NCBI GenBank assembly: GCA_945876035.1
Contig: CAMCMU010000037.1
Span: forward strand, 1-47,623
Direction of reading: 5' to 3'
DNA from: Schlesneria paludicola DSM 18645
Lineage (GTDB): Bacteria; Planctomycetota; Planctomycetia; Planctomycetales; Planctomycetaceae
DNA: 47,623 nt
Under the pieces are notes generated by a model. It did no database searches and was not told the origin of the DNA. It worked only from the letters and a program-made list of their open reading frames with translations. How positions within the stretch are numbered: the first letter of the stretch is position 1; every line of letters starts with the position of its first letter. Both the position numbers and the translations under genes were made by a program. Shown here one piece after another: positions 1 to 47,623 of the stretch.

Positions 1-102
1 GCTGGCGTTGTTGGTCCGCCGCTCCAACATTTCTGCCGTCTCGACCGCGAACAATTCATTGGACACAACCGACACCCACACTCGCCTGAGTTGCCGGTCC
101 AT
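1..102 (-). CDS. Partial coding sequence running off the window start, function unknown
   Basis: On the minus strand an open frame with protein-like composition starts at an ATG at 102 (a TTG at 123 is also possible) and runs off the window edge. Its visible part begins MDRQLRRVWVSVVSNELFAV and continues with an acidic, Ala/Glu-rich helix-like stretch. The open frame extends upstream as far as the truncated H-NOX gene and overlaps its end in another frame. I do not recognise the family. It could be an intact downstream gene or the remainder of a longer protein once fused to the H-NOX domain. Confidence 0.3.
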   Translation of the reverse strand, partial: MDRQLRRVWVSVVSNELFAVETAEMLERRTNNAS

Positions 103-143
103 CGCCGACTCGAACTCCAATAATTGCCTTTCACCACGGGCTG

Positions 144-386
144 CTAGAGGCGGAGCAACTCCGGGGCGATGAACTCGCCAAACGCATGCAGGATCGCATC
201 GGCCGGTTGGTTCAGAACTCGACTGGCCGCACCGACTAACGCCAGCGCTTCTTCGTCCGGGTATGCCCGCACCGCGGAGTAGGACTTCATTGGCAATTGG
301 GCTTCTTGGAGCAGGAGTTCCCACCCCTGAGCCCCAGCTTTTTGCCGGGCGAACTTTTGCAGTTGGAGAAAGATCAACCCGTGCAT
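144..386 (-). pseudogene. Truncated H-NOX (haem NO/O2-binding) domain protein, N-terminal 80 residues only
   Basis: The protein begins MHGLIFLQLQKFARQKAG and ends at FGEFIAPELLRL followed by a TAG. This matches the start of H-NOX domains: the MxGxIF opening, the Y-DEE region, the FGEFI motif and the PELL(R/K) segment. A normal H-NOX domain is about 180 residues, and the half carrying the proximal haem histidine and the YxSxR motif is missing. The stop falls where family members usually continue LxxLY, so a nonsense change or small rearrangement is likely. A good ribosome site (GAGG) lies about 7 bases before the ATG. H-NOX proteins sense NO or O2 and usually control kinases or cyclic-nucleotide enzymes; this copy should not bind haem. 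The family assignment is from remembered motifs. Confidence 0.6.
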
Positions 387-722
387 CGAACCCTCATGGA
401 TTGCCGCCGAACGTTTCAGTTCAGCGGCGCGCAGCTTTTTGGGCGTCCGCTCGAACGATTTGTTAGGCGTTTTGTAATCTTGAAACAGAAATAAAAGTGA
501 GTCTGATCAATTTAATTCTCAATCCACCAACTGATTATATGCGGCTAGTTCTTCTGATGTGATTTTTGATTGCATATCAAGATGATAATGTCGCTCTACC
601 TTTTTCTTATTTCACAATCCTGTACGGTAAATTCAAAAATTGCAATTCTGTTTGAACCCAGAAATTGTGCAGCGATAGCGCGGCAAATCAATTCGAATCG
701 CCGTAAACACTTATTTAGTTGA
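387..722. other. Non-coding stretch, AT-rich in its second half
   Basis: I see no gene, hairpin terminator or repeat that I can support here. It lies between the truncated H-NOX gene and the degraded transposase and may include the lost 5' part of the insertion sequence. Confidence 0.4.
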
Positions 723-1250
723 GGCTTCGCGGCCGACAACACATCCGATGGCCGGCCTATTCGGATGCTGACGATCGTGGATGAGTTCACTCGGGAATGC
801 CTAGCGATCGACGTCGCCAAGAAGCTGACGAGCGAAGATGTGCTCGAGCGGCTGAGTGACCTGTTCGTCTGCAAGGGTGTGCTGGATAACATCAGCAGCG
901 ACTCTCGCGCGAGTTCACGGCCAAGTGCGTCCGGGAGTGGCAGGGGGCGAGTTGGGGTGAAGGCATTATTCATCGAGCCGGGTTCACCGTGGGAGAACGG
1001 CTACGTGGAGAGTTTCAACGGGAATCTCCGAGACGAGCTGCTGGAGCGGGAAACGTTTGACACGCTGCTCGAGGCCAAGACGCTCATCGAGCGATGGCGG
1101 CAGTACACCAACAGGATCCGGCCACACAGTGCCTTGGGCTACCGCCTCCCGGCGCCGAAGGCGTGGCAGGCCCCGTGCGTTCGCTTCGGCTGCGTTTCAC
1201 TCAGCAAACGCACGGGGCTGGTCTATTGGAGGGCAACAACCCTAACTTAA
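723..1250 (+). pseudogene. Degraded IS3-family transposase (integrase-core) fragment
   Basis: The reading frame contains DGRPIRMLTIVDEFTREC, LTSEDVLERLSDLFV, IEPGSPWENGYVESFNG and RPHSALGYRLPAPKAW. These are the D...D...E integrase core and the C-terminal RPHSALGY signature of IS3-type OrfB transposases. Between about 893 and 950 the expected segment (EFTAKCVREW) is found in another frame. Two compensating frameshifts are therefore present and the second catalytic region is scrambled. The N-terminal part and OrfA are absent, a stop lies just upstream of 723, and I see no terminal inverted repeats. It is an inactive remnant and marks past insertion next to the truncated H-NOX gene. Confidence 0.8.
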
Positions 1251-2051
1251 GAACTGGCGTCATTCATCGGGGCCGGTTACCCAAAGAGAGCATAATCCGA
1301 TCAGCACGAATGAGATCTGTCCCATTGCCCCGCTCAGTTTTTTTGCCTGTCCTCGACGAGGCAGAAACCGAGTTGATCTGTTCTGACCAACCCTGAAATG
1401 ACAGGGAACGGACTGCGATTCGATTAAACTGTTCTGTGAGACTCGCGGCCTCAAGGCCATTGAAGGCTCCGAAAGACTGTTCGTTCCGACTCCTGTCCGA
1501 CAAGTGATCCTTCCTTCTAAAAAACGGCCTTGACCACATAATCCCTTGGCCGAGGCGGTGTTGGCGGAGCCGTTTGTCGGCAGGTGCGGGATTTTGTCGA
1601 ATCTTGAGGACACACCATCCTCGAGAGCCGGAGATCGTTAAACGGCTGTCGAACACGGCCGAATAGGACTCTTATGGATACTTGGGGCTGCTGCGCTGTT
1701 TGGTGTTAACAAGAGTTTTTTAAGGTTCGTGCCGAATTGCCTGATTTGGTGGCTTGGGTGCCATTTTTTGTTCGATAAGAGAGGGGGGCATACGTCACTC
1801 ATTTCGTCGAAATATTTTCTAAAGAGACACAAACACATCACGTCCGCACTCGACAGCGGCACTCAAGCGAATACGTCTCGGAGATGAAATTCTGGGGCTC
1901 GGTAGCTTTCACAGGCTTCTTCGACAGGATGAAACAGGTACGAGTCAAAAAACAAGGTCTTGGGAAGTGATCTCGCATAAGTGATCAGGCCGTTACCCAA
2001 GTGACCGGCGAGACTTTGGCCCCCCCTTCTCTAAATCGGTTTGAATGAACT
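1251..2051. other. Long intergenic stretch before the TolC-like gene
   Basis: Minus-strand open frames exist here (for example 1264-1656), but their composition looks random and I recognise nothing in them. The promoter of the downstream outer-membrane gene should lie near the end, but I cannot place it with confidence. Confidence 0.4.
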
Positions 2052-3707
2052 ATGCGAATTCAAATGTTCAAAAAAACAACAGTTTGTCTGTTGTTCGCGA
2101 GTTTTTTCTGGCCAGATCCGGTACTCGTCGCGCAGGAAAGTTTCTTTCGCAAAACAACGACAGAACTGGGGTTGGATGATTCAGCTCAAGGTGAGATTTT
2201 CCCGGGGCTGAGAGAAGTTAACACGGAGGCTCCCACGGAGTTCGTTGAGGTTGCAATCCAAGATGGTGACCGTCCATTGCCCATTAATTTGGCGGCAGCG
2301 TTGCAACTCTCAGGCGCTCGACCATTGATTATTGATGCCGCCAAAGCCGCAGAAATGGTTGCCGCAGCGCAACTTCAAAAAGCCAATGTTCTCTGGCTTC
2401 CCAATGTTTATCTCGGTATCGATTACTTCCGCCACGATGGTCTGAATATTGAGACGGATGGTACGCCTGCCAATAGTAATCGCCAATCAATGACGGTTGG
2501 GCCTGGTCTTTCTGCCGTTTTTGCGACGACAGATGCCATTTACGAACCTCTGTCCGCAAAGCAAATACTAAGAGCCAAGAAGTATGAGATTGAGGCGGCC
2601 AAGAATGATGCCCTGATGGAAGTATCGGTTGCCTATTTTAATGTCCAGCAGGCAAGAGGCCGGTTGGCAGGGACTGTCGATACAGTGAATAAAGGGAAAG
2701 ATCTTGTCAGAAAAGCGGTTGTCTTAAGCAAAGGTCTTGCCGCTCCGGTGGAGATTGATCGTTCCAGAACCTTGCTCGCCGAGTTGGAAGAAAATGCGGT
2801 ACAGGCACGCAATGACTGGAAAGTTGCAAGTGCTGAACTGGCGAGGCTATTAAGATTAAATCCAAGTGCCCAGATCGTACCCGTCGAACCGCCTCATCTG
2901 GCAATCAAGCTGATTTCTCCGAGTCAGGAGTTGGATGGCTTGATAACGACAGGGCTTTCCTGCAGGCCAGAGTTGCGTTCCAGCCAGGCCGTAGTTCAAG
3001 CAACGCTGGTAAAATTGAAACAGGAAAAAATGCGTCCGTTGATTCCCAGTATTGTGCTTCAGGGTAATAGCGGTGCGAATGGAGTCGGTGCACCTTTAAT
3101 TGGTGGTTTCGCAGCGGAAGGTCCAGGGGGGACTCTGCAATGGGGAAACCGGTTCGATTTAAATGCCTCCGTATTATGGGAGCTGAACAACTTTGGCTTT
3201 GGCAACCGCGCACTCATCAGAACACGCGAAGCCCAGCGGCAAGTCGCGTTGGTCGAATTGTTTATGATCCAAGATCGTGTTGCTGCAGAAGTGGTGCAAT
3301 CGCAAGCCCAATTGGTCGCGGCCTCCGAACGGATCGCCTTGGCAGATGCCGGTCTTAAAAATGCCCTCATCAGTTATGACGGCAATCTTCAAGGCATGAG
3401 TGAAACAACTCGCTTTGGCGATATTCTCGTGCTGGTGAACAGGCCTCAAGAAGTCGTGGCAGCATTGCAGCAGCTGAATGTTGCCTACCGGAGTTACTTT
3501 ACGTCGGTTCAGGATTACAATCGTTCGCAGTTCAAATTATTCCGGTCGGTTGGTTACCCGGCAGCTGTCCTAGCGATTGAAAAAAATCCTAGCGTTCCGA
3601 TCGATGTTGATACCACAAGGCCATATGATTTGCCGCCTGTTACGGGGATTCGATACGCAAATATCAGTTACAGCAGTTTCTCTCCTGCGATGCCGACCGA
3701 CTATTAG
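2052..3707 (+). CDS. TolC-family outer-membrane efflux protein
   Basis: This 551-residue protein should form the outer-membrane channel of a tripartite RND efflux pump. A signal peptide is visible at residues 1-27 (hydrophobic LLFASFF core ending near VLVAQ). After about 70 residues comes the typical OEP repeat start, LPINLAAALQLSGARPLIID. Two long alpha-helical, Ala/Gln/Glu-rich segments with VAYFNVQQARGRL (about 195-207) and VAEVVQSQAQLVAASERIAL follow, separated by beta-strand regions. The C-terminal stretch beyond residue 500 is proline-rich. The length is somewhat above the usual 420-500. It converges on the adaptor-permease pair at 3732-8454, the likely partner, but is transcribed separately. 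The stop codon lies inside the palindromic terminator. The substrate cannot be told. Confidence 0.85.
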   Translation: MRIQMFKKTTVCLLFASFFWPDPVLVAQESFFRKTTTELGLDDSAQGEIFPGLREVNTEAPTEFVEVAIQDGDRPLPINLAAALQLSGARPLIIDAAKAAEMVAAAQLQKANVLWLPNVYLGIDYFRHDGLNIETDGTPANSNRQSMTVGPGLSAVFATTDAIYEPLSAKQILRAKKYEIEAAKNDALMEVSVAYFNVQQARGRLAGTVDTVNKGKDLVRKAVVLSKGLAAPVEIDRSRTLLAELEENAVQARNDWKVASAELARLLRLNPSAQIVPVEPPHLAIKLISPSQELDGLITTGLSCRPELRSSQAVVQATLVKLKQEKMRPLIPSIVLQGNSGANGVGAPLIGGFAAEGPGGTLQWGNRFDLNASVLWELNNFGFGNRALIRTREAQRQVALVELFMIQDRVAAEVVQSQAQLVAASERIALADAGLKNALISYDGNLQGMSETTRFGDILVLVNRPQEVVAALQQLNVAYRSYFTSVQDYNRSQFKLFRSVGYPAAVLAIEKNPSVPIDVDTTRPYDLPPVTGIRYANISYSSFSPAMPTDY

Positions 3708-3727
3708 TCCGTCAGCATCGCAGGAGA
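3681..3727. terminator. Bidirectional palindromic terminator between convergent efflux genes
   Basis: A 13-base arm at 3681-3693 is perfectly complementary to 3715-3727. Pairing continues inward (3695-3697 with 3711-3713, 3699-3703 with 3705-3709) with two single mismatches. The stop codon of the TolC-like gene (3705-3707) is in the loop side, and the adaptor gene ends at 3732 on the other strand. No long T-run follows, so termination on either strand is inferred from the position and the stem strength. Confidence 0.7.
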
Positions 3728-3731
3728 ATGA

Positions 3732-5156
3732 TTACTTGGATTTCGAAGCCTCTTGAGCGGGGGCTTGCCTTGGTTTGCTTTCTTCAGGATTATCGGCTTT
3801 GCGGACTTTGACGGGGGCATTGTTATCCAGTTCGTCAAGATCCCCTTTAAGGAAAAGTTCTTCGCCGGTTAGTGTTTCCCAAGTGTCGTTGTTTTTGACA
3901 CTGAGGACTTCATGCCAAACGCCATCGCTTGCACCCAGTTTCAGGCCAAGTTCGACCGAATTGCCATCTTTGAAAGTGTAGGCAACAGTCAGGTCGCCTC
4001 GTTTAGTGATGCAAGCGGTGGGGATTGCCATGACGTTGTTTCTTTCAATTTTCACATAGCCATAGGCATACATTCCGGGGAGCAACTTGGTATCGGGGTT
4101 GATCAGGTCAATTTCAGCGCGCAGAGTTCGACTGCGGACATTGAGAGCCCAAGAGGTGCGGGTCACCTGAGCATCGATTCGCATATCGTTAAAAGCTTGC
4201 ACTCGGACTTCAGCCTTGGTGCCAATGTTGACAAAATTGGCATCCGCTTCGGGAACATCGACAAAAATCCGGACGATATCGGTGCGTGCGATGGCAAAGA
4301 TGGGCGCGCCGCGGGAAGAGGATTGATCCGGGCTGTTCAATCGTGCCGTCTGATCGCCCGTTGCGGCCTGAACAAAGTCACCGGTGTTGGCGTTGCGAAG
4401 CACCACAATCCCATCGTAGGGCGAGGGAATGCTGATGTAACCGACGAGAGCGGCGAGTCGTTTTTCATCCGCTTCGGCAACTTTGACGGTCGCTTCAGCG
4501 GCCAAAACATCGACTTTCGCTTTGGCAAGGTTTGCTTGGCAGGCAATGCGTTCGGAATCCGCAACGATCACCGAGGCCAAAGAAGCATCGCGAGCCGATT
4601 CCGCAGAACGCAGTTGCCGGGTGGATTCATCCAAAATTTGTTTATCGACCACACGCTGTGCCACGAGGTCTGTCAGTCGTTTGACTTCCGATTGCCAACG
4701 CACCACATCGGCCTCGAATTTCCCCACATCGGCCTTGGCTTTGACGACCTTGGCGGTAGCCGCCTGAAGAGTGCCATCGGCCGAATCGACGCTTCGTTTG
4801 GCCTGATCAATCAACACCTTGTCCAAGGCAACGGTGGCTTGCTTGAATCCATGCTCTTCAAGCAACTCCGGAACGAAAAGAGTGGCCAGCAATTGATTTT
4901 TTTTAACTTTGTCACCGATATCGACATTCCATGTTTCGATGTATCCCGGGATTTTGGAAAATATGGAGGTTTGCTCATAGGCTTCGACAAATCCTGGTTG
5001 GCCCATCGTTCGTAAGATGTTCCGCGTCTCGGATTTGACCAGAGTCACTTCCGGCATGGTAGGGCTGGGTTGGGCATGCTCGGTCACTTTGCCGCAGCCG
5101 GCCATTGAAAAAACAAACCCGCTGACGAGAAACATTGAGCGAATTTTCATAGTCAA
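3732..5156 (-). CDS. RND efflux periplasmic adaptor subunit (membrane fusion lipoprotein)
   Basis: This 474-residue HlyD/AcrA-like adaptor links the inner-membrane RND permease to the outer-membrane channel. The N-terminus is a lipoprotein signal (FSMAGC, lipid Cys at residue 21). A barrel-sandwich half follows (ETWNVDIGDKVKKNQLLATL, about 75-95), then a long coiled-coil hairpin of Ala/Lys/Glu heptads (about 110-230), then the returning lipoyl half (IPSPYDGIVVLRNANTGDFV) and beta-barrel regions (DVPEADANFVNIGTKAEVRV). The C-terminus is charged and low-complexity (PEESKPRQAPAQEASKSK). It lies 49 bases downstream of the permease gene, so the two form an operon. Confidence 0.9.
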   Translation of the reverse strand: MTMKIRSMFLVSGFVFSMAGCGKVTEHAQPSPTMPEVTLVKSETRNILRTMGQPGFVEAYEQTSIFSKIPGYIETWNVDIGDKVKKNQLLATLFVPELLEEHGFKQATVALDKVLIDQAKRSVDSADGTLQAATAKVVKAKADVGKFEADVVRWQSEVKRLTDLVAQRVVDKQILDESTRQLRSAESARDASLASVIVADSERIACQANLAKAKVDVLAAEATVKVAEADEKRLAALVGYISIPSPYDGIVVLRNANTGDFVQAATGDQTARLNSPDQSSSRGAPIFAIARTDIVRIFVDVPEADANFVNIGTKAEVRVQAFNDMRIDAQVTRTSWALNVRSRTLRAEIDLINPDTKLLPGMYAYGYVKIERNNVMAIPTACITKRGDLTVAYTFKDGNSVELGLKLGASDGVWHEVLSVKNNDTWETLTGEELFLKGDLDELDNNAPVKVRKADNPEESKPRQAPAQEASKSK

Positions 5157-5205
5157 GAACCTATCGTTTCGACGACGGATGAGATCGCTGTTTTTTCAGG
5201 TTTTT

Positions 5206-8200
5206 TTATTGGTGGTCTTGAGTTTCGTGGGGATCACCACCATCGAAGTGGTCGCCTTCAGGATCATCGGGATCGATGGACACCGAAACAGGCTTTCGAT
5301 GGCCCAACAGTATCGAAAAAACAGCAGGTAAAACGAGAAGTGTGGAGGCGGTGGAAGCTAATAGGCCTCCGATCACCGCCCGCCCCAGAGGCGCTTGCAT
5401 CTGCGAACCCTCTTCGAGGGCTAAGGCCATGGGAAGCATGCCGGTGGTCATGGCGCAAGCGGTCATAATGATCGGCCTCAGTCGGCCGGCCGCCCCTTGA
5501 ACCGCGGCTTCGGAAACGGACAGACCATCTTTCCACCGGTCGTTCATAAAAGTGATCATCATCACGGAGTTTGAAACAGAAACACCGATGCACATGATGG
5601 AACCCATGAAAGATTCGATGTTCAGAGTTGTCTTGGTGAGCACGAGGGCGGTGACGACGCCAGTCAGAACGCCCGGCACGGCACCGATGGACGTCAGAGC
5701 TAATCGAGGGGATTGAAAGTAGGCGGTGAGCATCACGAGGATGACGCAAACCGCAATAGAAAGGCCAATTCCCAGGGAACTGAACATCTGCTCCATGGTT
5801 CCCGTTTGGCCACGGGTTTCGATCAGTACACCCTTGGGCGGGACACCCGCCTCCAGCACGGCTTGCTGCACCAATTTTGAAGCCGTACCAAGGTCGACCT
5901 CTTCGATATTGGCGGTGATGCTGATAAAGCGTTGGGAAGAAATACGATCGATTTGGCCTGGGGTGTTGCCGAGTTTTACGGAGGCAACATCGCGGACCAT
6001 GAGTGTCACGTCATTCGTGACTTGAGATAGCGGCAGTGTTTCGACATCCGATGGAGAAACCATCCGTTGGGTAGGGACGAGGACTTCAACCTGATAATCG
6101 AAGCCTGTTTTCGGGTTTTGCCAGTAGTTCAGTGCGATGTATCTGCTGGAGTTGGTGGCCACGAGGACCGAATCACCGACCTGTTGAACATTCACGCCAC
6201 TGAGGCCAGATTTTTCCCGATCGATGTTGACCTCAACGGTGGGGTAATCGAGTGCCTGCTGGAATTGAACATCGCGGAGGCAAGTGATCGCCGCCATTTT
6301 TTCACGAATTTTGGAGGCATGGGCCCTGACATTCGGCAGGCTGTTTCCGTAGACCACGATTTCTAGGGGCGTCGGTGAACCGAAACTCATGACATTCGAA
6401 ACCATGTCGCCCGGCTCGAAACCGAAAGAGAGTTTGGTAGAGTTTTTGCGTGCCTCATCAGGGGGTACACCTTTGGATTCCATGACTTTGGCCAGCCATA
6501 CGGAAATCTCCGTGGGCAGAATTTTCCGCATTTTTTCTCGGAAAGCCATGAGCTCGATACCGCTCCCCTCCTTAAAGGCCATTCGGAGAACCCCATCATC
6601 CGGACCACGCATCATGGTGATCACCAAATTTAAGCCATAGACTGGGGCAATTTGCCCGGCATATCCGATGCTGATTTCGATTTTATCCTGCCCCACTTCG
6701 CGTTCGATGATTTCCAGTATTTTCTGACCCATCATCCGCGTGATTTCAAAGTTGGTTCCCGGTGGTGGCCGAAAACGCAACACAAATTGACCGGAATCAA
6801 TTTTCGGAAATAACTCCTGGCCCAGCATCGACCCGAAAATGGCTAGGCACAGAACCGCCAGACCGAGGTAACTGGGAACCACAATCCACCTCAATCGGAC
6901 AATCCAATACACCAAGCCTTCGTAGACTTTCTCAACCCGCCGAAACAAACTCGGTTTTTGATTCGTATGTTGCTGGTGGTTTTCCTTTAACAACCACACC
7001 GCCATTACGGGCACAAATGTACTGGAAAGGAGATAGGATGAAATCATGGCGAAACCGACTGCCAAGGCGAGTGGCATAAACAACGCCTTCAAGGGATCAT
7101 CCATAATAAAAGCAGGGATGAAAACTGAAAGAATACAAAAGAGGGCCAGTAAGCGCGCGACTGCGGTAATATCGTTACCACGCCTCACCGCCCGTGCCAG
7201 CGTTACCTTGCCTCGCATTTGAGCGTGAATATTTTCAATTTCTACGGTCGCTTCATCCACAAGAATACCGATGGCAAGTGCCAATCCGCCCAGCGACATA
7301 ATGTTGATGCTGTTGCCGGTGATGTAAAGTCCAAACAAGGAACCCATGAGGGCCAAGGGAATATTACAGACAACCACAACCACGCTGCGAATATCTCCGA
7401 GGAACAACAGGATCATCAGGCCCGTCAGCCCTGCACCGATCAGACCTTCTGTTCCGACGCTTTTGATTGCGTTGACGACTGTGGGTGATTCATCAAACTC
7501 AAAGCTGATTGTGACATCTTCCGGCAAGACCGACCGAAAGAACGGCATTGCAGCATGGATGTTTTTCACCACATCCAAAGTGGAGGCGGTATCTTTTTTG
7601 ATAATCGGCAAATAGACAGACTTGCGGCCATCCACGAGGGCGTAGCCATAATTCACATCGGTCGAATCTGCGATCGTTGCAACGTCTCGAATGTAGACAT
7701 TCATACCTAGTTTGAGGGGGATGTCACCCAGATCTTGGATATCCGTCACGAGGGCGTTGGTGGGGACAAGTGGCATCTGGTCACGCATGTAAATATTACC
7801 TGCGGGGATGACCACATTTCCGCTCATGATGGCCTTCACGATATCCTGAGGCGAGAGGTTGTAAGTTCTTAATTTATCGGGATCGACATTCACGAGAATG
7901 GATCGGGCGTTAGGACCAAAAGGAGGGGTTCCGATGGTTCCGGGAACGTTTTTCTGCACGAGAGGGCGAATGAAATTTTGGGCGAGATCTCCCACAATGC
8001 CTAACGATGTTTTCTCGCTTTTTAAGACGAGGTAACCCACCGGAACGCTACCCGCATCCATTCGGATGATCAACGGCGGGAGGGTTCCGATTGGCATCAC
8101 GGACATCGCTCTTAACGACATCGCGGAAACCTGAGCCATGGCCAAGCCCATGTCGGTACCTGGAAAAAAGGAAAGCTTCACCATCGCACATTGCTGCAAC

Positions 8201-8454
8201 GAATGGGATTCGACTGCCGAGACACCATCCACATACTGAAAGTAGAGTTCAAATTGATTGACGATCAAGCCTTCCATTTGGACGGGGCTCATACCGCCAT
8301 ACTGGAGATAAACATAAATTCTTGGGAGGTTGAGTGGGGGAAAGATATCCACCCGCATTTTGTTGAGAGCCAGTGAACCCCCACCGATGAGCGCCACGAC
8401 GATCATCATCATGGTGATTGGATGACGCAAAGCAAAAACAATTGGGTTCATCAC
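5206..8454 (-). CDS. RND-family efflux permease (AcrB/CzcA-like)
   Basis: This 1082-residue inner-membrane proton-driven transporter has the RND layout: a first transmembrane helix at the start (PITMMMIVVALIGGGSLALN), a large periplasmic porter loop, six helices, a second large loop, and a final helix bundle. The fourth-helix proton-relay motif is present as GILVDEATVEIENIH. The second acidic residue is Glu where AcrB has Asp (usually VDDA). The GNSINIMSLGGLALAIGI segment is also typical. The C-terminus is an acidic, His-rich tail (DPDDPEGDHFDGGDPHETQD). The gene opens the minus-strand operon with the adaptor. A broad HAE-type substrate range is as likely as metals, since I see no metal-specific motif. 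Confidence 0.92.
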   Translation of the reverse strand: MMNPIVFALRHPITMMMIVVALIGGGSLALNKMRVDIFPPLNLPRIYVYLQYGGMSPVQMEGLIVNQFELYFQYVDGVSAVESHSLQQCAMVKLSFFPGTDMGLAMAQVSAMSLRAMSVMPIGTLPPLIIRMDAGSVPVGYLVLKSEKTSLGIVGDLAQNFIRPLVQKNVPGTIGTPPFGPNARSILVNVDPDKLRTYNLSPQDIVKAIMSGNVVIPAGNIYMRDQMPLVPTNALVTDIQDLGDIPLKLGMNVYIRDVATIADSTDVNYGYALVDGRKSVYLPIIKKDTASTLDVVKNIHAAMPFFRSVLPEDVTISFEFDESPTVVNAIKSVGTEGLIGAGLTGLMILLFLGDIRSVVVVVCNIPLALMGSLFGLYITGNSINIMSLGGLALAIGILVDEATVEIENIHAQMRGKVTLARAVRRGNDITAVARLLALFCILSVFIPAFIMDDPLKALFMPLALAVGFAMISSYLLSSTFVPVMAVWLLKENHQQHTNQKPSLFRRVEKVYEGLVYWIVRLRWIVVPSYLGLAVLCLAIFGSMLGQELFPKIDSGQFVLRFRPPPGTNFEITRMMGQKILEIIEREVGQDKIEISIGYAGQIAPVYGLNLVITMMRGPDDGVLRMAFKEGSGIELMAFREKMRKILPTEISVWLAKVMESKGVPPDEARKNSTKLSFGFEPGDMVSNVMSFGSPTPLEIVVYGNSLPNVRAHASKIREKMAAITCLRDVQFQQALDYPTVEVNIDREKSGLSGVNVQQVGDSVLVATNSSRYIALNYWQNPKTGFDYQVEVLVPTQRMVSPSDVETLPLSQVTNDVTLMVRDVASVKLGNTPGQIDRISSQRFISITANIEEVDLGTASKLVQQAVLEAGVPPKGVLIETRGQTGTMEQMFSSLGIGLSIAVCVILVMLTAYFQSPRLALTSIGAVPGVLTGVVTALVLTKTTLNIESFMGSIMCIGVSVSNSVMMITFMNDRWKDGLSVSEAAVQGAAGRLRPIIMTACAMTTGMLPMALALEEGSQMQAPLGRAVIGGLLASTASTLLVLPAVFSILLGHRKPVSVSIDPDDPEGDHFDGGDPHETQDHQ

Positions 8455-8690
8455 TCAGGCTCTGAAAAATTGAGTTGCGAACAGCGTTTTGTCGGTATCA
8501 CAGAAGGAAAAAATGGGATTGTATTCAATCAACATTTTTACCGGCACCCCCCCGGCACCCCCAAAAAATTATTGACCACCCTAAATCACACCTGTGGAAG
8601 AAAATAGGCGCAGTGGTCTCTGATCGTACTGTATTTGGCCCCGCCTGACACTGGTCAGCACGCTGTTTTTTAGTATCAAACAGCGGTTAT

Positions 8691-8724
8691 TTTTCCCAGC
8701 ACGATTCTTTTCCCAGCACGATTC
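8691..8724. repeat. 17-base tandem direct repeat
   Basis: TTTTCCCAGCACGATTC occurs twice head to tail (8691-8707 and 8708-8724) about 240 bases before the efflux permease start. It is either a slippage product or a duplicated regulator site. Confidence 0.7.
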
Positions 8725-9017
8725 ATAGTCGAGATGTCGGACCATGGAGACTCAAGCTATCGGGACGACGTATCCGGACGAGTCGACGGCGTTCGATCTT
8801 GCCTGCTCGACGCCCGTGGCTCCACATCGTCGAGGCAACCACCCACGGAAAAGAAAGTCGTCAAGCGAAAGGGCGGAGGAGAATTGCTCCTGTTATTCCA
8901 ATGGCTGAGCCGTACTGATTGCCAACGCAACGAAGCGGGGAAGCGTCAACTCTAATTCGTTTCGAAACGCAGATCCGGAACGGACATTGGAAAAAAGGAG
9001 ATTCTGGAATAAATCTT

Positions 9018-9128
9018 GGAAGCGGTTTCGTAGGACACCGCAAAAGAACCAATGACCAGACAGGCAAGCTTGTTTATCTCGCGGAGCGGGAATGGTCCCA
9101 ACACTTGATAGGAAGCGGTTTCGTAGGA
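9018..9128. repeat. 18-base direct repeat, two copies 93 bases apart
   Basis: GGAAGCGGTTTCGTAGGA is present at 9018-9035 and again at 9111-9128. The flanking bases differ, so this is not a long duplication. The function is unknown. Confidence 0.6.
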
Positions 9129-9436
9129 AACGTTGTTGTGAAAAACGACAGTTGTTTGCGACGAATTCGCGGGCGCCGCAGGTCTGTCGTTGGTGCACAA
9201 CGTTTTGCGATTCGAACGTTCAGGGACAGATTCACCGCAGGTGATTTGCGATGGGGCTTGACGCACATTTCTCTGTCAAGCAAGCCATGCAGCACGCGGA
9301 TGTGCGAACCGATTGTCGAGATGTTGCGGCAAATGGATCTGGATCGAAAAGCTCAACGGCGGCAACGATTTATCCTGTGGGAACCTGCTTTTCATTGAGT
9401 GGCAAAGGTTCTGTCATTTGTCTGTGATCGCACGCG

Positions 9437-10528
9437 TTACGGAAGGGAGAGGATATAGTCCTGAACTTTTTGGTAATACAGTGCACCATGCCCCCCCTGC
9501 ATTGGTTCGATATCCGCTGAATATTCTGTCCCGAACAGGTCCACAAACTGCGGATTGTTGGGGTCATTGCCAAACTTGATCGCCATCCACTCGTTCCAGC
9601 TGTGGATACAAACGATCTGAGGTCTGTACGTCGCGACGCGGGCCGCCTGCTCGGCCAAAAAATTGCCGTTTTCTCTGCCGCGTCTCCCGTCTCCCGCGGT
9701 CGTCATATGCGACGCTTGACACGCGACCGCCACGCTCATCTGTTCGGGTTTCCCACCAAACAGATATGGCTTTCGAGCGGCACTGAGATCCTTGAAACTC
9801 CACATCGAGTGTGCATTCGAGCCGAGAAGTCCCCAGCACCAACGCACCGTATACTTGTCGAAGACCCCCCCTCTTGGAAGTGGTTTGGGGTTTGGATTGG
9901 GCTGCCATCCATCGGACGTACCGGCGATCATCACCAGTGGTTTCTTTTTCCAGATAAAGAAGATCTCTGAGTCGTATTTTGAATAGAATTCGCGATGGAA
10001 CATCGGGAGGTCTTCTTTTTTCTGGATCCAGAGGACAATTTTAGGACCTTTCTTTCTTTCTTGACGCCGTTGGCAGAGGGATCGGATGCCATTGAGGATC
10101 TTTACCTGCGTGCCATTGGTAGCGTCGAGATAGATAAAGTTGACGTCGAGTTTTTCGATCAGATCCAGTTGATAGTCGATGAAATCGGTCTGCGGATTCC
10201 CGCCTTCCGTGGTCCATCGGTATTCGCTCAAGTCGCCTCCGAAATAGGCGGGTCGGCCCCACCACCACCACCCCATGCCGGTGGTATAAGGTGTCTCACC
10301 CATCACGCCAGAGGAGGCGGCCTCATCGTGCCACGTGTGGACGAACAGACCGACGGTCGTCTTGCGTATCTTTGTTGTCGCTGCGGAAGAACGTTGCGCC
10401 GTTGCTTCGCCGGCTTCCCGCTCGGATGCTTTTGGTGCTGCCGCCTGAATCGCTCCAGCAAATAACCCTAGCACGTACAGAGAGGACCAGATCACCATTC
10501 CTGACATCGAAATTGATCTTAGGTTCAT
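9437..10528 (-). CDS. Secreted glycoside-hydrolase-like protein (GH99/GH71-type fold)
   Basis: This 363-residue protein has a signal peptide (hydrophobic VIWSSLYVLGLFAGAIQAAA, cleavage near residue 31). The mature part starts TTVGLFVHTWHDEA and has aromatic-rich WWWWGRPAYFGG, DFIDYQLDLIEKLDVNFIYLD and a late HSWNEWMAIKFG motif. The strand with a WNEW-type glutamate and the early description of a displaced, moving solitary barrel resemble GH99/GH71-like glycan hydrolases and related planctomycete secreted proteins. I infer a TIM-barrel enzyme acting on polysaccharide outside the cytoplasm. It is monocistronic; flanking DNA is gene-poor. I see no clear ribosome site before the ATG. Confidence 0.6.
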   Translation of the reverse strand: MNLRSISMSGMVIWSSLYVLGLFAGAIQAAAPKASEREAGEATAQRSSAATTKIRKTTVGLFVHTWHDEAASSGVMGETPYTTGMGWWWWGRPAYFGGDLSEYRWTTEGGNPQTDFIDYQLDLIEKLDVNFIYLDATNGTQVKILNGIRSLCQRRQERKKGPKIVLWIQKKEDLPMFHREFYSKYDSEIFFIWKKKPLVMIAGTSDGWQPNPNPKPLPRGGVFDKYTVRWCWGLLGSNAHSMWSFKDLSAARKPYLFGGKPEQMSVAVACQASHMTTAGDGRRGRENGNFLAEQAARVATYRPQIVCIHSWNEWMAIKFGNDPNNPQFVDLFGTEYSADIEPMQGGHGALYYQKVQDYILSLP

Positions 10529-10884
10529 TTCAAATCTGTCTCGATAGAAAATTTAAGGCGGGGTCTAACCACTGTGCTTGATTTTAGTGTCGTACCCGTA
10601 TTCTCGGCGACTTTCAACGTCGTCCTCGTCGAGGAGGTGGGTGGTCCCGACGATGGCGCAGATCTGTCGTGACTGCTTGCTGACCACCCGGTTGCTCGAA
10701 ACGCTCGGCGATGTCCTGCACCGCGTCGATTATTCCGCCGCACGTTGGACGGATTGATGTTCCGCCTCACATTTTTCGCCAGTTCGTTTTGAGCAGCGCA
10801 AAACCGTCGGCAGAAAATGTGAGGCAACAAATGCCGATAGACCGGTCGTGTCCCCAGCCGCATTGATGGTACGAGCGACGAGAC

Positions 10885-11065
10885 TCAATGATTGCGAACG
10901 GTCGTGCGAATTTGGATGGCGACCGCGTTCTTCTGCGGTTTTCCCAAAGTGTTGTGACCGTCGGCGATGTGTTTTTCACGCAATTGCGTTAGCCACGTAA
11001 GGGTCTCTGAATGCATGTCTTGCTGAAGGGCCTTCGCGCCGAGGCTCAGACCCAACAGCCGCCGA
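10885..11065 (-). pseudogene. Unassigned decayed coding fragment
   Basis: This frame reads RLLGLSLGAKALQQDMHSET, then a tryptophan-containing helix, then REKHIADGHNTLGKPQKNAV, and stops at 10885-10887. The composition is natural (helical, balanced charge), but there is no start codon with a ribosome site and no family that I recognise. It could be part of an old transposase or a lost gene. Confidence 0.25.
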
Positions 11066-11739
11066 TTGGAACGGTTGAAAAGGCAAAATTTCCCTCTCGC
11101 GCGTGAGTCTCACCGGAAACCGCAATTAGAGAGGCGAATGTTTTTCGCACAACGCAAGATCAGGGGGAGTTTCGGTGCAGGAATGCACAGGCCGCCTTGC
11201 ACACTCTTCCGGACACCACCGGAATCCAAACCGAAACTAACGCAACTTGATGGCGATCGCGATGCCATAGCTGGACTACTGAGACTGTTTACAAAATTAC
11301 TGCGACCGGTGATGCCGTTACGCGACATTGGCCGTTCCTGGATGTTGAAGACTCTAATCAAACGGAACGAGCACGATGCGGACGTTTTGGCTGTTGCACC
11401 GCGTTCCATTCCAGAACAGACACAACTCATCGATGGCAGATGGATTGAAGACACCACAGATTTCGCCAAGGCCAAAATCGTGTTAGCGAAACGATAACCA
11501 CCGGCTGGGATGTTGGTACACACACGGCCGAACGACAGCCTGAATCGAAATCGCAGCGACTGGCATGCCCTCGAGCGCTCTTGATCTGGCCGCCATTTTG
11601 TTGAAGACGATCGACCTCTGTTTTCCTCTGTCAAACGTCATTCAGTGGGAGGCCGATAATCAAAGCGAATTTTTCTAGGCACGCTCTTCAAAGGATCTCT
11701 GAGCGGTGTGCAGGCGAGGCGACATACCAACTGGCCTAG

Positions 11740-11895
11740 GTCATCGAGAAGGGCCTGCTGCACGAGTGGGCTAGCTTGTTGTCACGTTCTCGCCGGAGTC
11801 TGCATGGCAAGATCGGCAATCGCGCCGTTAGCGTGGTGGTTATCAAGGAGCAATCTGGAGTGGTCACCATCATCACGGCCTACTATCGGGCGTGA
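11740..11895 (+). pseudogene. Possible remnant of a DUF4258-type toxin-like protein
   Basis: The open frame from a TAG at 11737 to a TGA at 11893-11895 ends GKIGNRAVSVVVIKEQSGVV plus TIITAYYRA. A beta-hairpin followed by a terminal (V/I)TAYxR-type strand is what the end of small DUF4258/RelE-like proteins looks like. No start, histidine motif or partner antitoxin is visible, so it would be a remnant at most. The match is by eye and weak. Confidence 0.25.
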
Positions 11896-12094
11896 TTGCG
11901 ATCCGTATAGAATCAGTCTGGAGGATTGTCATAGGCAAATAGCAGGCTTTCGTTGTCTGGGTTGATTGACGATCTCTGAGTCACTGATTTGCCAGTTGTT
12001 CTGTAAAAAAAACGTCGTCGGTTCCGCTGACGATTCATCACGCAAGGTGTCGAAGATTACGCCGGAGTTTTCTCCCCTTCTTCAGGATTGAATC

Positions 12095-13420
12095 ATGCAT
12101 CAGATGTGGTTACGTGTGGTGATTGCCTTCGGTTTGATTGTGTTCGATGACCTGTTGTCTCGGGCGGATGATTGGCCTCAGTGGATGGGTCCGCGGCGGG
12201 ATAATGTGTGGCGCGAGACCGGATTGGTGGCGACTCTGTCCTCTCCCCCCGATGTTGTCTGGCGCGCCGAGGTGGCAGGTGGTTATTCCGGGCCTGCGGT
12301 TGCGGGGGGCAAGGTCTATGTCACCGACTATGTAACGAAAGATAATGTCAAGATTGGCAACTTTGACCGTAAACAGGCCACGGGGATGGAACGGATCCTG
12401 TGTCTGGATGAAAAGACCGGCCGACAACTCTGGAAGCAGGAACATTCGGAAAAGTATGGGATCTCGTACCCATCGGGGCCTCGCAGCACGCCCTTGGTTC
12501 ATGCGGATAAGGTGTATCCATTGGGAGCCGAAGGACAACTTGCGTGCCTCGACGCAGCATCAGGTGACTTCCTCTGGGGAAAGAATTTGAAGGATGTCTA
12601 CAAGACCAAAGCGGCATTATGGGGATATGCCAGTCAACCTTTGATCGATGGCCAGAAATTGATTCTGCTGGCGGGGGGACCTGGGTCTCACTGTGTCGCG
12701 TTGAACAAAGATACCGGCACAGAGATTTGGCGAACGGGAACCGCTTCCGAACAAGGCTACTCACCCCCTGTGATCATTCAGCAGGCGGGTGTTCGCCAAC
12801 TGATCCTGACCAGTCCGGACGCCGTCTATGCGGTTGATCCAGAAACGGGAAAGCAACTCTGGTCCCAGGAATACAAGGGGGACAACGGCTCCATTATCAT
12901 GACGCCGATTCACTCGGGGAACCATCTGTTCGTGGCCGGCTATAACAACCGTAACCTGATGCTGGAACTGTCTGTGGATCAGCCGGGAGCCAAGATGCTG
13001 TGGCGTGACGAAGGGCAGCGATCCCTGTCGCCCGTCAATGTCCAGCCATTCCTGCTCGACGGTCGGGTTTATGGGCTTGATCAGGGGGGGCAACTGAGAT
13101 GTTTTGACATTCCCAGTGGTGCAATCCAATGGGCCACGTCCCGACCCCTTGGCGATCGAAAAGTCGGCAGCGGCACCGTCTTTATCGTCCGTGCCGGTGA
13201 AACGGACAAGTTCTGGATGTTCGCCGAATCGGGCGATTTGATCATCGGGCAACTCACACCCAAAGGCTTTACTGAACTGTCCCGCACGCACGTCATTAAT
13301 CCCTCCAACAACGCCTTCGGCCGCGATGTGGTCTGGTGCGCACCGGCGTTCGCCAACAAACGGATGTACGTCCGCAACGACAGGGAATTGGTCTGCATTA
13401 ATTTGGCGGAGTCGAAGTGA
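12095..13420 (+). CDS. Secreted PQQ-like beta-propeller repeat protein
   Basis: This 441-residue protein has a signal peptide (residues 1-24, RVVIAFGLIVFDDLLSRA) followed by DDWPQWMGPRRDNVWRETG, the opening seen in many planctomycete outer-wall PQQ-propeller proteins. It contains repeated WD/PQQ-type blades of the form G-x-L-x-C-L-D-x-x-T-G-x-x-L-W: ILCLDEKTGRQLWKQE, LACLDAASGDFLWGKN, VALNKDTGTEIWR and VYAVDPETGKQLWSQE, then LRCFDIPSGAIQWA. This suggests about seven or eight blades. Enzymatic residues for PQQ binding are not evident, so a scaffold or binding role is likely. AGGA lies about 8 bases before the ATG. No operon partner is seen. Confidence 0.85.
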   Translation: MHQMWLRVVIAFGLIVFDDLLSRADDWPQWMGPRRDNVWRETGLVATLSSPPDVVWRAEVAGGYSGPAVAGGKVYVTDYVTKDNVKIGNFDRKQATGMERILCLDEKTGRQLWKQEHSEKYGISYPSGPRSTPLVHADKVYPLGAEGQLACLDAASGDFLWGKNLKDVYKTKAALWGYASQPLIDGQKLILLAGGPGSHCVALNKDTGTEIWRTGTASEQGYSPPVIIQQAGVRQLILTSPDAVYAVDPETGKQLWSQEYKGDNGSIIMTPIHSGNHLFVAGYNNRNLMLELSVDQPGAKMLWRDEGQRSLSPVNVQPFLLDGRVYGLDQGGQLRCFDIPSGAIQWATSRPLGDRKVGSGTVFIVRAGETDKFWMFAESGDLIIGQLTPKGFTELSRTHVINPSNNAFGRDVVWCAPAFANKRMYVRNDRELVCINLAESK

Positions 13421-14173
13421 CGACGACGGGGAAACCGTGATCGTGGATTCTTTTCAGGCATGGACGACAAATGAAGATGCTCATGCTCCCCGACGTTATC
13501 TCAGGACGGTGAAAGTCGTACCGGCATCTGCACCAAGGCGGGTTGCGTGGAATGCCTGTGGATCTCGTTTCCTCTCAGCCGAGGGCGGGAGCTTGATGAG
13601 TGGACGACGACTCGGCGGGGTTCAAGCCGAATTGACTCAAGAGAGCGGCATGTCGTTCACCGACTGCCAGCAGGTTTTCGGTAATTTTGTCCTCCGAAAT
13701 CGTCGCTCTTGCCAGAGGTCCAGCCTCGACGGAAGTCAGATCCCGCAGCGAGAACGACGAAGGCACGAGAATTGTGGCCGAGGTCATCTTTTCGCTGCGA
13801 GTCGGGGCGCTGACGAAATTCACTAACCTACAAAACAACCGCGCCGTCGAGCAAGACGACTCGCTGGAGATCTTGGTGGAACCCAGTACACGGATGATCG
13901 ACGTTTTCTGAGTTCCGTTGTCATGGTCGAAATGGGTCACCCAAAAACGACCAAGCCGGCCATCGGGGAAGACGGCTCCCAACCGTACACCGCGATAAAG
14001 CCACTGCGTTTCTATCGTTTTTCGTGACAGATCGGGTGCCGTGGTGACGTCGCACCGGATCTTGTTCGCGACTCCTTCGTCGCATCAGACATCCGAAGAG
14101 TGCGACCCTAGCAAGGGCATGGCGTTCTACGTTGCCGCCCTAAAAGCAACGGTTTGGGAAATGAGGATTCTAC
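13421..14173. other. Intergenic stretch with a decayed minus-strand frame
   Basis: There is no intact gene between the propeller gene and the convergent PHP gene. The only signal is the minus-strand open frame at 13575-14084. Confidence 0.4.
13575..14084 (-). pseudogene. Unassigned open frame without start, probably decayed
   Basis: A 169-codon open frame lies between two stops. Its first half reads like a beta-rich protein (KTIETQWLYRGVRLGAVFPD, then GRLGRFWVTHFDHDNGTQ), while the second half is Ser/Thr-rich and looks out of frame. No ATG precedes the protein-like part; only a TTG lies inside it. I do not recognise the family. A frameshift near 13880 would explain the change in character. 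Confidence 0.3.
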
Positions 14174-15505
14174 TCACGGCCGGATTGGTTGTGTCCAGGC
14201 TCGTTCGGTTTCCCCCGCGATGGCTGAGTTTGGATGTCGGCGCGAGGAGGTAATTCGCGCGCGAACGTACAACTCATCACCTCGAAAATCGTAGACGGCT
14301 TTGGGACCGACAACGGTTTTGAGTGTGGCTCCGATGCTGTCCGAGTATCTTCTGTTGCCGGTGCGTTCGTGACCGAGCGAATCCATGGTTGGTTCGCTCG
14401 TCGGATCAAAGTCCTGACGGGTCCCGATAAATTCAATGGAATATGTTTCACCGGAGTCTGGACGAACCGAAACGGCTAGCGAGCTCGCTGTCCGTTCGAC
14501 GTTTTCTAAGAGGACGCCGGACGAGGCATAGAACCGACCGGATTCGAGGGCACCGATCAGGGAGGCCGGTGTCAGTTCCGAGGCTAAGACCATCACCCAA
14601 CCCCGCCCCGGTTCACTCCCATCTGACGGAATGTTGTGATAGCTGTGGCTGTCGTCTGTCGCGAGGCCGTATAGCAATGGTAGATCGAGTTCCGCAAGTC
14701 GCTTCGCATTGACGATGTCCCACATTCGCTCCGTCGAAGCATGGAAATCGTCTCCCCCATTCCAGACACTCGGATGACCGTTGTAGACCTCAAAGAAGTT
14801 CTCTCCCCGCACCGGCATCAAATCCTCTGCCGTGACGCCCCATTGAAAGTTGGGGTGGTTCAGATGGATTAGCATTGGCCGCCCTGTTCGCTCTCTGAGG
14901 GCCATCACCACATCAACGTTGTTTTGAATCACGTCTGTGACACTCACGCCCCCGAGTGGCGGGAGAGTCTCTCGCAAATTGTGAGCGTTCAGATGGAGCG
15001 GCAGTTTGCCGAACTTGTCGCTGATCTCCTCACCCTGAATCAGCAGGAATTGATCCTGAATAGCCAATTTCGCACAGACTTCGTCGAAGCGTTTGAGGCG
15101 TACTTCCTGTGTCGACCTGTTGGACGTTTTGTCCACTTTCACTCGCTCTTCAACCCAGTCTTCTGGGAATCTTGCTTTGAGTTTGTCGAACGCCTTTCGA
15201 CCCCCTTTGCTCTTTTCGATTTCGACCCAGCGATCTTGGTTTGCGAGAATGTTGTGGTCTGTAAAGCAAAGAAAATGATATCCTCGCTCGCGATACCAGA
15301 GGGCGATCATCTCGAGGTAGTCATCGCCGTCGCTCCAATTTGAATGGGTGTGGAGGTTGCCGCGATACCACTTGAGCGATTCAGACTCCTTCAACGTCTC
15401 GGCCGCAATCATTGCCGGCGCCGCAGGGCGCGTTAGCCAAGCAGCCGCCATGAGAATGGCGACCACAATGATTTTCAGGCCGAGCGAACGGAGTCGAAGC
15501 AGCAT
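14174..15505 (-). CDS. Exported PHP-domain metallohydrolase (CehA/McbA-like)
   Basis: This 443-residue protein has a signal peptide or anchor (residues 8-32, LKIIVVAILMAAAWL). The PHP metal-binding motifs follow: NLHTHSNWSDGDD near residue 50, FLCFTDHN near 75, LIQGEEIS near 155, and HLNAHN, HLNHPN and GLATDDSHSYHN downstream. PHP domains bind two or three metal ions and cut phosphoester or related bonds. The C-terminal 100 residues look like a beta-sandwich (SGETYSIEFIGTRQDF). Exported PHP proteins of this layout are common in planctomycetes, and their substrates are mostly unknown. The gene is monocistronic. Confidence 0.82.
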   Translation of the reverse strand: MLLRLRSLGLKIIVVAILMAAAWLTRPAAPAMIAAETLKESESLKWYRGNLHTHSNWSDGDDYLEMIALWYRERGYHFLCFTDHNILANQDRWVEIEKSKGGRKAFDKLKARFPEDWVEERVKVDKTSNRSTQEVRLKRFDEVCAKLAIQDQFLLIQGEEISDKFGKLPLHLNAHNLRETLPPLGGVSVTDVIQNNVDVVMALRERTGRPMLIHLNHPNFQWGVTAEDLMPVRGENFFEVYNGHPSVWNGGDDFHASTERMWDIVNAKRLAELDLPLLYGLATDDSHSYHNIPSDGSEPGRGWVMVLASELTPASLIGALESGRFYASSGVLLENVERTASSLAVSVRPDSGETYSIEFIGTRQDFDPTSEPTMDSLGHERTGNRRYSDSIGATLKTVVGPKAVYDFRGDELYVRARITSSRRHPNSAIAGETERAWTQPIRP

Positions 15506-15690
15506 GTTTGATATTCGTTTTTTTGAACTATCATCGAAAGTCGTAGTTTGCGTCTAAGGTAGAGACTAACGATCCAGAAGCAAGGGTTCGTCCAGTGCGG
15601 CTCGTCAAATGTTTGGCGGCCGCGTATGATGGATTTCACCAAATGACGAATCCTAGGTTCCCTCTAAACAAAGCTTAAGGAAAATCCAAA

Positions 15691-16446
15691 ATGATGCGAA
15701 GCGGCAACCCGGCACTGAATGATTCGACATTTGGGGCCTTTCGCGACAGATCGTACGAGTCGTCGAATGCGATGACCATTACAGGCACGGCCACCAAGAC
15801 CATGATTCTGCTGGGCCTGTGCATCGGCACCGCTTCCATGACCTGGGGCATGGTCGCCGGCCAAAATATGTCGAGTGCCATGCCTTGGATGATTGGTGGG
15901 GCGGTCGGTGGCTTGGTTTTTGGATTGGCGACGTGCTTTATGCCGACGTGGTCACCGGTCACCGCTCCACTTTATGCACTGGCCGAGGGATTGTTTCTCG
16001 GCGGATTATCCGCCATGTACGAGGCGCAGTTTCAGGGGATCGTCTTTCAGGCATTGATTGCGACGTTCGGGACAACATTCTCTCTGTTGATTGCGTACCA
16101 GACAGGGATCATTAAGGCGACTCAGAACTTTAAGCTGGGTGTTTTTGCGGCAACCGGTGGTATTTGCCTGATGTACTTGACGACGATGATTTTGGGAATG
16201 TTCGGCATGAACGTCTCGGCCATGCGCAGCGGTCCGCTGGGGATCGGAATCAGTGTGGTTGTCGTCATTGTCGCCGCTTTGAATTTGGTGCTGGATTTTG
16301 ACTACATTGAAGATGCTGCAAAAAGGGGGGCTCCCAAATATTGCGAGTGGTACGGGGCATACGGCCTAATGGTGACTCTCGTATGGTTGTACGTCGAGAT
16401 CCTGCGATTGATTGCCATGCTGGCCGGACGATCCGGTAAGGACTGA
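15691..16446 (+). CDS. Bax inhibitor-1/YccA family membrane protein
   Basis: This 251-residue protein has seven hydrophobic segments (about 32-52, 60-82, 85-105, 115-135, 145-170, 180-200, 220-243). Family features are visible: a short hydrophilic N-terminus ending in GTATKTMILLGLCIGTAS, and a final part with LVLDFDYIEDAAKRGAP and YGAYGLMVTLVWLYVEILRL. In this family acidic residues around DFDYIE and the last helix form the pH-sensing pair of calcium-leak proteins such as Bacillus YetJ. A clear ribosome site AAGGA lies 10 bases before the first ATG; a second ATG follows directly. It is 258 bases upstream of mch on the same strand but probably not part of that operon. Confidence 0.88.
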   Translation: MMRSGNPALNDSTFGAFRDRSYESSNAMTITGTATKTMILLGLCIGTASMTWGMVAGQNMSSAMPWMIGGAVGGLVFGLATCFMPTWSPVTAPLYALAEGLFLGGLSAMYEAQFQGIVFQALIATFGTTFSLLIAYQTGIIKATQNFKLGVFAATGGICLMYLTTMILGMFGMNVSAMRSGPLGIGISVVVVIVAALNLVLDFDYIEDAAKRGAPKYCEWYGAYGLMVTLVWLYVEILRLIAMLAGRSGKD

Positions 16447-16704
16447 GTTCGGTTTAGACGGCAACTGCAATAGCTACCGAGACCGCCGCTCGATAAGGCT
16501 GCTCCACTCCAAATGACGATTTGGCGGCCGGAAAACGGCAGGCAGATTCTTGTCGGTCTTGTGTTCGACGGGCGACACATTGATCTCAAAGAAGTGGCGA
16601 CGGCAATCCGATTGCCGTCGCTGAATTGCCAATGCAGATTGTTGCCAGTCGGAGATTCCTTTACGCTTCGTGCCACAACTACCTCACTGGGACTTTGCAT
16701 CGAA

Positions 16705-17658
16705 ATGAATCTTGAATTGAATGCCATCGCATCGGAACTGGTGGAAGATGTTGTCGATGACGCCGAATCGCTGCGGGTCATCGAAAATGACACTCCCGGC
16801 GAAGGATTGTTGCTCGATTTCGGTGTTGATGCGGAAGGCGGGCTGGAGGCCGGATGCGCATTGGCTTCGATCAGCACTTCCGGTCTGGCGGATATCACGC
16901 TGACCCCCGGTTTGTTGGACGGGATCGGTTGGACATACGTGACCGTGGTGACAGACTCCCCGGTCGCGGCCTGCCTGTTCAGTCAATACGCCGGCTGGCA
17001 GATTAGTGTGGATAAGTTTTTTGCGATGGGATCAGGCCCGATGCGCGCGGCCTATGCCAAGGAACCGCTGTTTGACAAGTTGTGGTACCGCGAGGAGTCC
17101 GATCAGGTCGTGGGAGTGTTGGAAACTCCCAAACTCCCCGGACCCGAAGTGTTTCAATACATCGCCAACCAAATTCAGGTGGAACCGTCCAACGTCGTGT
17201 TGTGCGTCGCCCCGACCTCCAGTATGGCGGGAAACCTTCAGGTCGTCGCGAGATCCGTGGAAACGGCTCTGCACAAACTGCACGAACTGGATTTCGATGT
17301 GAATCGAATTCGCAGCGCTTTCGGTACGGCACCCCTGCCTCCCGTGGCAAAAAATGATCTGGAGGCGATTGGTCGTACGAACGATGCGATCCTTTATGGA
17401 GGTCGCGTCACGCTATGGGTCAATGGTGACGATGACACTTTGGCCGAGGTCGCCGCCAAGGTTCCATCCGCGTCGTCGTCAATGTACGGACAGCCGTTCC
17501 TGAGTGTTTTTGAAGCGGCCGGTCGAGACTTCTACAAAATTGATCCCCTGCTCTTCAGCCCTGCTGAAGTCGTGTTCCACAACATCGATACCGGCCGAGT
17601 TCACGTCGCCGGTCGCGTCAACTTTGATGTCTTAAAAAAGTCGTTCGGAATCGTGTGA
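16705..17658 (+). CDS. mch: Methenyltetrahydromethanopterin cyclohydrolase
   Basis: This 317-residue enzyme converts methenyl-H4MPT to formyl-H4MPT in the archaeal-type C1 pathway used by planctomycetes and methylotrophs for formaldehyde oxidation. Diagnostic stretches are MNLELNAIASELVEDVVDDA at the start, GLADITLTPGLLDG, DSPVAACLFSQYAGWQI, FFAMGSGPMRA, and PLPPVAKNDLEAIGRTNDAI with LYGG near residue 235. The frame is open 64 codons further upstream to an ATG at 16513. Family members start as MNLN-A--L, so 16705 is preferred, although its ribosome site is weak. The stop overlaps the GTG start of the next gene (GTGA), implying translational coupling. Confidence 0.93.
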   Translation: MNLELNAIASELVEDVVDDAESLRVIENDTPGEGLLLDFGVDAEGGLEAGCALASISTSGLADITLTPGLLDGIGWTYVTVVTDSPVAACLFSQYAGWQISVDKFFAMGSGPMRAAYAKEPLFDKLWYREESDQVVGVLETPKLPGPEVFQYIANQIQVEPSNVVLCVAPTSSMAGNLQVVARSVETALHKLHELDFDVNRIRSAFGTAPLPPVAKNDLEAIGRTNDAILYGGRVTLWVNGDDDTLAEVAAKVPSASSSMYGQPFLSVFEAAGRDFYKIDPLLFSPAEVVFHNIDTGRVHVAGRVNFDVLKKSFGIV

Positions 17659-18593
17659 GACGAGTATTGAACATCGGCATTCTCGCCAGCGAAGGGAGCT
17701 GGTACTATCGCGATCTGGAACGAGCGGCCCGCGCCCGGGGACACGCCTGTCAGAGATTGGAGTTCGGACGCATCGTCTCCGTCGCCGGACGGATCGAGAG
17801 TGGTGTGCGGATGGCCGAACGCCACGGGAATCTATCGTTCCCTTCGATGTCTGGTTCGGTCTCACAATCAGCCCTCCGATGCCTGCATTCGCTGGACGTG
17901 ATTTTCGTTCGAACGATGCCGCCTGGGTCGCTCGAGCAAGTTGTCTATCGGATGGATGCTCTGGAACGACTTGCGACTGCGGGCACGAAGATTGTCAACT
18001 CCCCCAAATCGTTGGAATGTGCCGTCGATAAATACCTGACTACGGCTAGGCTGCATGATGCGGGATTGCCTGTTCCCGAGACCATTGTCTGTGAGCATGA
18101 AGAGGATGCGATGGAGGCCTTTGTTGAGCTCGGAAGTGATGTTGTGGTCAAGCCCTTATTCGGGGCGGAAGGTCGAGGCATTGTTCGAGTCAGCGATGTC
18201 GATCTTGCCCATCGTACGTTTCGGACTCTCATGCGACTCAACGCGGTTCTTTATCTTCAGCGTTTTATTGACCATGAAGGATTCGACGTGCGGGTTCTTG
18301 TCATGAACGGAACGTCGCTCGGTGCGATCCGTCGTCGGTCACTTAATGACTTTCGCACCAATGTCTCACGCAATGCAACTCCGGAAAAACATGAGGCCAC
18401 GGCACAGGAGATCGATTTTGCCGTAAAGGCGAGTGCCATCACGGGGACGTTCATTGCGGGAGTGGATTTGCTGTATGACCGTGCCGGGCGTTGTCATGTC
18501 ATCGAAGTCAATGCGGTTCCAGGCTGGCAGGCATTCGCCAAAACAACCGGGGTCGACGTGGCCGCACGGCTAATTCAAACAATTGACCAGTAA
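17655..18593 (+). CDS. RimK-like ATP-grasp ligase of the H4MPT cluster
   Basis: This 312-residue ATP-grasp protein starts at a GTG that overlaps the mch stop. The N-terminal preATP fold (NIGILASEGSWYYRDLERAA) is followed by ATP-grasp signatures: VVVKPLFGAEGRGIVRV (about 168-184), LYLQRFIDHEGFDVRVLVMN (about 208-227) and GVDLLYDRAGRCHVIEVNAV with PGW (about 268-290), which supplies the Mg-ATP ligands. It resembles RimK and MptN, which add glutamate to ribosomal protein S6 and to tetrahydromethanopterin, and Orf5 of the methylotroph H4MPT cluster. Its coupling to mch supports a role in making the cofactor side chain. The exact acceptor is inferred. Confidence 0.85.
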   Translation: MRRVLNIGILASEGSWYYRDLERAARARGHACQRLEFGRIVSVAGRIESGVRMAERHGNLSFPSMSGSVSQSALRCLHSLDVIFVRTMPPGSLEQVVYRMDALERLATAGTKIVNSPKSLECAVDKYLTTARLHDAGLPVPETIVCEHEEDAMEAFVELGSDVVVKPLFGAEGRGIVRVSDVDLAHRTFRTLMRLNAVLYLQRFIDHEGFDVRVLVMNGTSLGAIRRRSLNDFRTNVSRNATPEKHEATAQEIDFAVKASAITGTFIAGVDLLYDRAGRCHVIEVNAVPGWQAFAKTTGVDVAARLIQTIDQ

Positions 18594-18608
18594 CGACGAG
18601 GCGCCCTG

Positions 18609-19538
18609 ATGCACGAGTTTCTCATTACCGCATTGTCCATTCACCTGCCGAGTGTCATGCGTTGGGCGGGTGGAATGGCAAGAGAGTTGCGCCGCCACAA
18701 TATTGGATTGAGTGGAAAAAACAGCGGTTCGGCGACGACCGATGCACTGACTCTGGCGGATTTGACGATTCAGGATCTCCTGGTTTCGGCGTTGCGTGAC
18801 TGCGATCCGATCTTTCGCTATTGCCGCATCGATGCCGAAGAATCAACTGGCGACCTGACTCGATTTCCGGACAAAGCGGACTTCACTCTCGGCATCGATC
18901 CGATCGATGGTACCAAGAAGTATCGCGATCATATCGGAAATGGCTACGCAGTGATGCTGCATCTGCGATCCCAAACCACGGTGCTGTACTCACTGGTCTA
19001 CATCCCTGAGCAGGGGGCACACGGTTGGTGGGTTGAAGCCTCGGGAGCACAGATCGTCAGTGGTCCGGACGATCTGTCGCGGCCAGCAGGTGACGTCTTA
19101 AGATCGCTGCCGCCAATTGACCTGACGGCTGGAATCACGCCCGACTCGGTCTATGTCGTCGGATTCCTGCACCGAAACGAGGAGGCCGCTCGCCGCGTGA
19201 CGGCCGCCGGACTGAAAGGCATTTCACAGGACGAGCTTTCAGGCTGTGTCTACGAAATGATCTCGCGGAATGAATTGGGGGGTTGCCTTATTCATTCGCC
19301 AAATGTCTACGACTTTCCCGTGACTTTGCATCTGTGCCGCATTCTCGGAGGAGATGCCGTGTGGGTCCGTAACAGTGAATCTATCAATTTTCACGAAACA
19401 TGGCTGGACGACAAAGCGGGAGTGCTACGGTTACCGGGTGTCGTGGCCTGTAGCTCAAACCGCGAGACACTTCAAAAGCTGATCGATCTTGCCAAAGAAT
19501 GGCACCCGCTGCGCTACCATGAGGGCCAATGTCTTTGA
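18609..19538 (+). CDS. Inositol-monophosphatase-superfamily protein in the mch cluster
   Basis: This 309-residue protein is a metal-dependent phosphatase of the IMPase/FBPase/CysQ fold. Visible motifs are a D-T-A-D equivalent (TTDALTLADLTIQDLL, about 40-55), the first acidic motif as DAEESTGDLTRF (about 75-86), and the core LGIDPIDGTKKYRDHIGNGY (about 95-114), which carries the DPIDGT metal ligands. The usual WDxAAG motif near the C-terminus appears as NVYDFPVTLHLCRILGG: the metal-ligand Asp is kept but the Trp and Ala pair are changed. It starts 16 bases after the ATP-grasp gene with GAGG before the ATG, so it is in the same operon. The substrate is unknown; a phosphorylated intermediate of the cofactor pathway is a reasonable guess. 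Confidence 0.8.
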   Translation: MHEFLITALSIHLPSVMRWAGGMARELRRHNIGLSGKNSGSATTDALTLADLTIQDLLVSALRDCDPIFRYCRIDAEESTGDLTRFPDKADFTLGIDPIDGTKKYRDHIGNGYAVMLHLRSQTTVLYSLVYIPEQGAHGWWVEASGAQIVSGPDDLSRPAGDVLRSLPPIDLTAGITPDSVYVVGFLHRNEEAARRVTAAGLKGISQDELSGCVYEMISRNELGGCLIHSPNVYDFPVTLHLCRILGGDAVWVRNSESINFHETWLDDKAGVLRLPGVVACSSNRETLQKLIDLAKEWHPLRYHEGQCL

Positions 19539-19664
19539 TGTCGCTAGATTCTACGGCACCATCAGATTCATTCTCTCGCGGCAGAGTTTTTCTGATACAC
19601 TGCGTTCCCTTGCGAGATCGAAATGAAATTCTTTCTTCAGTCATGTCAGCGAGGATATCCGCCG

Positions 19665-20444
19665 ATGCTACTCTATTTTCGAAATGTCCGAACGACAACC
19701 GTAATCATCGGGATGCTGATCGGTTCGATCGGTTTTGGCTGTGCGAGAGTCAAGCTAACAACCCCCTCTGTGACCGTGACAACATCCCTAGAAGCACCAG
19801 GTGAGGGGAAAATCGGACACGATCCAGACGGCGACGGGGCGAAAAATCTAACAACCCCCTCTGTGACCGTGACAACATCTCTAGAAGCACCAGGTGAGGG
19901 AGAAATCGGACACGATCCAGACGGCGACGGGGCGAAAAAGGTGACAACATCCTCGACAACATCCTCGACAACACCCTCGACAACACCCTCGACAACACCC
20001 AGTGAAGGAAAAGCGGACATGGCTTCCACCAACGATGCCGATGCGTCTCGTGTTCGGCAGTACAATAGGCTGACAAAAGCTGAAGAATTCGTGATCGTCA
20101 AGAAAGGGACCGAACGCCCGTTTGTTGGTGAATATACGACTCTGAAAGCCGCAGGGACTTATGTCTGCCGACGCTGCAACGCGCCGCTGTATCACTCGAA
20201 AGACAAGTTTGAAAGCCACTGCGGGTGGCCCAGTTTCGACAATGAAATTCCCGATGCGGTCCGCAGAGTCTCCGATATCGATGGCCAGCGGACAGAGATC
20301 GTGTGCAAGACTTGCGGTGGGCATCTTGGCCATGTGTTTCTTGGCGAACGCCTCACCAATAAGAATACCCGCCACTGCGTGAACTCGTTGTCGATGAAGT
20401 TCTATCCGGAAGGAACGCCGCTTCCGACTGTCGTCCAGAAATAA
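19665..20444 (+). CDS. msrB: Lipoprotein peptide-methionine (R)-S-oxide reductase with repetitive linker
   Basis: This 259-residue protein reduces the R form of methionine sulfoxide. A lipoprotein signal ends in GSIGFGC (lipid Cys 26). It is followed by two identical-looking 31-residue linker repeats, then a TTSS/TTPS-repeat linker. The catalytic domain occupies about the last 130 residues: zinc motifs CRRC and [19 protein letters not shown] with a probable resolving Cys, and [15 protein letters not shown] with the catalytic Cys. The ATG at 19665 has AGGA 9 bases upstream and gives a compact signal peptide; another in-frame ATG lies at 19623. The layout predicts an outer- or inner-membrane-anchored repair enzyme on a flexible tether. 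Confidence 0.92.
19755..19940 (+). repeat. 93-base tandem duplication inside msrB linker
   Basis: Two copies (19755-19847 and 19848-19940) differ at only a few bases. Each codes for 31 residues containing a [10 protein letters not shown] segment and the Asp-rich DPDGDG motif. The high identity indicates a recent duplication, and the DPDGDG element resembles calcium-binding loops. Confidence 0.9.
19944..20003 (+). repeat. 12-base tandem repeats coding TTSS/TTPS
   Basis: Five units of the ACAACAyCCTCG type (12 bases each) encode a Thr/Ser/Pro tether directly after the 93-base repeats. The last unit is divergent. The array should be prone to slippage and length variation without changing frame. 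Confidence 0.85.
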
Positions 20445-20967
20445 AGAGGACGCGAGGCAACGGCATGTCGATTTAATCCCCGTTCTGAGGCGTGAACAAT
20501 GGACCTGCATTCGATCCTCCAAGAACCGGTGGCCCGTCCGTCGAATTCCTCCGTCAGCGGTTAGGAATTCCGTTCGGGGGATTCTGCGTCACGACGAGAC
20601 CACACGAGTTTTGATCACTTGGCCAAGCGATCGCCACGGATTGACACGTGACTTCCTCGGGTTGTTTGATGTTTCAGCGTTGCCCAGAATCCGACACTCA
20701 CTCCGCCGATGGTAATCATGCGGGTCAGAAGCGTGTCGAATGACGCGCCCCTCAATACCGTTTTTTGAAATTCAATTCTAAAACGCGGATGGGCCTTCGG
20801 TCAGCGAACGCTGTTTCTTGCTCAAATGTAACGCTCCCTCCAATCTCTCGGAAACGGCACGCGTGTGAAAGTTGTAAACCGCTCAAGAGGTGAGATTTCT
20901 CAATTGGTCCGAGTTGAGTCGATGTGGCGGTATCGTCCGGCGTCGTTCTTCGGAACGTTCAAACTGC

Positions 20968-20996
20968 TTGACAGCTTGACAGTTCGTCAGTATCGT
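20968..20996 (+). promoter_or_regulatory. Sigma-70-like promoter candidate
   Basis: A perfect TTGACA (20968-20973) is followed after exactly 17 bases by TATCGT (20991-20996). The -35 lies in a tandem CTTGACAG repeat. Transcription would begin near 21003 and run towards nusA, through the strong terminator at 21221-21246. Confidence 0.4.
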
Positions 20997-20997
20997 G

Positions 20998-21030
20998 AGC
21001 CCGTGACTGTAGGTGACTGCCGGGCTTTTT
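20998..21030 (+). terminator. Weak intrinsic terminator candidate
   Basis: A 6-base stem AGCCCG (20998-21003) pairs with CGGGCT (21021-21026) over a 17-base loop, and five T residues (21026-21030) follow. It could end transcripts from msrB. It overlaps the expected start of the promoter candidate at 20968, so the two calls compete. Confidence 0.35.
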
Positions 21031-21220
21031 GGGAATCGGTTGTTGTGATTTGCAAGATGCGTTTTATTACGTCCTAGCGTTCATGGCCGCTTGATTGGGA
21101 GCATCGGCAATGTGAGTTAGTTTGGTCGGGTTCCATGTCCGAGACCTCGGAGCTGTCATTTGGTCTAACCATTGGCGGTCAGTGTTGTCGGTTGAATCCG
21201 TTTCGGAGCGGCCGAGAAAT

Positions 21221-21246
21221 AAGTGGGACTCGTGCCCGCTTTTTTT
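21221..21246 (+). terminator. Strong intrinsic terminator upstream of nusA
   Basis: AAGTGGG (21221-21227) pairs with CCCGCTT (21235-21241), including one G-U, over a 7-base loop. A run of seven T residues (21240-21246) follows directly. It is 144 bases before the nusA start on the same strand, and no protein gene lies upstream for nearly 800 bases. It must end either a non-coding RNA or an attenuated nusA leader. Confidence 0.75.
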
Positions 21247-21390
21247 GTTGGTTGAATTTTGGCGGCACGCGTGGCCGATTGTGTGGTTCGGTTTTCTGCT
21301 TGAGTGGGGTTTTTGACTCCTTGTGCCGATGTGTTCGGCGCGTCAGTTTCTTCGACCTCTTGTGGGTTTCGGAATACGGGGAAGATTGAA

Positions 21391-22731
21391 ATGAACGGTA
21401 CCGAGTTGCTTCGCATTGTTGACGCGATTCACCGCGATAAAAGTATTGACAAAGAGATCGTATTTGAGGGAATCGAGCAGGCCATTCTTTCGGCGGCACG
21501 CAAACACTTCGGTGAGGCCGACGAAATTGAGGTTCACGTTGATCGGGTTCATGGGAATCCAACCGTCAAGTCGAACGGAATCGAAATTGATGCGGATGCT
21601 TTGGGTGACCTGCTCGGCCGAATTTCTGCACAGACTGCCAAGCAGGTCATGATTCAGAAAATTCGCGAAGCGGAGCGAGACGCTCTTTTTGAGGAATATA
21701 CAGAGCTTCGCAATCAGATCGTGGCCGGGACGGTGAGTAAGATTGAAGGCGGATCGGCTGTCGTGGCTCTCGGTAAAGCGGAAGGCTTGCTTCCACGAGG
21801 TGAGCAGATCCCGGGTGAAAGTTACCGGGTCGGTGATCGAGTGCGCGCCACCGTTCTGGAAGTGCGAAAATCCGGAAGCCGAGTCAAAATTATTCTCTCG
21901 AGGACTCATGTGGAGTTCGTTCGGCGGTTGTTTGAGCTGGAGATTCCGGAAGTTTCTGAGCGAGTCATTGAAGTACGTTCTCTGGCTCGCGAAGCGGGAT
22001 ATCGATCGAAGGTTGCTGTGTCTTGCCTCGACAGCAATATTGATTCCGTCGGTGCTTGCGTGGGTGTTCGCGGTGCGAGGATTAAGAATATCACGGGTGA
22101 ACTCGGCGACGAAAAAATCGACATTGTTCGCTGGAATGACTCGTTGCAGGTGCTGGTTCCCAATGCTCTACAGCCGGCCGAGGTCGAGGATGTGATTCTG
22201 TGTCCCATGCTGGGGCGTGTCATTGTCTTGGTCAGGGATGATCAATTGTCGCTGGCGATCGGGAAGCGTGGTCAGAATGTCCGTCTGGCATCCAAGTTGG
22301 TGGGATGGGATATTGAGGTTATGACTCAGGAAGAGCTCGATGAGCAGCTTGAACGTGCCGTTCAAGCGTTTGCCGAGGTTCCTGAATGCACTGCAGAACT
22401 GGCCGAAAGTCTGGTCGCTCAGGGGTTCTTAAGTTTCGATGACCTGTCTGTGATTGAGCCCGATCAATTACGCGAAATGGGCGGATTGACCGAAGAGCAG
22501 TCCGACAAAATTGTTTCTTTTGCGGAAAAAGAAAGTGAACGTCTTGAAGCGGAGCAGCGAAAGCGCCGCGTGGTTGAGAAATCACAGTTTACGAGTCCTA
22601 GGCCACTAACGCCGGTGGCGGAGGTGGTGCAGATACCTGCGGTCGAGCCTGATGTTGCGCCCGAAGCTCAGAAAGAAGAATCCTCAGAGTTGCCGGCGGA
22701 GCCAGATCCGAGTCTGTCGACGGTCAGCTAA
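21391..22731 (+). CDS. nusA: Transcription termination/antitermination factor NusA
   Basis: This 446-residue RNA polymerase-binding factor controls pausing, termination and antitermination. The N-terminal domain ([20 protein letters not shown]) is followed by an S1 domain (about 130-200, [20 protein letters not shown]), KH1 with [22 protein letters not shown]2 with [20 protein letters not shown], and a C-terminal acidic repeat with [21 protein letters not shown] Pro/Glu-rich tail ends it. The ATG at 21391 is chosen from the family start; the frame is open upstream. GGGGA lies about 9 bases before it. It heads the nusA-infB-rbfA group. Confidence 0.95.
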
Positions 22732-22926
22732 GGGAGAGTCAGACGAGTGGAGTGGTCGGACCAGAATTTTCAGTTTATTGTTGGAATCGAATATGCGCCG
22801 TCAAATAGACTATGCGGGTCTTTCGAAATCGGAATGGCTTCAGATTGTCTGTCGAGTGAGTTTTTCAGTCAATGAGTGACAAACTCAAATTGAGGGCGCA
22901 AGTGTCTTGAATGCTTGGGATTTAGT

Positions 22927-23093
22927 GTTCTCTTAGGGGATAATGCTCTCGACGGGTTAGCTGCCCGACGTGTGAATCAAAGCCGGATTGGCAGAGCGTC
23001 CAATCGAAAAAAATAGAGTCACCACAGCTAGCGAGCTGTTGGATTCGATGGTCTTGGGCGAGTGAGAGCATTACCCCGAACGAGGAACTGCGT
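22927..23093 (+). promoter_or_regulatory. Structured 5' leader RNA of infB that buries the ribosome site
   Basis: The segment 22927-22950 pairs with 23064-23088 over about 23 base pairs. It includes an uninterrupted 10-pair helix (22941-22950 with 23064-23073) and a 4-pair GGGG/CCCC helix, separated by single-base bulges. Inside are three local hairpins: CGGG/CCCG (22953-22956, 22964-22967), GATTGG/CCAATC (22986-22991, 23000-23005) and CAGCT/AGCTG with an AGCG loop (23025-23029, 23034-23038). The 3' arm contains the infB Shine-Dalgarno GAGGA (23082-23086), just before the TTG start at 23094. The segment 23000-23008 could instead pair with 23044-23051, giving an alternative fold. I know no named RNA family that fits. 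Confidence 0.65.
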
Positions 23094-25934
23094 TTGAAAA
23101 TTCGAATCTTTGCTCTTGCTAAAGAGCTCGACATCGACAGTAAGCTGTTAATTGATCACTGTGCCAAGGCTGGAATCACGATCAAAAATTCCGCGTTGGC
23201 GAGTATTTCGCCGGAACAGCGGGATTTGGTTCTGGAAATCATTCGTTCGGCCAATCAGCCGGCTTCAGGTGCTCCGGTGGCTGCGGAATCCTCTCCGCCG
23301 GTGCCGAAAGACCAACTGCCGGAGTTGATTCACAAAGCACGTTCAATCCGCAATATGTCACCTGCCGTTGGCAAGTTGGCTCGGATCCAGAATGGTGATC
23401 TGGAAGTCCAGCCGAAAGAGCCTTCAGCGGTCATCCCGTCAGACTTGCCGGCGGACGATCCAGCCCAGCCGAATTTCAAAAAAACTGAAAAAATCGCTGA
23501 AATTAAGGCAGATCTACTGTCTGATCCTCAACCAGTGGAGTTGACAGCCGACGTCGGTTCCGAATTGGCGGGTCAGCAAAATTCAGATCCAGAAAATCCA
23601 GATCCAACAGTTGGGTCCTCCGTGATTGCCGCCGAGCCAGAGTCATCAAATCCGGCTCGCGGTCCACTCGCTCGGTCAGAGATACAGCCACCTGTTGGTC
23701 AGGCGCCACGTGCGATGCGATCAATGTCAATGACCGCTCGACCTTCCTCCGATTTTGGAGGAGCCAAGCCCGGGTTGCCCAAGAAGGCGAGGGCTTCCGC
23801 GCCGAATTTGGCCGCGATACCGGATTATAAGCGACCCGCCTCGAAAGTCCCGGTTCCCGCCGAAATGGCGCCTCAAAAACCTGTGATCCGTTTGAATTCG
23901 GACGGGCAACAAAAGACGGCGAGTCCTCTGCGCGCCCATCTGCCAAAGAAGGGTACGGATAACAAAAAACGCCCCGTCAACGATCAAGAAGAAGGCGCAT
24001 CCCCGAAGTCGCGTCAGGCAGATCTCGGCAGAAATCTGGAAGAAAGCCGGTTGCTGCGAAGGACCAAAAAAACCTCGTCCAGATCCGAGGAAGAAGAAGA
24101 AGTTCGCCGTCGTACCAGTCACGTCCGCCCCAAACAACGGAAGCATGTCCGCCCTGAGTTGAAAACAACGGCGGAAGTTGATTTTCCGATGACCGTGCGT
24201 TCGCTTTCGGAGGCTATCGGCCGGCCCGCCAAATCGATCATTCAAATTCTCTTCGCGCGTGGCGATATGGTGACGATTAACTCGTCGCTCCCGGAAGATT
24301 TGGCGATTGAAATCTGCCTCGAACTGGGTGTCGATCTGAATATTCGACGCGAGAAAGACATTGAGCAGCACGTCGCCGAGGCCGCCGTTGGCGAAGACCG
24401 ATCTGAAGACATGATGCTTCGCCCGCCGATCATCACGATTTTGGGGCATGTCGATCACGGTAAGACGACGCTTGTTGATAAGTTGCGTTCCGCCAATGTG
24501 GCGGCCTCTGAATATGGTGGCATCACCCAACATATTGCGGCTTACCAAATTCAGCATAACGGCCACCTCTTGACATTTGTCGATACCCCGGGGCATGCCG
24601 CGTTTGGTGAAATGCGCGCCCGCGGTGCCAACGTGACCGATATCGTTGTCTTGGTCGTTGCCGGCAACGACGGTGTCATGCCTCAAACAGTCGAATGCAT
24701 TTCGCATGCAAAGGCTGCTGGAGTTCCGATCGTGGTGGCCATGAACAAAGTGGACTTGCCTGACCGGAATGAGCAACGCGTTCTCACCGATCTTTCAACG
24801 CACGGTGTTCTGGCTGCCGAATGGGGTGGCGACGTGGAGGTTGTGCGAACCTCGGGCATGACGGGACAGGGGCTTGCGGAATTACTCGATACGATTTTGC
24901 TGACCGCCGATCTGCACGAATTTAAGGCGAATCCCAACCGCCCAGCTTCAGGAAATTGTCTGGAAGCGTTTCGAGACGAGGGACGTGGTCCGCTGGCATG
25001 GATCATCGTAAGAACCGGGACTCTGCGCGTCGGCGATGCGGTCCTGTGCGGCGAGGCCTATGGACGTATTCGCGCCATGTACAATGAACGCGGCGAAGAA
25101 ATTACCGAAGCTCCTCCCTCAATGCCCGTTAAGGTCGCCGGATTGGATATCGTTCCTAGTCCCGGTGATGCGTTTTTGGCGCTTAATGATTTAGATGCGG
25201 CGCGTGAGGCGGCGGAGCAACGTCGACAGAAGGGCCGGGCGGCATTGCTGTCAAACATGGGAGGCCGACGAACGCTGGAAGACATCCTGAATGCCGCCCG
25301 CGAGGGTGAAGTACAGGATTTGAAGGTGATTCTCAAAGGCGACACTCCTGGCTCGATCGAAGCGCTACGAGGTGAGCTAGCCAAGTTTGAGCACCCTGAG
25401 GTTCGTATCAAACTGCTGCACGACGGTGTCGGTGGCGTCAATGAAAGCGACGTGTATCTGGCGGCCGCATCGAATGCCGTTATTTTCGCATTCCATGTGA
25501 TTGCTGAAGATCGAGCGCAGTTGTTGGCTCTGCAAGAGGGCGTCGAAATTCGTCGCTATAATATCATCTATGAGATCATGGATGAGATCAAACGCATTCT
25601 TGAGGGAATGTTGCGGCCGGAAAAGAGAGAAGTTGTGACTGGTCGTGCTATTGTGCTGCGAACTTTCAGCATTACGCGATTCGGTACAATTGCCGGTTGC
25701 CGAGTGTTAAATGGTGCCATTGAGCGTTCGCATCGTGTGAACTTGATTCGCGATCAAAAAATACTGCACACCTATGGCATCGCATCACTCAAGCGAGAGA
25801 AGGACGATGCGAAGGAAGTCCGTGAGGGTATGGAGTGTGGTATTCGCCTTGAAAATTACAACGACATCAAAGAAGGTGATTTGTTGGAAGCGTTTAAAAT
25901 CGAAGAAGTCAAGCGGACTCTGTCCTCCGTTTGA
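23094..25934 (+). CDS. infB: Translation initiation factor IF-2
   Basis: This 946-residue GTPase places initiator tRNA on the small ribosomal subunit. The N-terminal IF2_N domain starts at the TTG ([19 protein letters not shown]), followed by a long, disordered Pro/Ala/Lys-rich region (about 60-340), a second IF2_N domain, and the G domain. G-motifs are GHVDHGKTT (about 451), DTPGHAAF and NKVDLP. Domains II and III and the C-terminal fMet-tRNA domain ([20 protein letters not shown]) follow. The TTG start has GAGGA 7 bases upstream inside the structured leader. It is 362 bases from nusA, unusually far for this operon, because of the leader. Confidence 0.97.
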
Positions 25935-26059
25935 CGCATTCCGCGATCTTTCGTTTATGGATTGTCATTCCCGTGGGTCGGTTCCAATTAGGTCGAGTGC
26001 AACAAGAGTTCCCGAGTTTTTGGTCATTAAGTCGCCCCCAGCTAGGATGAACGGTTGTT

Positions 26060-26563
26060 ATGAATTCACGTCGATCGGAAAGAGCTGCCGAAGCAATTCG
26101 AGAGACCGTCAGTACAACGGTGCTGTTCGGACTACGCGATCCGAGGATCAAAAACGTGACGGTCCTCGGTGCCGAGGTGTCGAATGATTTGCGGGTGGCG
26201 AAGGTCTTCGTGACAATCATGGGCGACGCTAAAGCTCAGTCTCTCGCCATGCACGGTCTCAACTCGGCGCGTGGATTCATCCAATCCAAGGTTGCGGATC
26301 GTCTCCAAACTAAATACACACCGGTGCTGAGTTTTGTGCTCGATCCGTCCGTCAAGAAAAGTATTGAAGTTTCACGGACATTGAAGGCCGTTCTTGCCGG
26401 TGGGGGAACGGTTGATACGGACTTCGATAGCGATATGGATAGCGATATGGATAGCGATATGGATACTCCGGCGGTGAATACGAATGAGGGGCCGGCAGTC
26501 GATTCTCACAATGATGGGGTGTTGCCGCTGGATGTGTCGCATCCCGACAATGCTGATAAATAA
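26060..26563 (+). CDS. rbfA: Ribosome-binding factor A with acidic repeat tail
   Basis: This 167-residue protein binds the 30S subunit during maturation of the 16S rRNA 5' end. The KH-like RbfA domain (residues 1-115) starts MNSRRSERAAEAIRETVSTT and includes LRDPRIKNVTVLGAEVSNDL and FVLDPSVKKSIEVSRTL. An added acidic tail of about 45 residues contains the DSDMDSDMDSDM repeat and is not part of the core family. It is 125 bases after infB and 34 bases before the next gene, so probably in the same transcription unit. Confidence 0.93.
   Translation: MNSRRSERAAEAIRETVSTTVLFGLRDPRIKNVTVLGAEVSNDLRVAKVFVTIMGDAKAQSLAMHGLNSARGFIQSKVADRLQTKYTPVLSFVLDPSVKKSIEVSRTLKAVLAGGGTVDTDFDSDMDSDMDSDMDTPAVNTNEGPAVDSHNDGVLPLDVSHPDNADK
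26426..26461 (+). repeat. 12-base triple repeat in rbfA coding DSDM
   Basis: GATAGCGATATG is present three times head to tail (26426-26437, 26438-26449, 26450-26461), in frame, adding acidic residues to the RbfA tail. It is a probable slippage site. Confidence 0.9.
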
Positions 26564-26597
26564 TCGACTCTGCCCCCAGTGAGGACAAAGGACAAAT

Positions 26598-27473
26598 ATG
26601 GTTGCTGCATCGCGAGCAAAAACGTCGGATCGATCTGCGATTCTCAAAAAGCTGCTGCCGGCGATTAAGCAGAAATACGAATTACCGGTACCCAAACAGG
26701 ACTGTCCGGTTCTCGAGACAATGCTGTACGCAATCTGTCTTGAAGACACGTCCGTTGAAATGGCGGAAACATTTTTTGAGAGACTGTATGGCAGCTTTCC
26801 CGATTTAAATGAAATTCGGGTCAGTTCGGTGCAGGAGATAGAGCAAGCCTTTGAAGGCCAACCCGGGGGGGAGTGGCGTGCATACCATGTCCGTAATGTG
26901 CTGCAGTTTGTGTTCGAAAAATCGTATGCGTTTGAGTTTGAAAGCCTGCGAAAAAAGACGCTCGAATTGGCAACAAAACAGCTAGCGAAAATCAATCATC
27001 TGACAACCTTCGTTCGCAACTACACCTTGCAATCTGTCATCGGAGCCCACCTGATTCCCCTCGATCCGGCGATGGGACGTTGTCTTGTCTGGTTAGGCTT
27101 GGTGCCTCCAAATCAAGATCTCGAGCAAATGGGTGAGACGTTGAAATCTGTGGTCCGCAAATCGGAGGTCCCACAATTTTGTCTGTCGATTCGGTGTCTG
27201 GCCACAGACGCTGCGGTGAATGGTGAGTTTGATTCAGCGAAGTTTCCGACGCCAGAGGAAGGGCACGATGGCGCGGCGGTGACCGATCGGTTAGATCGGT
27301 TGTACGCCTCTGGCGCCTCTCGGGCGCGAGCAGTCCGAGCCATACAGAAGGCCGCTGTTGCCAAAAAAGAAGCGGCGAAAACCGCCAAATCGAATGCGAC
27401 TGTCAAGAAGACTTTGCCGGCTGCAAAGACCACTGCGCCACCGGCAAAGAAAGCCCCAAAGAAAAAAAAATGA
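26598..27473 (+). CDS. Endonuclease III-like (HhH-GPD fold) protein with Lys/Ala tail
   Basis: This 291-residue protein has the overall pattern of the Nth/MutY DNA-glycosylase fold: VLETMLYAICLEDTSVEMAE (first helices), FEGQPGGEWRAYHVRNVLQF, and LIPLDPAMGRCLVWLGLV, which aligns with the PVDTHVxRxxxRLGL region and its catalytic Asp. The helix-hairpin-helix loop with the catalytic Lys (LPGVGRK) and the four-Cys cluster are absent. The last 50 residues are a Lys/Ala/Pro-rich tail like those of histone H1-type DNA-binding proteins. AAAGGA lies about 6 bases before the ATG. It follows rbfA by 34 bases. I infer a DNA-binding protein derived from a glycosylase rather than an active enzyme. Confidence 0.6.
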   Translation: MVAASRAKTSDRSAILKKLLPAIKQKYELPVPKQDCPVLETMLYAICLEDTSVEMAETFFERLYGSFPDLNEIRVSSVQEIEQAFEGQPGGEWRAYHVRNVLQFVFEKSYAFEFESLRKKTLELATKQLAKINHLTTFVRNYTLQSVIGAHLIPLDPAMGRCLVWLGLVPPNQDLEQMGETLKSVVRKSEVPQFCLSIRCLATDAAVNGEFDSAKFPTPEEGHDGAAVTDRLDRLYASGASRARAVRAIQKAAVAKKEAAKTAKSNATVKKTLPAAKTTAPPAKKAPKKKK

Positions 27474-27565
27474 GCGGACGTACGACAGCGGTTTCACCCC
27501 TCGCGAAGGAGCTGCTTTGATTGTCCGTGGGCAAATCCTGTCAGGGAAACGACATTTCATTCAAG

Positions 27566-27607
27566 GTGAAACGTCCACAAGACATAGTGAAACATCCATA
27601 AGACATA
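27566..27607. repeat. 21-base imperfect tandem repeat
   Basis: Two copies of GTGAAACrTCCAyAAGACATA (27566-27586, 27587-27607) lie between the glycosylase-like gene and the TPR gene, about 60-100 bases before the latter's start. They could be a duplicated binding site or a slippage product. Confidence 0.75.
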
Positions 27608-27665
27608 GCCGCGAGCAGGCAATGTCAAGCCCGTTGAACGTTTGATTTCCAGGAGAGATCGGATC

Positions 27666-29951
27666 ATGAGCAGTGTCGCTTCACAACGGGATCTGCTTCG
27701 GGCGATGATGGCTGTATTGTTGTTCTGTTCAGCAGCATTCGCTGCCCAAAATTCGGCAGTAATCAAACGAATTGAAGAACCACGAAGGTCATCACCGCTG
27801 CAAGATCGCGGCTATTCCCTGCAAGAAACCGATGATCCAGCCTTTCTGTTCGTGCCCGCAAAACCGTTGACCGCTGCCGAAAAAAATCGGGACGATTCCT
27901 TAGCTTGGTTTATGGCCGGTCGACTGCTGGAGGCTCGAAATGAGCCGCGGATGGCGTTGAATGCTTACCGCAAGGCCATCGCGATTGAACCGCGGGCGAT
28001 CGAAGTATATCGGCACCTCGTTCCCTTAGAATTTCGCCTTGACGAAGTGGAGTCTGCCGTTCAGACCGCAGTCAAGGCCGTGGAGATCGATCCACACGAG
28101 TATGAACTGTTGCAAATGTTGGCGGGTCAGGCGGCGATTCTGGGCAGGTTGCCAGATGCCATCCGGTATCTTGAGCAAGCCGCGAAGTCGCCGAGGGTCG
28201 TCAAGGAATCTCCAGAGAATGTCGTTCTCAATAAGAGTCTCGGGATGCTGTATTCGGTGACGGGTCAGGTTGAAAAGGCGGCCGACTGCTATGAGGTGAT
28301 ATTTGATGCCCTCACTCAGCCGGATAAGTATAAAATTGACTTGCGAGGTAAAGCGAAGTTGCTTGCAGACCCTCAAACGGGCTACGAAAAAATTGGCCAA
28401 GTGTTCCTTGATGCCAAACGAATTCAACGGGCTTCCGAAGCATTCGAGTTGGCGGCGAAGTCCGGAAAAGTCGGCCCAGGAAACCTGAACTACAACAGGT
28501 CACGTGTCCTGCTCCTGTCTGACAAACCGGAGGAAGCATTAGCGGAACTCCAAAAATATTTCGATTCCCAACGGCAATCCAAAGGCCGCGAGGCTTATCA
28601 ACTTTTGGCCGATATTCTCGATAAAATGAACCAGGCAGATGAATTGATCCCCCGTTTAGAAACGCTCGCGGAAAAGGACCCACACTATATCCCTCTACAG
28701 TACTTCTTAGCCGATCGACTCGTCGCTGCCAATGAATTGGAAAAGGCAAAGTCCATTTACGAAACCGCATTGAGGAACGGCGGTGATGCGAGTGGCCTGA
28801 TTGGTTTGGCACAGGTACTACGCAAACTCCATAGGCCGGATGAATTGCTTGATCTCCTCGGTCGTTCTCTGACAAAACTCGGCCCCGACGGACTGGCTCA
28901 ACTGGAAGTCGAACTCAAGGTCTTGGGCCAGGATGCCGACCTCGTGGACTCGTTGATGGTCGCTGGCCGACTGCAGGCGACGTCTACACCCCCCAAAATC
29001 AACTTTGAAAAAAGTTATTTGTTAGGTGGAATTGCCAAGGCCTGTGAACGGACTGACGATGCCATCGAGTTCTATGGTTATGCAATTAAGCTGGGCAAGG
29101 ACCGTGCCGTTGGACTGTATCGGGAATTGGGTGTTGTCCTCGAGCATGCCCGGCGATACTCCGAGGCGGTGGCTCTGTACACAGAGGCTCTCAATGAACC
29201 ACGGTTGTTCGGAATCAAGGACGACTTATTTTCTTATCTTGCTCGAGCACAAGTCCTCGACGGTGATGCGAACGGGGCCATTGAGTCGATCGGTGAGGCA
29301 CTAAAACTCAAGCCGGACAACGTCTCTCATCAGTACGAAGAAGCGTGGATTTATAGCCATTCGAGGCAGTGGGACATTGCCATCGCTCGTTTCGAGAAGT
29401 TGATTTCGGCCAATGTCGAAAACAAGCAGGCCCAGCGTCTGTTTCTCTTCAGTCTGTCGAACATTTACGTTCAAAAAGGAGAATTCCGGAAGGGCGAGGA
29501 GATCTTGGAAAAGGTCTTTGAGTCCGATCCTCAGGACATACAACTCAATAACGACTTGGGATACATGTGGGCTGATCAAGGGAAGAACCTCGATAAAGCC
29601 GAGCAAATGATTCGAAAAGCTGTTGTCAGTGAGCCGGAAAACGGCGCTTATCTGGACAGCCTTGGTTGGGTTCTGTTCAAGCGGGGTAAGTATCAGGAGG
29701 CCCTTGGACCATTAGAACAGGCGGTCAAGAAAAATACGGGTGGCGACGCCACTCTGTGGGATCACCTGGCCGATGTGCAATTCCAGTTGATGCAATTGGA
29801 CAAGGCATTCGAATCATGGCAGAGGGCGTTGAAATCGGCGGAAGCTGACAAATTTTCCGATCCTCAATTGATTGAGCGGCTGAAGGATAAGCTCAAGCAG
29901 CATGCTCCAGATCAGAATCCGCCCAAGCCTGCGCAAGCAGGATCGCCCTAG
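27666..29951 (+). CDS. Exported tetratricopeptide-repeat protein
   Basis: This 761-residue protein is almost entirely TPR helices. A signal peptide (MMAVLLFCSAAFAAQ, cleavage about residue 27) leads into a linker and then many 34-residue TPR units, for example SLAWFMAGRLLEARNEPRMA, FELAAKSGKVGPGNLNY, and near the end NDLGYMWADQGKNLDKAEQM, SLGWVLFKRGKYQEALGPLE, DHLADVQFQLMQLDKAFESW. The ATG at 27666 follows AGGAGA with 9-base spacing; a TTG at 27642 is less likely. The role is protein-protein scaffolding in the periplasm or paryphoplasm; the partners are unknown. Confidence 0.85.
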   Translation: MSSVASQRDLLRAMMAVLLFCSAAFAAQNSAVIKRIEEPRRSSPLQDRGYSLQETDDPAFLFVPAKPLTAAEKNRDDSLAWFMAGRLLEARNEPRMALNAYRKAIAIEPRAIEVYRHLVPLEFRLDEVESAVQTAVKAVEIDPHEYELLQMLAGQAAILGRLPDAIRYLEQAAKSPRVVKESPENVVLNKSLGMLYSVTGQVEKAADCYEVIFDALTQPDKYKIDLRGKAKLLADPQTGYEKIGQVFLDAKRIQRASEAFELAAKSGKVGPGNLNYNRSRVLLLSDKPEEALAELQKYFDSQRQSKGREAYQLLADILDKMNQADELIPRLETLAEKDPHYIPLQYFLADRLVAANELEKAKSIYETALRNGGDASGLIGLAQVLRKLHRPDELLDLLGRSLTKLGPDGLAQLEVELKVLGQDADLVDSLMVAGRLQATSTPPKINFEKSYLLGGIAKACERTDDAIEFYGYAIKLGKDRAVGLYRELGVVLEHARRYSEAVALYTEALNEPRLFGIKDDLFSYLARAQVLDGDANGAIESIGEALKLKPDNVSHQYEEAWIYSHSRQWDIAIARFEKLISANVENKQAQRLFLFSLSNIYVQKGEFRKGEEILEKVFESDPQDIQLNNDLGYMWADQGKNLDKAEQMIRKAVVSEPENGAYLDSLGWVLFKRGKYQEALGPLEQAVKKNTGGDATLWDHLADVQFQLMQLDKAFESWQRALKSAEADKFSDPQLIERLKDKLKQHAPDQNPPKPAQAGSP

Positions 29952-30128
29952 GTGGGAGCGAGACGATGCGTCATCGATTGTGGCGTCTCAAATGTGATCC
30001 TCGCGACAATTTTCGGTTGATCGGGTGGGAAACAGTTGTCGATCTTCCGGAGGTGCTTCGTGGAAACTACTGCTGTGGGATAAATTAGAACTTCGTATTT
30101 GCTTTCGAATAAGGGTTTGATTTTCGTC

Positions 30129-30884
30129 ATGGCTGGACATTCGCACTGGGCCAACATCGCCTTTAAAAAAGGGTTGGTCGACAAGAAACGTGGCAAACTT
30201 TTTGGTAAGCTCGCGCGCTATATCATCGTCGCTGCACGATGCGGGGGTGGTGATCCGGCTGCGAATCTTGCCTTGAGATATGCGATTGAACGGGCAAAAA
30301 AGGCTTCTATGCCCGGCGATACCATTGATCGGGCGGTAAAAAAAGGAACGGGTGAACTCGAAACGGAGACCTACGATGAAGTTCTCTACGAAGGCTATGG
30401 CACGAATGGTGTCGCTGTTCTGTGCGAAATTTTGACGGAAAATCGTAATCGAACCGCCGGTGAAGTCAGGAAAATATTTGAAGTCAACGGTGGGCGTTTG
30501 GGAATTACCGGCTGCGTGGCTTGGATGTTTGAACGCAAGGGAGTCTTTGTCATCTCACCGACACACATTGCGGAAGATCGTCTGTTCGAACTTGCACTGG
30601 AAGCTGGGGCTGCGGATGTGATGCAGGTCGGCGAGAACTTTGAGGTGATCTGTGACGTTGACGCCTTCCAATCGGTGATCGCCGCATTGGAAACAGCGAA
30701 TGTCCCCACCGAGTCCTCGGAACTCTGTCGTGTTGCAGCAAATGCAATCTGTCTGGATGTCGCTGCGGCAAAATCCGTCTTGAAATTGATGGAGTCATTG
30801 GAAGATCACGACGATATTCAAAAAGTCTATTCAAACGTCAGTATTTCTGACGAGGTCATGTCTCAAATCGTTGCAGAGAATTGA
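30129..30884 (+). CDS. YebC/PmpR-family protein (TACO1-type)
   Basis: This 251-residue member of the YebC family starts MAGHSHWANIAFKKGLVDKK, with later IERAKKASMPGDTIDRAVKK, YEGYGTNGVAVLCEILTENR and NRTAGEVRKIFEVNGGRLG. These are all family marks. Members act as transcription regulators or, as shown more recently for some, as factors that relieve ribosome stalling on proline tracts. The ATG at 30129 matches the family start; the upstream ATG at 30099 is not needed. It is in the same frame as ruvB 157 bases downstream. Confidence 0.92.
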   Translation: MAGHSHWANIAFKKGLVDKKRGKLFGKLARYIIVAARCGGGDPAANLALRYAIERAKKASMPGDTIDRAVKKGTGELETETYDEVLYEGYGTNGVAVLCEILTENRNRTAGEVRKIFEVNGGRLGITGCVAWMFERKGVFVISPTHIAEDRLFELALEAGAADVMQVGENFEVICDVDAFQSVIAALETANVPTESSELCRVAANAICLDVAAAKSVLKLMESLEDHDDIQKVYSNVSISDEVMSQIVAEN

Positions 30885-31040
30885 GTCTGTCAATTTTGGA
30901 GAACGATTGAGTACCCGCCGATCGAAACGGAAAGAATTGCCGTTGAATGGCTCCTCGCCAAAGTCGTGTGCGATTTGCTTCAGCGGAATCCGGATGAGAC
31001 GACGGGCGGTGTTGGTGTCGGTAGCAAGCATGGCAACACA

Positions 31041-32132
31041 ATGGCACGTCAGAAAGTCATCGAGGGCGAAGGATCATCCGGCGGCAACAAGCCACCTCCG
31101 GCGGGTCGCTTGTCCCCTCATTTTAATCCCGATGACGAACGATTTGACGACGAGCTGAGGCCTCAGAAATTGAGTGAGGTCGTTGGTCAACGGAAGGTTG
31201 TTGACAGGCTGAAGATTGTTCTGGATGCCACGCTCAAACGCAAGGAGCCCTTGTCGCATATTCTATTTGACGGTCCTCCGGGCCTCGGAAAAACGACATT
31301 GGCGATGACTCTCGCCAAGGAAATGGGAACGGAGTGTCAGATCACATCGGGTCCGGCACTGATGGCGCCCAAAGACCTGCTGTCTTATCTGACAAATGCG
31401 AGCTACGGCTCAGTCCTGTTTATTGACGAGATTCACCGGCTTCCCCCTGCCGTCGAAGAGTTCATTTATCCGGTGATGGAGGACTTTCGTGTCGATATCG
31501 TTTTGGGTGAAGGGATGAATGCTCGTACAATCAATATGAAACTCAAGCCGTTTACAGTCATTGGGGCGACGACACGAAGTGGGATGTTGACCGCACCACT
31601 GAGAGATCGGTTTGTTCATCGCGAACACCTCGACTTTTACGACGTGATGGAACTGACGGAAATCGTTCAACGGAACGCAAAGAAATTGCGAACGGAAATC
31701 AATGAGGATGCGGCCGTGTTAATTGCTGACCGCAGCCGCGGGACACCGCGTAAGGCTAATAATCTCTTGCGCTGGACACGTGACTTTGCAACAGTCCGAG
31801 AACCGAGCGGAAACATCACCAAGCCGATCAGTGAACGAGCGTTGGCGATGCTGGAGGTCGATGCCGTCGGCTTGGAATCTCAGGACCGGCGTTACCTTTC
31901 AACTTTAGTGTCGGTGTTCAGTGGTGGACCTGCCGGGCTTTCAGCCATCGGTCACACCATGAATGTTCCCCCGGACACGCTTGAAGATGAAGTCGAACCG
32001 TTTTTGCTGCGTCTCGGATTCATTCAGCGCACGCCGCGAGGTCGCACGATCACAATTGCAGGTCTTCATCATCTCGGACTCCAGGCACCCGATCAACGAA
32101 CGGACTCAACAGCGCAGGGGGAGTTGTTTTAA
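31041..32132 (+). CDS. ruvB: Holliday-junction branch-migration ATPase RuvB
   Basis: This 363-residue AAA+ motor, with RuvA and RuvC, moves and resolves recombination junctions. The usual N-terminal [14 protein letters not shown] is followed by Walker [11 protein letters not shown], Walker [21 protein letters not shown], sensor 1 [14 protein letters not shown], arginine-finger LRDRF, sensor 2 [16 protein letters not shown], and a C-terminal winged helix ([20 protein letters not shown]). The chosen ATG (MARQKV) matches planctomycete RuvB starts. The open frame continues upstream in a protein-like way to the yebC stop; see the findings. ruvA and ruvC are not in the window. Confidence 0.95.
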
Positions 32133-32438
32133 GCGTCGAGCGTTTTCTGGGAGTTTGCTTCGTCCTTTGGCAATTCTTGCAATGCTTTCCCCCAGCGGGA
32201 TTCAAAGTTCGGCGGTTCCGTTGAATTTGGTTCGGCCGGTGTTCGCTTGGTATCGACGATGCTTACCTGGGCCGCAGTCCGTAGTCAGATGCGATCTTCG
32301 TCAGACAGGGGCTTCACGCAGTGGACGATGATGCCGCGGAAACGATCGAGTCTGCCACCCCGCGTTACGGATCACCAGATCGGCTGCCAGTAGGCCGCCA
32401 CATTTTTGTCGCAGATCGCCGGAGAGAACGCGTGTCAT
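32129..32438 (-). pseudogene. Decayed minus-strand gene converging on ruvB
   Basis: The fragment starts MTRVLSGDLRQKCGGLLAAD at an ATG (32436-32438) and continues LVIRNAGWQTRS. It then resumes in another frame as FRGIIVHCVKPLSDEDRI, is broken by a stop, and ends in QVSIVDTKRTPAEPNSTEPP and WGKALQELPKDEANSQKTLD before a stop overlapping the ruvB end. The pieces have natural composition but need at least one frameshift and one stop correction. I do not recognise the family. Confidence 0.35.
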
Positions 32439-32545
32439 ACAACGAGGGGCTTGCCCGGCGAAAACATGGTCCAGCGTTATTCGGCTAGAGCCTACAACGG
32501 AGGCCGTAAGCCGAAGCCGTTTTGTTTTGCGGCACGGATTCCCCG

Positions 32546-32695
32546 CTAGGCGAGCCCGCAGTAACCCTTCACACTAGTGTCTCTGATCCGTGTGAATGTC
32601 AGTCCCGCGCCGACCAAGGCTGCCAGTCCGATCCGAGCAAAATTGGCGAAGGCGCCCAGAGCCGATCCAATGGCAATCAGCATTCCGGCCGCCAT
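32546..32695 (-). pseudogene. C-terminal fragment of a DUF2892 membrane protein (rhodanese-associated type)
   Basis: The frame reads MAAGMLIAIGSALGAFANFA and then RIGLAALVGAGLTFTRIRDT before a stop. Two hydrophobic helices with the GLAALVGAGLTF(T/A)GI(R/T)DT pattern are typical of DUF2892 proteins, which occur alone or fused to rhodanese domains. A stop codon sits three codons upstream of the first Met, and the final cysteine motif DTCGM is altered. It lies on the same strand downstream of arsA and may be a remnant of that cluster. Confidence 0.5.
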
Positions 32696-33038
32696 CCAAA
32701 CGCGTCACCCCAAAGGGAGGGTCTTTGGACCACGAACGCCCGCCCCTTTCGGTATTGACGACGTTCAAAAAGTCCTCCGTCTCGCAGATCAGTTGACTGT
32801 GGCTTCCTGACCGACCGACGCCATGTAACGCGTTGGACGAGCCGACATCACGGCCGTTGGATTGTGTTGATCTGACGGGACGATCTGAGCGATTTCGAGG
32901 CGGATATCCCGAAATTTGCGGGCGTGCGGACGTCGAGTTTGTCGATCTTTCGGACTTCCTTACGGACGTATGGCCAGCTCTTGTGGCTTGATGACGACAA
33001 TGACCGGAGTTTTTTCCAGTGGTCCGCGGGATACGGAG
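32696..33038. other. Intergenic stretch downstream of arsA
   Basis: I see no supportable gene, repeat or terminator here. Confidence 0.4.
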
Positions 33039-34811
33039 TCAGTGAAGACTTGTCGAAGCACGAACGAGCTGCCTTAGGGCCTGATGTCCGACGGGCGGTT
33101 TGATTTGCCAGGGAATGATCGCTGAGCGTTGAGCGTGCTTGGTGATCACCTCCCGGAGGAACGTTACTTCGTGACTCTGCCGCCCGCAAAGCACGGGGTC
33201 GGTGACGTTCAGCGGCAACAGACTCTGGTTGATCACCCAGGCATACGGTTCGATTTCAGCGCGGCGCAGATCGTGTTGCAACTGAGCCGCTTCGTGTATG
33301 GGAGTCGCTTCGGGAAGGGTGACAATCAGCACACGCGAAAAGTGGGGATCACGCAAGCGAGGCAGAAGTTGTGCGACGGATTCTGGCAGATCGCTCGTCT
33401 GGCGCAACACTTCGCGGTGATAGGCCAACGTGGCATCAAGTAGTAAAATGCTATGTCCAGTGGGTGCGGTGTCCAGAACAACGAACCCATTGGTGCCTTC
33501 CCCCACTGTTTCTGCGAATGCTCGAAAGACGGCGATCTCTGTCGTGCAGGGCGATCGTAAATCTTCGGCCAGCAATTCCTGCCCCTCAAGATCAAGTCCG
33601 ACGCCGGCGGACCGCATCACGTCCTCCGAGTACTTCTTCGCTTCGACAGCGGGATCGATTCGACGGACAGAAAGGTTCGGCAACGCGTCGCCGGCGATCG
33701 TAGCGGCGAGGTGCGCGGCGGGATCGGTTGTGGAAAGAAGGACGTGAAAGCCGCATTCAGCGAGACCCACTGCCACGGCAGCCGCGACGGTCGTCTTGCC
33801 GACCCCGCCTTTGCCCATCGCGAGAATTACACCGTGACCAGGAGCGGCTAGGCCATCGATCAACGCCTCGAGCGTCGATGGCATCGTGAAGTCCAACGTT
33901 GGTGGAACGCTCGTGCCAGCGACCGTTGAGGTATGGGTTCCGAAGGCACGCAGTGCGGTAATGCCCAGCACACCGTCGGTGGTGAGTGGAAACATGCTAC
34001 GTGGAAGATCTCGTAACGCTTCAGGCATCGCTGACACAGCCGCTTCGCCTCGCTGCTGCATTGCGACGGCAAGGCGATCCGACCGGTCACCGGCCTGGAA
34101 CACGCCATTCACAACGAGCCGTTGATTCTGTACTCCGAGAGCCGCAAGCTCGCTGCTGGTGCGCGCCGCTTCTCGTAACGCCGTCATCTCCGGGCGAGTG
34201 ACCAGTACGAGCGTTGTGATCGAAGCATCACTCAACGCTGAAACAGTGTCCTGATAGAGCTTCTGCTGCGTCTGCAAGCCCGCCAATGGTCCGAGGCACG
34301 ATGTGCCTGTGGTGTTTTTCTCGATGAACCCAGACCACGCCGACGGAAGTGTCAACAGTCGCAGCGTATGCCCTGTCGGCGCGGTGTCGAAGATCACATG
34401 GTCGAATGCCAAAGTCGCACTTGCATCACCAAGGAGCCGTGCGAACTCGTCGAACGCAGCGATCTCCAGCGTACAAGAACCGGAGAATTGTTCCTCCATA
34501 CTCGCAATCGCCGTAGCCGGTAGCTGTGATCGGTACGGACCGACCATCCGTTCTCGGTATTCGGCAGCCATTTTCTGCGGGTCGAGATTCATCGCCGAGA
34601 GTCCCGGCATGGAGGGAACCGGAGTGGGATGATGTTCCGGCATCGAGCCTAGGACATCATCCAAATTCGAGGCAGGGTCTGTGGAAACGAGCAGAACTTT
34701 CTTTCCGGCATCGACCAGAAAAATCGCAGCCACGCTCGCCAAGGTGGTTTTGCCTACGCCCCCTTTGCCGGTGAAGAACAGGTTGCGAGTGGGGGAGTCG
34801 AGGAATTTCAT
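33039..34811 (-). CDS. arsA: Arsenite-stimulated ATPase ArsA
   Basis: This 590-residue two-domain ATPase drives arsenite or antimonite extrusion through ArsB or Acr3. Two P-loops GKGGVGKTT are present (about residue 15 and about 330), together with two signature loops, DTAPTGHTLRLL and DTAPTGHSILLL. The three metalloid-binding cysteines are all kept, in SGSCTLEIAAF, GTSCLGPLAG and SPCTTEIAVF. The duplication of halves and the length match ArsA rather than the single-domain Get3. It lies 46 bases downstream of arsD on the same strand. No ArsB, Acr3, ArsR or ArsC gene is visible nearby. Confidence 0.95.
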   Translation of the reverse strand: MKFLDSPTRNLFFTGKGGVGKTTLASVAAIFLVDAGKKVLLVSTDPASNLDDVLGSMPEHHPTPVPSMPGLSAMNLDPQKMAAEYRERMVGPYRSQLPATAIASMEEQFSGSCTLEIAAFDEFARLLGDASATLAFDHVIFDTAPTGHTLRLLTLPSAWSGFIEKNTTGTSCLGPLAGLQTQQKLYQDTVSALSDASITTLVLVTRPEMTALREAARTSSELAALGVQNQRLVVNGVFQAGDRSDRLAVAMQQRGEAAVSAMPEALRDLPRSMFPLTTDGVLGITALRAFGTHTSTVAGTSVPPTLDFTMPSTLEALIDGLAAPGHGVILAMGKGGVGKTTVAAAVAVGLAECGFHVLLSTTDPAAHLAATIAGDALPNLSVRRIDPAVEAKKYSEDVMRSAGVGLDLEGQELLAEDLRSPCTTEIAVFRAFAETVGEGTNGFVVLDTAPTGHSILLLDATLAYHREVLRQTSDLPESVAQLLPRLRDPHFSRVLIVTLPEATPIHEAAQLQHDLRRAEIEPYAWVINQSLLPLNVTDPVLCGRQSHEVTFLREVITKHAQRSAIIPWQIKPPVGHQALRQLVRASTSLH

Positions 34812-34857
34812 GGAAATGTCTTAGACGTTTGTGAAGAATGGCATGGCGTGTTGTTGC

Positions 34858-35232
34858 TCAACCGCAGTCGCCGAACGAACGGCAACACGCACCCCCTTCG
34901 CTGACGACCGGCAGTAGCGGGGGGGCGGTTCCTAGTCCGATCCACGTCATCAGTACGTCACGCGACGGATATTCACGCTGACTCATGATCTGACCATTGA
35001 CCGCGATCAGCGGCAGGCAGTCTGTCCCGTGTGTCGCTAAGAGTTGTTTAACGGCTGAGTTCTGTACGAACGCGGCTGGCTGCTGTGCGAGATTGGATCG
35101 CTCGACCTGATGTCCCTGTGCTTTCAGCCAAGCAAGGTCGGCCGCAAATCGCGGCAACACCGGATCGACCTGCGGTCCGCAGACACCTGTCGAACAGCAC
35201 ATCGGCTTGTCGTAAACCTGAATCGTCTTCAT
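34858..35232 (-). CDS. arsD: Arsenic metallochaperone ArsD
   Basis: This 124-residue protein carries arsenite to ArsA and can act as a weak repressor. The key cysteines C12, C13 and C18 are in KPMCCSTGVCG, and a second set near the C-terminus is in GGACCRSFGDCG. The thioredoxin-like body (LPRFAADLAWLKAQGHQVER, LPLIAVNGQIMS) is complete. A ribosome site AAGGA lies about 9 bases before the ATG. It is the first gene of the minus-strand arsD-arsA unit. Confidence 0.93.
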   Translation of the reverse strand: MKTIQVYDKPMCCSTGVCGPQVDPVLPRFAADLAWLKAQGHQVERSNLAQQPAAFVQNSAVKQLLATHGTDCLPLIAVNGQIMSQREYPSRDVLMTWIGLGTAPPLLPVVSEGGACCRSFGDCG

Positions 35233-36720
35233 CGTCTTTATCCTTATATGATTAGAGGCAGTGTGACATTCGTGAAAGGCTGGTGTTCAGGAATACCGTC
35301 GCGAGCGTCTTGATCGGACATCAAATGCTGTGAGGATCAGGAACATTGAAGGCCATCCAACGCCACTCGGAGTTGCTGCACGAATCCGATCAGCAGTTTG
35401 ATCATACCACCATCGCGTTGTCGGCACCGCATCGGTCATTTCGCGTTCGGAATGTCCCTTCATCGTCTCATGGGACAATGGAAGATTGTGATTGAAAAGA
35501 TGATTTTCTGTCAGCAATCGACAATGATTCAACGTCGATTAGGGGTCGCCTTTTTAGGAGTGTCCGCATCCTCTTCATCCGTATCCTCTGTCCGCTCGAT
35601 ATTTGATATGGGTCAGTCATGTCGACACTATTCAGACAAGCGGTTCCGGAAGGAGTCCAGCGACGGGCGTTGTCACAGTAAGTGTGTCAGGAACGGCGAA
35701 TTGTAGTCCCCCCCTGTTCGGAGGACTGGCGTGACTCGGGAACTTTGTCATTCATGGCTAACGCAACTCGGATCCTGTGTGGCCGGATAGGATCATGAGA
35801 ACCGATCTGAAAACAGCGATCCTCGGACGCGCTAAGACACACGTGGTCCGGATGTCGATCGCAGACGAATGAGACCCTCCAGAAGCGAATCTGATTCAGT
35901 GACGGGACATCACGGAATCAGATGATCGACGTTCTGAAGGATTTGAAAACCATTTCTATGTCACGATCGTTACCAGTTTTTGACGTGGATCGCTTCAGGA
36001 TTGTTGTCGAATCTGAAGACAATCGATTTTGACGGGCCCAGCTGATTGGCGATGATGATGTTGATCGATCGCAAGATCCAACCTCCAAGAAATGCTCGAT
36101 TCCGGCAAGACGATTCCCAACGAGACAAGAAGTCGCTCTTGTGGCTCGCATCCGAGTCGCAGAGGGTTTCAAAACGGAGTCCTTGGCAATCCCTCGGGGT
36201 TCACGCTGACGGTCGAATACGCCGACTCGGGTCACTTGGCTGAGGCTTCGGCGCTTGAAGCGGAATCGCACAACGATGAAGCAACCCATCCAGTCTAGGC
36301 CTGATACCGGTAGCTTCGTCTATCGAGCCACCCGATTTGCCGAGTCAGTGACACTAAGCCCGCAGTCCGACTCTTGGAAACGCAGATTTCGGCTGGTCAT
36401 GTTTCGCCGCCGTCGATCCGAATATATCAGCACAGTCTCTAGTGTCGCCTTCCCTGTTGGTCGATGAGATCCCTTTGACGGCAGAACACCTTTGGGTGTT
36501 GCTTTATGGCGGATGATCCCCTGATGCCTGCAACGCAAGCTGGAACATAGAGAAACCGATGAAAACAACGGCCCCTGAAATCACCCAAGTATTCTGTTTG
36601 CCCGGTGTTGACTGGCGGCAATTGACCATGCTTATGCGAAACCATATGATTTCACGTGTGAGGATATGAGGATAACGCATTCTGGATGTCCTCTGATTTC
36701 ATTCCGCTGGAATTCCCGCC
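35233..36720. other. Long intergenic region upstream of arsD and of the DUF1501 gene
   Basis: There is no intact gene in almost 1.5 kb. An arsR-like repressor gene, expected before arsD, is not visible. A decayed minus-strand piece lies at 35970-36095, and a perfect 7-base stem AACACCT/AGGTGTT-like hairpin (AACACC, TTT, GGGTGTT type) lies near 36485-36500. Confidence 0.4.
35970..36095 (-). pseudogene. Decayed coding fragment, function unknown
   Basis: The frame ends NIIIANQLGPSKSIVFRFDN and NPEAIHVKNW before a stop, a natural-looking C-terminus. Upstream, the likely continuation (VGNRLAGIEHFLE) is in another frame, so a frameshift is present. The family is not recognised. Confidence 0.25.
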
Positions 36721-38088
36721 ATGCTCACACTTCTTGGTCGACAGCACGTTGTCGGTTGCGATGGTTTATCGCGACGCAGTTTTCTGCGTGTCGGTGCGTT
36801 GGGGGCCGGTTCTTGGGCATTGTCGCTGGCGGACCTCTATCGCATCGAAGCCAACGAAAAAAGGAGCGTCTCAGAAAATCCGTCGCAGGGTAGACAGAAG
36901 TCGGTGATTAACATCTTTCTCGGCGGCGGCCCGCCGCACCAAGACATGTGGGAGATCAAGACCGAGGCTCCAAGAGAGATCCGTGGTGAGTTCAATCCGA
37001 TTGATACGAACATACCGGGTATCCAAATTGGGGAGGTATTTCCACGAGTTGCAGCGATGATGGACAAGATCGCTTTGATTCGGTCGGTAGTCGGTGCAAC
37101 CGATCGACACGATGGATTTCAATGCATGACCGGTTGGCTGCCCCCCGATCTGCAATCCATGGGCGGTCGACCGAGTCTCGGATCGGTTGTGGCAAAATTG
37201 CAGGGCCCGACTGATCCGGCGGTTCCACCCTTCGTTGGGCTGGCGGATAAGACAAAAGAGATTCGGTGGTCAGACTCTGGAAAGCCAGGTTTCTTGGGGA
37301 CTCCGTTTTCGCCGTTCAAGCCCGATGGTCAGGGGATGTCGAATATGAAACTGACCGATCTTTCGCTCGACAGGCTTCGTGATCGCCGGGAACTTTTGGT
37401 TTCAATGGACAACCTGCGACGCGAAGTCGATTCTTCCGGCATGATGCGTGGAATGGACGAATTTGGTCGCCGAGCACTCGACGTGCTCACTTCCAGCAAG
37501 TTACTCGACGCCTTAGATTTGTCGAAAGAGGACCCGAAAATCCTCGAACGCTATGGGAACGGCAAGCCGTATCATTATCAGTACGACGGTGCACCGACCG
37601 TGAATGAGCATCTGCTTATCGCGCGACGGTTGGTCGAGGTCGGTGTTCGTGTGGTCACGCTGAGTTTCGGTCGTTGGGACAGTCACATCAAGAATTTTGA
37701 TCTGGTTCGTGACCACGGTGGAAAACTCGACCAGTCTCTGAGCGCTCTGATTGAAGATCTGAGCGTTCGTGGAATGTTGGACGATGTGACGGTGATCGTG
37801 TGGGGCGAATTCGGTCGTACGCCGCGGGTCAACAACAACGCTGGCCGGGATCACTGGCCCGCTGTCAGTTGTGCGTTGCTGGCGGGAGGTGGAATGGCTT
37901 TAGGGCAAGTGATTGGCGCCACAAATCGCCTCGGTGAATATGCTCAGACCCGTCCGGTCCACTTTCAAGAGATCTTCGCGACATTGTACCGCAATCTCGG
38001 CATAAACCCTGAAACAACGACACTCGTCGATCCCTCTGGCCGACCACAGTACTTGACGCAAATGGCACCGATTCGGGAACTTCTGTAG
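36721..38088 (+). CDS. DUF1501 protein with twin-arginine signal
   Basis: This 455-residue member of the large planctomycete DUF1501 family belongs to the alkaline-phosphatase/sulfatase superfamily. It starts [20 protein letters not shown], the typical opening, with the Tat motif SRRSFLR and a short hydrophobic h-region ([12 protein letters not shown]). It then has [35 protein letters not shown], and [19 protein letters not shown], which carry the histidines and aspartates expected to bind metals. Members are usually beside a DUF1549/DUF1553 cytochrome-type gene; none is seen here. It is exported by Tat and its role is unknown. Confidence 0.92.
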
Positions 38089-38861
38089 CGGCAGAGGACT
38101 GCCCGTTTCGGCATTGTCAGTGCTGTACCCGATCGGGTGAACTTTCCAATCCCGTAGTCTACGCTCGTCTTGACAGGAGTTCGCACGGTGCCGCTCATTC
38201 CAAGACAGGCACGTCACGGCTGTCGACCCGCGAAAAAGAATGGCCTCTGATGAATCTTGAGCCAACGGGCGTCGGGTGCTCACACCTTCAGACACAGATT
38301 CATTAAGGGTCAAGAAATACGCCGGCCACGTTTCCGGGATCAATGATGGGTCTCTGACCCGAGACGTTCATTCAGATGCTGGTACGAGCAATTGGGGATT
38401 TCATGAGTCGGCAGGAATAGTCGCGGGCTAGGGGTTCCGCCTGTGGTATGTCCGATTCGACGGTCCTTATCCATGATCCGCAGTCATTTCTGCGACCTCG
38501 GAGCGGTTATCAAGTAGATTGCTTCCCGATTTCGTTCCGCAATCTGCGGAATCGGGGTTGGGTTGAGACGCCATGGCATCCGTCTTGAGACATGCGAGAC
38601 CGATGCTTTTTCGAGAAACGTCCGCTGATGCCCGTTGTGACATGGACGGTGCCCAATTAAGTCATCGACCCATGATCAGCGATGTCCGTTCCGAGGTGCA
38701 TCGAGACGGCGATAATTTGGCGATCAATTTAAGGATTGACGGAGGACACAAAAACGACGGTTGGTCGTCATCGTTGCCCGCTTCGTTTTTGGAGTCAATA
38801 CTTCCGAGGAAGTCGGTTGAACAGATTCTGAAGAACGGTTCGACGCGGGCCAAGGACAGGG
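38089..38861. other. Intergenic region with nested hairpin
   Basis: There is no supportable gene. Around 38526-38560 a nested inverted repeat is visible: CCCGATT pairs with AATCGGG, enclosing CCGCA and TGCGG. A 105-residue plus-strand open frame (38573-38890) looks random in composition and overlaps the next gene. Confidence 0.35.
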
Positions 38862-39101
38862 TTATTTGTGATAGCCCAGCCCAACAATGATGTCATAAAA
38901 TTCTTCGTGTGTGATGAATCGACGCCGGTGACTCAGCTTGTATTGATCGACGGCTGCGGAGAGTTCTGCGATTTCCGGACGAGTCGGATGGACCGAAGCG
39001 CTGAATTGGCGGCGTTCTGGGCCCACGGCAGGGCTCCGTTCGGATACGGAACGACGATCGACGAAATGAGCATAATTCTGTTGTTCGAGCGAAGTTTTCA
39101 T
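38862..39101 (-). CDS. Small conserved planctomycete protein
   Basis: This 79-residue protein starts at an ATG with a strong GGAGGA site 7 bases upstream. The C-terminal half, IAELSAAVDQYKLSHRRRFI plus THEEFYDIIVGLGYHK, has the pattern YKLxHRRRFIT(x)EEx-x-IxxLGY, which I associate with small planctomycete proteins. The N-terminal half is Arg/Ser-rich and less conserved in appearance. A helical DNA- or protein-binding role is plausible but unproven. It is divergent from gpsA, 147 bases away. Confidence 0.7.
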   Translation of the reverse strand: MKTSLEQQNYAHFVDRRSVSERSPAVGPERRQFSASVHPTRPEIAELSAAVDQYKLSHRRRFITHEEFYDIIVGLGYHK

Positions 39102-39248
39102 TACGATTCCTCCAGATTGGTTGAGACCCCGTTAAAAACCTAGGTCACGAGTCAGCATTAGGCAAGCACTTTTTCTGTCAGTGACATCCGTATTTTTAGT
39201 CCGTTGTTGGGCAGATTTCTTCACACGGCAAATGAGTAACGAATCAAA

Positions 39249-40244
39249 ATGCCAACAAAAATCGCTATTCTCGGTGGTGGTGCGATGGCGACCGCTTGCT
39301 CGATTCTCTTGGCTGAACAGTCGGGTCAACAGGTGACCATTTGGGCTCGGACGCCGGAGTTTGCTGATGAAATGCAGCAAGAACGCGAGAATAGGCGACT
39401 GCTTCCGGGGGTCCATCTTCCGGAAAATATCCACGTCACATCCGACCTTGAACGGGCTGTTGTCGATGCCGACTACCTCGTTGCTTCAATTCCGACTCAA
39501 TTCCTTCGGGCAAGCTTGCATGACGTCCGCAGGCGTCTGTGTCGTCAGTTGCCGGTGATCAGTGTCATCAAAGGGATCGAAAACGAAACGTTTCAGCGTC
39601 CCAGTGAGATTATTGGCGAAGTTCTGGGTGGAAACGCGGTGGTCGCGCTCAGTGGTCCCAGCCACGCCGAAGAAATAGGCCGCCGGCTTCCAGCAACTGT
39701 TGTTGCTGCCAGCAATGATCTTGGTCTCGCCCGCCAAGTTCAGAAGATGTTCAACACAGAGCGTTTTCGGGTTTACACGAATCTGGATGTGGTTGGAGTC
39801 GAATTGGCGGGTGCCTTGAAGAACGTCATTGCCATTGCTGCCGGGATCTCCGACGGATTGGGATACGGCGACAATGCCAAGTCGGCGTTGATGACGCGAG
39901 GGCTAGTGGAAATGAGTCGATTTGGACTCCGGTTTGCCGCACAAGCCCCAACGTTTACAGGACTCGCTGGAATGGGCGATCTGATCACAACCTGCACCAG
40001 TCGGTACGGTCGCAACAGAAGTGTTGGCGAAAGACTCGGTAAGGGAGAGTCCATCGGCCAGATTTTGAAGAGTATGACGTCAGTCGCTGAAGGCGTGACC
40101 ACTGCCAAGAGCGTATTTGAGATGGCTGAACAGGAAGGAATCGAGATGCCAATCATCGCGGAAGTCTATCGAGTTCTTTACAAGGCCAAGTCGCCGGTTG
40201 AGGCAACCAATTCGCTCATGTTGCGGCCCTTGCGATCTGAATAA
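39249..40244 (+). CDS. gpsA: NAD(P)-dependent glycerol-3-phosphate dehydrogenase
   Basis: This 331-residue enzyme makes sn-glycerol-3-phosphate for phospholipid synthesis. The Rossmann motif is ILGGGAMATACSILLAEQSG (GGGAMATA where most have GAGAWGTA). Further marks are PTQFLRASL, SVIKGIE, ALSGPSHAEEI, LAGALKNVIAIAAGISDGLG (with the catalytic Lys), and GLAGMGDLITTCTSRYGRNR. It is complete and of normal length. Confidence 0.95.
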   Translation: MPTKIAILGGGAMATACSILLAEQSGQQVTIWARTPEFADEMQQERENRRLLPGVHLPENIHVTSDLERAVVDADYLVASIPTQFLRASLHDVRRRLCRQLPVISVIKGIENETFQRPSEIIGEVLGGNAVVALSGPSHAEEIGRRLPATVVAASNDLGLARQVQKMFNTERFRVYTNLDVVGVELAGALKNVIAIAAGISDGLGYGDNAKSALMTRGLVEMSRFGLRFAAQAPTFTGLAGMGDLITTCTSRYGRNRSVGERLGKGESIGQILKSMTSVAEGVTTAKSVFEMAEQEGIEMPIIAEVYRVLYKAKSPVEATNSLMLRPLRSE

Positions 40245-40800
40245 CTTGTCCCCTCTAAATTGTCGGCCTTCTTCCATTGTGATTGCTTGAGCGAGCATTG
40301 AACTGCCTTGAATCTCGATCTGACCAGACGGCTTGTTTGCAGGCAGTCATTCCACCTCCCGGCCCCTCGTCTGACACAGAGTCGGCCGCCGAGTTTCACG
40401 GATCGGCTCGCCAGAGGGACGGGCCCCGTTGAGATTTGCCCACTGAATCATCGGAGTGAATGCAAGTTCGAATGTGTCAAGCTGTTCTGCCAACGAAAAG
40501 TCATCTTAGCGTTGGGGAAAACGGAGATCCGTCACGTCGCCGTGATACATTTTAATAAAATATTCGGACACGGATCGTTCGTCGATCTGAAACCCGGTCG
40601 TGGATGAGCCGAAAAGACAGATCCATTATTGGCTGGAGTTGCTGTTCAGAGACAGAATTGTCTGGCCGGTGCAACTCAGTTCCCCAACAAGAGGCCGTGG
40701 GCCTGGAAGCCGTTGGGACTGGGCAAGAATGGATGCGCCGTACTACTCGGGTGCCGTCTTGACCGCCTGAAAATTTGTTCCAACCAAGGCCACCCTGTGT

Positions 40801-41160
40801 TCACGGGTTGGCCTCGATCGACCTGGCATTGCGCAATTTGTCACAACAAGACACGCGTTGGCGTGTCGATAGGGCACTTTTCAAATGAGTGAGGTACACC
40901 CCTTTGTGTGCGAGCCATGATGGATTTGGATTCACCTCGGTCTCGAGGCAATCGATAATGACCTCAGCGACTCGGTTTCCAAAGAGTTGGCGGATGTCGG
41001 ACAACCGAGCTCGAGCACTGGTGTAATCGCTGCGTGATCGTCCCGCTACGGTAGGTGGATAGAAGCGATAGGTTAAGTGGTCGATTTCTTGCAGGAATTG
41101 CTCGCGATGAGCAATCACGGCAGATACCAATCCGCGTGCGAAACAACGGAACCGAATCAA
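40801..41160 (-). pseudogene. Degraded HD-domain phosphohydrolase (SpoT-like) fragment
   Basis: The second half reads ARARLSDIRQLFGNRVAEVI, NPSWLAHKGVYLTHL and then VSCCDKLRNARSI. This fits the later part of HD hydrolases related to (p)ppGpp hydrolases, where the pattern is I-x-x-x-FG-x-x-VA-x-(I/V), W-x-x-K-x-x-Y-L-x-H-L and (A/C)DKL-N-A. The first half, which should contain the HD metal motif (ALLHD), is out of frame; a possible RLHQC relic is in the neighbouring frame. It is inactive as it stands. Confidence 0.55.
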
Positions 41161-41454
41161 ATCTGGTCATCGAACTGGGGGAGTCGATTGTAATGATAGG
41201 ATTGGTGGCGATGATTCCTGCTGTAGCAAAATGGAGCGACTGAAGTGTTTTGCGGTAGCGATTACGGACATGCAAACGTTCTTCACAAGATTTCTTAGGT
41301 TTTTTAATAGTATTTTCATAAGTTTGATATGGCCCCAGAAGTGCTAGAGATGGCAAGTTACCTTCAGGTTCGCCGGTAGCAGGTGCGGTGAACGTCTGAT
41401 GGGCATGGAGGTTTTTCCCCCCGACTTTCGGGGGTAGAGGTTGTGTTATATTTC

Positions 41455-41572
41455 CCATGCGCAGAGAGGGCTGCATTCTCTCCGGCAAATTTATTTTCAC
41501 TCCCCTGAGCGCATGGAGCACCCGCAGGAATCGCCTCTCCTGCGGGTGAATTTATTGAGGGTTCTATTTTTT
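41455..41572 (+). ncRNA. Candidate small RNA with intrinsic terminator
   Basis: The arm CCATGCGC (41455-41462) is perfectly complementary to GCGCATGG (41509-41516) and encloses a GAGAG/CTCTC hairpin (41464-41468, 41478-41482) and an AT-rich single-stranded part. Three bases later an 11-base perfect stem (41519-41529 with 41538-41548) follows, then T-rich sequence with a run of six T residues at 41567-41572. An extended -10-like TGTTATATT ends at 41452, which would start transcription near the first stem. No protein frame uses this segment. No known RNA family is recognised. Confidence 0.5.
41519..41548 (+). terminator. 11-bp perfect hairpin, probable terminator of the small RNA
   Basis: CACCCGCAGGA (41519-41529) pairs with TCCTGCGGGTG (41538-41548) over an 8-base loop. 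The downstream sequence is AATTTATTG and later TTTTTT. On the other strand no T-run follows, so the plus direction is favoured. Confidence 0.65.
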
Positions 41573-42072
41573 AAGTAGTTTCTGCTTTTGGGGAAGGCTC
41601 ACTCGTTGTTGTACTCCCCGCGACAATCGGTTGGCTAATTTGGTTTGACCGATCGATTGCAGTGGTTACCTGTTTTGAGACTTGCAAGACAGGCTGGCCG
41701 GCGTGATGGATCGGGATGTTCAGTAACAATAACCACCAACGACGGGCCCTCACCCGTCCGTGATCATCGTCACGAAAGCGACGTGGTCGATTGGTTGCAA
41801 AATTCACGGGAGTCGTTTAGCCTCTAAAATGACCCGCCTGAAGTCGTTCACGCGGGTTGACGAGTCGTCTTCACTCAGAGCGGATGATCAGGAAAAATCG
41901 GTGATTTTGAAGATGTCGGTCCGTGCCTTGCGACAGTCTGCCGGCACGCTGCACAGGACGATTGCTTCTGCTCAAAAAATTGAGCGTTGATTTATAGTTC
42001 CATCGGAATTTATTCCCGTCTTGATGTTGGTTGTCCCCCTTCGCTGACGTTAGCCGATTTGGTATTTAACGC

Positions 42073-42092
42073 ACTCTCGGAGGATCGAGAGT
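42073..42092. repeat. 7-base perfect inverted repeat upstream of gcvPA
   Basis: ACTCTCG (42073-42079) pairs with CGAGAGT (42086-42092) over a 6-base loop, ending 31 bases before the GTG start of gcvPA. It may be an operator or a leader hairpin. It does not resemble a glycine riboswitch. Confidence 0.5.
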
Positions 42093-42123
42093 CTTGCTCG
42101 GCTGTTCTAGTTTGAGGATTCTT

Positions 42124-43479
42124 GTGTCGTATCTCTTCACTACGCCTGATGAGCAGCAGCAGATGCTGGAGCGAATCGGTGTCGATTCAATTGAATCCCT
42201 GCTCAAGCAGATCCCACAGGAATTGCAACTTCATCGGGAACTTCGGTTTCCTCCAGCATTGACAGAGATCGAACTCGACCAACATTTGCGAAGGCGGGCG
42301 TCTCAGAATATCGGAGCGTCATCGCGGATCTGTTTTATGGGAGGTGGGGCTTACGACCATTTTATTCCAAGCGTGGTCGATGAAGTCACAGGTCGCGGCG
42401 AATTTTACACGGCTTATACTCCGTATCAGGCCGAAGCGAGCCAAGGAACGCTCCAGGCCTTCTTCGAATTTCAGTCGTTGATGACCGAGCTGTCTGGACT
42501 CGATGTTGCCAATGCGAGTCTTTATGATGGGGGAAGCGGTGTCGCCGAGGCGGTGCTGATGGCGATTCGTTGTACCGGACGGACGGGACGTGTCGTGATT
42601 GCCGGGTCAGTCAATCCAGAAATTTCCCAAAGTGTTGTGACCTATCTCACCGATCAGCCGACGGAGGTTCTCGTTCTGCCGACACGAAGCGGATTTGTCG
42701 GCCTGTCCGCATTAGAGTCATTCATTGACGAACAAACAGCGTGCGTTGTCATCCAACATCCGAACTTTTTCGGTGGCTTGGAAGCCGTTGAACAAATAGC
42801 TCAGGTGGTTCATGAACGCGGGGCGTTACTCGTCATGTCGTTCGACCCGATCTCAGTCGGTTTGTTGAAACGCCCGGGCGATCTCGGAGCGGACATTGCC
42901 GTCGCGGAAGGGCAGTCGCTCGGAATCCCTCTTCAATTTGGTGGACCGTATTTGGGGATTCTCGCCTGCCGTCAAGACCTGTTCCGCAAAATGCCGGGGC
43001 GTTTGATCGGCCAAACGGTTGACCGCCATGGGCACCGCTGCTTCTTTCTGAATCTGCAGGCTCGTGAGCAGCACATTCGTCGAGCGGGAGCGATGAGTAA
43101 TATTTGTACAAACCAAGGGCTACTAGCCCTGCGTGCCACAGTTTATCTGTCTCTTCTCGGCCCAGAGGGATTGAAGCAGGTTGCAGAGCTGAGCTGTCGT
43201 AAGGCACATTATGCGGCCGACAGGTTGAGGCAGATTGAAGGTTGTGAAATAGTATTCAACGGCCCGTTTTTTAAAGAATTTGTGCTGCATTATCGCGATG
43301 GAGCCGATGCCGCGATCCGCAGGGCGGCGGCGGCGGGATTCGATATCGGGCCGAAATTGGGACGCTTTTCCAACCTCAATTGGCTCTCTCGGGAGATCCA
43401 AGAACAATGCCTCATTGTCGCCGTTACGGAGTGCCGGACAAAGAATGAAATTGACGATTTGGTTGCGGTACTATCATAG
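42124..43479 (+). CDS. gcvPA: Glycine dehydrogenase (decarboxylating) subunit 1
   Basis: This 451-residue N-terminal half of the split P-protein works with GcvPB to decarboxylate glycine and pass the aminomethyl group to lipoyl-GcvH. The start GTG at 42124 gives SYLFTTPDEQQQMLERIGVD, the family start, with AGGA 6 bases upstream. Other marks are CFMGGGAYDHFIPSVVDEV, FYTAYTPYQAEASQGTLQAF, ASLYDGGSGVAEAVLMAIRC, and FGGPYLGILACR. A second copy of an 18-base repeat begins just after the stop. It is 194 bases from gcvPB. Confidence 0.94.
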   Translation: MSYLFTTPDEQQQMLERIGVDSIESLLKQIPQELQLHRELRFPPALTEIELDQHLRRRASQNIGASSRICFMGGGAYDHFIPSVVDEVTGRGEFYTAYTPYQAEASQGTLQAFFEFQSLMTELSGLDVANASLYDGGSGVAEAVLMAIRCTGRTGRVVIAGSVNPEISQSVVTYLTDQPTEVLVLPTRSGFVGLSALESFIDEQTACVVIQHPNFFGGLEAVEQIAQVVHERGALLVMSFDPISVGLLKRPGDLGADIAVAEGQSLGIPLQFGGPYLGILACRQDLFRKMPGRLIGQTVDRHGHRCFFLNLQAREQHIRRAGAMSNICTNQGLLALRATVYLSLLGPEGLKQVAELSCRKAHYAADRLRQIEGCEIVFNGPFFKEFVLHYRDGADAAIRRAAAAGFDIGPKLGRFSNLNWLSREIQEQCLIVAVTECRTKNEIDDLVAVLS

Positions 43480-43510
43480 TTAACAATACTCCCATAGTTA
43501 ACAATACTCC
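43475..43510. repeat. 18-base tandem repeat overlapping the gcvPA stop
   Basis: CATAGTTAACAATACTCC occurs at 43475-43492 and again at 43493-43510. The first copy contains the TAG stop of gcvPA, so the duplication creates a spare copy after the gene. It contains GTTAAC, a small palindrome. Confidence 0.85.
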
Positions 43511-43673
43511 GAATCGACAGCCAAGATCATGCCGCGAGTCTCCGGAGGAGTCGCATTGCAAACAGGCAGCCGTTTTGGGGAGTGATTTTTAAAGATCTGA
43601 TTCATCCTTCGGAGAGAATGCCCTAGACAGTTGGCATTTACCCTCTAAGGCGCAAGAGAAAAAACGAATCCTG

Positions 43674-45149
43674 ATGCGAAACAGACAAGCCACGCAACTA
43701 TTGTCAGAACTCTCTCATGCCGGACGACGGGGAGCCGAATTGCCGTCATCCGACGTGCCGGATTGGCCGATTGATGTTCTGATCCCACGAGAGGCGATAG
43801 CAGACGCACCGCTGAAGTTACCTGAATTGGCAGAACCCGATGTGGTTCGGCACTTTGTCAATCTATCGACGCTCAACATGTCGGTTGACACACATTTCTA
43901 TCCGCTAGGAAGCTGTACGATGAAGTACAATCCGAAGCGGCATGAGCGACTGTCTCGGCTGCCTGGCATTGTTGATGTCCATCCTCATCAGACGGCAAAC
44001 AACATACAGGGGCTGCTTGAAATCTTGTATGACATGCAGGAGATGCTTGCCGAGATCTCTGGTCTGCCTTGTGTCTCCCTGCAGCCGGCAGCCGGCGCGC
44101 ACGGTGAATTGACGGCACTGTTCGTGGCGTCGGCGTATTTCCGCGATCAGGGGCAAAAACGGACGAAGGTACTCTTTCCCGCGAGTGCTCACGGGACAAA
44201 TCCAGCGAGCGCAGCAATGGCAGGATTTGACTGCATCGAGTTGAAGGGCGCGAGCAATGGATTTGTCGACCTCGAAGAAGTGAAGCGGCACGTCGATGAT
44301 CAGACCGCCGTCTTCATGGTTACCAATCCGAATACTCTCGGATTGTTCGAACGGGAGATTCTGGCGATCTCCCGGACAATTCATGATGCGGGCGGGTTGG
44401 TGTATATCGACGGTGCGAACATGAACGCTATCATGGGAATTACTAGGCCCGGCGACTTTGGTGGCGATATGATGCATTACAACGTGCACAAGACATTTAC
44501 CGGCCCTCATGGTGCGGGCGGCCCAGGATCGGGGCCGATTTGTGTGCGGGAATTTCTCGGCGACTACCTCCCTGCCCCGGTCATCCGGAGGCACGAAACG
44601 GATTCCGGCGGAAAATCCTTCGAACTAAGTTCCCCTTCAAAAACTATTGGCCGAGTGCGTTCGTTCTTCGGCAATGTGGGGATTCTGATCCGAGGCTACT
44701 GTTATCTCAGAACACTCGGATCCGTGGGTGTGCGTTTGGCGGCAGAACATGCGATCCTGAACGCGAATTATCTCAAGGCAATTCTGGCCGATGTTTTGCC
44801 GTCAGCGCATGGAGAACAGTGTCTTCACGAGTTTGTTGCGTCGGCGGAGGGTCTTGTGAAAAGGCATGGCATCACGGCGATGGACATTGCTAAGCGGTTG
44901 CTCGACTTCGGCTTCCATCCTCCGACCGTCTATTTTCCGCTCGTGGTCCCTCAATCAATGATGTTTGAACCGACAGAGACCGAGTCCAAGGCGACGCTGG
45001 ACGCCTTTTCTGATGCCATTCATAAAATCGTGACAGAGAATGCGGATCTGTTACACAATGCCCCCTATTCCACTCCCGTCAGTCGTCCTGAAGAAGTGAA
45101 TGCGACTCGAAAGCCAATTCTTAAGTGGACGGCTTGTCATCAGGAGTAA
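43674..45149 (+). CDS. gcvPB: Glycine dehydrogenase (decarboxylating) subunit 2
   Basis: This 491-residue C-terminal half of the P-protein carries the PLP cofactor. The lysine that binds PLP is in MHYNVHKTFTGPHGAGGPGS. Other marks are VDTHFYPLGSCTMKYNPK, LSRLPGIVDVHPHQ, SAHGTNPASAAMAGF, and FHPPTVYFPLVVPQSMMFEP. It is complete and follows gcvPA. gcvH and gcvT are not in the window. Confidence 0.95.
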   Translation: MRNRQATQLLSELSHAGRRGAELPSSDVPDWPIDVLIPREAIADAPLKLPELAEPDVVRHFVNLSTLNMSVDTHFYPLGSCTMKYNPKRHERLSRLPGIVDVHPHQTANNIQGLLEILYDMQEMLAEISGLPCVSLQPAAGAHGELTALFVASAYFRDQGQKRTKVLFPASAHGTNPASAAMAGFDCIELKGASNGFVDLEEVKRHVDDQTAVFMVTNPNTLGLFEREILAISRTIHDAGGLVYIDGANMNAIMGITRPGDFGGDMMHYNVHKTFTGPHGAGGPGSGPICVREFLGDYLPAPVIRRHETDSGGKSFELSSPSKTIGRVRSFFGNVGILIRGYCYLRTLGSVGVRLAAEHAILNANYLKAILADVLPSAHGEQCLHEFVASAEGLVKRHGITAMDIAKRLLDFGFHPPTVYFPLVVPQSMMFEPTETESKATLDAFSDAIHKIVTENADLLHNAPYSTPVSRPEEVNATRKPILKWTACHQE

Positions 45150-45250
45150 ATGAGGGCTTGGGTCGTTGCAAAGTCGCAGCGTCTCTTTCCGGTTCAGAAA
45201 TTCATTCGCGGCGGAATGAGGCTTGGGCCTCTATTGTCCTAGGGCTGTTG

Positions 45251-46024
45251 ATGCCACTCCTGCCAAAATTGCGAGTCATTGTGGATCGGGAGCCGCAGTC
45301 AGGGGCTTGGAATATGGCCGTCGATGAGGTGCTGCTCCAGTCGGCTATTTTCGGGGAGATTGCTTCGCTACGCATCTACCGCTGGCATGAGCCAACAGCC
45401 TCGCTCGGTTATTTTCAGCGTGAGTTAGATTTTCGCACGCAGGATCGTTTTGTTGGATTGCCTGCCGTCCGACGGCTTACCGGCGGGGGAACCCTTATCC
45501 ACGACCACGAATTGACATACAGTCTCGCACTTCCCGGATCGCAACAGCTATTCGGACGCCCGATTGAACTTTATGGCATTGTTCACTCGGGATTTATTGC
45601 CACGCTCTTGCGGTATGGAGTCGAAATTCGAACGCGAGGAACTTCCAATCGTTTGGAACAAGAACCGTTTCTTTGTTTCTTAAGAGAGGATGAAAATGAC
45701 CTGTTACTGAATCGCCACAAGATTCTGGGCAGCGCACAACGTCGCCGACGCGGGGCGATTCTTCAGCATGGTGGGCTTATCCTGCATCGATCGAGCATCG
45801 CTCCAGAGATCCTAGGAATTTTCGATCTGTGCTCGTCTCTGTTGGCCAGTAATTGGCCAATTTTTGTCAGGGACCTGGCCGCCGAGTTGGTTTCAAGGAT
45901 TGCCGAGTCTTCCGAATTCAGCGATCTGTCGTGTGACGAGAAGAGACTGGCGCAACAACTGCAGGAGAATTCGTATTCTAAATTGAATCTGTGTCAAGAT
46001 TCATCAAATTGTGATTCGGAATAA
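45251..46024 (+). CDS. Lipoate-protein ligase A-like protein
   Basis: This 257-residue LplA/BPL-fold protein carries the motifs RRLTGGGTLIHDHELTYS, the loop that binds lipoyl-AMP, and HKILGSAQRRRRGAILQHGG, which holds the catalytic Lys. The start ATG at 45251 fits the family (LRVIVDREPQSGAWNMAVDE); the frame is open back into gcvPB. Its place after gcvPB suggests it attaches lipoyl or octanoyl groups to the H protein. A biotin-ligase role is less likely. The motif Cys of octanoyl transferases (LipM) is not evident in the stretch I expect. Confidence 0.8.
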   Translation: MPLLPKLRVIVDREPQSGAWNMAVDEVLLQSAIFGEIASLRIYRWHEPTASLGYFQRELDFRTQDRFVGLPAVRRLTGGGTLIHDHELTYSLALPGSQQLFGRPIELYGIVHSGFIATLLRYGVEIRTRGTSNRLEQEPFLCFLREDENDLLLNRHKILGSAQRRRRGAILQHGGLILHRSSIAPEILGIFDLCSSLLASNWPIFVRDLAAELVSRIAESSEFSDLSCDEKRLAQQLQENSYSKLNLCQDSSNCDSE

Positions 46025-46256
46025 TTTTTTTGCTGTTGATAAACACGTGGTGACAGGCAATCGAGACTTAAGGTGCCAACGGCTGTTTAAAAATTTGTTA
46101 AGAAGTACTTTGTGGATTGCAAATGTAAATTTGATTTCGTAAGTTGACAGCCCAATTCTCAAAATTAGTCGTTCTGTTTTTTCAATTCAAGTTCTTTAAT
46201 TAATGGTCTGAATCGATTTTCATCAATCGCAACTTTGAGCAAGGTGTGTTGTACCT

Positions 46257-47195
46257 ATGCTGCTTGCAGAGCTTAAAATATTAGGTGGTAAGCACCGTAA
46301 CAAAGCGGTCCTGATCTCCTCAAAAAAGTTTATCATTGGACGGGAGCAGGATTGTCACTTGCGACCGAGCAGTGATGCGATCAGTCGTCATCATTGTGTG
46401 TTTTCAGTTGATGACTTCGCCGTTCGCCTGCGAGATTTAGGTAGCACCAACGGGACTCGAGTGAATGGTGAGACTTTACGTGGTGAAGTCATCTTGAAGT
46501 CGGGTGACGTCATTGGTGTCGGAACGATGGAGTTTGAGCTGATCATCCGGATTGGCGTTTTGCCGTCAATGACGCGGACACCAAATGCGGACACGACAGC
46601 GGTGCTCGATGAACTAAACAGCCTTCCGAAATTGTCAACCTCGCAGCTTTCGATACTTTCGGGCATGGACACGCTCGACACCGCGAATGTGGCATCAATC
46701 GGCCAACACGTTGTTTCGAGTTCCTCAGACACGAGGTTGGGGAATGACACCGTAGTCATTACAGCACCTGATCCTAGTTATCGGCCATCGCAGGCACCCG
46801 TTTATTCAGGGATGATGCCTCAGGGATATCCCCCCGCGATGCCTCAGGGATATCCGGTAATGCCTGGTTACGGTCAACCGCAGATGAGCTTTCCGCAACC
46901 GTATCCGATCGATTATGGTCAACCGTACTATCCTAACATGGGGGGCTACTCTATGCCGGCTCCCTATCCGGTTGCACAGGCCAGCCCCTTGCCAGAGACG
47001 CTTGCTGTCGCAGACTCGTCGATGGGGTTGAAATTACCGTCGCCAGAAACGACGGGATTTAAAGAGGCCCTTGCGCCCCCCGCTGAAACGGCTCCCAATC
47101 CGGATGCTGCCACTGCATCGACGACCACAACCGAAAAGCCCTCCACTTCGGCTGCAGACATTATCAAAAATTATATGCAGAAGAGAGCTCGATAG
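46257..47195 (+). CDS. FHA-domain protein with Pro/Tyr/Gln-rich region
   Basis: This 312-residue protein has an N-terminal FHA domain (about 1-95) with the phosphothreonine-binding pattern: FIIGREQDCHLRP, SDAISRHHCVF, and LRDLGSTNGTRVNGE. The middle part is disordered. From about 175 a Met/Pro/Gln/Tyr-rich stretch has two adjacent repeats (MPQGYPPA, MPQGYPVM), then PGYGQPQMSFPQPYPIDYGQ. The C-terminal 20 residues (SAADIIKNYMQKRAR) are helical and basic. It is likely a phosphorylation-dependent scaffold. A TTGACA about 108 bases upstream could be part of its promoter. Confidence 0.85.
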   Translation: MLLAELKILGGKHRNKAVLISSKKFIIGREQDCHLRPSSDAISRHHCVFSVDDFAVRLRDLGSTNGTRVNGETLRGEVILKSGDVIGVGTMEFELIIRIGVLPSMTRTPNADTTAVLDELNSLPKLSTSQLSILSGMDTLDTANVASIGQHVVSSSSDTRLGNDTVVITAPDPSYRPSQAPVYSGMMPQGYPPAMPQGYPVMPGYGQPQMSFPQPYPIDYGQPYYPNMGGYSMPAPYPVAQASPLPETLAVADSSMGLKLPSPETTGFKEALAPPAETAPNPDAATASTTTTEKPSTSAADIIKNYMQKRAR

Positions 47196-47389
47196 AGTGT
47201 GACCCAAATGGGGCATGGGCGGGTTCCGAAAATTCAGCTTTTGAATCCATCTGATTGCTCGTGCTCATCCGCTTTTATAATTAATTTCGGTTGAATTTTG
47301 TGATTTTTCCGACGTGATTCGTCGGTGTTACTGCTTCCAGCGGCTAGATCGTTCCAAGTTTTGCACGTTTGAGTTCGGGAGTCGCTACG

Positions 47390-47599
47390 ATGTCGAGTGC
47401 TGATCCGAGTGTCACCGAGCAACAACGTCGATATCGCGAATTTCTCGATTTGATGCCTCTGACGATAGCTCTGGCCGGTTTGCCCACGAGTGAATCTGGC
47501 AAATATTACACGGAGGAGCAGATGGAAACCCGCGCTTTCGCACTTCGTCATGCGTACAAGATGGCTCGTCAATTTGCACGCGAGCAAATCAGTCGCTGA
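47390..47599 (+). CDS. Small conserved planctomycete protein, function unknown
   Basis: This 69-residue protein starts at an ATG with GGGAG about 9 bases upstream; a TTG at 47369 is an alternative. The sequence is dense and highly structured: EQQRRYREFLDLMPLTIALA, then GLPTSESGKYYTEEQMETR, then a basic helix ending QFAREQISR. It reads like one compact helical domain, and I associate it with conserved planctomycete proteins. No motif tells the role. Confidence 0.65.
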   Translation: MSSADPSVTEQQRRYREFLDLMPLTIALAGLPTSESGKYYTEEQMETRAFALRHAYKMARQFAREQISR

Positions 47600-47623
47600 T
47601 CGACTTTCGTGTCAATTTGTGTC

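Follow-up and report, generated by a model that had tools for sequence, protein, structure and literature searches.

Autoregulatory leaders of ribosomal-protein and translation-factor genes are exemplified by those of rpsO and infC in Escherichia coli. IF-2, the product of infB, is essential. For the infB operon itself, two papers describe (i) the rimP-leader, a short terminator motif in the 5' UTR of the rimP-nusA-infB operon (PMC2965389), and (ii) P4, an E. coli promoter in the nusA-infB intergenic region that acts on transcription (PMC6511841). Among the matches listed in the literature that we searched, no leader of the kind reported here was found between nusA and infB. We analyzed a stretch of 47,623 nucleotides (the window), which is a contig of a 4.7-Mb Schlesneria genome and in which nusA, a 362-nt spacer, infB, and rbfA lie in that order, all three genes having been checked with Pfam (Table 1). 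The spacer contains a genuine, genus-level leader of infB, marked by a conserved 5' block and a covarying structure. Throughout, W denotes the infB leader of the window, and L followed by a number denotes other loci.

Table 1. Coordinates of the nusA-infB-rbfA locus and of the parts of the infB leader in the window.
Feature	Position	Strand	Basis or remark
nusA, gene 5' of the spacer	21391..22731	+	Pfam NusA_N, S1, KH_5; start codon picked by reading
nusA-infB spacer, 362 nt, contains the leader	22732..23093	+	ORF ends and infB start
Conserved 5' block (anti-Shine-Dalgarno strand, P1 5' strand, 13-base element)	22924..22975	+	51/52 identical in L002
Anti-Shine-Dalgarno strand GTTCTCTT	22927..22934	+	Partner 23079-23088 in the fold of 22927-23093
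P1 5' strand GGGG-A-TAATGCTCTCG	22936..22951	+	Pair probability 0.98-1.00 (22936-22939, 22941-22950), 0.47 (22951)
13-base element GGGTTAGCTGCCC, consensus GGGYTRGCWRCCC	22954..22966	+	In 15/15 genus leaders; hairpin probability 1.00 in W
Variable interior, further predicted hairpins	22967..23062	+	Fold; not conserved in L002
P1 3' strand TGAGAGCATTACCCC	23063..23077	+	Fold and pair probabilities
infB Shine-Dalgarno (SD) GAGGAA, within the closing stem	23082..23087	+	Sequence and pair probabilities
infB (IF-2), TTG start at 23094	23094..25934	+	Pfam IF-2, GTP_EFTU, IF2_N
rbfA, gene 3' of infB	26060..26563	+	Pfam RBFA

Other parts of the window were noted in passing: an in-frame DSDMDSDMDSDMD repeat in the C-terminal tail of rbfA (26060-26563); direct repeats near the N-terminus of the ORF at 19623-20444, whose C-terminus we take to be MsrB-like; and an inverted repeat at 3681-3727, with about 20 predicted pairs, between two convergent genes. 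This last feature is probably an ordinary bidirectional terminator; judging from their translations, the genes that flank it presumably resemble those of an outer-membrane efflux protein and an efflux adaptor.

A preliminary description of the window had proposed a structured leader with a multibranch shape over 22927-23093, and this region does fold as a closed multibranch structure of -62.7 kcal/mol (z -3.47), with none of 200 shuffled sequences equally stable. The closing stem, which covers the infB GAGGAA, had been given as roughly 23 bp; a long stem is present, but it comprises about 20 bp (22927-22951 with 23063-23088, including a 10+4 bp core) and is interrupted by a bulged A22940 and an internal loop. 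Pair probabilities are 0.98-1.00 for 22941-22950 with 23064-23073 and 0.98 for 22936-22939 with 23074-23077, while the outer stem, 22927-22932 with 23082-23088, adopts two registers (best partners 0.53-0.85) and contains the GAGGAA. Both this motif in the 3' arm and the TTG that it was said to serve are present. Of the three clean hairpins described as enclosed by the stem, conserved sequence is found in the first only (22954-22966). The idea of a switch at 23000-23008, able to pair to its left or its right, was not borne out: predicted pairing to the left is at most 0.03 and to the right up to 0.97, and L002 does not conserve these bases.

Stability by itself is neither decisive nor exceptional for this leader, because 4 of 572 plus-strand stretches of the same length (24 shuffles each) score a z as low, and it therefore cannot serve as proof. 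The arrangement of the stem was compared with chance as well: the window contains a single 10-bp inverted repeat with arms 60-220 nt apart that continues for 4 bp past a bulge no larger than 1x1, and 60 block shuffles contain 0.18 on average (maximum 3). With the z shared by those four stretches and the stem found once against 0.18 per shuffle, the sequence alone thus gave a fair lead to the leader, not proof.

We therefore turn to relatives, the comparison set being the window genome and 14 other genomes of the same genus. A related leader is present at infB in 15/15 of these genomes. With the window leader and coding start as query, Blast matched infB in all 14 other genomes; outside L002, the matches take in no more of the leader than its final 14 to 37 bases, together with the coding start. 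The leaders fall into types A (W and L002), B (L004, L005, L006, and L016), and C (the nine leaders L003, L007-L009, and L011-L015). Within clade A, the 5' block is 51/52 identical between W and its nearest relative, L002, against 40-nt identities of 0.28-0.65 in the flanking spacer; within clade C, a 79-nt 5' domain has a mean column identity of 94%, and the other spacer parts diverge. Each of the 15 leaders contains the 13-base element GGGYTRGCWRCCC. When its clade C form was used as the query against five leaders of types A and B, matches as good arose, per 500 shuffles, once for W, 17 times for L026, three times for L023, never for L024, and twice for L016; elsewhere in the genomes, the 13-mer is about as common as its reversed control. 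The leader types track the IF-2 tree, and the comparison points to one leader that is changed along lineages, because in that tree A and C are each supported at 100/99, B at 83/95, and A together with B at 81/89.

Conservation of the 5' block would also be expected if it were an infB promoter, TTGGGA-18-GATAAT (22915-22944), with the stem secondary and a transcript from ~22951 lacking the 5' arm. The site matches the consensus at 9/12 positions, the two strands of the region together hold three promoter-like sites where shuffles give 0.3, L002 retains GATAAT, and E. coli has P4 between the same genes, according to the excerpt of PMC6511841. However, GATAAT is confined to clade A rows and is missing at the aligned place in B and C, the -35 part is not included in the conserved block, conservation continues through the 13-base element, and the covariation described below would be left unexplained; we consider a promoter an unlikely account of the block. 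A boxA/NusB-S10 or NusA antitermination site in the spacer seems scarcely credible. Adjoining nusA there is indeed a CTCTTA in clade A and a CTCTTTTA in clade C, but neither has a counterpart in clade B rows, and the sole CTCTT within 700 nt upstream of the 16S gene in genome G003 is followed by C. That rRNA leader, whose likely boxA we take to read AGATCTTTGAAAAC, was used for the comparison because no 16S gene was found in the window's own genome. A search of L160 with an E. coli-like boxA gave no match.

Structure was compared within and between the clades. For clade C, RNAalifold predicted a clamp (TCTTTTAGGGAAA/TTTCCC..GAAGGA) spanning the SD, together with a GCCCG/CGGGC stem, one small hairpin, and one long arm; 96.0% of cells are paired. 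The structure and its score come from one and the same alignment: both partners have changed in 10 of 72 pairs, compared with a mean of 4.4 for shuffled alignments (none of 500 scored as high) and with 1-5 when the structure was slid. Helices 8 and 9, in the variable interior arm, account for eight of the ten double-sided changes. The clamp hardly varies among the C leaders, the covariation lying elsewhere, and clade C therefore carries little covariation information on it. The arms of the closing stem were also paired across leaders: mean pairing is -25.2 kcal/mol for a leader's own arms, -25.7 within a group, and -21.2 across groups. After removal of row and column means, a fraction of 0.0038 of permutations do as well, a value from which relatedness is not removed and in which some rows are nearly identical. 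The preference for own-group arms is seen in A and C, not in B; with the A and B rows alone (alignment A5), RNAalifold did not recover the clamp, and the fold z-scores of four tested relatives range from -0.88 (L004) to -3.38 (L007). Compensatory changes in the long stem had been named as the support to look for; the arms pair better within A and within C than across, the stem is nearly invariant in C, and the covariation is mostly in the interior arm.

A stem of about 20 bp in an operon spacer might, alternatively, be a site for a double-strand-specific, RNase III-like enzyme that separates the nusA mRNA from that of infB, any masking of the SD being incidental; a figure legend in the excerpt of PMC6511841 mentions RNase III sites for the E. 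coli operon. Such a site would make the conserved element and the anti-Shine-Dalgarno strand superfluous, and the stems of clade B are weaker, so that we hold cleavage to be rather unlikely as the role of the stem.

Prediction of the clamp on the SD was examined in two fold settings, with the leader trimmed to its 5' arm and with the whole spacer. In trimmed leaders, the SD pairs with the 5' arm at a probability of at least 0.53 in 12 of 15 cases, the others being L005 (0.05), L011 (0.20), and L016 (0.29); with slightly different trimming, it pairs with a strand more than 110 nt upstream in 13 of 15 (0.42-0.78). Folding of the whole spacer left pairing of at least 0.5 with the 5' arm in only 6 of 12 leaders, the values for W and L032 being 0.21 and 0.33 and those for L024, L029, L030, and L031 not exceeding 0.08. 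In W, the P1 core stays under this setting (0.60 on average across 24 bases of the 3' arm), and total SD pairing is 0.70. The clamp itself is thus predicted unevenly, and in several relatives it is not the favored fold predicted for the whole spacer; the earlier statement that the leader buries the ribosome site is supported in so far as the leader can cover it.

Total SD pairing hardly differs from that obtained with shuffled upstream sequence (0.62 versus 0.55 in W) and lies below it in L005, L013, L015, and L016. The share of SD pairing that is long-range exceeds the shuffled share in 13/15 leaders, yet 0-9 of 30 shuffles reach it; for L005 and L016, 17/30 and 28/30 do. In 240-nt stretches, which cut off the 5' arm of clade C, SD pairing over more than 90 nt upstream averages 0.33 in 11 Schlesneria loci versus 0.12 in 19 others. 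An SD within a stem would also suit a simple RNA thermometer, and IF-2 is cold-induced in E. coli according to the excerpt of PMC6511841. Warming from 5 to 55 C, however, lowers the predicted SD pairing of W only from 0.72 to 0.54, and that of L002, L004, and L007 by less (5 of 15 leaders tested), and we regard a thermometer as very improbable.

The 13-base element is better conserved in sequence than in predicted pairing. Its GGG/CCC hairpin has a probability of 0.93-1.00 in W, L002, and L005 and of at most 0.31 in the other 12 trimmed leaders; in clade C predictions, the element is otherwise paired. Because the sequence is kept while the predicted pairing differs between clades, the element behaves as if it were recognized by sequence or able to refold. 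A likeness to the anticodon arm of initiator tRNA is a lead only: the GGG/CCC stem agrees, as does the U in second place in the loop, but there is no CAU, and the W loop has a U where tRNAs carry a purine. Reading the loci of 30 of the 42 tRNA matches gave two tRNA-Met, whose anticodon arms lack GGG/CCC, and a tRNA search of the window found none.

A tiny ORF, ATG CTC TCG ACG GGT TAG (22943-22960), begins in P1 and stops inside the 13-base element. Were this short uORF (start 22943-22945, MLSTG, stop TAG at 22958-22960) translated, its ribosome could open or close the clamp and so sense initiation capacity. An ATG or GTG stands at the same site in 8/9 clade C leaders, and by reading a start codon is also present in the rows of clades A and B. 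The ORFs differ, however, in length, content, and stop, L007 has no start, and AATGC can equally be kept for pairing with GCATT. We judge such a role for the uORF to be improbable. A conserved protein-coding uORF in clade C was rejected, as frame and stop are not kept.

The range of the leader was mapped with two profiles. R1, which represents the 5' domain and was trained on 13 of the 15 genus leaders, found one site per genome, at infB, in 15/15 genus genomes. Among the 155 other genomes of the family, it gave two marginal matches (E 0.005 and 0.006, with Infernal's stricter filters), which lie in other genera and were set aside, no IF-2 motif having been found nearby; the order-wide set consists of the same 170 genomes as the family set. 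Against 30 loci outside the genus, mostly infB starts, R1 found nothing at E<=1 with filters off. R2, a profile from clade C alone, ranked the B leader L005 first in a 12-locus set (E 0.066) and W third (E 1, element only), with L002 at E 5, and did not recover the W copy at E<=1 when searched over the whole window. Because R2 recovers the A copies weakly or not at all, the link from A to C is drawn from the shared position, the order in which the parts occur, the 13-base element, and the intermediate leaders of B.

Candidate further copies were also considered. L103, in the window's own genome (34 nt at 85%, E 3.7e-4), has an unremarkable fold (z +1.15) and was ascribed to chance; a pattern written to include it found no second site in the other genus genomes. 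L104 lies within a coding region and was likewise rejected. As separate observations, L103 (1490-1640 of contig C4) carries a clade C-like motif, CTCTTTTGGGGAAACATTGGATCCCG, outside infB, and the window genome's own infB leader is without that part.

Taken as a whole, we give an even chance to the reading that this is a structured, cis-acting leader, vertically inherited in the genus Schlesneria, in which an SD-covering stem limits translation of infB. If the RNA, compact at about 165 nt in the window, is made as drawn, the upstream strand would pair with the infB Shine-Dalgarno region, the P1 stem would clamp that pairing closed, and initiation on infB would be held back as long as the clamp stayed shut. 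The 13-base element beside P1, with the conserved clade C 5' domain, would be the likely recognition site for a putative effector, which would shift the balance and might be a small molecule or else a protein, for instance IF-2, NusA, or one of the ribosomal proteins. A bolder version, which we think quite unlikely, makes the leader a feedback sensor of initiation capacity: the 13-base element, perhaps through the tiny ORF, would read IF-2 or initiation complexes, refold between the hairpin and other pairings, and so open or close the clamp. Through such a sensor, IF-2 would be under direct autoregulation by an RNA, something that the literature searched did not turn up.

No relevant Rfam match was found in the window at the gathering threshold; up to E 10, only a minus-strand snoRNA match (E 6.5) appeared in 22700-23200, and up to E 5 there was none in L011, as anticipated in the view that no known riboswitch or ribosomal leader fits. 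The further suggestion of an undescribed planctomycete control of IF-2 retains its basis in the structured leader, its predicted capacity to cover the SD, and the lack of an Rfam match, but the range is one genus, and "planctomycete" is too wide. We place the leader in the known class of cis-acting translational leaders. Like the autoregulatory leaders of rpsO and infC, it would be a structured RNA 5' of a translation gene that can cover the region of the start; it differs in being genus-restricted and not in Rfam, and a non-systematic look identified no rRNA-like mimic. Like the rimP-leader attenuator, as the excerpt of PMC2965389 presents it, it would be a cis-acting RNA of the same operon, but it lies between nusA and infB, and 22700-23200 contains no terminator-like site (a stem followed by a U-run). 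No SD-covering leader is described for P4 in the excerpt of PMC6511841, but the leader would be like P4 in controlling infB separately from the same spacer, and a clamp on the infB start would be a lineage-specific way to set IF-2 apart from NusA, encoded in the same operon.
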